Source: an uncultured Williamsia sp.
GTDB taxonomy: Bacteria > Actinomycetota > Actinomycetes > Mycobacteriales > Mycobacteriaceae
Length of the DNA: 64,000 nucleotides
Assembly: GCF_947494875.1 (NCBI RefSeq)
Contig: NZ_CANLWM010000005.1
Span: 124,001 to 188,000, forward strand
Reading direction: 5' to 3'
The position numbers were made by a program, and so were the translations under genes. The notes below the pieces were generated by a model. The model was not told the DNA's origin, made no database searches, and worked only from the letters and a program-made list of their open reading frames with translations. Shown here piece after piece: positions 1-64,000 of this stretch; positions within the stretch are counted from its first letter, which is position 1; each line of letters begins with the position of its first letter.

Positions 1-1
1 T

Positions 2-1195
2 CTCGTGGACTCCGCCTCCCGGCGCCGCCGCGAGGCGTCCCGGGCGGCCGCGGAGGCGGAACTGCTGACGACCTTCGCCGGGGCCGTGCTCTCCGGGACC
101 AGCCCGACCACCCTGTTGGAACTCGTGCGCGACACCTTCGGCCAGACGGCGGTCTCGGTGGTGCGTCTGGGTGGCTCGCTCCCGGTGGTCGAGAACGCGG
201 TGGGGACCGATCCCGCGGCGCGGCCCGGGGACGCCGACACCGTGTGCACCGTCGCGTCGGGGGAGTACGCCATGCTACTGCGCGGACCCGCACCGACCGG
301 CCGTGACCGTCGGGTGCTGACGGCGGTCGCCACGCAGGCGGCCGGCGTCGTCGAACGTCGTCGGCTCGCCGAGGCTGCGTCGGAGGCACGCGCGCTCGCC
401 GAGACCGACAAGCTCCGGCGCGCGCTGCTCTCGGCCGTCAGCCACGACCTGCGGACCCCGCTCGCGGCGGTGAAGGCCGCGGCGTCGAGCCTGCGCAGCA
501 CCGACGTGTCGTTCTCGCCGGAGGACACCGCCGAACTCCTCGCCACCATCGAGGAGTCGACCGACCACCTCACCGCCATCGTGGGCAACCTCCTCGACTC
601 GTCGCGTCTGGCCGCCGGCGTCGTGCGCCCGCAGATGCGGCACGTCTACCTCGGCGAGGTGGTCGGTCGTGTGCTCGTCGGGATGGCCAGCTACGCGACC
701 ACCGCCACCGAGCGGGTCCGGGTCGACGGCGGACACGTCCTGGTGTGGGCCGATCCCGTGCTGCTGGAACGGGTCCTGGCGAATCTCATCGACAACGCGC
801 TGCGGCACTCCGGCGACGCGACGGTGACGGTGCGGGCCGAACCGGACGAGCCGATCGGCGACGTCGACGACACGACGACGAGCGCGTCGCGGCGGGTCCG
901 GGTCCTCGTGGTCGACCACGGCATCGGCATCGACGAGGGTGACCGTGCGGCGGTGCTGGCGGCGTTCCACCGCCTCGGCGACCAGAACTCCAGTTCCGGT
1001 GTGGGGCTCGGGCTCTCGGTGGCGTCGGGGTTCACCGAGGCCATGGGCGGGCAGCTCGAGGTGGTCGAGACGCCGGGCGGTGGGTCGACGATGGTGGTGG
1101 ACCTGCCCGCCGACGCGACCACAGACGTGACCGACGGGACCGCCGCGTCCCGCGAGCGAGAGGAAGCCCACGGTGTCGCAGCCTCCGGCACCTGA
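2..1195 (+). CDS. kdpD: KdpD sensor histidine kinase, C-terminal part (5' end outside window)
   Basis: Membrane sensor kinase that, with KdpE, controls high-affinity potassium uptake. Only the C-terminal ~397 residues are present; the reading frame is open to the window edge, so this is a partial gene. A GAF-like stretch (about residues 20-120) is followed by the phospho-acceptor H-box with SHDLRTPLAAVK (His near residue 147), an N-box NLIDNALRHS (near 260) and ATP-lid glycines DHGIGID and GVGLGLS. This order is that of the KdpD cytoplasmic C-terminus. The 3' end overlaps kdpE by 23 bases, as expected for a two-component pair. The upstream USP and transmembrane segments, and any kdpFABC genes, cannot be seen. 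Confidence 0.9.
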   Translation, partial: LVDSASRRRREASRAAAEAELLTTFAGAVLSGTSPTTLLELVRDTFGQTAVSVVRLGGSLPVVENAVGTDPAARPGDADTVCTVASGEYAMLLRGPAPTGRDRRVLTAVATQAAGVVERRRLAEAASEARALAETDKLRRALLSAVSHDLRTPLAAVKAAASSLRSTDVSFSPEDTAELLATIEESTDHLTAIVGNLLDSSRLAAGVVRPQMRHVYLGEVVGRVLVGMASYATTATERVRVDGGHVLVWADPVLLERVLANLIDNALRHSGDATVTVRAEPDEPIGDVDDTTTSASRRVRVLVVDHGIGIDEGDRAAVLAAFHRLGDQNSSSGVGLGLSVASGFTEAMGGQLEVVETPGGGSTMVVDLPADATTDVTDGTAASREREEAHGVAASGT

Positions 1196-1880
1196 GCCCG
1201 TGCGCGTGCTCGTCGTCGACGACGAGCCGCAGATCCTGCGTGCCCTGCGGATCAATCTGCGGGCGAGGGGATTCGAGGTCACCACCGCGTCCACCGGCGC
1301 GGGTGCACTGCGCGCGGCGGCGCAGACCGACCCGCAGGTGGTGATCCTCGACCTCGGCCTGCCCGACATGGACGGCATGGCCGTGCTCTCCGGGCTGCGT
1401 GGCTGGACGACGGTGCCGGTGATCGTGCTCTCGGCGCGGGTGGACTCCGCCGACAAGGTCGACGCCCTCGACGCCGGCGCCGACGACTACGTCACGAAGC
1501 CGTTCGGCATGGAGGAGTTGCTGGCCCGGCTCCGGGCGGCGGTCCGTCGTGCCGAGGCACCCGCACCCGGGGTGGAGGTGCCCGTCGTCGACGCCGGGTC
1601 GTTCGTGGTGGATCTCACCGCGAAGATCGTCACGCGCGGCGGCGAACCCGTGCACCTGACGCCCACCGAGTGGGGTGTCCTGGAGATGCTGGTGCGCAAC
1701 GAGGGGAAGCTCGTCGGACAGCGGGAGCTGTTGCACGAGGTGTGGGGTCCGTCCTACCACTCCCAGACCCACTATCTCCGTGTGTATCTCGCCGGCCTGC
1801 GGCGCAAGCTCGAACCCGATCCCACCCACCCGCGCCACCTGTTGACCGAGGCGGGCATGGGCTATCGGTTCGTCCGCTGA
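1173..1880 (+). CDS. kdpE: KdpE response regulator
   Basis: DNA-binding partner of KdpD that activates potassium transporter genes. The receiver domain carries the acidic pair D16/D17, phospho-acceptor D60 in VILDLGLPDMDG and the conserved lysine K109 in VTKPFG. An OmpR/PhoB-type winged helix follows at residues ~130-235, with LTPTEWGVLEML and a C-terminal GMGYRFVR strand. Length (235 aa) is normal for the family. It starts with GTG inside the end of kdpD, implying translational coupling. The only uncertainty is which GTG is used. No operator could be assigned. Confidence 0.93.
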   Translation: MSQPPAPEPVRVLVVDDEPQILRALRINLRARGFEVTTASTGAGALRAAAQTDPQVVILDLGLPDMDGMAVLSGLRGWTTVPVIVLSARVDSADKVDALDAGADDYVTKPFGMEELLARLRAAVRRAEAPAPGVEVPVVDAGSFVVDLTAKIVTRGGEPVHLTPTEWGVLEMLVRNEGKLVGQRELLHEVWGPSYHSQTHYLRVYLAGLRRKLEPDPTHPRHLLTEAGMGYRFVR

Positions 1881-1939
1881 CAGCGCAGCCGAGCGGTGTG
1901 AGTGGAATCCGCGCCGCGCGGGCCGTGTTGACTGCTGGC

Positions 1940-2374
1940 ATGACCGCTGAGAACACCGCACCCGCCACCACCGAGCTCTGGGTGGAGCGGACCGGCACCC
2001 GCCGGTACGTCGGACACAGCTCGCGCGGGGCCTCCGTCGAGGTCGGTTCGGTCGACGTCGACGGCGTCTTCACCCCCGGCGAACTCCTGAAGATCGCCCT
2101 CGCCGCCTGCACCGGGATGAGCTCGGACGCCACGCTGGCCCGACGCCTCGGCGACGACTACGCCGCCACCGTCCGTGTGTCCGGCGACGCCGACCGAGAC
2201 AACGAGGTCTACCCACGCCTGCACGAGTCGCTCGAACTCGACCTCTCCGACCTCGACGCCGCCGCCCTGGACCGGCTGCTGACCGTCGTGCGCCGGTCGG
2301 TCGACGCCAGCTGTACCGTCGGCCGGACGCTGAAGGCAGGCACCGCGGTCGACCTCGACATCCCCACACCGTGA
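1940..2374 (+). CDS. OsmC/Ohr family peroxiredoxin-like protein
   Basis: Predicted thiol-dependent hydroperoxide-reducing protein of the OsmC fold, 144 aa. The two cysteines expected for the family are C57 in [10 protein letters not shown], at the start of the long central helix, and C125 in DASCTVGRT. The ATG at 1940 fits the family N-terminus; the frame is open further upstream but that extension lies inside kdpE and is not credible. It lies 59 bases after kdpE and its stop overlaps the acylphosphatase GTG by 4 bases. From memory it corresponds to Rv2923c in M. tuberculosis, where it also precedes acyP-smc-ftsY. Physiological substrate unknown. Confidence 0.85.
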
Positions 2375-2658
2375 GCGCCCCCGCAGGCGCGGTCCGGCTG
2401 ACCGCCTGGGTCCACGGGCACGTCCAGGGCGTCGGGTTCCGGTGGTGGACACGCTCGCGGGCGTTGGAGCTCGGCCTCACCGGATACGCGGCCAACCAGG
2501 CGGACGGACGGGTGCTCGTCGCCGCGGAGGGCACGCCCGAGGCGACCGCACGGCTCCTCGAACTGCTGCGCGGCGGCGATACGCCCGGGCACGTCGACCT
2601 CGTCGTCGACGACACCGCCCCCGCGACGGGCGAGTTCAGCGGGTTCGTCGAGCGCTGA
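2371..2658 (+). CDS. acyP: Acylphosphatase
   Basis: Small cytosolic enzyme hydrolysing acyl phosphates, 95 aa. The family signature is clear: [10 protein letters not shown] with catalytic Arg24, and [17 protein letters not shown] with catalytic Asn42. The GTG start overlaps the preceding OsmC stop (GTGA). It is followed 65 bases later by smc, the usual mycobacterial neighbour. Length and motifs are complete and nothing looks degraded. Confidence 0.92.
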
Positions 2659-2723
2659 CGAGAGCGGCCCGAGGCCGCGTCGCGTTCACCCGGTGGTCAC
2701 CGAGGCGATTACCCTCTACCCCC

Positions 2724-5700
2724 GTGCACCTCAAGAGCCTGACGTTGAAGGGATTCAAGTCCTTCGCGTCGGCCACCACCCTGCGCTTCGAGCCGGGGAT
2801 CACTTGTGTCGTCGGGCCGAACGGATCCGGCAAGTCGAACGTCGTCGACGCGCTCAGCTGGGTGATGGGGGAGCAGGGCGCGAAGGCGCTGCGCGGCGGG
2901 AAGATGGAGGACGTCATCTTCGCCGGCACGTCCGGCCGCGCACCCCTGGGCCGCGCCGAGGTCACCCTCACGATCGACAACGCCGACGGCGCGCTGCCCA
3001 TCGACTACTCCGAGGTGTCGGTGACGCGGCGCATGTTCCGCGACGGCGCCGGCGAGTACGAGATCAACGGCAGCACCTGTCGTCTCATGGACGTGCAAGA
3101 GCTGCTCAGCGACTCCGGTATCGGCCGCGAGATGCACGTCATCGTCGGGCAGGGACGGCTCTCGGCGATCCTCGAGTCCCGCCCCGAGGACCGGCGCGCG
3201 TTCATCGAGGAGGCAGCCGGGGTCCTCAAGCACCGCAAGCGCAAAGAGAAGGCCGTCCGCAAGCTCGAGTCCATGCAGGCCAACCTGGCCCGGCTCACCG
3301 ACCTCACCGACGAACTCCGCCGCCAGCTCAAACCGCTGGGTCGCCAGGCCGAGGTGGCGCGCCGCGCCGCCACCGTCCAGGCCGACCTGCGTGACGCGCG
3401 ACTGCGCCTCGCCGCCGACGACCTCGTCACGCTGCGGGCATCCCGTGCCGACCGCGACGCCGTCGAGGCGCAGATCCGCGAACGCTCCGACGCCGTCGCC
3501 GCCGCGCTCGACGCCGCGACGGCCGAGATGACCGGCCACGAGGAGCAGGTCGCCGCGATCGCACCCGCCGCGCAGGCGGCCGCGTCGAGCTGGTTCCGTC
3601 TGTCGGCGCTCGCCGAACGCATCGACGCGACGCGACGGGTGGCCGCGGAGCGCTCGAGGCACCTCGCCGAGCCGGTCGTCGTCGAGGCGGGACGCGACCC
3701 CGACGAACTCGACGCCGCGGCCGAGGCTGCCGCGGAGGACGAGGCCATCCGCACCGAGGCCGTCGAGGAGGCGCAGACCACGCTGGAGTCCGCGCGCGCC
3801 GCGCTGCAGGCCGCGGAGTCCGTCGCGAGCGAGGCCGAGCGCGCCCACATGGCCGCCGTTCGCGCCGTCGCCGACCGCCGCGAGGGACTCGTGCGGCTGG
3901 AGGGTCAGGTGACGACCCTGGCCGCGCGCGTGGAGTCGGCCGAGGCCGAGGACACGCGCCTGTCGGAGGCGATCGTGGAGGCCGCGCAGCGCGCCGATGA
4001 GGCGCAGCGTGAGTTCGACGCCGTGCAGGCGCGGGTCCCCGAACTCGACGCGACGGAGAAGGGCCTCGACGAGCACCACGAGCGGACCGTCGCCGCACTC
4101 GACGCGGCGAACGCCCGTGTCACCGAACTGCAGGCCGCCGAACGCGCCGCCGAACAGCAGGTCGCGTCGCTGACCGCGCGCATCGACGCGCTGTCGACCG
4201 GTCTGAGCCGGCGCGACGGTGGCGCGTGGCTGCTGTCGGAGTCCGACGACGGGCTCCGGGGCGCCCTCGCCGACGTGCTGCGGATCGAGCCCGGCTACGA
4301 GACGGCTGTCGCCGCCGCGCTCGGACCCGCCGAGGACGCCGTCGCCGCGACCGATCACCGTGCGGCCCACACCGCGCTGCGTCGACTGAAGGATGCCGAC
4401 GCGGGCCGGGCGGCGCTCGTCGTCGGCGGGCTCCCGCGGCACACGCCCGCCCGCACGATCACGCTGCCGGTCGGGGCGAGGTGGATCGCCGACCTCGTGC
4501 GCGCCCCCGACGACCTGCAAGGGGCGATGGACCTCGTCCTCGCCGCGACGGTGGTGGCCGACGACCTCGACGTCGCCACCCGGATCTCCCGCGACGCGGT
4601 CGACACCGGCGACCGTCTGCTCGTCGTCACCCGGGACGGCGACGTCGTGGGGCCCGGCTGGCTCAGCGGCGGCTCGGACCGGCGACCGTCGGCCCTGGAG
4701 CTGCAGGCCGAGATCGACTCCGCCGAGGCCGATCTCGTCATCTCCCGGCACCGGTGTGAGGAACTGTCCGCCGCGTTGTCGGGGGCTCTGGCCGAGCAGG
4801 AGGCCCGGCGGCGTGCCGCCGACGACGCGGTCACCGCGTTGCACGAGTCCGACGCCGCCGTCGGTGCGGTGTACGAGCAACTGGCCCGCCTCGGACAGGC
4901 CGTGCGTGCCGCACACGGCGAGGCCGAGCGCCTCTCGGTGCGACGCGCGGCGGTCGAGTCGAACCGCGCGACCGCCGTCGCCGAACTCGCCGAGATGGAG
5001 CGCCGTCTGCAGGCCGCGCGCGTCGACCCCGACGACCACGTCAGCGACACCGGTGCCGACGCCGAACGTGCGGCAGCGGCGGCCGCGGTCGCCGACGCCC
5101 GGGCGGAGGAGACCGACGCGCGACTGTCCCTGCGCACGGCCGAGGAGCGTCTCGCGTCGATCCGCGGCCGGGCCGACCAACTGCGCCGCTCGGCGGCCGC
5201 GGAACGCGAGTCCCGCGCCCGCGCCGAACGTCAGAACGCCGCGCGAGCGCGCGCCGCGGAGGTGGCCGCCGCGGTGGTCGCGGCCTGCGACGCGATCGAC
5301 GGGCGGCTGCGCGGATCGGTGGCGACCGCCCAGGACATCCGCGACCGTCTCGAGTCGGCGCGCACGCAGCGGTCGACGCAGCTCGACGTCGCCCGGCGCC
5401 GCGTCGCGGAGCTCACCGCGGAGCTGGCCGGACTCCGCGAGGAACTCCACGCCGACGAGGTCGCCGGCGCGCAGCTGGCGCTGCGGGTGGAACAGCTCGA
5501 GGCGCAGATCATGGAGACGTGGTCCATCGGACCCGACGACCTCGTTGCCGAGTACGGGCCCGACGTGCCGCTGCCGCCCACCGCGCTCGAGATGGCCGAG
5601 TACGAGCAGGCGAAGGAGCGCGGCGAGATCGTCGTCGCCCCGTCACCCATGCCGTACGACCGGGCGTCGCAGGAACGACGGGCGAAGACCGCGCAGAAGG

Positions 5701-6332
5701 ACCTGACCGCGCTGGGCAAGGTGAACCCGCTCGCGCTCGAGGAGTTCGCCGCGCTCGAGGAGCGCTACACCTTCCTCTCCACGCAGCTCGAGGACGTGCG
5801 CAGCGCCCGACGTGACCTCCTCGACGTCGTCGCCGACGTCGACGAGACGATCCTGCGCGTCTTCACCGAGGCCTACGCCGACGTGGAGCGCGAGTTCGTC
5901 GAGGTGTTCGCGACGCTGTTCCCCGGCGGCGAGGGCCGGTTGATCCTCACCGACCCGGGCGACATGCTCACCACCGGCATCGAGGTGGAGGCGCGGCCCC
6001 CGGGCAAGAAGGTCAAGCGCCTGTCGCTGCTGTCCGGTGGCGAGAAGTCGCTCACCGCGATCGCGATGCTGGTGGCGATCTTCCGGGCGCGCCCGTCGCC
6101 GTTCTACGTCATGGACGAGGTCGAGGCCGCACTCGACGACACGAACCTGCGGCGCCTGATCCGGTTGTTCGAGCAGCTCCGCGAACGGTCGCAGCTGATC
6201 GTCATCACCCATCAGAAGCCGACGATGGAGATCGCCGACGCGCTCTACGGCGTCAGCATGCAGGGCGACGGCATCACCACGGTGATCTCCCAGCGCCTGC
6301 GCGGCGTCGAGACGGGCGCCGCGGCCCGCTGA
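2724..6332 (+). CDS. smc: Chromosome segregation ATPase SMC
   Basis: Condensin ATPase, 1202 aa. Walker [10 protein letters not shown] lies near residue 32. It is followed by a long charged coiled coil (~170-500), a central hinge (~510-640, around [18 protein letters not shown]), a second coiled coil, then the C-terminal head with signature [12 protein letters not shown] and Walker [17 protein letters not shown] at 2724 begins [14 protein letters not shown], the standard SMC N-terminus; the longer open frame upstream is rejected. A TACCCT hexamer ends 8 bases before the GTG, so a leaderless transcript is possible. ftsY follows after 35 bases. Confidence 0.97.
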
Positions 6333-6367
6333 CGCCGCCCACCCGTCGCGGTTGACACAATGATCCG

Positions 6368-7765
6368 GTGAGCACCGAACTGATCGTCGTCATCGCCGTC
6401 GCGGTCGTCGCGGTCCTGCTGATCGCCCTCGTCGTCGGTCTGGTGATCGGCCGTCGACGCCGTGTGTCGCTGCGCGAACCCGACACCGACACCACGCCGC
6501 GCGAGGTCGACCGGTCGGGCTCGTACCAGGCCGGCGGCGGGTTCTCGTTCACCCAGGGCGGCGACACGGCGACCGCCGACCCGCCCGTCCTGCCCGAACG
6601 CACCGACACCGACGGTCAGCCCCGCGTCGGGGACGACGCGTCGGTCCCGCGGGACGCGCCGAAGCGATCGTTCACCGAACTGTCCCTGCCGGACGTCGAC
6701 GTCCCCGTCGACGACACCCCGCCCGTCACGCAACCGGTGCCGGAGACACCGCCGGTGGTGGAGCGTCCGTCGGCCCCCGACGAGGTCGTCGTCCCCGACG
6801 ACGCGGCGACGCTCGACGAGCGGATCCCGCAGCGCGACGTCATCGAGCCGGTCGAGGGCCGCCTCACCCGCCTGCGCGGACGGCTCGCGCGGTCGCAGTC
6901 GACGCTCGGCAAGGGCGTCCTCGGGCTGCTCGGCGGTGGTGACCTCGACGAGGAGTCGTGGGAGGAGGTCGAGGACCTCCTGCTCTCGGCCGACCTCGGC
7001 TCGGCGACCACCACGGCCATCGTGGAGCGCCTGCGCACCGGGCTCGCCGAGTCGTCGGTGCGGACCGCAGCCGGGGCGCGTGAGGTGTTGCGCACCGTCC
7101 TCGTCGACGAGCTCCTGCCCGACATGGACCGGTCCATCCGCGCGCTGCCGCACGCCGGGACCCCGGCCGTGCTGCTCGTCGTCGGCGTGAACGGCACCGG
7201 CAAGACCACGACGGTCGGCAAGCTGGCGCGTGTGCTCGTCGCCGACGGCCGGCGGGTCCTGCTCGGCGCCGCGGACACGTTCCGCGCGGCCGCCGCCGAC
7301 CAGTTGCAGACCTGGGGGGAGCGCGTCGGCGCGACCACCGTGCGCGGCAAGGAGGGCGCCGACCCGGCGTCGGTCGCCTTCGAGGCCGTCGCGAGCGGCG
7401 TCGCCGACGGCGTCGACGTGGTCGTCGTCGACACCGCCGGCCGATTGCACACCAAGACCGGACTCATGGACGAGCTCGGCAAGGTCAAGCGCGTGGTGGA
7501 GAAGAAGGCCACCGTCGACGAGGTGCTGCTGGTCCTCGACGCCACCACCGGTCAGAACGGACTCACCCAGGCCAAGGTGTTCGGAGACGTCGTCGACATC
7601 AGCGGCGTGGTGCTGACCAAGCTCGACGGCACCGCGAAGGGCGGCATCGTGTTCCGGGTGCAGCGCGAGCTCGGCGTGCCGGTGAAACTGGTCGGACTGG
7701 GGGAGGGCGCCGACGATCTGGCGCCGTTCGAGCCCGCCGCGTTCGTCGACGCGCTGCTCGGCTGA
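6368..7765 (+). CDS. ftsY: Signal recognition particle receptor FtsY
   Basis: SRP receptor GTPase that docks ribosome-nascent chains at the membrane; 465 aa. The protein opens with a hydrophobic segment (residues ~4-28), typical of actinobacterial FtsY, then an acidic/proline-rich linker (~30-160). The N domain and GTPase G domain follow: GVNGTGKTTTVGKLA (G1), DTFRAAA, DTAGRLHT (G3) and TKLDGTAKGG (G4). GTG 6368 is chosen because it gives the N-terminal anchor. Its partner Ffh is encoded at 12322. A weak CACAAT hexamer ends 6 bases before the start. Confidence 0.96.
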   Translation: MSTELIVVIAVAVVAVLLIALVVGLVIGRRRRVSLREPDTDTTPREVDRSGSYQAGGGFSFTQGGDTATADPPVLPERTDTDGQPRVGDDASVPRDAPKRSFTELSLPDVDVPVDDTPPVTQPVPETPPVVERPSAPDEVVVPDDAATLDERIPQRDVIEPVEGRLTRLRGRLARSQSTLGKGVLGLLGGGDLDEESWEEVEDLLLSADLGSATTTAIVERLRTGLAESSVRTAAGAREVLRTVLVDELLPDMDRSIRALPHAGTPAVLLVVGVNGTGKTTTVGKLARVLVADGRRVLLGAADTFRAAAADQLQTWGERVGATTVRGKEGADPASVAFEAVASGVADGVDVVVVDTAGRLHTKTGLMDELGKVKRVVEKKATVDEVLLVLDATTGQNGLTQAKVFGDVVDISGVVLTKLDGTAKGGIVFRVQRELGVPVKLVGLGEGADDLAPFEPAAFVDALLG

Positions 7766-7850
7766 CGTCGGCCGACCACAGCGTGCTTAGCCGCACAAAC
7801 GTGTTCGTGACCTGCGGCGATACACGGACGAAATCTGCGCGGCCGTTCCG

Positions 7851-7888
7851 TTCACACTCGCGAAACATGGCATAGCCACCACCGAAAC
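7851..7888 (+). promoter_or_regulatory. Predicted GlnR operator upstream of amtB
   Basis: Four half-sites spaced by exactly 6 bases: TTCAC (7851-7855), GAAAC (7862-7866), TAGCC (7873-7877) and GAAAC (7884-7888). The actinobacterial GlnR consensus is repeated gTnAC-n6-GaAAC. Both GAAAC half-sites are perfect, the first TnAC half-site matches at 4 of 5 positions and the third is degenerate. The position, 79 bases before the amtB start, suits activation of amtB-glnK-glnD under nitrogen limitation. Assignment to GlnR is by motif only. Confidence 0.75.
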
Positions 7889-7966
7889 ATGCGGATAGCA
7901 ACCTCCATGCAGATCGAAGCCGGATGACCCGCCTCGGGACACCCGGTGTGACACGAGGAGGAATTG

Positions 7967-9707
<1,741 letters not shown>

Positions 9708-9708
9708 G

Positions 9709-9728
9709 CGGCACAGACACCTGTGCCG
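9709..9728 (+). promoter_or_regulatory. Hairpin overlapping glnD start codon
   Basis: CGGCACAG (9709-9716), loop ACAC, CTGTGCCG (9721-9728): a perfect 8-bp stem immediately after the glnK stop. The GTG proposed as the glnD start (9723-9725) is inside the 3' arm. It could reduce translation or read-through from abundant amtB-glnK mRNA into glnD. Function is inferred from position only. Confidence 0.5.
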
Positions 9729-12284
9729 TTCGTCACCTCCGGTGGCGCCGGATCCCACGGCGACGACACGACCGGCCCCGGCCCCGGCTCCACGCCGGGA
9801 TCGGGGCCGGTCCCGTCCTCGGCCGCCGCGGATCTCGTCGCCGCCCGCCGACAACTCCTCGCCCACAGCGACGCCGCGCACCGCGACGACGCCGCCGGGC
9901 TCCGACAGGTGCTCGTCGACCTGCACGACTTCTGGCTCACCACGAAGGGCGCCGAACTCGGGATCCGCCCCGACAGCGGTTTCGCGATCGTCGCCGTCGG
10001 CGGACTGGGCCGCCAGGAGATGCTGCCGCACTCCGACCTCGACCTGATCCTGCTGCACGACGACATGGACCCCGCGCGGGTCGCCGAGGTCGCCGACGGC
10101 CTCTGGTACCCGCTGTGGGACGCCCACATCAAGCTCGACCACAGCGTGCGCACGGTCCCGCAGGCGCTGCAGGTCGCGTCGCAGGACATGAGTGCCGCAC
10201 TGGGCCTGCTCGAGGCCCGGCACATCGCCGGCGACGAAGCGCTGTCGACGTTGTTGATCTCCGGCGTCCGACGACAGTGGCGCGCCGACATCCGCACCCG
10301 CTTCCCCCAGTTCGTCGAGGCCGCCCGCGACCGGTGGCGACGCAGCGGCGACATCGCGCATCGCGCCGAACCCGACCTGAAGAACGGGCGCGGCGGCCTG
10401 CGCGACGTGCAGATGCTGGGCGCGCTGGCTACCGCGCAGCTCACCGACGGGATGGGCACCCTCCGGCCCGACTCACCCGGCGCCGGCCTGCAGATCGCCT
10501 ACGGGCGACTCCTCGACATCCGCACCGAACTCCACCGCATCGCCGGTCGACCGCGCGAACAGCTGCGGGCGCAGGACGCCGACGAGATCGGCGCCGCGCT
10601 GCGCATCGGCGACCGTTTCGACCTCGCCCGCGTCATCAGCGACAGCGCGCGCACCATCAGCTACTCCGTCGACGTCGGGTTGCGGACCGCGGGCAACGCC
10701 CTGCCGCGCCGCGGACTGGCGAAACTGCGCCGCTCCCCGGTGCGCCGTCCGCTCGACGAGGGCGTCGTCGAGCACGCCGGCGAGGTGGTGTTGGCGCGCA
10801 ACGCGATCCCCAGCAAGGACCCGGGGCTGATCCTGCGGGTCGCGGCCGCCTCGGCCCGCACCGGTCTGCCGATCAGTGCCTCGACGCTCAACCGACTCGC
10901 CGACCACGCCCCCGAACTGCGGGAACCGTGGCCTTCCGAGGCTCTCAGCGACCTGCTGGTGCTGCTCGGTACGGGGCGGCACATGGTCGCTCCCATCGAG
11001 GCGCTGGACCGCACCGGCCTGTGGGGGAGGCTGCTGCCCGAATGGGGTGCGGTGCGCGACCTCCCGCCGCGGGACCCGATCCACACGTGGACGGTCGACC
11101 GGCATCTCGTCGAGACCGCGTCCTACGCGTCGTCGATGACCACCCGCGTGTCCCGGCCCGACCTGCTGGTGCTCGGCGCGCTGCTGCACGATCTCGGCAA
11201 GGGACGCGGCTCCGACCACTCGATCGTCGGCGCCGAGCTCGCCACCCAGATCGGCAACCGCTTCGGACTGTGGCCGCAGGACGTCGCGACGCTGTCGGAG
11301 ATGGTGCGTCACCACCTCCTGCTGCCGGTGACGGCGACACGACGCGACCCCGACGACCCGGCCACGACGCAGTTCGTCGTCGACACCCTCGGTGGCGACC
11401 GCGTGCTGCTCGAGTTGCTCGCCGCGCTGGCCGAGGCCGATTCCCTCGCGACCGGACCCGGTGTCTGGGGTGACTGGAAGGCCTCGTTGATCTCCGAACT
11501 GGTCCGGCGCTGCCTGCGGGTCATGGACGGCGAGGAGCTGCATCGGCCGGAGCCGCTCACCGACGACCAGCGGGCCCGTGCCGAGGCCGGGGGAGTGCAC
11601 GTCGACATCGCGGCGGTCCCCGGGTCGCACACGAGGGTCGTCACGGTCATCGCGCCCGACGGTCCGGGCCTGCTCTCGACGACCTCGGGGGTGTTGGCGC
11701 TCAACGGGTTGCGATGCCACACCGCGACGGTGCAGTCGCACGCGGGAAGTGTGGTCAACACGTTCCGGGTCATCCCCGCGTTCGGTGACCCACCGGATCC
11801 CGGTCTCCTCCGGCAGCAGGTGCTGCAGGCGACGGCGGGCACGCTCGACGTGATCCGCCGCCTCGACGCGCGGGAGGTCGAGTCGCCGATACCGGTCGCC
11901 TCGCCCCCCGAGGACGGCACCCCGGTGGCCGTCCCTGCGCTGTTCGCCATGGCCCCGCCCCGGGTGCTGTGGGTCGAACCGGACGCCGCGGTCGGGAGCG
12001 GCCCGGTCCTCGAACTGCGCGCCGCCGACCGCATCGGCCTGCTGTCACGGGTGTCTGCAGTGCTCGAGCGGCACGGCGTCGACATCGTCTGGGCGACGGT
12101 GGAGACCCTCGGCGGGACCGTCGTCGACACCTTCTGTGTGCGCCTGCCCGACGACTCGCCGCAGCGGCGGTCGGAGCTCGCGGCCGCGGTGATCGCGGTG
12201 GTGCCCCCGCCCGAACCACCCCGCGAGACCGAGGCCGGCCCGCCCACCGCCGAGAGTTCCCGCGGCGGGGTGCCCGGCGCCTGA
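9723..12284 (+). CDS. glnD: PII uridylyl/adenylyltransferase GlnD
   Basis: Bifunctional enzyme that attaches and removes a nucleotide on PII, 853 aa. Domains in order: nucleotidyltransferase with GGLGRQEMLPHSDLDLI (~residue 95), GlnD uridylyl/adenylyl-removing domain, HD phosphohydrolase with LLHDLGKGRGSDHS (~490), and two ACT domains (~636 and ~760) for glutamine sensing. The start is uncertain: GTG 9723 has no Shine-Dalgarno and sits in a hairpin, and the first ~45 residues are Gly/Pro/Ser-rich. It closes the amtB-glnK-glnD set and is followed by ffh. Confidence 0.95.
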   Translation: MPFVTSGGAGSHGDDTTGPGPGSTPGSGPVPSSAAADLVAARRQLLAHSDAAHRDDAAGLRQVLVDLHDFWLTTKGAELGIRPDSGFAIVAVGGLGRQEMLPHSDLDLILLHDDMDPARVAEVADGLWYPLWDAHIKLDHSVRTVPQALQVASQDMSAALGLLEARHIAGDEALSTLLISGVRRQWRADIRTRFPQFVEAARDRWRRSGDIAHRAEPDLKNGRGGLRDVQMLGALATAQLTDGMGTLRPDSPGAGLQIAYGRLLDIRTELHRIAGRPREQLRAQDADEIGAALRIGDRFDLARVISDSARTISYSVDVGLRTAGNALPRRGLAKLRRSPVRRPLDEGVVEHAGEVVLARNAIPSKDPGLILRVAAASARTGLPISASTLNRLADHAPELREPWPSEALSDLLVLLGTGRHMVAPIEALDRTGLWGRLLPEWGAVRDLPPRDPIHTWTVDRHLVETASYASSMTTRVSRPDLLVLGALLHDLGKGRGSDHSIVGAELATQIGNRFGLWPQDVATLSEMVRHHLLLPVTATRRDPDDPATTQFVVDTLGGDRVLLELLAALAEADSLATGPGVWGDWKASLISELVRRCLRVMDGEELHRPEPLTDDQRARAEAGGVHVDIAAVPGSHTRVVTVIAPDGPGLLSTTSGVLALNGLRCHTATVQSHAGSVVNTFRVIPAFGDPPDPGLLRQQVLQATAGTLDVIRRLDAREVESPIPVASPPEDGTPVAVPALFAMAPPRVLWVEPDAAVGSGPVLELRAADRIGLLSRVSAVLERHGVDIVWATVETLGGTVVDTFCVRLPDDSPQRRSELAAAVIAVVPPPEPPRETEAGPPTAESSRGGVPGA

Positions 12285-12321
12285 CGCCGCCACCGTCGGT
12301 CCGTCGAATACGCTGGTGGTC

Positions 12322-13869
12322 ATGTTCGATTCCCTGTCCGACCGGTTGACCGGTGCCCTCAAGGACCTGCGCGGCAAGGGCAAGCTCTCCGACGCCGACA
12401 TCGACCGGACCTGCCGGGAGATCCGGCTCGCCCTGCTCGACGCCGACGTCTCGCTGCAGGTGGTCCGCGGGTTCATCGCGCGGGTCAAGGAACGCGCCAA
12501 GGGGGCCGAGGTCTCGGGGGCGCTGAACCCGGCCCAGCAGATCGTCAAGATCGTCAACGAGGAACTCGTCGGGATCCTGGGCGGTGAGACCCGTCGCATC
12601 GCGTTCGCCAAGACCCCGCCCACGGTCATCATGCTCGCGGGTCTGCAGGGTGCCGGTAAGACGACCCTGGCGGGCAAGCTCTCGGCGTGGCTGATCAAGC
12701 AGGGGCACACCCCGCTCCTGGTCGCGTGTGACCTCCAGCGCCCCGGCGCGGTGAGCCAGCTGCAGATCGTCGGCGAGCGCGCGGGCACCCCGGTGTTCGC
12801 GCCGCATCCCGGGACCTCTGTCGGTGGCGAGGGTGAGCTCGGGGTCAGCGCCGCCGATCCGGTGGAGGTCGCGCGCGCCGGTGTCGCCGAGGCCCGCTCC
12901 AAGCAGCACGACATCGTCATCGTCGACACCGCCGGTCGTCTCGGCATCGACGAGGAACTGATGGCGCAGGCCAAGGGCATCCGCGACGCCGTCCAGCCCG
13001 ACGAGGTGCTGTTCGTCGTCGACGCGATGATCGGTCAGGACGCGGTCACCACCGCCGAGGCGTTCGCCGAGGGTGTCGGTTTCACCGGTGTCGTCCTCAC
13101 CAAACTCGACGGCGACGCCCGCGGCGGTGCCGCCCTGTCGATCCGCGAGATGACCGGTGCGCCGATCATGTTCGCGTCGTCGGGCGAGAAGCTCGAGGAG
13201 TTCGACACCTTCCACCCCGACCGCATGGCCAGCCGCATCCTGGGCATGGGCGACGTGCTCAGCCTCATCGAGCAGGCCGAGGAGCACTGGGACGCCACCC
13301 AGGCCGAGGCGGCCGCGGCGAAGATCACCCAGGGCGAGCTCACCCTCGAGGACTTCCTCGAGCAGATGCTCATGATCCGGAAGATGGGTCCGATCGGGAA
13401 CCTGCTCGGCATGCTCCCCGGTGCGGGTCAGATGAAGGACGCGCTGAGCCAGGTCGACGACAAGCAGCTCGACCGTGTGCAGGCGATCATCCGCGGCATG
13501 ACACCCGCCGAGCGGGACAACCCCAAGATCATCAACGCCTCCCGACGGCTGCGGATCGCCAACGGGTCCGGCGTCAGCGTCAGCGAGGTCAACCAGCTCG
13601 TCGACCGCTTCTACGACGCACGCAAGATGATGGCCCAGATGTCGGGACGCATGGGCATGCCCGGCGGCAACCGCCGCACCAACCGCAAGAAGGGCGGCAA
13701 GAAGGGGAAGAAGGGCGGCCGCGGTCCGACGCCGCCGAAGGTGCGCGGCGGCATGCCCGGCATGCCGGCGGGGTTCCCCGACCTGTCGAACATGCCGCCC
13801 GGTCTCGATCAGCTGCCCCCGGGTCTCGAGGGCATCGACCTGTCGAGCCTGCAGCCCAAGAAGCGCTGA
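12322..13869 (+). CDS. ffh: Signal recognition particle protein Ffh
   Basis: SRP54 GTPase binding signal peptides and the 4.5S RNA, 515 aa. NG domain: GLQGAGKTTLAGKLS, DTAGRLGID, TKLDGDARGGAA. The M domain (~300-450) contains methionine clusters such as EQMLMIRKMGPIGNLLGML. A Lys/Gly-rich then Met/Pro-rich tail follows, common in actinobacteria. ATG 12322 is preferred over the in-frame GTG at 12316. A TACGCT hexamer 7 bases upstream predicts a leaderless or near-leaderless transcript. The SRP RNA gene itself was not found nearby. Confidence 0.97.
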   Translation: MFDSLSDRLTGALKDLRGKGKLSDADIDRTCREIRLALLDADVSLQVVRGFIARVKERAKGAEVSGALNPAQQIVKIVNEELVGILGGETRRIAFAKTPPTVIMLAGLQGAGKTTLAGKLSAWLIKQGHTPLLVACDLQRPGAVSQLQIVGERAGTPVFAPHPGTSVGGEGELGVSAADPVEVARAGVAEARSKQHDIVIVDTAGRLGIDEELMAQAKGIRDAVQPDEVLFVVDAMIGQDAVTTAEAFAEGVGFTGVVLTKLDGDARGGAALSIREMTGAPIMFASSGEKLEEFDTFHPDRMASRILGMGDVLSLIEQAEEHWDATQAEAAAAKITQGELTLEDFLEQMLMIRKMGPIGNLLGMLPGAGQMKDALSQVDDKQLDRVQAIIRGMTPAERDNPKIINASRRLRIANGSGVSVSEVNQLVDRFYDARKMMAQMSGRMGMPGGNRRTNRKKGGKKGKKGGRGPTPPKVRGGMPGMPAGFPDLSNMPPGLDQLPPGLEGIDLSSLQPKKR

Positions 13870-13879
13870 CGCCCCCGAC

Positions 13880-14965
13880 ATGACGCGTCCGTCCGCGCCT
13901 CCGCTGCACGTCCGCGGCCACGACGCGCTGACCGGTGAGCCGATCGAGCTGTGGACCGACGGCGAGGTGATACGCCACGATCCCGTGCCGGACGCGGTCA
14001 CGATCGCCGACGACGCCTGGGTCCTGGCGGGCCTGGTCGACGCCCACAACCACGTCGGGATCGCCCCGGGTCTCGGGGTGACGATGAGTCAGGCGCGGGA
14101 GTTCGCGCTCGCCGACGCGCGCTCGGGGGCGCTGCTGATCCGCGAGGTCGGGTCCCCGGTCGACACCCACCCGCTCGATGCCGACCCGCGCTGCCCTCGG
14201 TTCCTGCGGGCGGGCAAGCACATCGCGCGCCCGAAGCGGTACCTGCGGGACTACGGCGTCGAACTCGACGACCCCGACAGCCTCGCCGACGAGGTCCGTC
14301 GCCAGGCCCGTGCCGGGGACGGGTGGGTCAAGCTCGTCGGTGACTGGATCGACCGCGAGGTGGGTGACCTCGCCCCGCTCTGGACCGACGACCAGGTCGC
14401 CGCGGCGGTCGCCGCCGCGCACGACGAGGGTGCGCGGATCACCGCCCACGTGTTCGGCACCGACGCCCTGCACGGCCTGATCGCCGCGGGCGTCGACTGC
14501 ATCGAACACGGCACGGGCCTCACCGACGACCTCATCGCCGAGATGGCCCGCCGGCAGATCGCCCTCGTGCCGACCCTCATCCAGGTCGACAACTTCCCCG
14601 GCATCGCCGACTCCGCCGACCGATTCCCGACCTACGCGGCACACATGCGGGCGCTGCACGCCGACGCGCCCGGCGTGGTCGCCGCCGCGGTCGAGGCCGG
14701 CGTCCCGGTCTTCACCGGAACCGACGCCGGCGGGTTCGTCGAGCACGGCCGCATCGTCGACGAGATCGCCGCGCTCACCGGCGTCGGACTGTCGACCGAG
14801 CAGGTCCTCGCGGCGGCGACCGTCGAGGCACGCACCTGGCTGTCGGCGGGCGCTCTCGGCGACGGTGACCGCGCCGACCTGCTCGTCCTGCGGGCCGATC
14901 CCCGCGCCGAGCTCGACACCCTGCGCGCCCCCGCCGCGGTCGTCGTCGGCGGCGCCGTCCTGTAG
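13880..14965 (+). CDS. Amidohydrolase family protein
   Basis: Metal-dependent hydrolase of the amidohydrolase superfamily, 361 aa, substrate unknown. The metal-binding motif GLVDAHNHVG is near residue 54. Later ligands are plausible at ITAHVFGTDAL, CIEHGTGL and FTGTDAGG (Asp). The C-terminal strand segment DGDRADLLVLRADP is typical for imidazolonepropionase/prolidase-like members. It starts 10 bases after ffh and so is probably co-transcribed; the M. tuberculosis counterpart Rv2915c has the same position. The ATG start at 13880 is well supported by spacing. Confidence 0.8.
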   Translation: MTRPSAPPLHVRGHDALTGEPIELWTDGEVIRHDPVPDAVTIADDAWVLAGLVDAHNHVGIAPGLGVTMSQAREFALADARSGALLIREVGSPVDTHPLDADPRCPRFLRAGKHIARPKRYLRDYGVELDDPDSLADEVRRQARAGDGWVKLVGDWIDREVGDLAPLWTDDQVAAAVAAAHDEGARITAHVFGTDALHGLIAAGVDCIEHGTGLTDDLIAEMARRQIALVPTLIQVDNFPGIADSADRFPTYAAHMRALHADAPGVVAAAVEAGVPVFTGTDAGGFVEHGRIVDEIAALTGVGLSTEQVLAAATVEARTWLSAGALGDGDRADLLVLRADPRAELDTLRAPAAVVVGGAVL

Positions 14966-14980
14966 CGGCCGGCCGCGCGC

Positions 14981-15015
14981 GATTTCGGGCGCGGGTGCGC
15001 CCTCTGGCACAATGG
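14981..15015 (+). promoter_or_regulatory. rpsP promoter (shared ribosomal-protein module)
   Basis: GATTTC (14981-14986), 21 bases, then the -10 hexamer CACAAT (15008-15013) and GG. The full block CTCTGGCACAATGG is identical at rplS (18012-18025), and rpsB has the same spacing with TACACT. Transcription would start near 15020, giving a ~120-base leader before rpsP. Within that leader GTGGGT (in CCGGGTGGGTCG) could pair with ACCCAC just before the ribosome-binding site. Confidence 0.65.
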
Positions 15016-15140
15016 CGCGCTGGTACGTCGGATCCGGTCATGCGCCGCCCGACGGTCACGCCACATCAACCGCGAAACCGGGCCCACCACACCGGGTGGG
15101 TCGCTGAATCGCGCTGTGACCCACAGAAGAGAGACCTCAC

Positions 15141-15587
15141 ATGGCAGTCAAGATCAAGCTCACGCGCCTCGGCAAGATCCGCAACCCGCAGTACCGCGTC
15201 ATCGTCGCCGACGCCCGCACCCGCCGCGACGGTCGCGCCATCGAGACGATCGGCAAGTACCACCCGAAGGAAGAGCCGAGCCTGATCGAGATCGACTCCG
15301 AGCGCGCGCAGTACTGGCTCGGCGTCGGCGCCCAGCCCACCGAGCCGGTGCAGGCGCTGCTGAAGATCACCGGTGACTGGCAGAAGTTCAAGGGCCTGCC
15401 GGGCGCCGAGGGCACCCTCAAGGTGAAGGAGCCCAAGCAGAGCAAGCTCGACCTGTTCAACGCCGCGCTCGCCTCCGCCGACAGCGAGCCCGCCGGCGAG
15501 GCCACGACACCGAAGAAGCGCGCACCGAAGAAGGCCGACACCGACGCCACCGCCGAGGAGACCCCGGCCACCGAGGCCGCCGAGTGA
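15141..15587 (+). CDS. rpsP: Ribosomal protein bS16
   Basis: Small-subunit protein S16, 148 aa. The conserved N-terminus [24 protein letters not shown] is plain, followed by [19 protein letters not shown]. An actinobacterial Ala/Lys/Glu-rich tail (~residues 105-148) extends beyond the ~80-residue bacterial core. AGAGAG (15126-15131) precedes the ATG. Its stop overlaps the KH-protein start by 4 bases, making the head of the rpsP-khpA-rimM-trmD operon. Transcription is likely from the module at 14981. Confidence 0.97.
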
Positions 15588-15826
15588 GTGCTGTCGTCGC
15601 CGACGCCGTCGAGCACCTGGTGCGCGGTATCGTCGCCAACCCCGACGACGTCCGGGTGGAGTACATCACCGGCCGTCGCGGTCGGATGGTCGAGGTGCAC
15701 GTCAACCCCGAGGACCTCGGCAAGGTGATCGGGCGGGGTGGTCGCACCGCGACCGCCCTGCGGACCCTGGTCGGCGGGATCGGCGGTCGCGGCGTCCGCC
15801 TGGACATCGTCGACACCGACCGCTGA
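15584..15826 (+). CDS. khpA: KH-domain RNA-binding protein (KhpA family)
   Basis: 80-aa single KH-domain protein. The GxxG loop is IGRGGR within [18 protein letters not shown], and the fold elements [11 protein letters not shown] precede it. GTG 15584 overlaps the rpsP stop (GTGA). Members of this family bind RNA, often with KhpB, and affect ribosome or cell-division functions. The rpsP-khpA-rimM-trmD order is broadly conserved. Formerly annotated as UPF0109; M. tuberculosis Rv2908c is equivalent. Confidence 0.92.
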
Positions 15827-15840
15827 CGCCCGCACCGTCG

Positions 15841-16362
15841 ATGGATCTCGCGGTCGGGCGGATCGTGAAGTCGCACGGGGTGCGCGGTGAGGTCGTCGTC
15901 GACGTCCGCACCGACGACCCCGACGCCCGCTTCGCCCCCGACACCGTCCTGCGTGGCCGCTTGCCGCGCGGGGCGGGGGAGCGGACGTTCACCGTTGTGT
16001 CCGCCCGCGAGCACGGCGACCGTCTGCTCCTCCGTCTCGACGGCGTCGTGGACCGCAGCGGCGCGGACGACCTCCGCGGGGTGGTCCTCGTCGTGGACGC
16101 CGACTCCGTCACCTCCGGTGACGACCCCGACGAGTTCTACGACCACGAGATCATCGGTGTCCCCGTCCGCACGGTCGACGGGAACAACATCGGGACCCTC
16201 GCCGACGTGCTCCACCTGCCCGGCGGGGACACGCTGGTCGTCGCCGTGGGGGAGGGCGACGAGCGTCGCGAGGTGCTCGTGCCGTTCGTGGCCGACATCG
16301 TCCCCACCGTGAGCACCGCGCTCGTCGAGATCGACCCGCCCGACGGACTCCTCGACCTGTGA
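15841..16362 (+). CDS. rimM: Ribosome maturation factor RimM
   Basis: 30S assembly factor acting on the S19/16S head region, 173 aa. N-terminal RimM barrel begins [26 protein letters not shown]-barrel domain follows from about residue 97 ([18 protein letters not shown]) and ends with [12 protein letters not shown] and [10 protein letters not shown]. It starts 14 bases after khpA and its stop overlaps the trmD GTG by 4 bases. Complete, no anomalies. Confidence 0.95.
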
Positions 16363-17114
16363 CCGCGGCGACGGGGTCCACGGGGTCGGGTGACGACCCG
16401 CGTCTGCGGCTCGACGTCGTGTCGATCTTCCCCGACTACCTCGAACCGCTGCGGCTGTCGCTGCCGGGGCGCGCCGCCGAGCGCGGCATCGTCTCGCTCG
16501 CAGTCCACGACCTGCGGGACTGGACCCACGACGTCCACCGTGCCGTCGACGACGCGCCCTACGGCGGCGGTCCCGGGATGGTGATGAAACCCGAGGTGTG
16601 GGGTCCGTGCCTCGACGAGGTGTGCCCGGACGACGCGATCTTCGTCGTGCCCACGCCGGCGGGCGTCCCCTTCACCCAGGCCCTCGCCGAGGAGCTGTCC
16701 ACCGCACACCACCTCGTGTTCGCCTGCGGACGCTACGAGGGCATCGACCAGCGCGTCGTCGACGACACCGCCCGCCGTGTCCGGGTTCTTGAACTGTCGA
16801 TCGGCGACTACGTCCTCATCGGCGGCGAGGTGGCAACCATGGTGATGGTGGAGGCGATCGTCCGTCTCGTCGACGGCGTTCTCGGCAACGCCGAGTCCCA
16901 CCGCCAGGACTCGTTCTCCGACGGCCTGCTCGAGGCGCCCGCCTACACCCGGCCCCAGACCTGGCGCGGGCTGTCGGTGCCCGATGTCCTGCGCGGCGGC
17001 GACCACGCCGCCATCACCGCGTGGCGCCGGGAGCAGTCGCTCGCCCGCACCCGGGAACGCCGTCCCGACCTGCTGCCGGACGAAGCGCCCACCGCGGACG
17101 GTCCCCGGGGATAA
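16359..17114 (+). CDS. trmD: tRNA (guanine-N1-)-methyltransferase TrmD
   Basis: SPOUT methyltransferase making m1G37 in tRNA, 251 aa. Signature pieces: [31 protein letters not shown] (knot region) and [28 protein letters not shown] 16359 overlaps the rimM stop; residues 1-15 are Gly/Ser/Thr-rich and precede the conserved [16 protein letters not shown], so a slightly later start is conceivable. It is the last gene of the rpsP operon; the next gene has its own predicted promoter. Confidence 0.96.
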
Positions 17115-17123
17115 TCTCGGCGG

Positions 17124-17987
17124 GTGCACCACTGGTACACCCACGACATCGTGGCGGGCGGCAAGCTGCCGCTGCTGTTGTTCTTCGCCGGCTTCGTCGG
17201 CGGTTTCGTCGCGACGCGGGTCAGCGTCCGCCTGATCCGCGCCGACGTGAAGTGGTGGTTCCGCAACGTCAGTGCAGGCCAGACGCACGTCCATCACATG
17301 GTCTTCGGGGTCGTGGTGTCGCTGGTCTCGGGTGTGTGGCTCATCGCGATCTCGATGACGGCGACGCAGGCGCAGCTGTCGTGGCTGGCCTGCGCGTTCG
17401 GTGTCGGCGCAGCCCTCATCCTCGACGAGTTCGCGCTGATCTTCTACCTGCGTGACGTCTACTGGGCCGAGGAGGGTCGCGCCTCGGTGGACGCCGTATT
17501 CGCGATGGTCGGTGCGACCGGCATGGCGCTGCTCGGCTTCCGACCGCTGGAGCTGATCAGCGTGTCCGACGCGTTCGACGACAGCTGGACCGAGACGCTC
17601 ATCACCGTCGCCTTCGGCCTCGTCGGACTACTCGTCGCGGCGGTGGTGGTGGCCAAGGGCAAGCCGTGGACCGCGCTGATCGGGATCTTCGTGTTCCCGG
17701 TGCTGCTCGTCGGCGCGATCCGCCTGGCCGACCCGGGGTCGCCATGGTCGCGATGGCGATACACCTCCCGCCCCAAGCGGATGGACCGTGCCGTTCGGCG
17801 GGAACGTCGGCAACGTCGCCCGCTGGTGCGCGCCAAGATCTTCCTGCAGGACCTCATGGCCGGCAGCCCCGACGTCGCCCACGCGATCGAGGCCGCCGAG
17901 ACCGAACTCGACCGCGTGGTGCAGCCCGCACCCGCGCCCGCCGGCGACGGTCCGCGCCCGTCGATGCTGCTGTCCCGGCCGTCCTGA
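17124..17987 (+). CDS. Polytopic membrane protein of unknown function
   Basis: 287 aa, not recognised as a named family. Hydrophobic segments near residues 15-35, 55-75, 85-110, 125-140, 155-175 and 180-195 suggest about six transmembrane helices. Between the first two is a striking THVHHMVFG motif. The last ~90 residues are soluble and basic, then acidic ([24 protein letters not shown]). TAATCT ends 6 bases before the GTG, so a leaderless transcript is predicted, separate from trmD 9 bases upstream. It sits between trmD and rplS, where M. tuberculosis carries lppW. Paired histidines could bind metal or haem; this is speculation. Confidence 0.75.
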
Positions 17988-17990
17988 TCG

Positions 17991-18025
17991 GATTTCTCCG
18001 TGGGCGGGGTGCTCTGGCACAATGG
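17991..18025 (+). promoter_or_regulatory. rplS promoter (shared ribosomal-protein module)
   Basis: GATTTC (17991-17996), 21 bases, CACAAT (18018-18023), GG; the 14-base block at 18012-18025 is identical to that before rpsP. It starts 3 bases after the end of the preceding gene. Predicted leader is ~155 bases before the rplS ATG at 18184. Confidence 0.65.
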
Positions 18026-18116
18026 TGCGGTTGCCGCTCGACGGTCGCATCACGGTGTCCGCGACACCTGCGCCACGAGAGGTAGACCACCGACTGGAGC
18101 ATGAACCGGCGTCGGG

Positions 18117-18136
18117 GCGCACCGCTCGCGGTGCGC
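18117..18136 (+). promoter_or_regulatory. Hairpin in rplS leader
   Basis: GCGCACCG (18117-18124), loop CTCG, CGGTGCGC (18129-18136): perfect 8-bp stem in the middle of the ~155-base rplS leader. It may be part of an L19 autoregulatory leader, as known in some other phyla, or simple structure. No covariation data are available here. Confidence 0.4.
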
Positions 18137-18183
18137 GCGCCGGGTCCTCTGTTCACGCCCTGTACGCAGATTGGAACCGACCG

Positions 18184-18525
18184 ATGAACACCCTGGACTC
18201 CCTCGACCAGAAGTCGCTGCGCGACGACATCCCCGATTTCCGCCCCGGTGACACGCTCGACGTGCACGTGAAGGTCATCGAGGGGTCCAAGGAGCGCGTC
18301 CAGGTGTTCAAGGGCGTCGTGATCCGTCGCCAGGGCGGCGGCATCCGCGAGACGTTCACCGTCCGCAAGGTCTCCTTCGGCGTCGGTGTCGAGCGCACCT
18401 TCCCGGTGCACAGCCCCACCATCGCCAAGATCGACGTCGTCACCCGCGGTGACGTCCGTCGCGCCAAGCTCTACTACCTGCGCGATCTGCGCGGCAAGGC
18501 CGCCAAGATCAAGGAGAAGCGCTGA
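18184..18525 (+). CDS. rplS: Ribosomal protein bL19
   Basis: Large-subunit protein at the 30S-50S interface, 113 aa. Conserved text: [42 protein letters not shown] and [18 protein letters not shown], ending [19 protein letters not shown]. The ATG at 18184 gives the family N-terminus ([19 protein letters not shown]); the open frame upstream is leader. It is transcribed alone, from the 17991 promoter to the hairpin at 18537. Confidence 0.97.
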
Positions 18526-18536
18526 CGCTGTCCCGT

Positions 18537-18565
18537 GTCGCCGCGACGCGTGCCGTCGCGGCGAC
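18537..18565 (+). terminator. Hairpin terminator after rplS
   Basis: GTCGCCGCGAC (18537-18547), 7-base loop, GTCGCGGCGAC (18555-18565): perfect 11-bp stem 11 bases after the rplS stop. There is no T-tract, which is usual for high-GC actinobacteria. It is followed by the lepB promoter. Confidence 0.7.
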
Positions 18566-18582
18566 CACAGCGCGTGCTCGAC

Positions 18583-18588
18583 TAGGCT
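18583..18588 (+). promoter_or_regulatory. -10 element, leaderless lepB
   Basis: TAGGCT ends 6 bases before the lepB GTG (18595), placing the expected transcription start on the start codon. No Shine-Dalgarno precedes the gene. Confidence 0.55.
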
Positions 18589-18594
18589 GACGCG

Positions 18595-19467
18595 GTGCCC
18601 GACACACCTCGCCACGGACGGCCCGATCAGGATCCCCCGCTCGACGACGAGTCGCGGTACGACCCGCAGGACGCGTCCGTCGACCCGGACCCCGACGAGA
18701 AGCCGTGGCGCACGACGACCCCGAAGCGTGAGGGTCGCGGTCGTTCCGCGTTGCGCGAAACCGCGATCATCATCATCAGCGTCCTGGTGCTCACCTGGGT
18801 GCTGCAGACCTTCATCGGTCGCCAGTACGTGATCCCGTCGGAGTCGATGGAGAACACCCTGCACGGGTGCAGCGGGTGCACCAACGACCGCATCGTCATC
18901 GACAAGCTCACCTACCGCTTCGACGACCCGAAGCCCGGCGACGTCGTCGTGTTCAAGGCGCCGACGGCATCCTGGGACGAGGGCTGGTCGTCGCCGCGGT
19001 CGAGCAACACCGTGGTGCGAGGTCTGCAGGATGCATTGTCCTGGTTCGGGTTCGCACCCCCGGACGAGAACGATCTCGTCAAGCGCGTCATCGCCACCGG
19101 CGGGCAGACGGTCCAGTGCCGCAACGCCGACGACAAGGGTGTGACGGTCAACGGCAAGCCGCTGACCGAGCCCTACATCGACAAGGCCCTGCAGAAGCAG
19201 GACGCCGGCATCAATCCCGGCCTCGACGCCGGGGGCACGGGGACGCTGTCGAGTTGTCTCGGACCGGATTTCGGGCCGATCACCGTGCCCCAGGGCAACC
19301 TGTGGGTGATGGGCGACAACCGTGGCAACTCCGCCGACTCGCGCTACCACATCACCGACGAGCTGCAGGGCACCGTCCCCATCTCCGATGTCCGAGGCAA
19401 GGTCCGTTTCATCATCTATCCGTTCTCCCGGATCGGTGGTGTCGGCTCCTTCGATCCGCAGCGGTGA
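18595..19467 (+). CDS. lepB: Signal peptidase I
   Basis: Membrane-bound serine/lysine protease that removes signal peptides from secreted proteins, 290 aa. A cytoplasmic Asp/Pro-rich N-terminus (1-50) is followed by a transmembrane helix (~55-75). Then come catalytic Ser84 in [10 protein letters not shown], Lys163 in [11 protein letters not shown] and the box [14 protein letters not shown] single membrane anchor is normal for actinobacterial LepB. Its TGA overlaps the rnhB GTG. Potential substrate in the window: the mycolyltransferase at 24027. Confidence 0.96.
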
Positions 19468-20180
19468 CCGGACCGTCGACGGGCGCCCGTTCGCGCCGCT
19501 GGCCACCGCGACCGCCCGTGCGGCGCGCGGCGAGTCTGCGCACCTACGAGTTCGCCCTCACCAACAGCGGCCTCGGACCGGTCGCCGGCGTCGACGAGGC
19601 GGGGCGGGGTGCGTGCGCCGGCCCACTCGTCGTCGCGGCGTGCATCCTCCGGCCCACCCAACCGGTCTCGCTGGCCGAGCTCGACGACTCGAAGAAGCAC
19701 ACCGCGGCGATGCGCGAGACCCTGTACCGCTCGGTGATGCGGCACGCCGTCGCGAGCAGCGTCGTGGTCATCGACGCCGCCGAGGTCGACCGGATCGGGA
19801 TCCACGTCGCCAACATCGAGGGGATGCGGCGCGCGATCGCGACGTTGTCCGTCCGTCCCGGATACGTTCTCTCCGACGGCTTCCGGGTCCCCGGGTTGAC
19901 GGTGCCGTCACTCCCGGTGATCGGTGGTGACGGGGCGGCGGCGTGCATCGCGGCGGCGAGCATCCTCGCCAAGGTCACCCGGGACCGGATCATGGTCGAG
20001 ATGGACGCGGCCCTGCCGGGATACGAGTTCGCGGTCCACAAGGGGTACAGCACGGAGCTGCACATGTCCTGCCTCGACCGTCTCGGCCCGTCGCCCCAGC
20101 ACCGCATGTCCTACCGCAACGTGGCGCAGCGGGCGACGTCCGGGCCGCACCCGCGATCGGCGCAGGACCGCACTGGTTAG
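19464..20180 (+). CDS. rnhB: Ribonuclease HII
   Basis: Endonuclease cleaving RNA in RNA/DNA hybrids, 238 aa. Catalytic motif [15 protein letters not shown], then [36 protein letters not shown] and [16 protein letters not shown] 19464 overlaps the lepB stop (GTGA) and is in frame; the ~28 residues before the conserved region are basic. Usual order lepB-rnhB-DUF2469. Confidence 0.93.
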
Positions 20181-20183
20181 GCT
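20178..20183 (+). promoter_or_regulatory. -10 element, leaderless DUF2469 gene
   Basis: TAGGCT overlaps the rnhB stop codon and ends 6 bases before the ATG at 20190; the arrangement matches lepB and proS exactly. Confidence 0.5.
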
Positions 20184-20189
20184 GAGCGC

Positions 20190-20513
20190 ATGAGTGCGGA
20201 GGATCTCGAGAAGTACGAGACCGAGATGGAGCTGTCGCTGTACCGCGAGTACAAGGACGTGGTCGGTCAGTTCACCTACGTGGTCGAGACCGAGCGCCGC
20301 TTCTACCTCGCCAACACCGTCGAGATGGTGCCCCGCAACGCCGACGGCGAGGTCTATTTCGAGGTCCGCATGTCCGACGCCTGGGTGTGGGACATGTACC
20401 GTCCCGCGCGGTTCGTCAAGCAGGTCCGCGTCATCACGTTCAAGGACGTGAACATCGAGGAACTCGAGTCATCCGAACTCAGACTGCCGGAGGACGGGGA
20501 CCTGCCGGGCTGA
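20190..20513 (+). CDS. DUF2469 family protein
   Basis: 107-aa acidic soluble protein of the actinobacterial DUF2469 family (Rv2901c-like), function unknown. It begins MSAEDLEKYETEMELSLYREYKDVVGQF and has a Trp/Tyr-rich core (MSDAWVWDMYRPARF). The acidic C-terminus reads into a convergent MFS gene, overlapping its 3' end by 35 bases. Conserved next to rnhB across mycolic-acid actinobacteria. Confidence 0.88.
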   Translation: MSAEDLEKYETEMELSLYREYKDVVGQFTYVVETERRFYLANTVEMVPRNADGEVYFEVRMSDAWVWDMYRPARFVKQVRVITFKDVNIEELESSELRLPEDGDLPG

Positions 20514-22227
20514 GCGTCCCGGTGGGCGTCCGCCGCAGCGCCAGGCACGCCGCCGCGAGCGCCGCGGCGGTTCCGGCGATGGTCCACAGCGTCGTGGTGA
20601 ACGCGGCCAGGAACGCCCGCGCGGCTGCCTGACGGGCCGCGTCCCGGACCGCGGGTCCCGCCGCGGCCAGGATCTCCGCGCGCGGACCGGATCCGGCGTC
20701 TCGGGTCGAACATCCCGGAGGGGACACCTCGGGTCGTGGGGACGCCAACTGCCGACGCGCGCAGTCGGTGAACGACCCGACGACGAACGGGGCCACCTGG
20801 TTCGGCACGGACGTCGTGCGCAGCGCCGCGGTCAACTCGTCCGACGACTGCGAGGCGGCGGTGGGCGCCGCCGCCGCGAGCTGGGCGAAGAAGAACACCC
20901 CGACCACCGCGAGGCCGACCGACGCGCCGATCTGCTGCACCGTCGGGACCATCCCGGACGCCGAGCCGACGGTCTGCTCGGTGGTGCCCGAGACGATCGT
21001 CGCCTGCAACGGTGCGACGAACAGGCCCACTCCCACGCCCCCGAGCACCAGCGCCGGGATCAGCGGCGGCAGGTCGAGCGCGCCGGACGACGGATCGAGA
21101 AGGGCGGCCGTCCAGGCGACGGAGACGGCGAACACGGCCATCCCCAGCGCGAGGGTGCGCGCACCCAGGCGTGGCACGATCAGCGACGACCCCACCGACC
21201 CGACGGCGGCGCCGAGCGCGAACGGCAGCGTGATGAGGCCTGTCCGCAGTGCCGAATAGCCGAGACCGAACTGCGCGGTCACGGACATCGCGAAGAAGAA
21301 CGCGCCGAACACGCCGAAGAACGCGATCGACAGGACGCACCCGACGGCGAAGGCACGGCTGCGGAACAGGTCGACCCGCAGGAGCGGCTCACCGCCACGC
21401 CCCAGCAGCGCGCGCTCGTGGACCACGAACGCCACCAGCAAGATCACCGCGGCGCCCATCGACGCCCACGTCCATGCCGGCCAGCCCTTCTCGCGGCCGA
21501 CGGCGAGGGGATAGATGAGGGCGAACAAACCGGCCGCCGACAACGCCACCCCGCGTAGGTCGAGGGTGACGTCGCGGGCCGCGCGCATCACCGGCAGGCA
21601 CCGCCACGCGACGACGCACGCGATGAGCCCGAAGGGCAGGTTGACCAGGAAGATGGCGCGCCACCCGAGACCGGCGACGTCGGCCGAGATGAGCGCACCG
21701 CCGACGATCGGCCCGCAGATCGCCGCGATGCCCGCGGTGGCGCCGTACACGCCGAACACCAGCGGGTGCCGTGTCCGCGGGAACATGGTCGCGATCACCG
21801 CGATCGTCTGCGCCGACGCGCACGCCGCGCTCACCCCCTGCACGCCGCGCAGCACGATGAGTTCCGCGGGCCCCGTGGCCGTCCCGCAGAGCACCGAGGC
21901 CAGGGTGAACGCTGCCAGGGCCGCGACGAACATGCGGTGTCGACCGACGCGCTCACCGAGACGTGACCCCGCCATCAGGGTGCAGGCGAAGGCCAGGGTG
22001 TAGACGGTGAGCACCAACAGCTGGTCGGACGACGTCGCCCCGAGGTCACGGGCCAGGTCGGGCAGGGCGATGTTGACGATGGTGGTGTCGACCATCTGCA
22101 TGAACACCGCGATGAGACACGCCGCGAACGCTGCCCACGCCGCCGCCGGCCGCGGGTGCGCCGTCACGGCATCCGGGTGAGCGAGCGACGACGGGTCGGG
22201 TGCCGCGCGTGTCGGCGAGTCCGCCAC
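20479..22227 (-). CDS. MFS transporter, DHA2 (EmrB/QacA) type
   Basis: Drug:H+ antiporter-like exporter, 582 aa, about 14 transmembrane helices. The family motif DTTIVNIALPDLARDLGAT follows the first helix; GSRLGERVGRHRMF is motif A and LGWRAIFLVNLPFGL is the usual loop signature. GTG 22227 lies 5 bases after the PapA-like gene stop, so the two form one operon. An extended periplasmic loop (~460-530) precedes the last helix. Substrate unknown; by context a lipid or glycolipid is more likely than a drug (inference). This gene and the next two are absent from the corresponding M. tuberculosis interval as I recall it. Confidence 0.88.
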   Translation of the reverse strand: MADSPTRAAPDPSSLAHPDAVTAHPRPAAAWAAFAACLIAVFMQMVDTTIVNIALPDLARDLGATSSDQLLVLTVYTLAFACTLMAGSRLGERVGRHRMFVAALAAFTLASVLCGTATGPAELIVLRGVQGVSAACASAQTIAVIATMFPRTRHPLVFGVYGATAGIAAICGPIVGGALISADVAGLGWRAIFLVNLPFGLIACVVAWRCLPVMRAARDVTLDLRGVALSAAGLFALIYPLAVGREKGWPAWTWASMGAAVILLVAFVVHERALLGRGGEPLLRVDLFRSRAFAVGCVLSIAFFGVFGAFFFAMSVTAQFGLGYSALRTGLITLPFALGAAVGSVGSSLIVPRLGARTLALGMAVFAVSVAWTAALLDPSSGALDLPPLIPALVLGGVGVGLFVAPLQATIVSGTTEQTVGSASGMVPTVQQIGASVGLAVVGVFFFAQLAAAAPTAASQSSDELTAALRTTSVPNQVAPFVVGSFTDCARRQLASPRPEVSPPGCSTRDAGSGPRAEILAAAGPAVRDAARQAAARAFLAAFTTTLWTIAGTAAALAAACLALRRTPTGTLSPAGPRPPAV

Positions 22228-22232
22228 GTCGG

Positions 22233-23657
22233 TCAGCGCGTCAGCGAGGCCAACGACGGGGAGTGGTCACCGGCGGTGGCGACGGACCGGAACATGTCCG
22301 AGAACCGCGCGACGTAGTGATCGATCGACTCGGCCGCGGTGGCGGTGTCCGGGTAGAGCAGCGTCATGACGGTGTAGTCCGGGAATCGGTTCACCCACAG
22401 GTACACCTCCTCCGACGATCCGCGGTTGCCGAACACGCCGCCGTTGATGTGGTCGAACATCTGCGCGCCGGGGAGCTTCCGGACGTCGATGAAGCTCACC
22501 ATCGGCACGACCCAGCCGTCGGGGACGACGATGCCCGAGTCCTCGGGGATCAACTCGACCACCCGGTGCAGCGACACCTCCGACAGCGACTTCCCGGCGT
22601 CGAACGACTGTTGGGTCTGACCGACCAGGGATGCGAAGGTGCTGTCGTCGGCGAAGTCGGTCGTCACCGGGATGAGATTCGTGAACCACCCGACGGAGTT
22701 GAACTCTTCCGGCGTGGAGCGGGTGTTCTTCGGCGTGAACCCGAGGTACCGCGAGGCGCCGGTGATCTCGTGCGCCACCAACCCGGCGACCGTCAGGACG
22801 CCGGCGGTGAACCCGGCACCGTTGGCCTTGCAGGCGGCGTCGAAGCGGTCGGCGCCCGCACCGTCGAGGAGCTCGACGGTGAGGATGCGGCTGCGGGTGT
22901 AGCCGTCCTCGGCGATGCCGAGATCGAGCGGGAAGCGGGGGAGTCGCCCGCCGTTGGCCGACAGCAGGGACAACCAGCGGGCGACCCGCTCGTCGGCCAG
23001 GTCGAGTTCCGCACCGGCGACGCGTTCACGAACGCAGTAGTCGAGATAGCTGCCGGCCGCGGCCAGGGCGGGTGCGGAGTCGGAGATGGCGCTGCCGTAC
23101 AGACCGATCAGGTCGACACAGGACAGCGCCTGGGAGACACCGTCGGAGTTGAGGTGGTCGACCGCGAAGTACACGGTGAAGTTGTCGTCGTGCTCGATCA
23201 CGCCGACGGTGAAGCAATCCCAGTGGAACGGGCCCGGCGTCGTCTCCTGGACATGGGCCAGGATCGACGCGCTGTCGGCGAAATCACCGTGGTCGGTCGG
23301 GGCGAACTCGATGGCCTCCACATCCATCACGTGGCGGGTCACGGAGTCGTGGTCGTCGATCGAGAACCAGCTGCGGAACGTGTCGTGGCGTCGGAGGAAG
23401 CCGTTGACGGTCCGGGTCATCGCGTCGACGTCCAGCCGACCACCGATGTCGAAGGAGATGAGGCAGAGTCGGGAGAAGCGGAAGCCCGCGTTCTCGTTGC
23501 GCCGGGCGGCGCGCAGATAGGACTGCTGCTGGTACGACGGCGGCGCGGGGCTCGTCGGTGCCGCCGCGGCCGCGTCGATCGCGGCGGGTGTGGCGTGCCA
23601 CGTCGTGACGCGGCCCGGCGCCGGTGTCCACTCGTCGATCAGTCCGAAGTTGATCAC
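22233..23657 (-). CDS. PapA-like acyltransferase (condensation-domain fold)
   Basis: 474 aa. The N-terminus (INFGLIDEWTPAPGRVTTW, then PPSYQQQSYLRAARRNENAG, LRRHDTFRSWFSIDD) resembles mycobacterial PapA1/PapA2, which acylate trehalose lipids. The active-site motif is DHLNSDG (His168, Asp172), a variant of HHxxxDG with Asp in place of the first His. The start is GTG 23657, preceded by GGAGGGG at 7 bases spacing; the 27-residue longer frame is rejected. It heads an operon with the MFS exporter and is divergent from a mycolyltransferase. Acceptor and acyl donor unknown; polyketide or fatty acyl-CoA to a sugar is the natural hypothesis. Confidence 0.85.
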   Translation of the reverse strand: MINFGLIDEWTPAPGRVTTWHATPAAIDAAAAAPTSPAPPSYQQQSYLRAARRNENAGFRFSRLCLISFDIGGRLDVDAMTRTVNGFLRRHDTFRSWFSIDDHDSVTRHVMDVEAIEFAPTDHGDFADSASILAHVQETTPGPFHWDCFTVGVIEHDDNFTVYFAVDHLNSDGVSQALSCVDLIGLYGSAISDSAPALAAAGSYLDYCVRERVAGAELDLADERVARWLSLLSANGGRLPRFPLDLGIAEDGYTRSRILTVELLDGAGADRFDAACKANGAGFTAGVLTVAGLVAHEITGASRYLGFTPKNTRSTPEEFNSVGWFTNLIPVTTDFADDSTFASLVGQTQQSFDAGKSLSEVSLHRVVELIPEDSGIVVPDGWVVPMVSFIDVRKLPGAQMFDHINGGVFGNRGSSEEVYLWVNRFPDYTVMTLLYPDTATAAESIDHYVARFSDMFRSVATAGDHSPSLASLTR

Positions 23658-24026
23658 GGTCCATCCCCTCCGACGCAGGGTTCCCCGCGCCTCTCCCCGG
23701 CATCGGCCTCGCCACCTGGCGGGTCGGGTGTGCATCACGGCGTGTGCCGCCGACCCTCCCAGCCGATAGGGACAAAACGGCGAGACCTACTGTGTCGCAA
23801 CAGGTGTTGAGGCGTGACCGCCCCCACACCTACGGGACGGTAACTCGGACACGTGAGCCCGGGCAACCAGCGAGCACCCTGCCACAAGCCGTGCTGTGAC
23901 CTGCACAGTGCACACTGTGACCTGTATTACCGTCGGGTAGGGTCTGCTCCGCATCGCGGGCCTCGAGCGCCCGACGCGGCGCCGGAGTCCGTGTCACACC
24001 GAGAACTGCCGGCGAGTGACGAGGGG
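23658..24026. promoter_or_regulatory. Divergent intergenic region with operator-like repeats
   Basis: 369 bases without a gene, containing both promoters. A perfect inverted repeat CACAGTG-CA-CACTGTG lies at 23904-23919. It is flanked by direct repeats CTGTGACCTG at 23894-23903 and 23915-23924, 21 bases apart (two helical turns). TAGGGT at 23938-23943 is a plausible -10 for the rightward mycolyltransferase gene. A repressor binding here could control both directions. I recognise no known regulator's consensus. Confidence 0.6.
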
Positions 24027-25049
24027 ATGGGCGGGGTGGGTCGACGCACTGCGAGGCGACGTGTCGTGACGGTCGTCGTCGCGGCCGTGGCGCTGATGCT
24101 GATCGGGACGATCGCGGGGATCGCACCCGCGTCGGCCCAGCAGGCTGCCGCCATCGCGTCCGAGAAGCCCGGGGTGCGCGGGACGCTCGCGCTGACGGTG
24201 CAGTCGCCTGCGATGCGCGCGGCGATGCGCGTCGACGTGATCCCGCCGCGGGACCCGTCCGCGCCGCATCCGACCGTCTACCTCCTCAACGGGGCACAGG
24301 GCGGTCTCAACGGCAGCAGTTGGCTCGACCAGACCGACGTCGTCGACTTCTTCGCCGACAAGAACGCGACCGTGGTGATCCCCGTGGGCGGGCAGGCGAG
24401 CTATTTCGCCGACTGGCGTGCCGACGACCCCGTGCTGGGTCACCAGAAGTGGGCGACGTTCCTCACGAAGGAACTCTCGCCGCTGATGGACGCGCGGTTC
24501 GGGAGCGACGGCCGCAACGCCCTGGCGGGGATCTCGATGGCGGGGACGTCGGTGCTCCAGCTGGCGATCGAGGCGCCGGGCCTCTATCAGGCGGTCGGGT
24601 CGTACAGCGGGTGTGCGCAGACGTCCGATCTCGTCGGCCAGGCGTACGTCCGTCTCACCGTCGCCCGCGGCGGCGGCAACGCCGACAACATGTACGGACC
24701 CGTCGACGATCCGGCATGGGTGCGCAACGACCCCTACGTGAACGCGGAGAAACTGCGCGGCACGGCCCTGTACATCTCGGCGTCGACCGGTGCGCCCGGC
24801 CCCTACGACCGCATCGACGGTCCCGGGATCGACGGCAACGTCGCGGAACTGGTGTCGCGGATCGGGGTCGGCGCGGTCATCGAGAGTTCGGTACGGCGGT
24901 GCACGGTCGCGCTGCAGGCGAAGCTCGAACGTCTCCGCATCCCGGCGACGTTCTCGCTGCCACCGGCCGGGACCCACAGCTGGCCCTACTGGCAGGACAG
25001 CCTGCACCGGTCGTGGCCGCTGTTCGCCCGTGCGCTCGGGATGCCCTGA
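24027..25049 (+). CDS. Secreted mycolyltransferase (antigen 85/Cmt family)
   Basis: Esterase-fold enzyme that transfers mycolates between trehalose lipids and the arabinogalactan in the cell envelope; 340 aa. Basic residues and a hydrophobic core (~10-32) end in PASA|QQ, a signal peptide. Family text: YLLNGAQGGLNGSSW, VDFFADKNATVVIPVGGQAS, WATFLTKELSPLMD, YSGCAQTSD. Nucleophile Ser170 in GISMAGTS and His317 in THSWPYW are present. The motif reads GxSMAG rather than the usual GxSMGG. Start ATG 24027 abuts GAGGGG; GTG 24036 is an alternative with better spacing. Divergent from the PapA-MFS operon. Good evidence that the organism makes mycolic acids. Confidence 0.93.
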   Translation: MGGVGRRTARRRVVTVVVAAVALMLIGTIAGIAPASAQQAAAIASEKPGVRGTLALTVQSPAMRAAMRVDVIPPRDPSAPHPTVYLLNGAQGGLNGSSWLDQTDVVDFFADKNATVVIPVGGQASYFADWRADDPVLGHQKWATFLTKELSPLMDARFGSDGRNALAGISMAGTSVLQLAIEAPGLYQAVGSYSGCAQTSDLVGQAYVRLTVARGGGNADNMYGPVDDPAWVRNDPYVNAEKLRGTALYISASTGAPGPYDRIDGPGIDGNVAELVSRIGVGAVIESSVRRCTVALQAKLERLRIPATFSLPPAGTHSWPYWQDSLHRSWPLFARALGMP

Positions 25050-25140
25050 CGCTCCCCAGTTACGCCCGCCTCCACAGAGATCGGGGTCGCGTGCCGTCGT
25101 CGGGCCCACCGCGACGGTCCCGGCCCCCAGAGTGGCCGAC

Positions 25141-25518
25141 GTGGAGGACAGCGCGCGGCCACCGAGCCGACAACTGATCGGACGCCGGGGCGAGGACGCC
25201 GCGGCGGATCACCTGCGGCACCAGGGGTACTCGGTGCTGGAGCGGAACTGGCGGTGCCGGTGGGGCGAGCTCGACATCATCGCCTGCGACGGGTCGACCC
25301 TCGTCGTGGTCGAGGTGAAGACCCGCACCGGTGACCGCTTCGGCACGCCGGCCGAGGCGGTGACCCCGGCCAAGTACCGGAGGTTGCGTCGGCTGGCGGG
25401 CCTGTGGCTCGACGAGCAGTCGCGAGGCTTCGCGGCCGTCCGGTTCGACGTCGTCGCGGTCCTGTTGGACCTGCGCACCGACGCGCTCGCGCTGACCCAC
25501 ATCCGGGGCATCTCGTGA
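25141..25518 (+). CDS. yraN: YraN family (UPF0102) endonuclease-like protein
   Basis: 125-aa protein of the restriction-endonuclease-like fold. Motif residues: GRRGEDAAADHL, then the catalytic-type core WGELDIIACDG and VVEVKTRTG (E..D..ExK pattern). Function unresolved. GTG 25141 or GTG 25132 could be used; neither has a clear Shine-Dalgarno. Its stop overlaps the yifB GTG by 4 bases, giving a yraN-yifB-dprA operon as in M. tuberculosis (Rv2898c-Rv2896c). Confidence 0.9.
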   Translation: MEDSARPPSRQLIGRRGEDAAADHLRHQGYSVLERNWRCRWGELDIIACDGSTLVVVEVKTRTGDRFGTPAEAVTPAKYRRLRRLAGLWLDEQSRGFAAVRFDVVAVLLDLRTDALALTHIRGIS

Positions 25519-27035
25519 GCGGCCTCGGTCGGGCGCGCTCGGCCGCGGTGGTCGGGGTGTCGGGGACCCCCGTCGAGATCGAGGCGTTCGTGAACCAGGG
25601 CCTGCCGGCCGTGGCGCTGGTCGGTCTGGCCGACGCCTCCCTGCGGGAGGCGAAAGACCGTGTTCGCGCGGCGGTCAGCAACTCCGGGTGCAAGTGGCCC
25701 GACGGTCGCGTCGTGCTGAACCTCTCGCCGGCGACGATGCCCAAGAGCGGGTCGTCCTACGACCTCGCGATCGCGGTCGCGGTCCTCGCGGCCAGCGACG
25801 CGGTGCCCACCCCTCTGCTCGACGAATGCCTCCTCCTCGGGGAACTGGCCCTCGACGGTCGCATCCGTCCGGTACACGGCGTGCTGCCGTCCGTGATGGC
25901 CGCGGTCGCCGAGGGGCTCACCCGGGTCGTCGTGCCCCGGGGGAACGCCGCCGAGGCGGCGCTCGTACCCGGGGTCGAGGTCGGCGCGGCCGGGCACCTG
26001 CGGGAGGTGGTGGCGTGGCTGGCGGGCACGGCGGTTCTGGACACCGTCGGCGACACCCCACCGGCCGCGGCTCCCGCGACCGCCGACACGGTGGACATGG
26101 CCGACGTGGTCGGGCAGGAGGAGGCCCGCCACGCACTCGAGATCGCGGCCGCCGGTGGCCATCACGTGTTCATGAGCGGCCCGCCGGGAATCGGCAAGAC
26201 GATGCTCGCGCGACGTCTACCGGGGATCCTCCCGCCTCTGACGGAGTCGGAGGCGCTGGAGGCCACGGTCATCCACTCCGTCGCGGGCACGCTGCCCGCG
26301 GGAGGCCCGTTGCTCGTCGAGCCGCCCTTCATCGCACCGCACCACTCGACCTCGCACACCGCGCTCGTCGGGGGTGGCACCGGGATGGCCCGTCCGGGCG
26401 CGGTGTCCCGCGCGCACCGCGGTGTGCTGTTCCTCGACGAGTGCGCCGAGATGGGGGTCAAGGCGCTCGAGTCGTTGCGGACCCCGTTGGAGGACGGGCA
26501 GACCCGCGTGTGGCGCCGCGACGGCGTCGCGACGCTGCCCGCGCGCTTCCTGCTGGTCCTCGCGGCGAACCCGTGTCCGTGCGCGCCGGCACAGGACGTC
26601 GACTGCGTGTGCACCGCGCAGGTGCGGCGCCGCTATCTCGGCAAACTGTCGGGGCCGCTCATGGACAGGGTCGACCTGCGGGTGCAGATGGACCCACCGG
26701 GAACCGCCGCCCTCACCGGCGGGGTCGGCGAGTCGAGTGCCGACATCCGCGCCAGGGTGGTCACCGCGCGCGAGACAGCGCGGGAGCGATGGGCCGAGCA
26801 CGGTTGGGCCACGAACGCGGAGGTGCCGGGATCGGCACTGCGCACGCGATATGCGTTGCCGTCCACGGTGACCCGGCCGATCGGGCTCTACCTCCGGGAC
26901 GGTCGGGTGACGGCACGAGGGGCCGACAGGGCGATCAGGTTGGCATGGACCCTGTGCGACCTGCGGGGTGGCGTCACCCCCTCGCAGGACGAGGTGGCGC
27001 AGGCGCTGATGTTCCGCGACCGGGAGCGCGTGTGA
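25515..27035 (+). CDS. yifB: YifB/ComM family Mg-chelatase-like AAA+ ATPase
   Basis: 506 aa. The N-terminal Lon-like domain (~1-170) carries NLSPATMPKSGSSYDLAIAV. The AAA+ domain has Walker A GPPGIGKTMLARRLPGILP and Walker B VLFLDECAEM. A cysteine-rich insert PCPCAPAQDVDCVC lies near residue 358. Gram-negative ComM is a branch-migration helicase in transformation; pairing with dprA here fits a role with incoming DNA. GTG 25515 overlaps yraN and GTG 27032 of dprA overlaps its stop. Confidence 0.92.
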   Translation: MSGLGRARSAAVVGVSGTPVEIEAFVNQGLPAVALVGLADASLREAKDRVRAAVSNSGCKWPDGRVVLNLSPATMPKSGSSYDLAIAVAVLAASDAVPTPLLDECLLLGELALDGRIRPVHGVLPSVMAAVAEGLTRVVVPRGNAAEAALVPGVEVGAAGHLREVVAWLAGTAVLDTVGDTPPAAAPATADTVDMADVVGQEEARHALEIAAAGGHHVFMSGPPGIGKTMLARRLPGILPPLTESEALEATVIHSVAGTLPAGGPLLVEPPFIAPHHSTSHTALVGGGTGMARPGAVSRAHRGVLFLDECAEMGVKALESLRTPLEDGQTRVWRRDGVATLPARFLLVLAANPCPCAPAQDVDCVCTAQVRRRYLGKLSGPLMDRVDLRVQMDPPGTAALTGGVGESSADIRARVVTARETARERWAEHGWATNAEVPGSALRTRYALPSTVTRPIGLYLRDGRVTARGADRAIRLAWTLCDLRGGVTPSQDEVAQALMFRDRERV

Positions 27036-28225
27036 GCGCGCCGCCGTCCGGGTCGGACACCCGGCGGCTGCACGCGTGGGCCTACCTGTCGCGTGTGGCC
27101 GAGCCGCCCGCGGCGGGAATCGCCCGCCTCGTCGACGACATCGGGCTCGAGGACGCCGCGTCGGCGATCCGGTCCCGGACCGTCCCTCCGGCACATCGCG
27201 CCGTCCTGACGTCGACAGCCGCACGCTACGAGACGGACTGTGCCGCCGAGGATCTGCGCACCCTCGACCGGCTGGGCGGACGCCTGGTGACCCCGGACGA
27301 CGAGGAGTGGCCAGGCTGGGCTCTGCACGCGTTGCAGACGGCGGACACCGCGGCGCGTGGCGGACCGCCGTTGGCGCTGTGGGTCCGAGGTCCCGCCCGC
27401 CTCGCCGATCTGGCCGATGCCGCCGTGGCGGTGGTGGGGTCCCGAGCGTCGACGGCCTACGGGACGCGGATGGCGTCGACCGTCGCCGCGGGCGCGGTCG
27501 AGCGAGGCCGGGCGGTGGTGTCCGGTGGGGCCTACGGCATCGACGGGGCCGCACATCGGCGCGCCCTCGCCGACGCCGGGACCACGGTGGCGGTCCTGGC
27601 GTGTGGACTCGACATCGACTACCCGACCGACCACGGCGCGCTGTTCGCGGAGATCGCCCGCACCGGTGCGGTGGTCAGCGAATACGCCCCGGGCACCACC
27701 GCGGCCCGCCACCGGTTCCTGGCACGCAACCGCCTCGTGGTGGCACTGTCCGCGGCCGTGGTGGTCGTGGAGGCGGGCCGGCGCAGCGGCGCGAACAACA
27801 CGGCGGCGTGGGCGCGGATCGTGGGCCGACCGCTCGGGGCCGTACCCGGTCCCGCGACCTCCGCCATGTCGGTGGGATGTCACGCGTTGATCGCCGACGG
27901 CTACGCCCACCTCGTCGACAGCGCTGCAGCCGTCGAACGCCTCGTCGCCCCCGACGGTGGCGGGGTCCCCGAGAACCCGCGGACGGTCGTCGACGACCTG
28001 GACCCGGTCGTCGCGCGGGTCCGCGAGGCGATCCCCGCATCCGGTCGCGCGACCGTCGCGGAGATCGCGTTCTCGGCAGGCGTCGACACGGCGACCACGC
28101 GGTCCGCTCTGGCGACGCTCGACATGCACGGACTCGTCGACGGCGACGGGTCAGGGTGGGCCCTGGCCCGAGCGCGCCCCACACGCACCTCCGACGGTGG
28201 TGATCGTCGGCCTCGACTCTTCTGA
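27032..28225 (+). CDS. dprA: DNA-processing protein DprA
   Basis: Rossmann-fold protein that loads RecA on single-stranded DNA, 397 aa. Core motifs: VAVVGSRASTAYG, VVSGGAYGIDGAAHRRAL, FLARNRLVVALSAAVVVVEAG and RSGANNTAAWA. A SAM-like N-terminus (~1-90) and a C-terminal winged helix (~310-385, VAEIAFSAGVDTATTRSALATL) flank it. GTG start overlaps the yifB stop. It is intact, though no competence pilus genes are in the window. Confidence 0.94.
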   Translation: MSAPPSGSDTRRLHAWAYLSRVAEPPAAGIARLVDDIGLEDAASAIRSRTVPPAHRAVLTSTAARYETDCAAEDLRTLDRLGGRLVTPDDEEWPGWALHALQTADTAARGGPPLALWVRGPARLADLADAAVAVVGSRASTAYGTRMASTVAAGAVERGRAVVSGGAYGIDGAAHRRALADAGTTVAVLACGLDIDYPTDHGALFAEIARTGAVVSEYAPGTTAARHRFLARNRLVVALSAAVVVVEAGRRSGANNTAAWARIVGRPLGAVPGPATSAMSVGCHALIADGYAHLVDSAAAVERLVAPDGGGVPENPRTVVDDLDPVVARVREAIPASGRATVAEIAFSAGVDTATTRSALATLDMHGLVDGDGSGWALARARPTRTSDGGDRRPRLF

Positions 28226-28245
28226 CACGTCGACCGCCCGACTTG

Positions 28246-28264
28246 CACGGTTAGCCTTACCTAA
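28246..28264 (+). promoter_or_regulatory. IdeR/DtxR-type iron box
   Basis: The 19 bases match the mycobacterial IdeR consensus (TTAGGTTAGCCTAACCTAA) at 15 positions, including an unbroken run from GGTTAGCCT. It lies 11 bases upstream of a TACTCT -10 (28275-28280), over the expected -35 region, so iron-bound IdeR should block transcription of the siderophore-interacting protein gene. Confidence 0.8.
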
Positions 28265-28274
28265 CTTGCGGGTG

Positions 28275-28280
28275 TACTCT
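28275..28280 (+). promoter_or_regulatory. -10 element, leaderless viuB-like gene
   Basis: TACTCT ends 6 bases before ATG 28287, the same geometry as the other leaderless candidates. No Shine-Dalgarno is present. Confidence 0.5.
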
Positions 28281-28286
28281 CTCGCC

Positions 28287-29132
28287 ATGGCGAAGCGACT
28301 CAACACCATGCAGGTCCGTCGGACCGAATGGATCACCCCTCACATGGTGCGCGTGCACCTCGGCGGACCCGGGTTCGCCGACTTCGCGGCGACGGACGAC
28401 ACCGACGCCTACGTCAAGATCATCTTCGGCGCGCCCGGGGTCGACTACCCGGAACCGTTCGACCTCGACCGCATCCGGGCCGAGTTCGCCCCCGACGACC
28501 AGCCGGTTCTGCGGACGTACACGGTGCGGTCCATCGATCTCGCCCGCGAGGAGATCGCTGTCGACTTCGTCGTCCACGGGGACACCGGCGTCGCCGGGCC
28601 GTGGGCCGCCGGGGCGCAGCCGGGCGAGACGGTGCGTTTCCTCGGCCCGGGCAGCGGGTACCGTCCCGACCCCGAGGCGCCCTGGCACCTGCTCGCCTCC
28701 GACGAGGCGGGCCTCCCCGCGCTCGCGGCCGCGCTCGCCGCACTTCCGGACGACGCCACCGCGCAGGCCTTCATCGAGGTCGCCGGTCCCGAGGACGAGA
28801 TCGCCCTCGACGCGCCGTCACGGGCCACGATCACCTGGGTGCACCGCGGGGCCGGGTCCGATGTCGCCGACGACGGCGTCGCCGGCGACAACGCACCGCT
28901 GGTGGAGGCGGTCCGTCGCGCACCGTGGCTGCCGGGGGAGCCGCAGGTGTTCATCCACGGCGAGGCTCAAGCCGTCATGCACAACCTCCGCCCGTACGTC
29001 CGCACGGAGCGGGGCGTCAGCGCCCGGCGCGCGTCGATCTCGGGCTACTGGCGTCGCGGCCGCACCGAGGAGGGCTTCCGCCAGTGGAAGGCCGACCTGC
29101 GCCGCGCCGAGGAAGCGGTCCCGGCGAGCTGA
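28287..29132 (+). CDS. viuB: Siderophore-interacting protein (ViuB-like ferric reductase)
   Basis: 281-aa FAD-binding flavoprotein predicted to reduce ferric siderophores in the cytoplasm. The FAD motif RTYTVRS is at ~74-80. A substrate/NAD domain follows ([36 protein letters not shown]), with the family C-terminus [19 protein letters not shown]. The IdeR box directly upstream supports iron regulation. It is monocistronic, between dprA and xerC, the position of Rv2895c in M. tuberculosis. The gene symbol is by homology class; no siderophore genes are nearby. Confidence 0.9.
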
Positions 29133-29218
29133 GTCGTAGCGGTGACGCCAGGCGTCGCTTCGGTCACGACGGGCGCGTCGGACGAGCCGTGAGAGCGCGC
29201 GCAGGCGAGGCTGGTGTC

Positions 29219-30112
29219 ATGCACGACGCCGGACGGCTGGCCGACTTCGAGGCCCATCTGCGTCACGAGAAGGGGCACAGCGAGCACACCGTGCGCGCCT
29301 ACTGCGCCGACGTGCGGTCACTCGTCGCGTTCGCCGGCTCGCGGGGTGTGGCGATCGGCGACGTCGACCTCGACCTGCTGCGGGCCTGGCTCGCGCAGTC
29401 GGCACGGCGGGATGCTGCGCGGACCACGATCGCGCGCCATGTCTCCTCGGCGAAGACGTTCTGCGCGTGGGCGGTTCGCGAGGGTGTCCTCGCGCGGGAC
29501 CCCTCCCTGCGCCTGCAGGCCCCGCGCGCCCACCGCACGCTGCCGCCGGTGCTCACCGCCGACCAGGCCGCCGCGGTGGCGACACGCCCTGCCCCCGACG
29601 GTTCGCCGGTCGCGCTGCGCGACGCGGCGATCGTCGAGGTCCTGTACGCCACCGGGATCCGGGTCGGCGAGCTGTGCGGTCTCGACCTCGACGACGTCGA
29701 CGACGGCCGGCGCGTCCTGCGGGTCATCGGCAAGGGGGACAAGGAGCGCAGTGTCCCCTTCGGTGCCCCCGCCGCCGAGGCCCTCGCGCGGTGGCGTCGG
29801 GACGGCCGTCCCGCGCTGGCGATCGCGGCGTCCGGGCGGGCGCTGTTCCTCGGTGCGCGGGGACGCCGACTCGACCAGCGTGCCGCCCGCCGCGTGGTGC
29901 ACGAGGCCGTCGCGACGGTCGACGGTGCCCCCGACATCGGCCCGCACGGGCTGCGACACTCCGCGGCCACGCACCTGCTGGAGGGCGGCGCCGACCTGCG
30001 GGTGGTGCAGGAACTCCTCGGGCACTCCTCGTTGGCGACGACGCAGCTCTACACCCACGTCGGCGTCGACCGCCTCCGCGCGGTGCACCGCCAGGCCCAT
30101 CCCCGCGCCTGA
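29219..30112 (+). CDS. xerC: Tyrosine recombinase XerC
   Basis: Chromosome-dimer-resolving recombinase, 297 aa. The N-terminal SAM-like core-binding domain is at 1-95. Catalytic residues are Arg148 (TGIRVGEL), Lys172 (GKGDKE), His243 and Arg246 ([12 protein letters not shown]), His269 (LLGHSSL) and nucleophile Tyr278 (TQLYTHV). Length and position (next to dprA/viuB) match the chromosomal XerC rather than a phage integrase. It converges on the M23 peptidase gene 27 bases on. Confidence 0.93.
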
Positions 30113-30139
30113 CGCGTCATCCGTCCCGCGCGGAGCGCG

Positions 30140-30640
30140 TCAACTGCCATCCGTCGGCAGCAGCCGGACCCGGACGGCGCCGACCAGAGCCCGTGGGTCG
30201 AGGTAGGTCGCCGATCGGCCGGTCCCACGCCGCGCACCCCAGTGCAGACACGTCGCCGCGCAGCCCGCGTGGCCGGGCGCCAGGATCCCGATCGGTGACC
30301 CCCGTGCGACCACCGCGCCCGCGGTGACCGTCGGCTCGACCGGTTCGTAGGTGGTGACGATGCCGTCGGCGTGCAGGATCGAGACGACCTGCCTGTCCGC
30401 GACGGCACCGGCGAAGCGGACGGTCCCCGCCCCCGCGGCCAGCACCGCGCCCGCCCCGACGAGGTCGACCCCGCGGTGCCCGGCCAGCCATCGCTGGGCC
30501 GGTGGGTCGAAGCCGCGGACCACCTCCGGCCGGGGGAGCAGGGGCCAGCCGTACCCACCGGGGATCCGCGCGTGCGCGTCGCCGCCCACCACCACCGACA
30601 CCACCACCGCGACCACGGCCACCCGCACCGCCACCGACAT
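30140..30640 (-). CDS. Secreted M23 (LytM) family protein
   Basis: 166 aa. A signal peptide (MSVAVRVAVVAVVVSVVVGGDAHA) is followed by a single peptidase-M23 fold with HRGVDLVG (first metal His/Asp) and GIVTTYEPVEP. The expected HxH is CLHWG, so the first His is a Cys; this form may be inactive or bind metal differently. ATG 30640 is chosen because GGAGGTGGGG abuts it. It is divergent from rpsB, as is Rv2891 in M. tuberculosis. A role in cell-wall remodelling or activating another hydrolase is inferred. Confidence 0.85.
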   Translation of the reverse strand: MSVAVRVAVVAVVVSVVVGGDAHARIPGGYGWPLLPRPEVVRGFDPPAQRWLAGHRGVDLVGAGAVLAAGAGTVRFAGAVADRQVVSILHADGIVTTYEPVEPTVTAGAVVARGSPIGILAPGHAGCAATCLHWGARRGTGRSATYLDPRALVGAVRVRLLPTDGS

Positions 30641-30685
30641 CCCCACCTCCATGGGACGCAGGTGCCGCCCGGACGGTTCCGTACG

Positions 30686-30720
30686 GATTTCGTCGGCCGG
30701 GCCGGGCGTGACTACACTGG
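30686..30720 (+). promoter_or_regulatory. rpsB promoter (shared ribosomal-protein module)
   Basis: GATTTC (30686-30691), 21 bases, TACACT (30713-30718), GG: same architecture as rpsP and rplS. The ~190-base leader that follows (to 30916) is GC-rich with several possible stems, e.g. around 30820-30860, and could hold an S2 autoregulatory site. Confidence 0.65.
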
Positions 30721-30916
30721 CCGATGCACTCTGCCCCCGGGCGGGGTGACTTCGCACGCCCGGACACCGGTTGCGCACCTTCGCAGGCTCGCGCTCCCGA
30801 CTCCACCGGCCAGGCGGTCCCGGATCCCACGCGGAACCGGGTTCTGACCGGCCCGGGCGTCAGGGTCGGCCGCATCCCGCGTCCGACGACCAACTGCACA
30901 CGAGAGAAGACACGAC

Positions 30917-31777
30917 ATGGCTGTCGTCACAATGAAGCAGCTGCTGGACAGCGGCGCCCACTTCGGCCACCAGACACGACGGTGGAACCCGAAGATGAAG
31001 CGGTTCATCTTCACCGACCGCAACGGCATCTACATCATCGATCTGCAGCAGACGCTGACCTACATCGATCGCGCCTACGAGTTCGTCAAGGAGACGGTCG
31101 CCCACGGCGGCACCATCCTGTTCGTCGGCACCAAGAAGCAGGCCCAGGAGTCCATCGCCAGCGAGGCGACGCGCGTGGGCATGCCCTACGTCAACCAGCG
31201 CTGGCTCGGCGGCATGCTGACCAACTTCTCCACCGTCCACAAGCGTCTCCAGCGCCTCAAGGAGCTCGAGACCATGGAGCAGACCGGTGGGTTCGAGGGT
31301 CGCACCAAGAAGGAAATCCTCATGCTGACGCGTGAGATGACCAAGCTGGACCGCACCCTCGGCGGCATCCGCGACATGGGCAAGGTGCCGTCGGCCATCT
31401 GGGTGGTGGACACGAACAAGGAGCACATCGCCGTCGGCGAGGCGCGCAAGCTCAACATCCCGGTCATCGCCATCCTCGACACCAACTGCGATCCCGACCT
31501 CGTCGACTACCCGATCCCGGGCAACGACGACGCGATCCGCAGCGCGGCCCTGCTGACCCGCGTGGTCGCCTCGGCCGTCGCCGAGGGTGTCCAGGCCCGG
31601 GCCGGCCAGTCGGCGAACGCCGACGCCAAGCCCGAGGCCGGAGCCGGTGAGCCCCTCGCCGAGTGGGAGCAGGAGTTGCTGACCCAGGCGTCGGCCCCGA
31701 CCGACGCCGCCGCTGCCGAGGCGATCGCGGCTCCCGCGGAGGCCCCCGCCGCCGAGGCGCCGACCGCGCAGGCCTGA
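30917..31777 (+). CDS. rpsB: Ribosomal protein uS2
   Basis: Small-subunit protein S2, 286 aa. Begins [26 protein letters not shown]. Later conserved parts are [24 protein letters not shown] and [22 protein letters not shown]. The last ~50 residues are an Ala/Glu-rich actinobacterial tail. Expressed from the 30686 promoter. Downstream the 31809 hairpin separates it from tsf. Confidence 0.97.
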
Positions 31778-31808
31778 CAGCTCGACACACCGACACCACC
31801 ACGGTGCC

Positions 31809-31836
31809 CGCCCCACCGAAGACATTCGGTGGGGCG
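31809..31836 (+). terminator. Strong hairpin between rpsB and tsf
   Basis: CGCCCCACCGAA (31809-31820), loop GACA, TTCGGTGGGGCG (31825-31836): a perfect 12-bp stem with a tetraloop, 32 bases after the rpsB stop and 33 before tsf. No T-tract. It could be a partial terminator setting the rpsB:tsf ratio. Confidence 0.65.
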
Positions 31837-31869
31837 GTCCCCGTCACACGAGAAGGAGGCTCGCCACCG

Positions 31870-32694
31870 ATGGCGAACTACACCGCCGCCGACGTCAAGC
31901 GGCTCCGTGAGCTGACCGGCTCGGGGATGATGGACTGCAAGAACGCCCTGGCCAACAACGACGGTGACTTCGACAAGGCGGTCGAGGAACTGCGCATCAA
32001 GGGCGCCAAGGACGTCGGCAAGCGTGCCGAGCGGTCCACCGCCGAGGGTCTCGTCGCCGCACGTGACGGCGTCATGGTCGAGATCAACAGCGAGACCGAC
32101 TTCGTCGCGAAGAACGCCGAGTTCCAGGAGCTCGCCGACAAGGTCGTCGACGCCGCCGTGGCGTCGAAGGCGACCGACCTCGACTCGTTGTCCTCCGCGC
32201 AGGTCGACGGCCAGACCGTCGCCGACGCCGTCGCCGCGCTGTCGGCGAAGATCGGCGAGAAGCTCGAGCTGCGTCGCGTCGTGTCCTACGACGGCAACGT
32301 CGCGAGCTACCTGCACAAGCGTGCCTCGGACCTGCCGCCGGCCGTCGGCGTGCTCGTCGAGTACACCGGCGACGGCCCCGAGGCCGCCGAGGCCGCCCGG
32401 GGCGCCGCGATGCAGGTCGCCGCGCTCAAGGCGAAGTACGCGACGCGCGAGGAGGTGCCCGCCGACGTCGTCGAGAACGAGCGGCGCATCGCCGAGCAGA
32501 CCGCCCGCGAGGAGGGCAAGCCCGAGCAGGCGCTGCCCAAGATCGTCGAGGGTCGCGTCAACGGCTTCTACAAGGACGTCGTGCTGATCGACCAGCCGTC
32601 GGTGCAGGACTCGAAGAAGACCGTCAAGGCGCTGCTCGACGAGGCCGGTGTCACCATCACCCGCTTCGAGCGCTTCGAGGTCGGACAGGCCTGA
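31870..32694 (+). CDS. tsf: Elongation factor Ts
   Basis: Nucleotide exchange factor for EF-Tu, 274 aa. UBA-like N-terminus [24 protein letters not shown], then the signature [12 protein letters not shown] and the dimerisation core. A strong Shine-Dalgarno AGAAGGAGG (31851-31859) precedes the ATG at 31870. Follows rpsB as in most bacteria; ended by the 32713 terminator. Confidence 0.97.
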
Positions 32695-32712
32695 CCCGCG
32701 ACACCTGACGCA

Positions 32713-32745
32713 CGGACCCCGGGACCACCACGGTCCCGGGGTCCG
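32713..32745 (+). terminator. Hairpin terminator after tsf
   Basis: CGGACCCCGGGACC (32713-32726), 5-base loop, GGTCCCGGGGTCCG (32732-32745): perfect 14-bp stem 18 bases after the stop, the strongest hairpin noted in the window. A TAGGAT -10 (32782-32787) for pyrH follows. Confidence 0.85.
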
Positions 32746-32781
32746 TTCGCGTGCGGGGCATGGCGGGCGCATGTCACCACA

Positions 32782-32787
32782 TAGGAT
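32782..32787 (+). promoter_or_regulatory. Candidate -10 element for pyrH operon
   Basis: TAGGAT after the tsf terminator and 58 bases before the pyrH GTG. No convincing -35. Would give a ~50-base leader that contains a Shine-Dalgarno. Confidence 0.4.
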
Positions 32788-32845
32788 TGTCCCCGGCGAC
32801 CACCCGGCCCGTCGCCGAGCACACCGACATCGTGAGGAGCGGCGA

Positions 32846-33595
32846 GTGACCGACGGTTCTGCCCCGACAGCCGACACGGCACCCACCGCGCGACCGGGTT
32901 TCTCTCGCGTGGTGCTCAAGCTCGGCGGCGAGATGTTCGGGGGTGGGAAGGTCGGCCTCGACCCCGACGTGGTGTCCACGGTCGCCGCGCAGATCGCCGA
33001 GGTCGTGCGCACCGGCGTTCAGGTGGCGGTCGTCATCGGCGGCGGAAACTTCTTCCGCGGCGCCGAACTGCAGCAGCGGGGCCTCGAACGGTCCCGGTCG
33101 GACTACATGGGCATGCTCGGCACCGTCATGAACAGCCTTGCGCTGCAGGACTTCCTGGAGAAGCAGGGGATCGTCACGCGCGTGCAGACCGCCATCACGA
33201 TGGGCCAGGTCGCCGAGCCCTACATCCCGCTGCGCGCGCAGCGGCACCTGGAGAAGGGGCGTGTCGTCATCTTCGGCGCCGGGATGGGCATGCCCTACTT
33301 CTCCACCGACACCACCGCCGCGCAGCGTGCGCTCGAGATCAAGGCCGAGGTGGTGTTGATGGCCAAGGCCGTCGACGGCGTCTACAGCGCCGACCCCCGC
33401 ACCGATCCCGACGCCACGCTCTACAGCGAGATCAGCCATCGCGAGGTCATCGAGAAGGGGCTCGCCGTGGCCGACTCGACCGCGTTCAGCCTCTGCATGG
33501 ACAACAAGATGCCGATGCTGGTCTTCAACCTGCTGCAGGAGGGCAACATCGCCCGCGCGGTGGCGGGTGAGAAGATCGGGACACTGGTCATGTGA
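32846..33595 (+). CDS. pyrH: Uridylate kinase (UMP kinase)
   Basis: UMP phosphorylation in pyrimidine synthesis, 249 aa, hexameric amino-acid-kinase fold. Motifs: [43 protein letters not shown] and [22 protein letters not shown] 32846 is preceded by GAGGAGCGGCGA. Head of a pyrH-frr-cdsA operon. The ~20-residue N-terminal extension is common in this order. Confidence 0.96.
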
Positions 33596-33659
33596 CGGTC
33601 GTGTCCGCACGTGACCGCACGACCGACACCATCGACGACCGACGACGAGGGGCGAGACC

Positions 33660-34217
33660 ATGATCGACGAAGCACTCTTCGACGCCGAGGAGAAGATGGA
33701 GAAGGCCGTCGGCGTCGCCCGTGACGACATGGGGTCGGTGCGGACGGGGCGAGCGAACCCGTCGATGTTCAACCGGATCGTCATCGACTACTACGGCGCC
33801 ATCACGCCGATCACGCAGCTGTCGTCGATCAACACCCCCGAGGCGCGCCTCGTCGTCATCAAGCCGTACGAGGCGTCGTCGCTCGGTGCGATCGAGACGG
33901 CCATCCGCAACTCCGACCTCGGCGTGAACCCCACCAACGACGGCTCGATCATCCGCGTGGCCGTCCCGCAGCTGACCGAGGAGCGCCGGCGGGAGCTGGT
34001 CAAGCAGGTCAAGTCCAAGGGTGAGGACGCCAAGATCTCCATCCGCAACGTGCGGCGCAAGGCCCTCGACGAGCTGAAGCGGATCCAGAAGGACGGCGAG
34101 GCCGGCGAGGACGAGGTGAACCGCGCGGAGAAGGACCTCGACAAGACGACGGCCGGGTACGTCGCGCAGGTCGACGATCTCGTCAAGAACAAAGAGAACG
34201 AACTGCTGGAGGTGTGA
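33660..34217 (+). CDS. frr: Ribosome recycling factor
   Basis: Splits post-termination ribosomes with EF-G, 185 aa. Hallmarks: [66 protein letters not shown] (cut here to the family core) and a C-terminal helix. ATG 33660 with ACGAGGGGCGA upstream. Its stop overlaps the cdsA GTG by 4 bases. Confidence 0.97.
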
Positions 34218-35116
34218 GCACCGGCGGCGAGGGCGTGAGGATGACCGAGAAGGCGGCGCAGCAGACGTCGGCGGCGGGTGAGGAGCCCGCCCCGAAGACG
34301 TCGCGCGCGGGGCGCAACCTGCCGGCGGCCTTCGCCGTCGGCGGGTCGTTGGGCGTCGGCGTCATCCTGGTTCTCGTCTTCGTCCCGCTGGTGTGGATCC
34401 CGGTCGTCGCGGTCTCGCTGGCCGTCGCGACCTGGGAGGTCGTCAAGCGGGTCCGGGACGGCGGATACGACGTCGGCCTCGTGCCGCTGCTGGTCGGTGG
34501 GCAGGCGATCATGTGGTCGGCCTGGCCCTGGGGCCCCACCGGCGCGCTCGTCGCGTTCGTGGCCACCGTCCTGGTCGCGATGGTGTGGAAGCTGCTGAGC
34601 GGCGGACGGACCCGGGCACCGGAGAACTACCTCCGTGACCTCGCGGTCACCGTTCTCGTGCTCGCGTGGCTGCCGCTGTTCGCCTCGTTCGCGATCGTGA
34701 TGGTCACCCAGGACCACGGGTGGGCCCGCGTCCTCACCCTGATGATCGTGGTGGTCTGCTCCGACGTCGGCGGCTACACCGCCGGAGTGCTGGTCGGTCG
34801 GCACCCGATGGTCCCCGCGATCAGCCCGAAGAAGTCGTGGGAGGGGATGGTCGGATCCCTCGTCTTCGGCACCGTGGGGTCGGTGCTGCTCGCCGCGTTC
34901 CTGCTGGACGCGCACTGGTGGATCGGGCTCGCGCTCGGACCGGTGCTGGTGATCTGCGCGACCCTCGGTGACCTCGTCGAGTCCCAGGTCAAACGCGACC
35001 TGGGCATCAAGGACATGGGCACCCTGCTGCCCGGACACGGCGGCATCATGGACCGTCTCGACTCGATCCTGCCGTGCGCCTTCGTCGTGTGGGCGGTGCT
35101 GAGCGCCCTGCTGTAG
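34214..35116 (+). CDS. cdsA: Phosphatidate cytidylyltransferase
   Basis: Integral membrane enzyme making CDP-diacylglycerol for phospholipids, 300 aa, about 8 helices. The signature near the C-terminus includes [16 protein letters not shown] and the family block [18 protein letters not shown] followed by [17 protein letters not shown] 34214 overlaps frr; ATG 34241 is a possible later start. Standard pyrH-frr-cdsA arrangement. Ends at a bidirectional hairpin. Confidence 0.95.
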
Positions 35117-35150
35117 GCCGCCCCGGCGAGGGGTCCCGCGCGGGGCGGCC
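35116..35150. terminator. Bidirectional hairpin terminator, cdsA / LapA-like gene
   Basis: GGCCGCCCCG (35116-35125), 15-base loop, CGGGGCGGCC (35141-35150): perfect 10-bp stem filling the gap between two convergent genes. Confidence 0.7.
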
Positions 35151-35157
35151 CGGGGCG

Positions 35158-35520
35158 TCAGACCTTGCGGACCGCGCGGCGCACCTGGAACATCCGCGCA
35201 CCGCCGACGACGGCGGTGATCAGAGCCCCGGCGATCGCCGCGATGAGCAGGCTCACACCCTGCGGCAGGTTCACCTGCCAGAAGAAGAGCTGGATCTCCT
35301 GCTTGTCGAGGTTCTGCACGATGAACACGAGCAGCAGGATCAGCACGATCGCCCCGACGATGATGCCGACCCACGCCGACTTCGTCCGGGTGTGCCGCAC
35401 CTCGGCGAGTGCGTCTTTCACGGGGTCGCCGTGCTTGCCCGTGTCGCCGTGGGGTGGTGGGGGACCGTCGGTCGAGGAGAGCGGTTCGGGCTCCGAGGCG
35501 GAGGACTTCGGGTTCGTCAT
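35158..35520 (-). CDS. LapA (DUF1049)-domain membrane protein
   Basis: 120-aa small membrane protein. A charged cytoplasmic N-terminus (1-48) is followed by two transmembrane helices (~50-70 and ~87-108) joined by [22 protein letters not shown], cut here to its LapA hallmark [10 protein letters not shown]. Basic tail [11 protein letters not shown]. Homologues are named after a Gram-negative LPS assembly protein, but function in actinobacteria is unknown. ATG 35520 is preferred; ATG 35532 or 35529 would add 3-4 residues. Convergent with cdsA and divergent from rlmN. Confidence 0.8.
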
Positions 35521-35647
35521 GGCAGACATCATCCCCCGCGTCCGGCCGCAGGGAGCGCCGTCGCGCCGGGACAGTGCCGAGATCGTGACCGGCGCCTGGG
35601 GAGGTGACGATTGGATTTCCGGGCGTGGGTGCGGGACCGTTGTGGAC

Positions 35648-36757
35648 GTGTCCGGTCCTGTCCTGCCCCTGGTGTTCGACGCGCCGAAGCGTGGACGGCC
35701 GCCCCGACACCTGGCCGACCTCGACCGTGCGGGTCGGCGTGCGGCGGTGGAGGAGTTGGGACTGCCCGGTTTCCGCGCCGACCAACTCGCGCGGCAGTAC
35801 TACGGACGGTTGTGCGCCGACCCCGCGGAGATGACCGACCTCCCGGCCGGCGTCCGGGACACCGTGGCGCAGTCGCTGTTCCCGACCCTCATGACGACGG
35901 TCCGCCACATCGCCTGTGACGACGGCACCACCCGCAAGACGCTGTGGCGGCTGCACGACGGGACGATGCTCGAGTCGGTCCTCATGGGCTATTCCGACCG
36001 CACCACGGTGTGTGTGTCGAGCCAGGCCGGCTGCGGTATGGCGTGTCCGTTCTGCGCGACCGGTCAGGGTGGTCTCGACCGCAACCTGTCCACGGCCGAG
36101 ATCGTCGACCAGGTGCGCGCCGCGGCCCGCGCCGTGGCGGACGGCGAGCTCGCCGGTGCCCGCCGGCTGTCGAACGTGGTCTTCATGGGCATGGGCGAGC
36201 CGCTGGCGAACTACGCCCGTGTGCGCGACGCGGTCCACCGCATCACCGCGCCCGCGCCGGAGGGTCTCGGCATCTCCCAGCGGTCGGTGACGGTGTCCAC
36301 CGTCGGTCTCGCCCCCGCCATCCGCCGGCTCGCCGACGAGAAGATGCAGGTCCGGCTGGCCGTGTCCCTGCACACCCCCGACGACGAGCTCCGCGACACC
36401 CTCGTCCCGGTGAACAACCGCTGGTCGGTCGAGGAGGTCCTCTCGGCGGCCCGCTACTACGCGGACGTCTCCGGGCGCCGGGTGTCGATCGAGTACGCCC
36501 TCATCCGCGACGTCAACGACCAGCCGTGGCGGGCGGATCTGCTCGCCAAGCGGCTCCGCCAGCACCTGGGCCACCTCGCGCACGTCAACGTGATCCCGCT
36601 GAACCCCACCCCGGGCAGCGAGTGGGATGCGGCGCCGAAAGCCGTCGAGCGCGAGTTCGTCCGCCGCGTCAACGACGGTGGCGTCGCCTGCACGGTCCGG
36701 GACACCCGCGGACAGGAGATCGCCGCCGCCTGCGGGCAGCTCGCCGCCGAGGGCTGA
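35648..36757 (+). CDS. rlmN: 23S rRNA/tRNA adenine-C2 methyltransferase RlmN
   Basis: Radical-SAM methyltransferase making m2A2503 in 23S rRNA and m2A37 in tRNA, 369 aa. The 4Fe-4S cluster motif is CGMACPFC (Cys129, 133, 136). The SAM/GG region is [13 protein letters not shown], and [13 protein letters not shown] and [21 protein letters not shown] hold later conserved residues with the catalytic cysteines. GTG 35648 matches the family start; GTG 35642 is possible. No clear Shine-Dalgarno. The next gene begins 3 bases after the stop. Confidence 0.95.
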
Positions 36758-36760
36758 CCC

Positions 36761-38086
36761 GTGCCGCCCGCCGATCCGCGCGCGCACGGCGTCGTCCCGC
36801 GCGTGCGCGACGTCGTCGTCGTGGGCGCGGGGTTCTCCGGGCTGATCGCCGCGCGCGACCTGTACCGGGCCGGTGTCGACGTGGTGGTGCTCGAGGCGTC
36901 CGACCGCTGCGGAGGGCGGACGCTGACGGTCACGACGACGCTGGGGTCGGCCGTCGACCTCGGCGGTCAGTGGATCGGTCACGACCACCACCGACTGCGC
37001 GCGCTCGCCGACGCCGTCGGCGCCCGACGGTTCACCATGCGCACCGGCGCCGTCCCCGCGATCGTCGCGGACGGTCGGCGACGGTCCGCCGCCGCACCCA
37101 CGACGATCCTCGCGGTGCTGCTGATGGGGGCGGCGGAGATCGCCCGTCGACGTCGCCCGACCCCGCGATGGTCGGAAACCACGGTGCACGACCTGCTCGC
37201 GAGGGTGCCCGGCCGCACCCGTCGGCTGCTCGAGGTGACAGCCCTCGTGGCGTGGACCGCCGACCTGCGGCGGATGTCGGTGGCCACGGGGGCTCAGCTG
37301 ATCGCGGGGCAGGGTGGCCTGCGGACGATGCTCGCCACCACCGGTGGAGCACAGGAGGAACTGCTCGTCGACGGGACGCGTGCACTCGTCGACGCCATCA
37401 CCACCGAACTCGACACGGCGGTGCGGTTGGGTGCCGCGGTCACCGCCCTGCACCGTGACGACGACGGCGTCACCGTCGACGTCGGCGGTGATGTGCTGAG
37501 GGCTCGACACGTGGTCGTCGCGGTCCCGCCGCCGGTCGCCGCGCGCATCGCACACCGACCCGCGATGCCGACCGCCTGGCGAGCGGTGGCCGACGGCACG
37601 GAGATGGGAGCCGTCTACAAGGCGATCGCGGTGTACCCGACCCCGTTCTGGCGGAGGCAGGCGTCGGGGGAGGTGCTGGTCCTCGACCGGCCGGGGTGCG
37701 CCGTGTACGACACCTCGACACCGGAGGGCCCGGGCCACCTGTGTCTGCTGGTCGGCGGGCCGGAGGCCCGCGCCCTCGATGCGATGTCACCGTCCGGTCG
37801 GCGGGACCTGCTGCTGGGGCGCCTGGCAACCGTCCTCGGACCTGAGGTCGTCGACCCGGCCGACTGGCACGAGAAGTCGTGGCACACCGACCCGACCGTG
37901 GGTGGGGGATACAGCGCGGTGCCGGTCCTGGGCTCGGGCGCCGACCTGCCGCTGGACGCGGACCCGATCGGTCGCGTGCACCTCGCGGCCACGGAGACGG
38001 CCGCCGAGCACCCCGGCTACATCGAGGGTGCGATCGAGGCCGGGGAGCGGGCCGCGCGGGAGGTGCTGGCCGCGCTCAGGAGTTGA
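36761..38086 (+). CDS. Flavin monoamine oxidase family protein
   Basis: 441-aa FAD-dependent oxidoreductase. Dinucleotide motif VVVGAGFSGLIAARDL, then LEASDRCGGRT and VDLGGQWIGHDHHRL; the C-terminal FAD contact is around EHPGYIEGAIEAGERAA. The fold is that of the amine oxidase family, but the substrate (amine, carotenoid-like, or other) cannot be told. GTG 36761, three bases after rlmN, implies co-transcription. It converges with the DUF2631 gene with a 3-base gap. I do not recall this gene at the equivalent place in M. tuberculosis. Confidence 0.85.
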   Translation: MPPADPRAHGVVPRVRDVVVVGAGFSGLIAARDLYRAGVDVVVLEASDRCGGRTLTVTTTLGSAVDLGGQWIGHDHHRLRALADAVGARRFTMRTGAVPAIVADGRRRSAAAPTTILAVLLMGAAEIARRRRPTPRWSETTVHDLLARVPGRTRRLLEVTALVAWTADLRRMSVATGAQLIAGQGGLRTMLATTGGAQEELLVDGTRALVDAITTELDTAVRLGAAVTALHRDDDGVTVDVGGDVLRARHVVVAVPPPVAARIAHRPAMPTAWRAVADGTEMGAVYKAIAVYPTPFWRRQASGEVLVLDRPGCAVYDTSTPEGPGHLCLLVGGPEARALDAMSPSGRRDLLLGRLATVLGPEVVDPADWHEKSWHTDPTVGGGYSAVPVLGSGADLPLDADPIGRVHLAATETAAEHPGYIEGAIEAGERAAREVLAALRS

Positions 38087-38089
38087 GGG

Positions 38090-38383
38090 TCAGTTCTTCC
38101 ACTTGCCGCGCGACAGCACCAGGTCGCGGATGAGGATGAACCACATCACGGCGGTGATCGCGATGAGCCAGATGTCCTCGACGTGACCCTTGTGGTTGCC
38201 GATGATCATGGCGAGCAGGGCGAGACCGGAGATCCAGCCGCCGACCCGCATCGCCGTCTTCGACTCGCCGTGCCATCCGAAGCGGGCCGAGGGGGCGTCG
38301 GTCGGTTCCCGCCGCCAGCCGGTGTCGACGACCTCCAGCTCGTGCGAGTGCTTCTCGGTCTGGGCGATCTCGGTGTCGGCCAC
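38090..38383 (-). CDS. DUF2631 family small membrane protein
   Basis: 97 aa, function unknown. The charged N-terminus ([20 protein letters not shown], with FGWHGES) precedes two transmembrane segments (~47-63, ~71-88) and ends [10 protein letters not shown]. The family is restricted to actinobacteria and is found near dxr (Rv2876-like). ATG 38383 is preceded by AGGAGG. Divergent from dxr, convergent with the amine oxidase. Confidence 0.85.
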
Positions 38384-38465
38384 GGATCCTCCTGGCTGGG
38401 CGCACCGGCACGGGGCGCGGCGTCAACGATGGCGTGTAGTAGCGACCAGCATATCGGGGGGCACA

Positions 38466-39698
38466 ATGACCGTCGTGGCATCACCCCCGCGCCCCGCGCC
38501 GCAGCAGGATCCCGACACCCGCACCCGGGTGGTGATCCTCGGGTCGACCGGGTCGATCGGGGTGCAGGCACTCGAGGTGGTGGCCGAGCACCCGGACCGC
38601 TTCGAGGTCGTCGCGCTGGCCGCCGGCGGTGCCGACCCGGGGGCGGTGGCCGACCAGATGGCGGCCGCGGGTGTGGCGTCGGACCGGGTCGCCATCGCCG
38701 ACCCCGGCGCGGCCCGACGACTCGACGACCTGCTCGCCGACGGTCCGCTGGCCGCGGGCCCGGTGCGCTCCGGTGAGGACGCGCTCGTCGACCTCGTCGG
38801 GTCGGTCGACGCCGACGTCGTGCTCAACGGCGTCGTCGGGTCGCGGGGACTGCGTCCGACGCTGGCGGCGCTCGCGACCGGCGCCCGGCTCGCCCTGGCC
38901 AACAAGGAGTCCCTCGTCGCCGGGGGATCGCTGGTGCTCGCGGCGGCCTCGCCCGGGCAGATCGTCCCGGTCGACTCCGAGCACTCGGCCATCGCGCAGT
39001 GTCTGCGGGGCGGCTCCGCCGACGAGGTGGACCGGCTGGTGCTCACCGCGTCCGGTGGGCCCTTCCGCGGATGGGGTGCCGACGACGTCGCGACGGTGAC
39101 CCCGGAACAGGCGGGCAAGCACCCGACCTGGTCGATGGGCCCGATGATCACGCTGAACTCGGCGACGCTGGTGAACAAGGCGCTCGAGGTCATCGAGGCG
39201 CACCTGCTGTTCGGCGTCCCCTACGACCGCATCGACGTGACCGTCCATCCGCAGTCGATCGTCCACTCGATGGTCACCTTCGTCGACGGCGCGACCATCG
39301 CCAAGGCGTCGCCACCGTCGATGAAACTCCCCATCGCGCTGGCCCTCGGCTGGCCCGATCGCGTCCCGGGGTCGTCGACGGCGTGTGACTTCTCCCTCGC
39401 CGCGCAGTGGACCTTCGAGCCGGTGGACTCCGCCGTGTTCCCGGCGATCGACGTCGCGCGTGCCGCCGGTACCCGCGGAGGGTCGCTGACCTGCGTGTTC
39501 AACGCGGCGAACGAGGTGGCCGCGCAGGCGTTCCTCGACGGCGCGATCGCCTTCCCACGGATCGTCGGCATCGTGTCCGACGTGCTCGATCGCGCCGACG
39601 AGTGGTCACGCGAACCGGGTACCGTGGACGACGTCCTCGCCGCCGACGCCTGGGCGCGTCGCAGCGCGGAGGACCTGGTGGCAGCGTCGTCACGCTGA
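38466..39698 (+). CDS. dxr: 1-deoxy-D-xylulose 5-phosphate reductoisomerase
   Basis: Second step of the MEP isoprenoid pathway, NADPH-dependent, 410 aa. NADPH motif [17 protein letters not shown]; substrate and metal regions [33 protein letters not shown] and [23 protein letters not shown] 38466. It sits with ispG (third gene on) as in mycobacteria, with the rip1 protease between. Confidence 0.96.
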
Positions 39699-39744
39699 CC
39701 ACGCCGCACACGGCGGCACATCGAGACGAGGAGGGCACGGGCAG

Positions 39745-40959
39745 GTGGGCTTCGTCATCGGCGTGATCGTGTTCGCGCTGGGGCTGCTGTTGTCCATCGC
39801 GTGGCACGAGTGCGGACACATGTGGGCCGCGCAGCGCACCGGGATGGTCGTGCGGCGGTACTTCATCGGGTTTGGTCCCACACTGTGGTCGACCCGTCGG
39901 AACGGTACCGAGTACGGCGTGAAGGCGATCCCGCTCGGCGGGTTCTGCGACATCGCCGGCATGACCACCTACGACGAGATCGCCCCTGAACACGCCGACC
40001 GCGCCATGTTCCGGCAGAAGGCGTGGAAGCGGCTGGTGGTGCTGGTCGCCGGGCCGGCGCAGAACTTCATCCTGGGCTTCGTGCTCATCGTGATCCTCGC
40101 CGTCGGGTGGGGGCTGCCGAACCTGAACCCGCCGCCCGCGCCCGCGAAGGTCGCCGAGACGTCGTGTGTCGCCCCCACCGTCGCCGGCGACGGGACCAGC
40201 GCCCCGTGCACCGGCACCGGCCCCGCGGCCTCCGCGGGACTCCTCCCGGGTGACCAGATCGTGTCGGTCAACGGCGCGAACGTCACGACGGCCGCTCAGA
40301 TGACGCCGCTGGTGCGCTACTCGACAGGTCCGTTGGACCTGCAGGTGCGTCGTGACGGTGTGGTGCGCTCCGTCCAGGTGACGCCGCAGACGGTCACCTA
40401 CGAGCCCGGCAAGGGCACCGGACTCGACCAGCCCCTGACGTTCCGCCAGATCGGCATCGCGTATCCGCAGCAGAACCACAAGGACTTCACGCTCGCGGGT
40501 GCCGTGCCCGGCGCGGTGGTCTTCACCGGCCAACTCGCCCACGCCACCTGGGACGCGTTGATCTCGTTGCCGCAGAAGGTCGGCGCCCTGTGGACGGCGG
40601 TGACCGGAGGCGAGCGCGCTCTCGACACCCCGGTCAGCGTCTACGGCGCCACCGTGCTCGGCGGCGACGCCGCGGAGGCCGGGCAGTGGCAGTCGTTGGT
40701 CCTGCTGCTGGTGAGCATCAACTTCTTCCTCGGCCTGTTCAACCTGGTGCCGCTGCTCCCGCTCGACGGCGGCCACATGGCCATCGTGGGATACGAGAAG
40801 CTGCGCAACGCGATCCGGCGTCGACTCGGCCTGTCACGCGCCGGGCCCGTCGACTACCTCAAGCTCATGCCCGCCACGTATGCGGTGCTCGCAGTGATGG
40901 GGTGCTACATGGTGCTCACCCTCACCGCCGACATCGTCAACCCCCTGAAAGTCTTCTAG
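39745..40959 (+). CDS. rip1: Site-2 (M50) intramembrane zinc metalloprotease
   Basis: Cleaves anti-sigma factors within the membrane; 404 aa. The active-site motif HECGH (His21, Glu22, His25) is in the first transmembrane helix. A PDZ domain lies at ~130-230 ([17 protein letters not shown]). A C-terminal helix holds the second zinc motif [12 protein letters not shown]. About four helices. GTG 39745 preceded by CGAGGAGGGCACGG. Equivalent to Rv2869c between dxr and ispG. No anti-sigma factor gene is in this window. Confidence 0.95.
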
Positions 40960-40970
40960 AAGGTGACCAG

Positions 40971-42152
40971 ATGAGTTCCGAATCCTCCGCTGTCCCGGTC
41001 GGTCTCGGGATGCCCGCACCGCCCCCGCCTGTCCTCGCCCCGCGACGGAAGACCCGCCAGATCATGGTCGGGTCGGTCGGGGTCGGCAGCGACCACCCCA
41101 TCTCGGTGCAGTCGATGACGACCACCAAGACGCACGACATCAACGCGACGCTGCAGCAGATCGCGCAGCTCACCGCCTCGGGTTGTGACATCGTCCGCGT
41201 CGCCTGCCCTCGTCAGGAGGATGCCGACGCCCTCGCGACGATCGCGAAGAAGAGTCAGATCCCGGTCATCGCCGACATCCACTTCCAGCCGCGGTACATC
41301 TTCGCGGCGATCGAGGCCGGGTGCGCCGCGGTGCGTGTGAACCCCGGCAACATCAAGGAGTTCGACGGCCGGGTGAAGGACGTGGCGCTGGCGGCGAAGG
41401 ACGCGGGCATCCCGATCCGGATCGGCGTGAACGCCGGATCCCTCGACCCGCGACTGCTCGCCAAGTACGGCCGTGCGACCCCCGAGGCGCTCGTCGAGTC
41501 GGCGCTGTGGGAGGCGAGCCTCTTCGAGGAGCACGGGTACGGCGACATCAAGATCTCGGTGAAGCACAACGACCCCGTCATCATGGTCGAGGCCTACCGG
41601 CAGCTGGCGGCCCAGAGCGACTACCCACTGCACCTCGGCGTCACCGAGGCCGGCCCGGCCTTCCAGGGCACGATCAAGTCCGCCGTGGCGTTCGGGTCGC
41701 TGCTGGCCGACGGCATCGGGGACACCATCCGCGTGTCCCTGTCGGCGCCGCCGGCCGAGGAGGTGAAGGTCGGCGACCAGATCCTGCAGTCGCTGAACCT
41801 GCGCCCCCGCAAGCTCGAGATCGTCTCGTGCCCGTCGTGCGGTCGCGCCCAGGTGGACGTCTACTCGCTCGCCGATCAGGTCACCGCCGGGCTCGAGGGG
41901 ATGGACGTGCCGCTGCGCGTGGCGGTCATGGGATGCGTCGTGAACGGCCCCGGCGAGGCCCGAGACGCCGACCTCGGCGTCGCCTCCGGCAACGGCAAGG
42001 GGCAGATCTTCGTCAAGGGTGAGGTCATCAAGACCGTGCCCGAGGCACAGATCGTCGAGACCCTGATCGAGGAAGCGCTTCGCATCGCGGAGGAAACAGG
42101 GGACACTGGCGAAGGGACCACCAGCGGGTCGCCGGTCGTCAGCATCGGATAG
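40971..42152 (+). CDS. ispG: 4-hydroxy-3-methylbut-2-enyl diphosphate synthase IspG
   Basis: Iron-sulfur enzyme of the MEP pathway, 393 aa. N-terminal TIM barrel ([33 protein letters not shown]) and C-terminal cluster domain with [11 protein letters not shown] and [16 protein letters not shown] supplying the three cysteines. ATG 40971 eleven bases after rip1. Same strand and order as dxr-rip1, so probably one operon. Confidence 0.96.
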
Positions 42153-42235
42153 GCGTCGGCAGCGGATCGCCGGGTCCCGTTCCCGCCCCGCCGTCCGGTG
42201 AGGACGGTCCCGCCGAACCCCGGGCAGGAGTGACG

Positions 42236-43072
42236 GTGCTGAAGCTCGTGGGCGACAAGCCACTGAATGCGCGTGACGCGCAGGCTGTCTCCCGCGCCCT
42301 CGAGACGGACCCGGTGGCGATGTGTATGGTCGCCGCCCGCGTCGAGGAACACGGGGTCGCGCCCCGGATGCTCGGCGGCGAACTGTGGACCGCGGGCGAC
42401 CCCGAGACCTCACTGTGTTTCTCCGGCGCCAACCTCATCCCGTTGCTGGGCGAGGCCGCCGACATCGCGGGTTTCGCGGCGCGTGCGACGCGCTCACCCC
42501 GGCACTGTTCGTCCATCGTCGGCCGCGCCGAGTACGTGATGCCGTTCTGGGAGCACGCCCAGGAGCATTGGGGGCCGGCGCGTGAGATCCGCCGGCACCA
42601 ACCGCTGCTGGCGATGTCGGGCCCTCCTTCGATCGCCCCGGATCCCCGCGTGCGCCGGGTACGCCTCGCCGAGATCGACGCCTACCTGCCCGCCGCGGTC
42701 GAGATGTTCCGCGGAGAGGTCGGCGTCGACCCGTGTGCCGGGGACGGCGGCCGGTCGTACCGTCGCCGGATCGCCGCCCTCATCTCCGCGGGCCGGGCGT
42801 TCGCCCGGTTCGAGGACGGCGAGGTGGTGTTCAAGGCGGAGATCGGGTCGATGTCGTCGCGGGTCGGGCAGATCCAAGGCGTGTGGGTCGCCGAGCACAA
42901 GCGCGGTCGCGGGCTCGGTGCCGCAGGGACCGCCGCGGTCGTCGCTGCGATCGCGGCGCAGGGCCGGGTGTCGAGCCTGTACGTCAACGACTTCAACTCG
43001 CCCGCCCGGCAGGTCTACCAGCGTGTGGGTCTCGCCGAGGTCGGCACTTTCGCGACGATCCTCGTCGACTGA
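42236..43072 (+). CDS. GNAT N-acetyltransferase with DUF4081 N-terminal domain
   Basis: 278 aa. The N-terminal ~120 residues are a DUF4081-like domain (ARDAQAVSRALETDPVAMCM). A GNAT domain follows with acetyl-CoA loop VAEHKRGRGLGAAGTAAVVAA and YVNDFNSPARQVYQRVGL. GTG 42236 lies 5 bases after GCAGGAG (42224-42230), so it is preferred to GTG 42230. It follows ispG across an 83-base gap with a small stem (CCGTCC/GGACGG at 42191-42207). Matches Rv2867c in position. Substrate unknown. Confidence 0.87.
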   Translation: MLKLVGDKPLNARDAQAVSRALETDPVAMCMVAARVEEHGVAPRMLGGELWTAGDPETSLCFSGANLIPLLGEAADIAGFAARATRSPRHCSSIVGRAEYVMPFWEHAQEHWGPAREIRRHQPLLAMSGPPSIAPDPRVRRVRLAEIDAYLPAAVEMFRGEVGVDPCAGDGGRSYRRRIAALISAGRAFARFEDGEVVFKAEIGSMSSRVGQIQGVWVAEHKRGRGLGAAGTAAVVAAIAAQGRVSSLYVNDFNSPARQVYQRVGLAEVGTFATILVD

Positions 43073-43154
43073 CCTGCTCTCATCCATTTCACAGGTCACC
43101 GCCCTGCGTGGCACCCGTGTACGCCGCCGCGGGCGCCCTAGCATCGCTCTCGCG

Positions 43155-44996
43155 ATGGACAGACGAGGACACGGACCCCGGCGACGACGACTTCTCGTCG
43201 TGCTGGTGGCAGCCCTCGCCGCGATTCCGGTGGTCGTCGCGTGCGGTTCGGCCGACGACGGGCCGCGCGCCGCGGCGTCGTCGTTCCTGGCCGTCGTGGC
43301 CGCCCGCCAACTCGACGACGCCGCCGGCCGCACGGACTCGCCGGACACCGCACGCACCGACCTCGACGCCGCATGGAGCGGACTGCAGGCGACGGGCCTG
43401 CGGACCGAGGTCGGCCGCAGTCGCGTCGACGCGGACACCGCCACCGTCGACGTCCGCTGGTCGTGGGCCCTGCCGCGAGACCAGACCTGGTCCTACGACG
43501 CGCGCCTGGACATGGCCCGCGGGGACCGCGGCTGGCGCGTGCGATGGACCTCGACCGACCTGCACCCCGATCTCGGCGCGACGCAACGCATGGCGCTGCA
43601 GACGATCCAGGCCCCGGTCGGGTCGGTGAACGAGTCCGACGGGTCGTCGGTCCTCGTCCCCGGGTCGGTCTTCCGCGTCGGGCTCGACGCACAGCAGGCG
43701 GCGCAGACCGGCTCCGCCGCGGACTCCGCGTCGCAACTGGCCGACGTCCTCCGCCGGTTCGACCCGACCCTCGACCCGCAGGCGATCGCCGAGGAGTCCA
43801 CCGCGACACCGGGTGTCTACGCCGTGTCGACGCTGCGTCGCGACCAGTACGACCAGGTGAGCGACCTGCTCGCGGCGATCCCCGGGGTGAGCGCCGCCGA
43901 CCAGGCCGACCTCGTGCCCACCGACCCGACCTTCGCTCCCGCCCTCATGACCCAGATCAAGAAGCAGGTCGCGTCCGACCTCGACGGCAAGGCCGGCTGG
44001 CGGGTGGTGTCGCTCAACCCCAACGGCGCGACCGCCGGCGTCCTCGCCGAGGTCGACCCCGCGCCGGCGCCGTCCGTGGCGATCAGCCTGTCGCGGGAGG
44101 TGCAGACCGCCGCGCAGCGTGCCGTCGACGCCGCGTCGCGCTTCCAGACGATGATGGTCGTCGTCCAGCCGTCGACCGGACGTATCCTCGCCATCGCGCA
44201 GAACCCGTTGGCGGACAAGAACGGACCGCTGGCCACCATCGGCCAGTACCCGCCCGGCTCGACCTTCAAGATGGTGACCTCCGCCGCCGCGATCGGGACG
44301 GGACTGGCGAAGCCGTCGACGATGGTCGGGTGCCCCGGGACGGTGACGATCGGCCCACGCACCATCCCGAACTACGACGAGTTCGCGCTCGGAACCGTGC
44401 CCATGCAGACGGCGTTCGCCAAGTCCTGCAACACCACCTTCGCCAAGCTCGCCAGCGAGATGGGGCCGTCGGACCTCGCCGCGGCTGCCGCGAAGATGGG
44501 CATCGGACCGGACTACGACATCCCCGGGATCCCCGTCGACTCCGGCTCGGTGCCCATCGCGCCGGACCTGATCCAGCGCACCGAGGACGGGTTCGGACAG
44601 GGCAAGGTGCTCACCAGCCCGTTCGGCCTCGCCATGGTCGCGGCGACGGTCGCGCACGGGTCCACCCCGGTCCCGCAGCTGATCCTCGACCGCGCCACCA
44701 CCGTCAGCGGACCGCACCCCGTGATCGACCCTGCCGTCATCGCGCAGTTGCGCCCGATGATGCGGCAGGTCGTCGTCGACGGCACCGCCGACCGGATCAA
44801 GGACCAGGGCGAGGTGTTCGGCAAGACCGGTGAGGCCGAGGTGACCGGCGGGTCGCACGCCTGGTTCGCCGGCTACCGCGGGGACCTGGCCTTCGCCACG
44901 CTCGTGGTGCTCGGCGCCAGCTCCGACAACGCCGTCGGCGTCACCCGGGACTTCTTCGAGGACCTCCCGTCGGACTTCCTCGCCGACCCCCGCTGA
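43155..44996 (+). CDS. Penicillin-binding protein, lipoprotein (PBP-lipo type)
   Basis: Transpeptidase of peptidoglycan synthesis, 613 aa. The signal sequence ends in lipobox VVAC (Cys ~30), so the protein is probably lipid-anchored. An NTF2-like MecA-N domain (~35-155), a dimerisation region and the transpeptidase follow, with SxxK at STFK (Ser369, Lys372), SxN at SCN and KTG at GKTGEAEV. It resembles Rv2864c, a class B PBP. ATG 43155 is used. An 82-base gap separates it from the GNAT gene. Confidence 0.92.
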   Translation: MDRRGHGPRRRRLLVVLVAALAAIPVVVACGSADDGPRAAASSFLAVVAARQLDDAAGRTDSPDTARTDLDAAWSGLQATGLRTEVGRSRVDADTATVDVRWSWALPRDQTWSYDARLDMARGDRGWRVRWTSTDLHPDLGATQRMALQTIQAPVGSVNESDGSSVLVPGSVFRVGLDAQQAAQTGSAADSASQLADVLRRFDPTLDPQAIAEESTATPGVYAVSTLRRDQYDQVSDLLAAIPGVSAADQADLVPTDPTFAPALMTQIKKQVASDLDGKAGWRVVSLNPNGATAGVLAEVDPAPAPSVAISLSREVQTAAQRAVDAASRFQTMMVVVQPSTGRILAIAQNPLADKNGPLATIGQYPPGSTFKMVTSAAAIGTGLAKPSTMVGCPGTVTIGPRTIPNYDEFALGTVPMQTAFAKSCNTTFAKLASEMGPSDLAAAAAKMGIGPDYDIPGIPVDSGSVPIAPDLIQRTEDGFGQGKVLTSPFGLAMVAATVAHGSTPVPQLILDRATTVSGPHPVIDPAVIAQLRPMMRQVVVDGTADRIKDQGEVFGKTGEAEVTGGSHAWFAGYRGDLAFATLVVLGASSDNAVGVTRDFFEDLPSDFLADPR

Positions 44997-45046
44997 GCCC
45001 CGCCCACACCTCCCGAGCGCGCAAAACCGGCGCCGAGCGGGCGCGA

Positions 45047-45052
45047 TAGGCT
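45047..45052 (+). promoter_or_regulatory. -10 element, leaderless map
   Basis: TAGGCT ends 7 bases before ATG 45060; no Shine-Dalgarno follows. Matches the lepB/proS pattern. Confidence 0.5.
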
Positions 45053-45059
45053 GGGCGAC

Positions 45060-45923
45060 ATGTCCGTCCGCACCGCCCTGGCGCCCGGCGAGATCTCGCC
45101 GACCCTGCCGGTCCCGTCGTCGATCCCGCGCCCCGAGTACGCCTGGCGCCCCACCGCGAACGAGGGCCACGAGCCCTGGGTGCAGACACCGGAGACCATC
45201 GAGAAGATGCGGGTGGCCGGCCGGATCGCCGCCGACGCGCTCGCCGAGGCCGGCAAGGCCGTCGCCCCGGGCGTGACGACCGATCAGCTCGACCGGATCG
45301 CCCACGAGTACATGGTCGACCACGGCGCGTACCCGTCGACCCTGGGTTACCGCGGGTTCCCGAAGTCGTGCTGCACGTCGCTGAACGAGGTGATCTGCCA
45401 CGGGATCCCGGACTCGACGGTCATCCAGGACGGCGACATCGTCAACATCGACGTCACCGCCTACATCGACGGGGTCCACGGCGACACCAACGCCACGTTC
45501 CTCGCCGGCGACGTGAGCCAGGAGCATCGCGACCTCGTCGAGCGCACGTACACCGCGACCATGCGCGCCATCAAGGCGGTCCGCGCGGGGCGTGAGCTCA
45601 ACGTGGTCGGCCGTGTCATCGAGTCCTACGCGAACCGCTTCGGCTACAGCGTCGTCCGTGACTTCACCGGTCACGGGATCGGGGAGACGTTCCACAACGG
45701 ACTCGTGGTGCTGCACTACGACCAGCCCAACGTCGACACCGTGCTGGAACCGGGGATGGTCTTCACGATCGAGCCGATGATCAACCTCGGTGGGTTGCCG
45801 TACGAGATCTGGGACGACGGCTGGACCGTCGTCACGGGCGACCGGAAGTGGACCGCGCAGTTCGAGCACACGCTCGTGGTCACCGAGGACGGGGCGGAGA
45901 TCCTCACCCTGCCGTCGGAGTAG
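45060..45923 (+). CDS. map: Methionine aminopeptidase, type I
   Basis: Removes N-terminal methionine; 287 aa. An N-terminal ~40-residue extension rich in proline ([10 protein letters not shown]) is typical of the actinobacterial MapB/type Ic form. Catalytic core: [23 protein letters not shown] (metal Asp), [13 protein letters not shown] (His), [10 protein letters not shown] (Glu) and [12 protein letters not shown] (Glu). Followed 5 bases later by cobQ. Confidence 0.96.
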
Positions 45924-45928
45924 GGCGG

Positions 45929-47476
45929 GTGCGGGGCGCGATCCTCGTCGGCGGCACCACCTCCGACGCGGGCAAGAGTCTCGTGGTCGCCGGCCTGTGT
46001 CGATCGTTCGCGCGGCGCGGGGTGTCGGTCGCGCCGTTCAAGGCGCAGAACATGTCGAACAACTCCGTCGTCACCGCCGACGGCGGCGAGATCGGCCGCG
46101 CGCAGGGGATGCAGGCGCAGGCGTGTGGTCTGGCCCCGTCGACCCGGTTCAACCCGGTGCTGCTCAAACCCGGCAGTGACCGACGGTCGGCGGTGGTCGT
46201 TCGCGGGCGGCCCGACGGGTGGATCGGTGCCGCCGACTACCACGAGCGTCGCGCCGCACTCGCCGACATCGTGCAGGACGAGTTGGCCTCTCTCCGTGAT
46301 GATTTCGACGTCGTCGTCTGTGAGGGCGCCGGTTCGGTGGCCGAGATCAACCTGCGCGACACCGACATCGCCAACATGGGCCTCGCCCAGGCCGCCGACA
46401 TCGGCGCGCTCGTCGTCGGTGACATCGACCGCGGGGGAGTGCTGGCGCATCTCCTCGGCACGATGGCCGCCCTCTCCGACGACGACCAGCGCCGCGTCGC
46501 GGGTTTCGTCGTCAACAAGTTCCGCGGCGCGCGATCGATCCTGCAACCCGGACTCGACTCCCTCGCCGAGCGCACCGGGCGACCGACTCTTGGTGTGCTG
46601 CCGTATCTCGACGACCTGTGGCTCGACGCCGAGGACTCGCTGTCGTCGCCGATCGGCCGCCCGGTCGGGCCGTCGACGCCCTCGCTGGGCCGCGACCGCC
46701 TGTCGGTCGCCGCGATCCGCCTGCCCCGGCTGTCGAACTCCACCGATCTCGAGGCGCTCGCGTGCGAGCCGGGTGTCGACGTCCGGTGGGTCGACGACAT
46801 CGCCAGTGTCACCACCGCCGACCTGGCGTTGTTGCCCGGCACTCGCGCCACCGTCGACGACCTGGCCTGGCTGCGCTCCCGCGGGCTCGACCACGCGCTG
46901 CGGGAGCGCGCACGGACGCGACGACCGATCGTCGGGATCTGCGGCGGGTATCAGATGCTGGGCGAGACGATCGTCGACGGCGTCGAGTCCCGACAGGCCG
47001 GGGGTGGCGCGCGCGTCGTCGACGGTCTCGGCATCCTCGACCTCACGGTGCGGTTCGAGGCCGAGAAGACCGTCCGCCCGGTGACCGGCACCTGGGGCGA
47101 CCACCGGGTGCAGGGCTATGAGATCCACCACGGTCGGGTGGTCGACAACGGCCACCGACCGCTGCTCGTCGACGACGACCACGGACCGGAGGGCAGCGTC
47201 GGCGACGCCGTGTGGGGCACCCACTGGCACGGACTGCTCGCCAACGACGCCGCACGACGCGCCCTGCTCGTCGAGGTCGCGACGGCGGCGGAGCGCGCCG
47301 ACTTCCGTGTCGCGCCCGACACCGACGTCGAGGCGGCGCGGGTGTCGCAGCTCGACCGGCTCGCCGACGCCGTGGACGAACACCTCGACATGGCCGCGGT
47401 CGAGGCGATCATCACCGACGGCCCACCGGCGACGGCGTCCGTGGTCCGCACCACCGTCGGACCGTCACCGACGTAG
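45929..47476 (+). CDS. cobQ: Cobyric acid synthase
   Basis: Amidates adenosylcobyrinic acid a,c-diamide at four side chains using glutamine, 515 aa. P-loop-like ATPase start [20 protein letters not shown], then [10 protein letters not shown] and [13 protein letters not shown]. The C-terminal glutamine amidotransferase has nucleophile Cys in [10 protein letters not shown] and His in [11 protein letters not shown] 45929 is 5 bases after map. It complements cobO, cobB and cysG at 56558-59873 but is not linked to them. Confidence 0.95.
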
Positions 47477-47479
47477 GCT
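47474..47479 (+). promoter_or_regulatory. -10 element, leaderless hydrolase gene
   Basis: TAGGCT overlaps the cobQ stop and ends 7 bases before ATG 47487. Confidence 0.45.
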
Positions 47480-47486
47480 CGTCGCG

Positions 47487-48311
47487 ATGGACGTCCAGAC
47501 GCAGACCGTCGCCGTCGGCGACCTCGAGTTCACCGTCCGTGTCGGCGGTCCGGCGACCGGACCGGCGGTGTTGCTGCTGCACGGATTCCCCAACGACGGA
47601 ACGTGTTACGACGCCGTCGTCGCCCGCCTGCACGAATCCGGACTGCGGACGATCGTGCCCGATCAGCGCGGCTACTCGCCCGGCGCGCGACCGGCCGAGG
47701 TGGACGCCTACAGGATCGGTGAACTCGTCTCCGACGCGGTGGGGATCCTCGACGCGGTCGGTGTGCACTACGCGCTCGCCGTCGGCCACGACTGGGGTGC
47801 GTTGGTCGCCTGGCACCTGGCCGGCAAGCACCCTGACCGGCTCACCGGCCTCGTTGTCGCGAGCGTCGGCCACCCGTCGGCGATCGCCGCGTCGCTCGCC
47901 GAGGACGACGACCAGCGGCAGCGGTCCTCCTACATCCCCGGCTTCATCGACCCCTCCGCCGAGGACCGGCTCCTCGCCGACGACGGCGCGACCCTGCGCG
48001 GTCTGGTACCCGACGACTCGGTGCTGCCGCTGCTCGAGCGCTCCGCGCTGACCGGTGCGTTGAACTGGTACCGCGCGAACTTCACCGGCGACATCGCCGG
48101 CAACCTCGCGTGCCCGCCGATCGAGGTGCCCACCACGATGGTGTGGAGCGACGGAGACCCCGCACTCGGGCGTGGCCAGGCCGAGGCGAGCGGCCGCTAC
48201 GTGTACTCCGACTACCGCTTCTCCGAACTGCATGGCGTCGACCACTGGGTTCCGCAGAACGCGGCCCCATCCCTGGCCAGCGAGATCGCCCTGCGGTCGT
48301 CCACATGGTGA
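47487..48311 (+). CDS. Alpha/beta hydrolase (epoxide hydrolase-like)
   Basis: 274-aa cytosolic hydrolase. HGFPNDGTCYD (oxyanion HG), GHDWGALVAWHLAGKHP with Asp nucleophile at the GHDWG elbow, and a C-terminal HGVDHWVPQ histidine suggest the haloalkane dehalogenase/epoxide hydrolase branch. Substrate unknown. ATG 47487 with a leaderless-type promoter overlapping the cobQ stop. It is followed 16 bases on by a carboxylesterase, making a small hydrolase pair. Confidence 0.85.
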   Translation: MDVQTQTVAVGDLEFTVRVGGPATGPAVLLLHGFPNDGTCYDAVVARLHESGLRTIVPDQRGYSPGARPAEVDAYRIGELVSDAVGILDAVGVHYALAVGHDWGALVAWHLAGKHPDRLTGLVVASVGHPSAIAASLAEDDDQRQRSSYIPGFIDPSAEDRLLADDGATLRGLVPDDSVLPLLERSALTGALNWYRANFTGDIAGNLACPPIEVPTTMVWSDGDPALGRGQAEASGRYVYSDYRFSELHGVDHWVPQNAAPSLASEIALRSSTW

Positions 48312-48327
48312 GTCGCCCGGAGCCGCG

Positions 48328-49647
48328 GTGACTGCCTCGGACACCCGCGTCGTCGCGACCCCGGCCGGGAGGTTCCGCGCGGGTGTCGCCGACGGCGTCG
48401 TGCACGCCGCGGGGATCCGCTACGCGCACGCGCGACGGTTCGCGCCGTCCGAACCGGTGTCCGTGCCCGACGAGGTCGTCGACGCGACCCGGCCGGGACC
48501 CGCCTGCCCGCAGATCGTCTCCCGGCTCGAGTCGGTCACCGGGCCGGTCGCCGACGAGCTCGAGCAGTCAGAGGACTGCCTCGTGCTGTCGGTGTTCGCG
48601 CCCGACGGCGCGCCGGAGGGATCGCTGCCGGTGCTGGTGTGGATCCACGGCGGTGCGTACGTGTCGGGCGGTGGGGAAGCGGCCGTGCACGACTTCTCCG
48701 CGATGGTCGCCGAGCAGGGGGTGGTGGTCGTCAGCGTCACCTACCGGCTCGGGATCCTCGGCTGGCTGCCCATCGAGGGCGTGGCGCCCGCGAACCTCGG
48801 CCTCGGTGACATGCTCGCGGCACTGCGATGGGTGCGGGCGTCCGTCGCGGGGTTCGGGGGCGACCCGGGGCGGATCGTCGCGATGGGTCATTCGGCCGGC
48901 GCCGACGCCATCCACGCACTGATGGCCGTCGCCGAGACCGCCGACCTGCTGGCGGGTGTCGTGCTGCAGAGCGGGCCGTTCGAGATGCGGTCCGAGGTCG
49001 AGGCGATGACCACCGACATGTCGCGTGCGGCGGCCGCGGCGCTCGGCGAGGACCCTGGATCGCTGTCGGTCGACGACGTGCTGCAGGCCCACGTCGCCGC
49101 GCTGGCCGCGGCGCAGGGGTACCGCGGTGCCGGGGTGGCCTACGGGCCCCTGTACGGCCACGATCCCCTGCCGGGGATCGACGAGGCCGCCCGACAACGG
49201 GCGGCGGTGGCGCCGACGATCCCGCTGCTCGTCGGGTGGGCCGCCGACGACGGCTCGCCGTACGTCGATCTGGTCCCGCCACTCGCCCGCCTCGCCGGCC
49301 TGCCCGTGGTGGGGCGAGCGGCGCGGGCGGTCATCGTCCGCGGGATCACGCGCCGCGTCTTCTCTGCTCCGGCCCGTCGCGTCGCCGCTGCGCAGCGACG
49401 CGCCGGCGGCCGGGCCCAGACCTACCGGTTCGCCTGGCGCGCCGAGGGATTCGTCGAGGGCGCGTGCCACAGCGTCGAGTTGCCGTTCCTGATGGGGTCA
49501 CCCGACGCGTGGTCGCGCGCGCCCATGCTGGGAGCAGGCGGAGGCGCGGCACTGGCCGAGCACGGGCCGCCGATGCGTCGGCGCTGGGCCGAGTTCGCCC
49601 GTGAGGGACTGTCACCCGACGCGCCGGACCACGTCGAACTGCCCTGA
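48328..49647 (+). CDS. Type B carboxylesterase
   Basis: 439-aa esterase. SEDCLVLSVFAP and PVLVWIHGGAYVSGGG (oxyanion loop), catalytic Ser in GHSAGADAIHALM, and late His in EGACHSVELPFLMG. GTG 48328. No signal peptide seen, so cytosolic. Sits downstream of the epoxide hydrolase-like gene and is convergent with mtr, with a hairpin between. Substrate not predictable. This pair looks like a lineage-specific addition. Confidence 0.87.
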   Translation: MTASDTRVVATPAGRFRAGVADGVVHAAGIRYAHARRFAPSEPVSVPDEVVDATRPGPACPQIVSRLESVTGPVADELEQSEDCLVLSVFAPDGAPEGSLPVLVWIHGGAYVSGGGEAAVHDFSAMVAEQGVVVVSVTYRLGILGWLPIEGVAPANLGLGDMLAALRWVRASVAGFGGDPGRIVAMGHSAGADAIHALMAVAETADLLAGVVLQSGPFEMRSEVEAMTTDMSRAAAAALGEDPGSLSVDDVLQAHVAALAAAQGYRGAGVAYGPLYGHDPLPGIDEAARQRAAVAPTIPLLVGWAADDGSPYVDLVPPLARLAGLPVVGRAARAVIVRGITRRVFSAPARRVAAAQRRAGGRAQTYRFAWRAEGFVEGACHSVELPFLMGSPDAWSRAPMLGAGGGAALAEHGPPMRRRWAEFAREGLSPDAPDHVELP

Positions 49648-49666
49648 CGTCCCGGACACCCGCGGG

Positions 49667-49685
49667 CCGCCGTGGATCGCGGCGG
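49667..49685. terminator. Bidirectional hairpin, carboxylesterase / mtr
   Basis: CCGCCG (49667-49672), 7-base loop, CGGCGG (49680-49685) in the 40-base gap between convergent genes. Modest stem, position supports terminator function. Confidence 0.45.
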
Positions 49686-49687
49686 TC

Positions 49688-51073
49688 TCAGATGTCGAGG
49701 CCGAGCAGGGCGTTCTCGAGCACCTCGGGCATGGCCGGGTGGATCCAGTACTGGCCACGCGCCATCGTGTGCGCGTCGAGTCCGAACGACATCGCCTGGA
49801 TGACCGGCTGGATCACCGTCGGGGCCTGCGGTCCGAGGATGTGACATCCGACGATGCGACCGGTCCCACGTTCGGCGATCACCTTGCACAGGCCGGTGGT
49901 GTCCTCCATGGCCCAGCCGTAGGCGACGTCGCCGTAGGCCTGCACCTTCACGGTGATGTCGAGTCCCTGATCGCGCGCCTGCGATTCGGTGAGCCCCACC
50001 GCGGCGATCTGTGGGTGGGTGAACACCGCCGACGGCACCACGTCGTGGGGGAAGGTGCCGAGGTCGTCGGCATCCCAACCGCGGTGCAGGTTGGCCTGCA
50101 CCACCCGTGCCTCGGCGTTCGCGACGTGCTTGAGCTGATACGGCGAACTGACGTCGCCGAGGGTCCACACGTTCTCGGCGGCGGTGCGGCCGTGACTGTC
50201 GCACTCGACGCGTCCCGCGTCGTCCAGACCGACGCCGATGGTGTCGAGCGCGAGGCGGTCGCCGTTGGGTTTCCGGCCGGTCGCCACCAGGACCGCGTCA
50301 CCGGTGACCGAGGACCCGTCGGAGAGTTCGAGGATCACCGCGCCCTCGTCACCGAGCCGGGCACGGGTGACCTCGACGCCGGTCCGCACGTCGTGGCGGT
50401 CGCGGGCGATCTCGGTGAACCTCTCCGCGACGTCCTGATCGTGGGCGCGCAGCAGGTGGTCGCCGCGGACGATCATGGTGACCTTCGTGCCGAGCGATCC
50501 GAAGACATGCGCCATCTCGGCGGCGATGTACCCGCCCCCGATCACCATGAGGTGCCGCGGGAGGTTCGCCAGGCGCATGACGTCGTCGTTGGTGTGGTAC
50601 GGCACACCGGATTCCGCGATGGCGGGCGGGATGACCGGCCGCGACCCCGCCGCGATGACGACGTGACGCGCGACGACCTCGGTGCCGTCGTCGGCGACCA
50701 GGCGGTAGCCCTCGTCGGTGCGTCCGGCGAACCGGACGTGCGACCGCACGACGGTCACGTTGTCGCAGCGCTCCTCGCGGTACTCGAGGCCGCCCTGCGA
50801 GATCGGGTCGATCCGACCGAAGACACGGGTGACGATGTCGCGCCACCGGACGTCGTCGACGTGGGCGTCGATGCCGTACTGCGCCGCCTCGGCGACGGTG
50901 GTGGCCACCTCGCCGGCGTAGACGAACATCTTCGACGGGATGCACCCGACGTTGAGGCACGTGCCACCGAACACGCCCTGGTCGGCGATGACCACCGACC
51001 AGTCGTCGAAGGACTCGTCGACGATGGAGTTGCCACTGCCGGAACCGATCACGGCGAGGTCGACGACGGTCAT
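49688..51073 (-). CDS. mtr: Mycothione reductase
   Basis: NADPH-dependent flavoprotein that regenerates mycothiol from mycothione, 461 aa. FAD motif AVIGSGSGNSIVDE, redox-active disulfide GGTCLNVGCIPSK (Cys39, Cys44), NADPH fold MVIGGGYIAAEMAHVFGSLG and C-terminal His-Glu pair HPAMPEVLEN. The GSGSGN start distinguishes it from generic lipoamide dehydrogenase. ATG 51073 overlaps the preceding hydrolase stop (ATGA) and has AGGAG upstream. Mycothiol use confirms an actinobacterium. Confidence 0.95.
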   Translation of the reverse strand: MTVVDLAVIGSGSGNSIVDESFDDWSVVIADQGVFGGTCLNVGCIPSKMFVYAGEVATTVAEAAQYGIDAHVDDVRWRDIVTRVFGRIDPISQGGLEYREERCDNVTVVRSHVRFAGRTDEGYRLVADDGTEVVARHVVIAAGSRPVIPPAIAESGVPYHTNDDVMRLANLPRHLMVIGGGYIAAEMAHVFGSLGTKVTMIVRGDHLLRAHDQDVAERFTEIARDRHDVRTGVEVTRARLGDEGAVILELSDGSSVTGDAVLVATGRKPNGDRLALDTIGVGLDDAGRVECDSHGRTAAENVWTLGDVSSPYQLKHVANAEARVVQANLHRGWDADDLGTFPHDVVPSAVFTHPQIAAVGLTESQARDQGLDITVKVQAYGDVAYGWAMEDTTGLCKVIAERGTGRIVGCHILGPQAPTVIQPVIQAMSFGLDAHTMARGQYWIHPAMPEVLENALLGLDI

Positions 51074-52164
51074 GGATGCGCTCCTGAGGGGGTGGGGGAC
51101 TGCGACCCGGCGTCCGGTGCGTGCACCGACCGCCGTTCCGAGAGGGTGGGTGTGGCCGAGGTGAGCCACCGTGAGAGCTCGGCGTACGCGGTGTCGCGGG
51201 CGGGGACCCGCGACAGGAAGACGTCGTGGCGCGCCCCGGGGATGGGTACGACGGTGACCCGGTTGCCCAGACACCCGCTCCACCGCGCGATCTGCTCGAC
51301 GTCGAGGACGGCGTCGGCGGAGTCGATCTCCGTGCGGTACGGGCCGCCGAGGGCCGACCGGTCGGACCGCAGGACGAGCGAGGGCACCCCGACGTCGATG
51401 CCGCGGTGCAGCTCGGCGTGCCCGCGGCGGACGGCGGAGAGGAACCCGAACGTCACCGGGAAGCCACCGAGGGGCTTGAGGTCGAGGTCGTACTCCCACT
51501 CACCGTGCGCCGACGCGTGCAGGCTCTCGCCGTATCCACCCGGGAGCCGTTGCGGGACGGCCCGTGCCGGGGCGACACGGGCGACGGCGTGCGCGAGAAC
51601 CGTTCCGTACGACCGCAGCCCGGGCGGGCCCTGCAGGTCGAACCAGGGACTGTTGAGGACCAGCCCGGTGACGCGGTCGTGCCGGACCGGGTCGGCACGA
51701 CGCAGCCGGTCGAGCCACAGCGGGACGATGATGCCGCCCGTCGAGTGGGCCGCGAGGACGACGGCCGCACCGTCGGTCACCTCGTCGACGACGTCGAGCG
51801 CGGCGTTCAGCTCCGCGTCGTATGCGGCGAGATCGGTGATGTGGTGCGGGGTGTGACCCGGTCGCCGGGACCGACCGCACTTGCGCAGGTCGAGGGCGAA
51901 GAAGTCGAAACCGGCCGCGGCGAACGCCTCGGCGAGCGGGGCCTGGAAGAAGTAGTCGGTGAACCCGTGGACGTAGAGCACCGCGGCACGGGGGCCGCCG
52001 GTGTCGACGTCGCGACGGTGGCGGACGAGGGTCGCCACGATCGCGGCCTCTCCGTCCGGGTCGTCACCGAGGTCGACGGTGGTGCAGGTGAAGCCGTCGC
52101 CGAGGATGTCCGGGGACCACTCGAGGGGCGACGCGGCGGTCGGGGTGCGGTCGCTGCGGGGCAC
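51070..52164 (-). CDS. Alpha/beta hydrolase (S33/lysophospholipase-like)
   Basis: 364-aa hydrolase. VLYVHGFTDYFFQAPLAEAF, FALDLRKCGRS, nucleophile Ser in AAHSTGGIIVPLWLDRL, and late His in PIPGARHDVFLS. It resembles Rv2854, which in M. tuberculosis likewise neighbours mtr. GTG 52164 is the best start (VPRSDRTPTAASPLEW). Its stop overlaps the mtr start by 4 bases, so the two are translationally coupled. Whether it acts in thiol metabolism is unknown. Confidence 0.87.
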   Translation of the reverse strand: MPRSDRTPTAASPLEWSPDILGDGFTCTTVDLGDDPDGEAAIVATLVRHRRDVDTGGPRAAVLYVHGFTDYFFQAPLAEAFAAAGFDFFALDLRKCGRSRRPGHTPHHITDLAAYDAELNAALDVVDEVTDGAAVVLAAHSTGGIIVPLWLDRLRRADPVRHDRVTGLVLNSPWFDLQGPPGLRSYGTVLAHAVARVAPARAVPQRLPGGYGESLHASAHGEWEYDLDLKPLGGFPVTFGFLSAVRRGHAELHRGIDVGVPSLVLRSDRSALGGPYRTEIDSADAVLDVEQIARWSGCLGNRVTVVPIPGARHDVFLSRVPARDTAYAELSRWLTSATPTLSERRSVHAPDAGSQSPTPSGAHP

Positions 52165-52218
52165 GTCGCCGACTGTAGACGCCGCCGGTCGAGGCCTCGT
52201 CGCAGGCGAGGTGCGTGA

Positions 52219-52240
52219 CCCATCCCACCTGCGGGATGGG
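52219..52240. repeat. Inverted repeat in mqo / hydrolase divergent gap
   Basis: CCCATCCC (52219-52226), 6-base loop, GGGATGGG (52233-52240): perfect 8-bp inverted repeat just upstream of the mqo -35 and 55 bases before the leftward hydrolase start. Candidate operator or RNA stem in the leftward leader. Confidence 0.45.
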
Positions 52241-52251
52241 CCACACCGTCT

Positions 52252-52281
52252 TTGATCTGTGACGGGTCTCAGGTGGACAAT
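52252..52281 (+). promoter_or_regulatory. Candidate mqo promoter
   Basis: TTGATC (52252-52257), 18-base spacer, GACAAT (52276-52281). Would start transcription near 52288 and give a ~138-base untranslated leader before mqo. Confidence 0.5.
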
Positions 52282-52425
52282 GGGTTCACAACCGTCCCCG
52301 ACCCGGGGGCGGGAGACGACCGGCATCGCCTGACGCGGGAAGAGCGCACGCGACGCAGCGGTTGGACTCGAGGACGCAGGGCGGCACGCTGAGGTGTCGC
52401 CCGCACACGGCGACAGGGGTATCCC

Positions 52426-53970
52426 ATGGCTGGAGACACCGCAGACACGACGACCGACGTCGTCCTCATCGGGGCGGGCATCATGAGCGCGACCCTGGGT
52501 TCGCTCATCCGGCAGTTGCAGCCCGACTGGTCGATCGCCGTCTACGAGCGTCTCGACGCGGCCGCCGCCGAGAGCAGCGACCCCTGGAACAACGCGGGCA
52601 CCGGCCACTCCGCCCTGTGCGAGCTGAACTACACGCCGCAGAACGCCGACGGTGAGGTGGACATCGCCAAGGCGCTGACCATCAACGAGCAGTTCCAGGT
52701 GTCGCGGCAGTTCTGGGCGCACTCCGTCGAGAAGGGCCTGCTGGACACCCCCGCGGAGTTCATCAACCCCATCCCGCACGTGAGCTTCTGCCACGGCGAG
52801 GACGGCGTCGACTACCTGCGCAAGCGGTACGACGCATTGGCCTCACAGCCGCTCTTCGCCGACATGGAGTACGTCGGCGACGACGCCGAGTTCGAGCGGC
52901 GCCTCCCGCTGATGTCGGCCGGTCGTGACTTCTCCGACCCGGTCGCGCTGAACTGGTACACCAACGGCACCGACGTCGACTTCGGTGCGCTCACCCAGAA
53001 GCTGCTCAACATCGTCGCCGAGGGCGGCACGGTGAACTTCGGTCACCAGGTCACGAACCTGTCGCAGCAGTCCGACAAGAGCTGGGTGGTGAAGGTGCAG
53101 AACCTGCGCACCAAGCGCAAGACGACCGTCCGCGCGAAGTTCGTCTTCGTCGGCGCGGGTGGCGGCGCGCTGCACCTGCTGCAGAAGTCGGGCATCCCCG
53201 AGGCACGCCAGTTCGGCGGGTTCCCCGTCTCCGGTGCGTTCTTCCGGTGCACCAACCCCGATCTCGTCGACGAGCACAAGGCCAAGGTGTACGGCCGGGC
53301 CGCGGTCGGCGCACCGCCGATGTCGGTGCCGCACCTCGACACCCGTGTCATCAACCACAAGCCGGGCCTGCTGTTCGGCCCGTACGCCGGGTGGTCGCCG
53401 AAGTTCCTCAAGGAGGGCAGCAACACCGACCTGCTCACCTCGGTGACGCCGTTCAACGCCTTTCCGATGGCCAGCATCGCGCCGAAGGAGTTCGGGCTGC
53501 TGAAGTACCTCATCAGCGAGCTCGCCGCCGGTCCCGCCGACCGCGTCGAGACCCTGCGCGAGTTCGTGCCGCGCGCCGTCGGTTCCGACTGGGAGCTGAT
53601 CACGGCCGGCCAGCGCGTGCAGGTCATCCGCAAGAAGAGCGCGTTCAACGGTGCGCTGGAGTTCGGCACGGCGGTGGTCAACTCGGCCGACGGCACGATC
53701 GCCGGTCTGCTCGGCGCGTCGCCGGGCGCGTCGACGGCCGTCCCCGCGATGCTGGACGTGCTCGAGAAGTGCTTCCCGTCGCAGTTCGACGCGTGGAAGC
53801 CTCGTCTGACCGACATGATCCCGTCGTTCGGACGGAAGTTGAACTCCGAGCCGGACCTGTTCCGGGAGGTGTTCGACTGGAGTGGGCGCGTCCTGGGCCT
53901 CACCGACACCCCGGCCGACGACTCCGTGCGCCACGGTGATCGCGAGATGGCGGCGCCCACGGCCGTGTGA
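52426..53970 (+). CDS. mqo: Malate:quinone oxidoreductase
   Basis: Membrane-associated FAD enzyme oxidising malate to oxaloacetate with electrons to menaquinone, 514 aa. FAD motif [16 protein letters not shown], then [20 protein letters not shown] and [17 protein letters not shown]-terminal [21 protein letters not shown] 52426 with ACAGGGG upstream. It may replace or supplement NAD-malate dehydrogenase. The GNAT gene follows 14 bases later. Confidence 0.96.
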
Positions 53971-53984
53971 CAGCCTTGGCACCC

Positions 53985-54455
53985 ATGACCGCCACCGCGT
54001 CACTGCACCGCAGTTGGGCCCTCGACCTCGACACGACCACGCTGTACAAGATCCTGAAGTTGCGGGTCGACGTGTTCGTCGTCGAGCAGTCGTGCCCGTA
54101 CGCGGAACTCGACGGTCGTGATCTGGCGCAGGAGACGCGTCACCTGTGGCTGGAGGAGGACGGACAGGTGGTCTGCACCCTGCGCCTGCTCGAGGAGCAC
54201 GACGACGGCAAGTCGTTCCGCATCGGTCGGCTCTGCACCGAGCGCGCGCACCGCGGCCAGGGCCACACGACCCGTCTGCTGCGGACGGCGTTGGCCGAGG
54301 TCGGGTCCCACGCCTGTCGGATCGACGCGCAGACCTACCTCGTCGACATGTACGCGAAGCACGGCTTCGCCCCCGAGGGGCCGGAATACCTGCTCGACGG
54401 CATCCCGCACGTTCCCATGCGGCGCGGGGGCGGGAAGCCCTGGCAGCCGGCGTGA
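53985..54455 (+). CDS. ElaA-like GNAT acetyltransferase
   Basis: 156 aa. [27 protein letters not shown] is the ElaA hallmark (shown in part: RVDVFVVEQ), then acetyl-CoA region [17 protein letters not shown] and [23 protein letters not shown] 53985 is preferred; GTG 53967 would overlap the mqo stop. The stop overlaps the chelatase GTG by 4 bases. Same order as Rv2851c-Rv2850c. Substrate unknown. Confidence 0.85.
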
Positions 54456-56539
54456 GTGCAGCCGACACGACTTCCCCCGCCCCCCATGACCGCGCGACCG
54501 GTTTCCCGTTCAGCGCTGTCGTCGGTCAAGACCGACTGAAACTCGCGCTGATCCTGTGCGCCGTGGCACCCGAGATCGGTGGCGTGCTGATCCGCGGCGA
54601 GAAGGGTACGGCGAAGTCGACCGTCGTCCGCGCGCTCGCGCCGCTGCTCCCGCCCGACGCGACCACCGGCCGCCCGGGACGCATGGTCGAGCTGCCGATC
54701 GGCGCCACCGACGACCGGGTCGTGGGATCGCTCGACGTCCAGCGGATCCTCAGCGAGGGCGAGACCGCGTTCACGCCGGGCCTCCTCGCCGACGCCGACG
54801 GCGGCGTGCTCTACATCGACGAGGTGAACCTGCTCGCCGACCACCTCGTCGACCTCCTCCTCGACGCCGCCGCGATGGGGCGGGTCACCGTCGAGCGCGA
54901 CGCCGTGTCGCGGTCGTACGCGTCCCGCTTCGTGCTCGTCGGCACGATGAACCCCGAGGAGGGCGAGCTGCGCCCTCAACTGCTCGACCGGTTCGGGCTC
55001 GCGGTCGCCGTGGCGGCGTCCCGCGACGTGGACGACCGCGTCGAGGTGATCACCCGCCGGATGGACTTCGACGCCGACCCGGGCGCCTTCGCCGACCGGT
55101 GGCGCGCCGCGGACGAGACCGTCGCCGAGGCGATCTCCCGCGCCCGTCGCACGATCGGGGATGTGACGACGCCCCGCGCGGAGCTGCGACGCATCGCCGG
55201 CGCGTGCACCGCGCTCGGTGTCGACGGGCTCCGGGCCGACATCGTCGTCGCCCGCACCGCCCGTGCCCACGCCGCGTTGCGCGGGGCCGACGAGGTGGGC
55301 GCCGACGACGTCCGGGTCGCCCTCGAGCTCGCCGCCCCGCACCGTCGCCGCCGCGACCCCTTCGACGACGCCGACCTCTCCGACGACGACCTCGACGCGG
55401 CCCTGCAGGCCGGGGACGACGCGGCAGGGTCGACGCCACCGGATGTGACGCCGCCCGGCGGCGACACCGACGACGGCGGCACCGAGACGGTGTCGGGCGG
55501 CTCCGGCGCGGCGGGATCGTCGGCCGCGGCAGCCGAGGATCTGCCTCGGGACGACGGCCCCGACGACGACGGCCCCGACGACGACGGCCCACCGGAGGGA
55601 CCCGGCAGCGGTGGCGACCCGGACGGACCCGGATCCCCGGGTCCCGGTCCGACCGCGGCGACCTCCGACACCGCATCGCCGCAGTCGCCGCAGCGGCCGG
55701 TGCGCTCCGGTGCGCTGCCCGTCGACACGGCGTCGGCGCCCCTCCGGCCGTCGGTGTCGCGATCCGTGCGGGCCCGAGGCGTGGGCGACGGTGATCCCGG
55801 GCGGCGATCGGCCGCATGGAGTCGTCGCGGCGCGACGGTCGGCCACCGCGTCTACGACGGCACCGGGGTGCACGTCACCGCCAGCGTTCTCACTGCCGTC
55901 GGCGACCCGGCGACGCGGTCCGCCCGCGCCCCCGGCGACCGGCTGCGGATCGCGCCCACGCATCTGCGATCGCCCGTGCGGATCGGACGCGAGGGGAACC
56001 TCGTGGTCTTCTGCGTCGACCTCTCCGGGTCCATGACGGCGCGACGCCGCCTCGACGCCGTCGGCACCGCATGTGCGTCGCTGCTGCGGGACACCTATCA
56101 ACGCCGCGACCGTGTGGCGGTGGTCGCCGCGCGTGGTTCCGACGCCGAGGTGGTCGTTCCGCCCACACGCTCCGCCCACATCGCGGGCCGACGGCTCTCC
56201 GGTGCCCGCACGGGTGGTCGCACCCCGCTCGCCGAGGGGTTGCTGACGTCCCTGGCCGTCGTCGACCGGGCACGCCACACCGACCTGCGACGCCGCCCGC
56301 TGTTGGTCGTCGTCACCGACGGACGTGCCACCTCCGGCGCCGACGCACCCCGTCGCGCGTTCGACGCCGCGGGACGCGTCCGCGCCCGCGGCATCGACGC
56401 CGTCGTCGTCGACTGCGAGTCCGGTGTCGTCCGACTGGGGCTCGCCCGCACCCTGGCGGCCCACCTCGACGCGACATGGATGCCCCTGGCCGACATCACG
56501 GGCGACGCCGTCACCGGTATCGTCCGCTCGGCCGCCTGA
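54452..56539 (+). CDS. Fused ChlI/ChlD-type Mg/Co-chelatase subunit
   Basis: 695 aa. AAA+ domain (~20-320) with Walker [15 protein letters not shown], Walker [20 protein letters not shown] and [18 protein letters not shown] long acidic Pro/Gly linker (~330-430) contains [13 protein letters not shown] repeats. The VWA domain (~500-695) has MIDAS motif [13 protein letters not shown]. Clustering with cobO-cobB-cysG suggests it powers a CobN-type cobaltochelatase rather than chlorophyll synthesis; no cobN is in the window. GTG start overlaps the GNAT gene. Confidence 0.88.
55550..55590 (+). repeat. 15-bp tandem repeat in chelatase linker
   Basis: GACGACGGCCCCGAC at 55550-55564 and 55565-55579, plus 11 bases of a third copy to 55590, encoding the acidic DDGPD units. 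Likely variable in length between strains. Confidence 0.75.
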
Positions 56540-56557
56540 GCGGCGAGAGGAGATCAG

Positions 56558-57175
56558 ATGCCGCAGGGAGTCCCCGCGACCGTCCCCGACGACGGGCTCA
56601 CCACCCGACAGCGCCGCAACACCGCGGTGCTGGCCGTCCACACCGGCGACGGCAAGGGCAAGTCGACAGCGGCGTTCGGGATGGCGATGCGCGCCTGGAA
56701 CGCGGAGATGGACATCGGCGTCTTCCAGTTCGTCAAGAACGCGAAATGGAAGGTCGGCGAGGAGACCGCGATGCGCGCCCTGGGTGACCTGCACACCGCC
56801 ACCGGCGCGGGTGGCGCGGTGGAGTGGCAGAAGATGGGGTCGGGCTGGTCGTGGATCCGCCGCGACGAGGGCGCCGAGGCCGACCACGCCGAGCAGGCGC
56901 GCGCCGGATGGACCGAGATCGCGCGCCGCATCGCCGAGGAGCGCCACGACTTCTACGTCCTCGACGAGTTCACCTACCCGCTCGGCTGGGGATGGATCGA
57001 CGTCGACGAGGTGCTCGACGTCCTCACGACCCGCCCGGGCAAGCAGCACGTCGTTATCACCGGCCGCCGTGCGCCGGCCGCGCTCGTCGAGGCCGCCGAC
57101 CTGGTCACCGAGATGGTCAAGACCAAGCACCCCATGGACACCGGCCGCAAGGGACAGAGGGGGATCGAGTGGTGA
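56558..57175 (+). CDS. cobO: Cob(I)yrinic acid a,c-diamide adenosyltransferase
   Basis: Attaches the adenosyl upper ligand to cobalt, 205 aa, CobA/CobO type. P-loop HTGDGKGKSTAAFGMAMRAW, then VLDEFTYPLGWGWI and HVVITGRRAPAALVEAADLV. ATG 56558 with GAGAGGAGATC upstream. Overlaps the cobB GTG by 4 bases. Second corrinoid gene of the operon. Confidence 0.95.
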   Translation: MPQGVPATVPDDGLTTRQRRNTAVLAVHTGDGKGKSTAAFGMAMRAWNAEMDIGVFQFVKNAKWKVGEETAMRALGDLHTATGAGGAVEWQKMGSGWSWIRRDEGAEADHAEQARAGWTEIARRIAEERHDFYVLDEFTYPLGWGWIDVDEVLDVLTTRPGKQHVVITGRRAPAALVEAADLVTEMVKTKHPMDTGRKGQRGIEW

Positions 57176-58617
57176 GCGCGCCCGGGGGAGCGGGGACACC
57201 CGCTGTCGTCATCGCCGCACCCGCGTCGGGCAGCGGGAAGACCACGGTCGCAACCGGTCTCATCGGCGCGCTCGCCGCGGCCGGACACCGGGTGGCCCCG
57301 TTCAAGGTCGGACCCGACTTCATCGACCCCGGATACCACGCCGTGGCGGCGAACCGTCCCGGACGCAACCTCGACCCGAACCTCGTCGGCGCCGAGCGGG
57401 TGCCCGCCCTGTTCGCCGCCGGGTGCGCCGACGCCGACATCGCGGTCGTCGAGGGCGTCATGGGCCTGTTCGACGGGCGCATCACCGACGAGCCCGAGGG
57501 GCCCGACGAGATCGCCCACGGGTCCACCGCACACGTCGCCGCCCTGCTCGGCGCGCCCGTCGTCGTCGTCGTCGACGCGGCCGGACACGGCCAGACGCTC
57601 GCCGCGATCCTGCACGGCCTGCGCGGTTTCGACCCGCGCGTCGACATCTGTGGGGTGGTCCTCAACCGCGTCGGCTCCGCGCGCCACGAGCAGGTGCTGC
57701 GAGCGGCGTGTGACCACGTCGGGCTCCCCGTCCTCGCGGTGCTGCGTCGTGCGCCCGAACTCGCCGTCCCTTCCCGGCATCTCGGCCTCATCCCGGCCGT
57801 CGAGCACGGCCACGCGGCCCGGCTCGCCGTCGAGGCGATGGCCGGACTGCTGACCGCGTCGGCCGACCTTCCCGCCATCGTCGCCGCCGCGCGCAGCCGG
57901 CGGATGCCGGACGCGGCGCCCTGGTCGGCGGCCGACGAGATCGCCGACGCCCGTGCGCGATCCGGGATCGTCGCACCCGAGCGTCCGATCACCGTCGCGG
58001 TGGCCGGGGGAGCGGCGTTCACCTTCGGCTACGCCGAGCACGCCGAGCTCCTCGCCGCCGCGGGCGCCGAGGTGTGCACCGTCGACCCCCTGCGCGACAC
58101 CGATCTCCCGGTCGGGACGTCGGCGCTCGTGGTCGGCGGCGGGTTCCCCGAGGAACACGTCCACGAACTCGCCGCGAACCACGGACTGCTCGACGCGGTG
58201 CGCGCCCACGCCCGGGCCGGGCGACCGATCGCGGCGGAGTGCGCGGGCCTGCTGTACCTCGCTCGCGACCTCGACGGTCACCGCATGGCCGACGTCGTCG
58301 AGGTGTCCGGGCACTTCGGGCCGTCGTTGACCCTCGGCTACCGCGACGCCGTCGCACCGACCGACTCGGTGCTCCACGCCGCGGGTGACCGCGTCACCGG
58401 CCACGAGTTCCACCGCAGCACCGTCACGGCGATCGGCGACGTGGGCCCCGCATGGCGGTGGCGCCGCGGCGACGTCGCCGTCGCCGACGGGGTCGTGTCC
58501 GGTTCGGTGCACGCGTCGTACCTGCACACCCACCCCGCCGGCGTCCCCGGGTCGATCGCCCGGCTCGTCGCGCACGCGGCCGCCGTCGTCGACGCGCCGA
58601 CGACGATCGCCCGATGA
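57172..58617 (+). CDS. cobB: Cobyrinic acid a,c-diamide synthase
   Basis: ATP- and glutamine-dependent amidation of cobyrinic acid, 481 aa. N-terminal APASGSGKTTVATGLIGAL and FKVGPDFIDPGYH; EGVMGLFDG; C-terminal amidotransferase with Cys in AAECAGLLYLARDL and the end block GSVHASYLHTHPAG (His). GTG 57172 (or the adjacent GTG 57169) overlaps cobO. The stop overlaps cysG (ATGA). Confidence 0.95.
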   Translation: MSAPGGAGTPAVVIAAPASGSGKTTVATGLIGALAAAGHRVAPFKVGPDFIDPGYHAVAANRPGRNLDPNLVGAERVPALFAAGCADADIAVVEGVMGLFDGRITDEPEGPDEIAHGSTAHVAALLGAPVVVVVDAAGHGQTLAAILHGLRGFDPRVDICGVVLNRVGSARHEQVLRAACDHVGLPVLAVLRRAPELAVPSRHLGLIPAVEHGHAARLAVEAMAGLLTASADLPAIVAAARSRRMPDAAPWSAADEIADARARSGIVAPERPITVAVAGGAAFTFGYAEHAELLAAAGAEVCTVDPLRDTDLPVGTSALVVGGGFPEEHVHELAANHGLLDAVRAHARAGRPIAAECAGLLYLARDLDGHRMADVVEVSGHFGPSLTLGYRDAVAPTDSVLHAAGDRVTGHEFHRSTVTAIGDVGPAWRWRRGDVAVADGVVSGSVHASYLHTHPAGVPGSIARLVAHAAAVVDAPTTIAR

Positions 58618-59873
58618 CACCCCGCGACCCCGTCACCGGACCGCAGGGCGGTGACTCGCACTACCTCGTCGGCCTCGACCTCCGTGGACGCAAGGTCGTC
58701 CTCGTCGGCGGTGGTTCCGTGGTGTCGCGGCGACTGGGCACGCTCGCGGCCGCCGGTGCCGACATCCACGTGGTCGCGCTCGAGACGACGCCGACCGTCG
58801 AGTCGTTCCCCGGGATCACGGTCGAGACCCGCGCCTATCGTCACGGCGACCTCGAGGGCGCCTGGTACGCACTCGCCTGCACCGACGACGCCGAGGTGAA
58901 CGCCTCGGTGGTGGCCGAGGCGGAGGAGCGTCGCATCTTCTGCGTCCGCGCCGACGACGCCAGCCAGGGCTCTGCGGCGACGCCCGCGACCGTGCACCAT
59001 GCGCAGCTCTCCGTCGGGGTGTTGGCCTCCGGCGACCACCGGCGCTCGGCCCGCATCCGCGGCGAGATCGCCGACGGTCTGCTCGACGGCACCCTCGGCA
59101 CCCCCAGTCGGGGATCGCACCCCGCCGGGGTGGCCCTCGTCGGCGGCGGACCCGGCGACCCGGATCTCATCACCGTGCGCGGTCGTCGCCTGTTGGCCGC
59201 GGCCGACGTCGTCGTCGCCGACCGCCTCGCGCCCCCGGCCCTGCTGGCCGAACTCGCCCCGTGGGTGCAGGTCATCGACGCGGCCAAGGTGCCCTACGGC
59301 CGCGCGATGAAGCAGGAGGCGATCAACGCCGCCCTCGTGGAGCACGCCTCGGCCGGCAAGTTCGTCGTGCGCCTCAAGGGCGGTGACCCGTACGTCTACG
59401 GGCGCGGCTACGAGGAGGTGGTCGCCTGTGTCGAGGCCGGCGTGCCGGTCACCGTCGTACCGGGGATCTCGAGCCCCATCGCCGCACCCGCCGCGGCCGG
59501 GATCCCCGTCACACACCGCGGGGTCGCCCACGAGATCGTCATCGTGTCCGGCCACATCCCGCCCGACCACCCCGACTCCCTCGTCGACTGGGACGCCCTC
59601 GGCAGGCTGAAGGGGACGATCGTGCTGATGATGGCCGTCGAACGCCTCGACGTGTTCGCCGACGCCCTCGTCGCCGGCGGTCGTGACCGTGCCACCCCGG
59701 TGTCGGTCATCGAGAACGGGTCCATGCCCGGACAACGCCGCCTCACCAGCGACCTCGGGTCGGTCGGAGCGGACGCGCGCGACGCCGGCGTGCGACCGCC
59801 GGCGATCGTCGTGATCGGCGAGGTCGCGGCGTTCGACGCGCTCACCGGCTCGCTCGGCCGCGTCTCGTCGTGA
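58614..59873 (+). CDS. cysG: Siroheme/precorrin-2 synthase CysG-type
   Basis: 419 aa, bifunctional. The N-terminal precorrin-2 dehydrogenase domain (1-~160) has VVLVGGGSVVSRRLGTLAAAG. The C-terminal uroporphyrinogen-III C-methyltransferase (~175-415) has VALVGGGPGDPDLITVRG, VVADRLAPP, VRLKGGDPYVYGRG and VVPGISSPIAAPAAAGIPVTHRG. It feeds both siroheme and the corrinoid pathway. Last gene of the 53985-59873 operon, consistent with Rv2847c. Confidence 0.95.
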   Translation: MTPRDPVTGPQGGDSHYLVGLDLRGRKVVLVGGGSVVSRRLGTLAAAGADIHVVALETTPTVESFPGITVETRAYRHGDLEGAWYALACTDDAEVNASVVAEAEERRIFCVRADDASQGSAATPATVHHAQLSVGVLASGDHRRSARIRGEIADGLLDGTLGTPSRGSHPAGVALVGGGPGDPDLITVRGRRLLAAADVVVADRLAPPALLAELAPWVQVIDAAKVPYGRAMKQEAINAALVEHASAGKFVVRLKGGDPYVYGRGYEEVVACVEAGVPVTVVPGISSPIAAPAAAGIPVTHRGVAHEIVIVSGHIPPDHPDSLVDWDALGRLKGTIVLMMAVERLDVFADALVAGGRDRATPVSVIENGSMPGQRRLTSDLGSVGADARDAGVRPPAIVVIGEVAAFDALTGSLGRVSS

Positions 59874-59943
59874 GGCGTGAGTCGGCCCACGCCGGCGGTC
59901 GGGGATTACGCCCGCGCGTGCCCGTTCGGTAGCGTCGAGAACC

Positions 59944-61464
59944 GTGTCCACCCTTTCCCCGACGTCAGCGGCCGCCGGCGGTGCGACCCGCGTCTTCGGG
60001 TGGCCCATCGTGGTCCTCGGCGGGATGCAGTTGCTGGTCGTGCTCGACGGCACCGTCGCAGCGCTCGCACTGCCCCGCATCCGTGACGCCCTCGACCTCA
60101 CCGAGGGCGGCGCAAACTGGATCATCACCGCCTACGTCATCGCGTTCGGTGGACTCATGCTCCTCGGCGGTCGTCTCGGCGACACCTTCGGACGCAAGCG
60201 CATGTTCATCGCCGGCGTCGCCGCGTTCACGCTGACGTCGCTGCTCTGTGGACTCGCCTGGGACGAACCCAGCCTCGTGATAGGTCGCGCCCTGCAGGGG
60301 GCCGCCGCCGCGGTCGCCGCGCCGACGGCGATGGCGCTGGTCACCACCACCTACGCGCCCGGTCAGCCGCGCAGCAGGGCGTTCGCCGTCTGGGCCGCGA
60401 TGAGTGCCGTCGGCTCCGTCGCCGGTCTCATCGCCGGCGGCGCGCTCACCGAGATCTCCTGGCGACTGGTGTTCCTCATCAACGTGCCGATCGGCGTGCT
60501 GATCGTCATCGGCGCGATCGCGGTGCTCGCGGAGTCGCAGGGCGACCGCCTGCCCCTCGACGTCCCCGGCGCCGTCTCGGCCACCCTCGGCGCGTCGCTG
60601 CTGGTGTTCGCGGTCAACGAGGGTCCGAACGGATGGGGTCGCCCGGTGGTGTGGATCCCGGCGCTGCTCGCCGTGATCGCGTGGGTGACGTTCGTCGTCG
60701 TCGAACGCCGCGCCGAACACCCGATCGTCCCGTTCAGCCTGTTCCGCAGTCTCAGCCGCGTCGCGGCGCTGGTGTCGATCCTGTTGGCGGGCGCGATCCT
60801 CATGTGCATGGCGGTCTACATCGCGCTGTTCCTGCAGGGCATCATCCGATACTCGCCGCTGCAGAGCGGAATGGCCGTCGTGCCGTTCGCCTTCGGGCTC
60901 GGGTTCGCCGCGCTGGTCGCGTCGAAGGCGGCGCAGTGGGTCCAGTGCCGGTGGCTCGTCATGGTGGGCGGGGTGTGCATCATCGGCGGCTGCCTGTGGG
61001 CTGCACACATCGCGACCGCGTCCCCCTCCTACTTCCCGGCGATCTTCCTGCCGGTGGTCGTCATCGGGTTCGGTGTCGGCGCGGCATCGGTGCCGCTGAC
61101 GCTCGGCGCGGTCGCCGGCGTCGGTCCCAACGAGGTGGGTCCGATCACCGCGATGGTGCAGGTCGCGCAGAACCTCGGCGGTGGGATCGGCCTGGTCATC
61201 GTGGGTGCGTTCGTCACGTCACGCACCCTCGCGGAGGGCGGTGTGACCGGCCCCGTCGAGGACATGAACGCGCCGCAGCTCGACGCACTCGCGAGCGGCT
61301 ACGGGCTGGCGTTCCTGTGCGCGGCGGGCATCGCCGTCGTCACCGGCATCGTGGTGTTCTTCATGCGGTTCACCCCGCAGGAGGTCGCCGAGGGCCAGCT
61401 CGCGCAGAAGGCCGCGAACGAGGGCGACCCGGTCGACGAGGTCGACGAGCCCGTCAGTCGGTGA
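59944..61464 (+). CDS. efpA: EfpA-like MFS exporter (14-helix, QacA type)
   Basis: 506 aa, ~14 transmembrane helices. WPIVVLGGMQLLVVLDGTVAALALP opens the first helix (family motif LDGTVAALALP), then GGRLGDTFGRKRMFIAGV (motif A) and ISWRLVFLINVPIGVL. Position between cysG and proS matches M. tuberculosis efpA (Rv2846c), an efflux pump. TAGCGT ends 8 bases before GTG 59944. Its 3' end overlaps yaaA by 11 bases (convergent). Substrate unknown. Confidence 0.88.
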   Translation: MSTLSPTSAAAGGATRVFGWPIVVLGGMQLLVVLDGTVAALALPRIRDALDLTEGGANWIITAYVIAFGGLMLLGGRLGDTFGRKRMFIAGVAAFTLTSLLCGLAWDEPSLVIGRALQGAAAAVAAPTAMALVTTTYAPGQPRSRAFAVWAAMSAVGSVAGLIAGGALTEISWRLVFLINVPIGVLIVIGAIAVLAESQGDRLPLDVPGAVSATLGASLLVFAVNEGPNGWGRPVVWIPALLAVIAWVTFVVVERRAEHPIVPFSLFRSLSRVAALVSILLAGAILMCMAVYIALFLQGIIRYSPLQSGMAVVPFAFGLGFAALVASKAAQWVQCRWLVMVGGVCIIGGCLWAAHIATASPSYFPAIFLPVVVIGFGVGAASVPLTLGAVAGVGPNEVGPITAMVQVAQNLGGGIGLVIVGAFVTSRTLAEGGVTGPVEDMNAPQLDALASGYGLAFLCAAGIAVVTGIVVFFMRFTPQEVAEGQLAQKAANEGDPVDEVDEPVSR

Positions 61465-62197
61465 CCACCGTCAGCGCGGTCGGGGAGTCGATCTCCACGC
61501 GCTGACCGCCGTCGGTGATCACCGCCGCGAGCCCCTCGACGTCGCGGACGCTCCGTCGCGTCGTGACCAGGCTGCGGGCCACCAGCCCCTTGTGGTGCTT
61601 GTTGAAGTGGCTCACCACCGAGCGTGATCCGTCTGTCGCCTCGTGCACCACGTCGACGCGGACCGCGTCGGGGATCGGCCCGAGCGCACGGTAGCCACCC
61701 GACCGCAGGTCCACGACGACGTCCTCGTCGAGCGCGGTGAGTGCCGGCGCGAGCACCGGCTTCCATCGCGACGCCAGCGTGCTTATGCCGGGCAACTTCG
61801 ATCCCGCCGACAGCCGGTACGCCGGGATCGGGTCGTCGGCGCGGACCACCCCGAACAGCGCCGACCCGACGGCCAGCCGTTCCGACGCCTTGCGCCGTCC
61901 AGCCCGGGTCAGACCGCGGTGGTCGAGGGCGTCGTAGAGGACACCGGTGTAGCGCTGGATCGCCGGACGCGTCGGGGAGGCGAAGAGCGCCGCGTTGCGG
62001 TCGATCTCGTCGAGTTGTGACCTGCCTATCCCGAGCGCGGCGACGCTCGCTTCGGTGTCGGCGGCCAGGGCGACGAGCGCGTCGGCGATCTCCCGCCGGA
62101 CCGCGGTCAACTCGGGGAACGACAGCGCGTCGAGGTCGAGGGGTGCGCCGGACCCGCCGTCGGATTTGGTCTCGGAGGGCGGCAGCACGATGAGCAC
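61454..62197 (-). CDS. yaaA: YaaA family (DUF328) peroxide-stress protein
   Basis: 247 aa. In E. coli YaaA limits intracellular iron damage under peroxide stress. Family N-terminus VLIVLPPSETKS, mid motifs RYTGVLYDALD and GSALFGVVRADDPIPAYRLS, and VSHFNKHHKGLVARSLV near the C-terminus. GTG 62197 gives the family start; 6 upstream residues are rejected. Divergent from proS, 86 bases apart. Confidence 0.9.
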   Translation of the reverse strand: MLIVLPPSETKSDGGSGAPLDLDALSFPELTAVRREIADALVALAADTEASVAALGIGRSQLDEIDRNAALFASPTRPAIQRYTGVLYDALDHRGLTRAGRRKASERLAVGSALFGVVRADDPIPAYRLSAGSKLPGISTLASRWKPVLAPALTALDEDVVVDLRSGGYRALGPIPDAVRVDVVHEATDGSRSVVSHFNKHHKGLVARSLVTTRRSVRDVEGLAAVITDGGQRVEIDSPTALTVVTD

Positions 62198-62271
62198 GAG
62201 GGCACACGCTAACAACCCCGCACGCGCGGGTGATCGGCGACGGCGGAGCCGTCCGTCGATGCGCTGCCCAC

Positions 62272-62277
62272 TAGGCT
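62272..62277 (+). promoter_or_regulatory. -10 element, leaderless proS
   Basis: TAGGCT ends 6 bases before the proS GTG at 62284, so the transcript should begin at the start codon. No Shine-Dalgarno seen. Confidence 0.55.
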
Positions 62278-62283
62278 TCCAGC

Positions 62284-64000
62284 GTGATCACCCGCATGTC
62301 GAGCCTGTTCCTGCGCACCCTCCGCGACGACCCGGCCGACGCCGAGGTCCCCAGCCACAAGCTCCTCGTGCGCGCCGGGTACGTCCGTCGGGTGGCGCCG
62401 GGCGTCTACAGCTGGCTGCCCCTGGGCCTGCGGGTGCTGCGACGCGTCGAGCAGATCGTCCGCGAGGAGATGGACGCCATCGGCGGCCAGGAGATCCTGC
62501 TGCCGGCACTCCTGCCCAAGGAGGCGTACGAGGCGACCGGACGCTGGACCGACTACGGCCCGAACATGTTCCGGCTCACCGACCGCAAGGGCGTGCAGAT
62601 GGGTCTGGGACCCACGCACGAGGAGTTCTTCGCCCAGCTGGTGAAGAGCGAGTACTCGTCGTACAAGGACCTGCCGGTCACGCTGTACCAGATCCAGACC
62701 AAGTACCGCGACGAGGAACGGCCTCGCGCCGGGATCCTGCGCGGCCGCGAGTTCGTCATGAAGGACTCCTACAGCTTCGACCTCGACGACGCCGGCGCGA
62801 AGGCGTCCTACGCTGCGCACCGCGAGGCCTACCAGCGGATCTTCGCCCGGCTCGGCGTGCGCTACGTCATCGTCGCCGCGACGTCGGGGGCCATGGGAGG
62901 CAGTGCATCCGAGGAGTTCCTCGCCGAGAGCGAGGTGGGCGAGGACACCTTCGTGCGCTGCACGGAGTCCGGGTACGCCGCGAACGTCGAAGCCGTCGTC
63001 ACACCGGCACCGCCCGCGCGGCCGATCGACGGCCTGCCCGAGGCGGTCGTGCACGACACGGCGAACACACCCACCATCGCGACTCTCGTCGACTGGGCGA
63101 ACGGTGCCCTCGACCGCACCGTGACCGCCGCCGACACCCTCAAGAACGTCATGGTGAAGGTCACCGCACCGGGCGGCAGCCCCGAGATCGTGGGGATCGG
63201 TGTGCCCGGCGACCGCGAGGTCGACATGAAGCGTCTCGAGGCGTCGTTCGAGCCCGGCACGGTCGAGTTGCTCGAGGAGTCCGACTTCGCCGCGAACCCG
63301 TTCCTGGTGAAGGGCTATATCGGCCCGCGTGGCCTGCAGGCGAACGACGTGCGCTACCTCGTCGACCCCCGTGTCGTCGACGGCACCGCCTGGATCACCG
63401 GCGCCGACGAACCCGGCCGCCACGTCGTCGACCTCGTCGCCGGACGGGACTTCACCCCCGACGGCACGGTGGAGGCCGCCGAGGTCCGCGATGGCGACGC
63501 CTCGCCCGACGGGATGGGCACGCTCGTCAGTGCCCGCGGCATCGAGATCGGCCACATCTTCGCGCTGGGGCAGAAGTACACCGACGCGTTCGAGGTCGAC
63601 GTCCTCGGCGAGAACGGCGCGCCCGTGCGGCTCATCCAGGGGTCCTACGGGATCGGCGTGTCCCGGATGGTCGCGGTCGTGGCCGAGCAGACCCACGACG
63701 ACAAGGGCCTGAGCTGGCCCGCCGCGATCGCCCCGTTCGACGTGCACGTGGTCATCGCCAACGCGAAGGACACCACCCTCGTCGACGGCGCGCAGCAGGT
63801 GGCCGCGGCATTGGAGGCGTCGGGCCGCAGCGTGCTCCTCGACGACCGCAAGGCCTCACCGGGTGTGAAGTTCAAGGACGCGGAGCTGCTCGGGATGCCC
63901 GCGATCGTCGTCGTGGGACGCGGCTACGCGAACGGTCTGGTCGAGGTGCGCGACCGAGCATCCGGTGAGGTCTCCGAGGTCCCCGTCGGCGATCTCGTCG
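62284..64000 (+). CDS. proS: Prolyl-tRNA synthetase (3' end outside window)
   Basis: Class II synthetase, first ~572 residues present; the frame is open to the window end. [20 protein letters not shown] start, motif 1 around [20 protein letters not shown], motif 2 [17 protein letters not shown] and MKDSYSFD. A YbaK-like editing insertion (~230-400) identifies the bacterial ProS type. Motif 3 is [10 protein letters not shown]. The anticodon-binding domain starts near [11 protein letters not shown] and is cut off. ATG 62296 is an alternative start. Confidence 0.96.

Follow-up and report, generated by a model that had tools for sequence, protein, structure and literature searches.

The three-gene locus described here, part of the 64,000-nucleotide stretch of Williamsia sp. 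DNA analysed as a whole (the window), is understood as a variant of a conserved glycolipid module, and the chances appear to us about evenly balanced that it represents a reduced form acting on glucosylglycerate, with export by an MFS protein and finishing at the surface. In its fuller form, the module comprises GpgS – mycolyltransferase (divergent) PapA – MFS, to which some lineages add a LIP-family lipase or a GT-C glycosyltransferase. The module architecture is well supported, being evident in the sequences as protein families, motifs, gene order, conservation and a separate branching of GpgS; which head group is used, how the steps follow one another and all of the activities are inferred. 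Given the GpgS paralogue in the module, glucosylglycerate rather than trehalose is the most likely head group, an assignment that is uncertain for the window's own copy.

In the window, the gene for a DHA2-like MFS transporter (20479..22227, minus strand), the proposed exporter, follows that of a PapA-type acyltransferase (22233..23657, minus strand) at a distance re-measured as 5 bp, just as the first-pass annotation had it. The acyltransferase reading frame as called extends over 22233-23738, yet its likely start is GTG at 23657, since the conserved M-[IV]-x-[FY]-G begins there in an alignment of 13 proteins (L044, with a stop codon within its range, excluded). The gene for a secreted Ag85/Cmt-type mycolyltransferase (24027..25049, plus strand; called as 23853-25049) likely starts at ATG 24027, followed by a signal-peptide-like stretch, and this start sets the divergent gap to papA at 369 bp (23658..24026), so that the divergent arrangement noted earlier also stands. 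The gap, a divergent promoter region, contains the palindrome CAACAggTGTTG (23798-23809) as a candidate operator. Of 38 other divergent regions, 5 contain exact copies of the pattern CAACANNTGTTG, a number that rises to 7 if one mismatch is allowed, and these belong without exception to Williamsia or Williamsia-like loci; CAACAGSTGTTGNG occurs once in the whole genome. An operator common to all genera was not found, the palindrome being limited to some Williamsia-type loci.

The flanking genes, which we take to be a DUF2469 core gene on the left (20190..20513, plus strand; its 3' end overlaps that of the MFS gene by 35 bp) and yraN on the right (25117..25518, plus strand; start approximate), mark the boundaries of an insertion. 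That the triad interrupts a core gene block, as originally proposed, is confirmed by the one of eight genomes of the genus that lacks module-type PapA (G003), where the DUF2469 and yraN matches lie only about 186 bp apart. No PKS gene adjoins the window papA (the largest gene called between 10 and 35 kb of the window encodes 754 aa), nor does an MmpL gene, the neighbours being the MFS gene and core genes.

The window PapA is a Condensation-domain protein (Pfam PF00668) with near full-length similarity to PapA2 (PDB 6aef; E 3e-93, residues 7-458), its closest solved relative, and with an intact HX3DG motif (H168, D172, G173), of which H168 and D172 are invariant and G173 nearly so among the 13 aligned proteins; these features place it among the PapA/condensation-type acyltransferases. 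The Zn site of PapA2 (C19, H21, H124, H135) is not reproduced: mapped by eye, C19 is replaced by T19 and position 21 varies across the clade, while the other two histidines align. The transporter, with a Pfam MFS_1 match (E 2.7e-42) and 14 hydrophobic segments in a simple hydropathy scan, is of the broad DHA2 type; its best NCBIfam model, EmrB (TIGR00711), scores 219.2 bits, under the curated cut-off of 230.2, so the narrower EmrB-type assignment does not apply. Its nearest solved relative by sequence is EfpA (E 3e-47), and a loop of about 75 residues with a Cys pair separates segments 13 and 14. The mycolyltransferase (Esterase, PF00756) is most similar among solved structures to Cmt1 (E 3e-71), followed by Ag85A (E 5e-32), and exhibits the motifs GISMAG and GTHSW, whose serine and histidine, presumably the catalytic residues, are kept in 18 of 18 aligned proteins. 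Together with the signal-peptide-like start, this places the protein in the Ag85/Cmt family, for which mycoloyl transfer is the predicted activity. The surface enzyme of the module is exchangeable; in G037, a LIP-family lipase occupies the position of the mycolyltransferase, and nothing in that genome scored above the curated Pks13 cut-off.

Co-occurrence of the three genes in relatives had been named beforehand as the point on which the proposal could fail, and it was found. Among 48 named loci from Williamsia, Gordonia and Nocardia, the MFS gene directly follows papA in 33, the divergent mycolyltransferase gene is present in 42, and a GpgS paralogue lies within 6 kb in 30. These 48 are what remained of 50 loci once the distant L101 and L102 (22-24% identity) had been dropped before counting; they do not include N. 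otitidiscaviarum, and both the second Williamsia papA copies outside the module (L055, L056) and the loci truncated by contig ends were retained and scored as misses. In a further genus (g6), all 10 loci fetched, out of 13 genomes matched, show the order GpgS–Myt//PapA–MFS–LIP. Chance adjacency of the three genes is rejected on the strength of this conservation across loci. The GpgS gene is variously placed behind Myt (Gordonia, g6), behind PapA and the transporter or GT-C gene (Nocardia) or behind LIP (G037), and since gene order thus differs between lineages, the linkage has been kept through rearrangement. Stop-start overlaps of the ATGA/GTGA kind join Myt and GpgS in 3 of 3 loci inspected by eye, a sign of an operon, and W. 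muralis carries tandem PapA–MFS duplications. An adjacent MFS gene is missing from 12 of 19 Nocardia loci, some of which end at contig edges; replacement of the MFS protein by a Nocardia PMT_2/GT-C protein is ruled out, both occurring together in five loci (L077, L079, L088, L090, L091). The genes called at GpgS-positive loci include none of PKS size (at least 900 residues).

The window locus shares with the GpgS-type modules the PapA–MFS pair, the divergent secreted enzyme and a PapA of the same clade, but the GpgS paralogue is absent from it, and the source genome carries one GpgS only, next to folP- and fadD-like genes (by eye). The earlier idea of a self-contained make-export-finish module therefore holds for the linkage of its three parts, but not for their completeness, given that relatives possess this fourth gene. 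Six module GpgS copies (from Nocardia, Gordonia, g6 and G037) score 395-424 bits against NCBIfam NF010496, for which the cut-off is 262, and even the divergent W. maris module copy matches the PDB GpgS (E 7e-69). The module GpgS is an additional copy, at least two being present in 15 of 20 searched genomes. In the GpgS tree, 33 module copies and 38 others are split by one branch (support 96/80); two duplicate rows, L108 and L138, were excluded, and L139 (N. takedensis) counts among the module copies by its sequence, the papA contig (L092) ending before the expected GpgS place. A second GpgS set against module-type PapA gave 4/11 versus 1/50 (Fisher p 0.003) across 61 genomes, whose relatedness makes this association a weak one; G051, without module-type PapA, also has two GpgS copies.

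The five active-site-motif columns are intact in 38 of 44 module GpgS rows. G. polyisoprenivorans, G. namibiensis and the three genomes of the W. maris group, which are relatives of the window's branch, have lost motif residues. The loci of Gordonia 'Campus' and G. lacunae retain PapA–MFS but have no GpgS, and among the 14 loci classed as Williamsia or Williamsia-like (the two second papA copies outside the module included) no more than 2 carry one. Such loss of motif or gene while PapA–MFS persists suggests that PapA may not need glucosylglycerate everywhere.

To proceed as we propose, the pathway would start from glucosyl-3-phosphoglycerate synthase and a phosphatase encoded elsewhere (none was recognised within the module), which would together furnish glucosylglycerate, an anionic alpha-glucoside. 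Cytoplasmic PapA would then esterify its hydroxyls from acyl-CoA via the HX3DG histidine, the MFS protein would move the acyl-glucosylglycerate over the inner membrane, a job done by MmpL for mycobacterial trehalose lipids, and at the surface the secreted mycolyltransferase (or LIP lipase) would add, move or exchange an acyl or mycoloyl group. With GpgS missing from the locus, the window branch would either draw on its single housekeeping GpgS or have changed substrate. A glucosylglycerate-headed glycolipid exists in Nocardia otitidiscaviarum (otitidis-caviarum) (PMC2581804).

Trehalose, the acylated sugar originally suggested, is demoted in this study because the module GpgS paralogue argues for glucosylglycerate. 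Were trehalose the acceptor after all, PapA would make acyl-trehaloses of the DAT or succinoyl trehalose lipid kind for export by the MFS protein and finishing by the mycolyltransferase, and GpgS would serve something else. We consider this unlikely, albeit worth serious attention: Ag85-type enzymes are known to act on trehalose mycolates, relatives of PapA acylate trehalose, the structure nearest to the window PapA is that of PapA2, and the window locus is itself without GpgS. TlsA of Rhodococcus sp. SD-74 is reported to be central to the trehalose acylation that yields succinoyl trehalose lipids, and four PapA proteins of strain I2R show about 30% similarity to it (PMC8396431), approximately the level between the window PapA and its own paralogues. 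This reading, however, leaves unexplained why Gordonia, Nocardia, g6 and G037 retain a second GpgS within the operon or overlapping it. Moreover, two of the four acceptor-contact positions of PapA2, derived from docking (PMC6996325) and mapped by eye, differ in the window protein, where the nearly invariant G173 takes the place of P171 and the invariant P309 that of T307. In favour of glucosylglycerate, the PapA2 acceptor, trehalose-2-sulfate, is itself an anionic alpha-glucoside (PMC6996325).

The MFS gene might be an ordinary multidrug efflux gene whose place next to papA reflects chance or common regulation, its best families being EmrB-like drug exporters and the palindrome conceivably an efflux-regulator site. 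Yet Williamsia, Gordonia and Nocardia as well as g6 and G037 keep the papA–MFS adjacency through rearrangements and in the W. muralis duplications, and the solved relatives include a putative triacylglyceride transporter (8pnl, E 5e-22), which ranks lower than EfpA, EmrB and an antiseptic-resistance pump. We judge the efflux explanation improbable. Very improbable, in our estimate, is that PapA and GpgS serve an intracellular molecule resembling methylglucose polysaccharide, with PapA acylating the glucosylglycerate reducing end and the MFS protein and mycolyltransferase as unrelated neighbours. That polysaccharide carries acyl groups. GpgS is described as a key enzyme of methylglucose lipopolysaccharide synthesis (PMC2581804). 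But papA has no partners more constant than the genes for the MFS protein (33/48) and the secreted enzyme (42/48), GpgS overlaps the gene of the secreted enzyme at all three loci inspected, and five PKS-linked Nocardia papA loci also hold a nearby MFS gene.

If the glucosylglycerate reading is correct, acyl-glucosylglycerate (possibly mycoloyl-glucosylglycerate) lipids might be widespread in the envelopes of Nocardia, Gordonia, Williamsia and their kin, made by PapA and carried by MFS rather than MmpL proteins, with the window branch lacking a dedicated GpgS; we advance this only tentatively. Glucosylglycerate serves elsewhere as a compatible solute and primes methylglucose polysaccharides, and the module would add a second use of it in mycolate-type bacteria. 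It would also supply candidate genes for the Nocardia glycolipid known from chemistry, offer an MFS-based alternative to MmpL export for PapA products, and lead one to expect that Gordonia, Williamsia and many Nocardia bear an acidic glycolipid on their surface. Our literature searches, with most subscription papers outside their reach, found among the matches listed no description of a PapA–MFS–mycolyltransferase/GpgS module.

Mycobacterial loci for sulfolipid, DAT and TPP have the layout PapA–Pks–MmpL–Chp/PE. The module resembles them in that one locus brings together a PapA, a membrane exporter dedicated to it and an acyltransferase-type enzyme working outside the cytoplasm; it differs in having no gene of at least 900 residues (at GpgS-positive loci), an MFS exporter, an Ag85/Cmt-type enzyme instead of Chp, and a GpgS paralogue. 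The first-pass suggestions, an MFS pump for MmpL and a mycolyltransferase for Chp, fit with the tie of the MFS gene to papA and the lack of PKS-size genes at GpgS-type loci. G035 shows the other of the two layouts, its PapA adjoining genes of 2095 and 2210 residues, with a 992-residue MmpL-like gene at one locus (by eye). Lipid export by an MFS protein has a precedent in Rv1410 of the Rv1410–LprG triacylglyceride system (PMC10576003); unlike that system, the window MFS gene adjoins papA and the DUF2469 gene, with no lipoprotein gene, and its protein is extended in the loop between segments 13 and 14 instead of at TM11/12. In TlsA, Rhodococcus sp. SD-74 has an acyl-CoA transferase that takes part in making trehalose lipids and counts PapA-like proteins among its relatives (PMC8396431). 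In motif-keeping lineages, the module GpgS copies scanned pass the curated GpgS model and in this resemble GpgS of methylglucose lipopolysaccharide synthesis; they branch apart from the other GpgS copies and adjoin genes for acyl transfer and export. For the Nocardia glycolipid, known as chemistry, the literature searches showed no gene link among the matches listed. Pommier and Michel reportedly identified the N. caviae lipid in 1981 as 2',3'-di-O-acyl-glucosyl-glyceric acid. The glucosylglycerate head group of this Nocardia otitidiscaviarum (N. caviae) glycolipid (PMC2581804) is the one predicted here for the module.

Two core genes flank the three-gene insert of the window, that for DUF2469 (20190-20513) on the left and that for YraN (about 25117-25518) on the right. 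Encoded on the minus strand are a DHA2-like MFS transporter with 14 hydrophobic segments (20479-22227) and a PapA-type acyltransferase (22233-23657); divergent from papA across 369 bp, a secreted Cmt1/Ag85-like mycolyltransferase is encoded on the plus strand (24027-25049). PapA residues 7-458 align with the trehalose-2-sulfate acyltransferase PapA2 (E 3e-93), the HX3DG motif is intact, and identity to the W. serinedens PapA is 92%, which assigns the window to a Williamsia. The mycolyltransferase has both its Ser and His motifs, and the nearest solved chain by sequence for the MFS protein is EfpA. In G003, the sole genome of eight in the genus without this PapA, the DUF2469 and YraN matches are only ~186 bp apart, so that the window site represents an insertion relative to G003. 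Gene positions and this comparison bear out the arrangement within a core gene block described in the first-pass annotation. All aligned Williamsia and Gordonia MFS proteins have a loop with two cysteines between hydrophobic segments 13 and 14, which is shorter in two Nocardia proteins and missing from three proteins of a further genus of the family (g6).

The triad recurs at the identical site in 6 of the 7 other genomes of the genus and in two genomes of sister genera (G017 and G023). A scan of named genomes gave 50 loci, 48 of them counted after removal of two distant ones: the MFS gene is directly behind papA in 33, a divergent mycolyltransferase gene is present in 42, and a gene for glucosyl-3-phosphoglycerate synthase (GpgS) lies within 6 kb in 30. 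The respective numbers are 11, 12 and 2 for the 14 Williamsia loci (including one labelled Kitasatospora and two second papA copies outside the module), 15, 14 and 12 for 15 Gordonia loci, and 7, 16 and 16 for 19 Nocardia loci. Gordonia loci are found further along the same conserved block, past xerC and adjoining an AA_kinase-family gene, and those of Nocardia elsewhere in the genome; the linkage has therefore outlived relocation, and the comparison across the three genera confirms that the triplet co-occurs in relatives. Among 300 sampled genomes of the family, 61 (in 6 of 31 genera) have PapA at E 1e-110 or better, and so do 80 of the 118 that were sampled for Nocardia; both counts take in a second, PKS-linked Nocardia class. 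The PapA-MFS pair of W. muralis (L034, L061, L062) is tandemly duplicated, flanking the mycolyltransferase gene on both sides; in W. soli (L060) the second pair matches only partially (PapA 29% over 76%, MFS 43% over 42%). The record titled Kitasatospora arboriphila NRRL B-24581 (L063) holds this Williamsia locus, and its PapA groups very closely with that of W. muralis in the tree; the record is probably mislabelled or contaminated.

Clustering of neighbour genes revealed a recurrent glycosyltransferase. Six copies scanned (Nocardia, Gordonia, g6 and G037, a genome of a different family) score 395-424 bits against the curated GpgS model (cut-off 262), the W. maris copy barely reaches the cut-off (262.5) and that of G. 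polyisoprenivorans falls under it (235.3). At the three loci inspected, overlaps of ATGA or GTGA, read by eye, join the end of the mycolyltransferase gene to the likely start of GpgS. Two or more GpgS copies occur in 15 of 20 searched genomes, so the module GpgS is additional to another; all five single-copy genomes are without GpgS at the module locus, and N. takedensis has two copies, though its papA contig ends early. One tree branch (96/80) divides 33 module rows from 38 others, and the split holds with 44 module rows (SH-aLRT 90). Since the trees were midpoint-rooted for drawing and long branches meet, a single origin of the module GpgS is only likely. The Gordonia sp. ABSL11-1 copy (L068:7654-8765) gives two overlapping match pieces, resembling a frameshift.

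The five active-site-motif columns checked are intact in all 38 other rows and in 38 of the 44 from the module, where one of the six exceptions repeats a genome; the module GpgS has lost motif residues in the W. maris group, G. polyisoprenivorans and G. namibiensis. The window genome has a single GpgS, adjoining folP- and fadD-like genes (by eye), and its module thus lacks a dedicated one: either the substrate now comes from the remaining GpgS, or it is no longer the same. The W. maris group (L035, L036 and L037 from G001, G007 and G005; L055, L056) also carries a second papA, 63-64% identical to that of the window, with neither MFS nor mycolyltransferase match nearby; genes beside it code, in their L035 copies, for an FAD/BBE oxidase and for an Acyl_transf_3 protein, and 2 of 3 genomes have an Abhydrolase_8 gene there as well.

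Lineages vary the module. In g6, 10 of 10 fetched loci (from 10 of the 13 matching genomes) read GpgS–mycolyltransferase, divergent from PapA–MFS–LIP lipase. Of the 19 Nocardia loci, 17 have a PMT_2/GT-C glycosyltransferase downstream of PapA, and in 15 of those GpgS is present too. In G037 the order is MFS–PapA, divergent from LIP–GpgS, the lipase occupying the slot held elsewhere by the mycolyltransferase, to which there are only two weak matches (32% identity). Because G037 pairs LIP with PapA, MFS and GpgS and gave no Pks13 match over the cut-off, the core seemingly consists of GpgS, PapA, MFS and a secreted acyl-transferring hydrolase of some kind, mycolate as such not being part. For the second Nocardia PapA class, five loci were fetched (L185-L189), and in each of them a large gene (1924-2267 residues) is close to papA, the one scanned being a type I PKS; all five fetched stretches contain an MFS gene and none a GpgS. 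The PapA/MFS pair is thus combined with either GpgS or PKS.

PapA-like genes occur in other settings. An array of seven, with two mycolyltransferase genes and surrounding acyl-CoA carboxylase-like genes (by eye), is present in G000:C10:1-40000 (L048, L049), and G029 has a smaller array of three with neighbours in common. Rhizobial plasmids (Sinorhizobium, Cupriavidus taiwanensis; records H2-H6, H8, H10) encode distant PapA-like condensation proteins (24-29% identity). In the divergent region of the window, the palindrome CAACAggTGTTG (23798-23809) is a candidate operator, no more; a 14-mer version of it is found a single time genome-wide. Among 38 other divergent regions, 5 have the pattern CAACANNTGTTG exactly and 7 have it when up to one mismatch is allowed, all of them Williamsia or Williamsia-like.

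Comparative genomics supports well that the module is a glycolipid make-and-export unit, as first proposed; the self-contained character suggested for the three genes was not supported, since the full module comprises four or five genes and the window triad is a reduced version of it. The literature searches carried out turned up no earlier description of the full module. The identity of its product is a testable inference. Glucosylglycerate is favoured as head group because the module has a dedicated GpgS, because such a glycolipid is known in Nocardia otitidis-caviarum (PMC2581804), and because the PapA2 acceptor is likewise an anionic glucoside (PMC6996325). Two points speak against glucosylglycerate: the window locus is devoid of GpgS, and the known PapA proteins habitually act on trehalose. 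Trehalose is the less likely head group; it would gain strength if TlsA of Rhodococcus sp. SD-74 (PMC8396431) belonged to the module PapA clade.

With glucosylglycerate as head group, we infer a pathway in which GpgS and a phosphatase encoded elsewhere would form glucosylglycerate, PapA would acylate it from acyl-CoA, the MFS protein would export the product, and the secreted enzyme would add or exchange an acyl group outside the cell. Lipid export by an MFS protein has a precedent in Rv1410 (PMC10576003).
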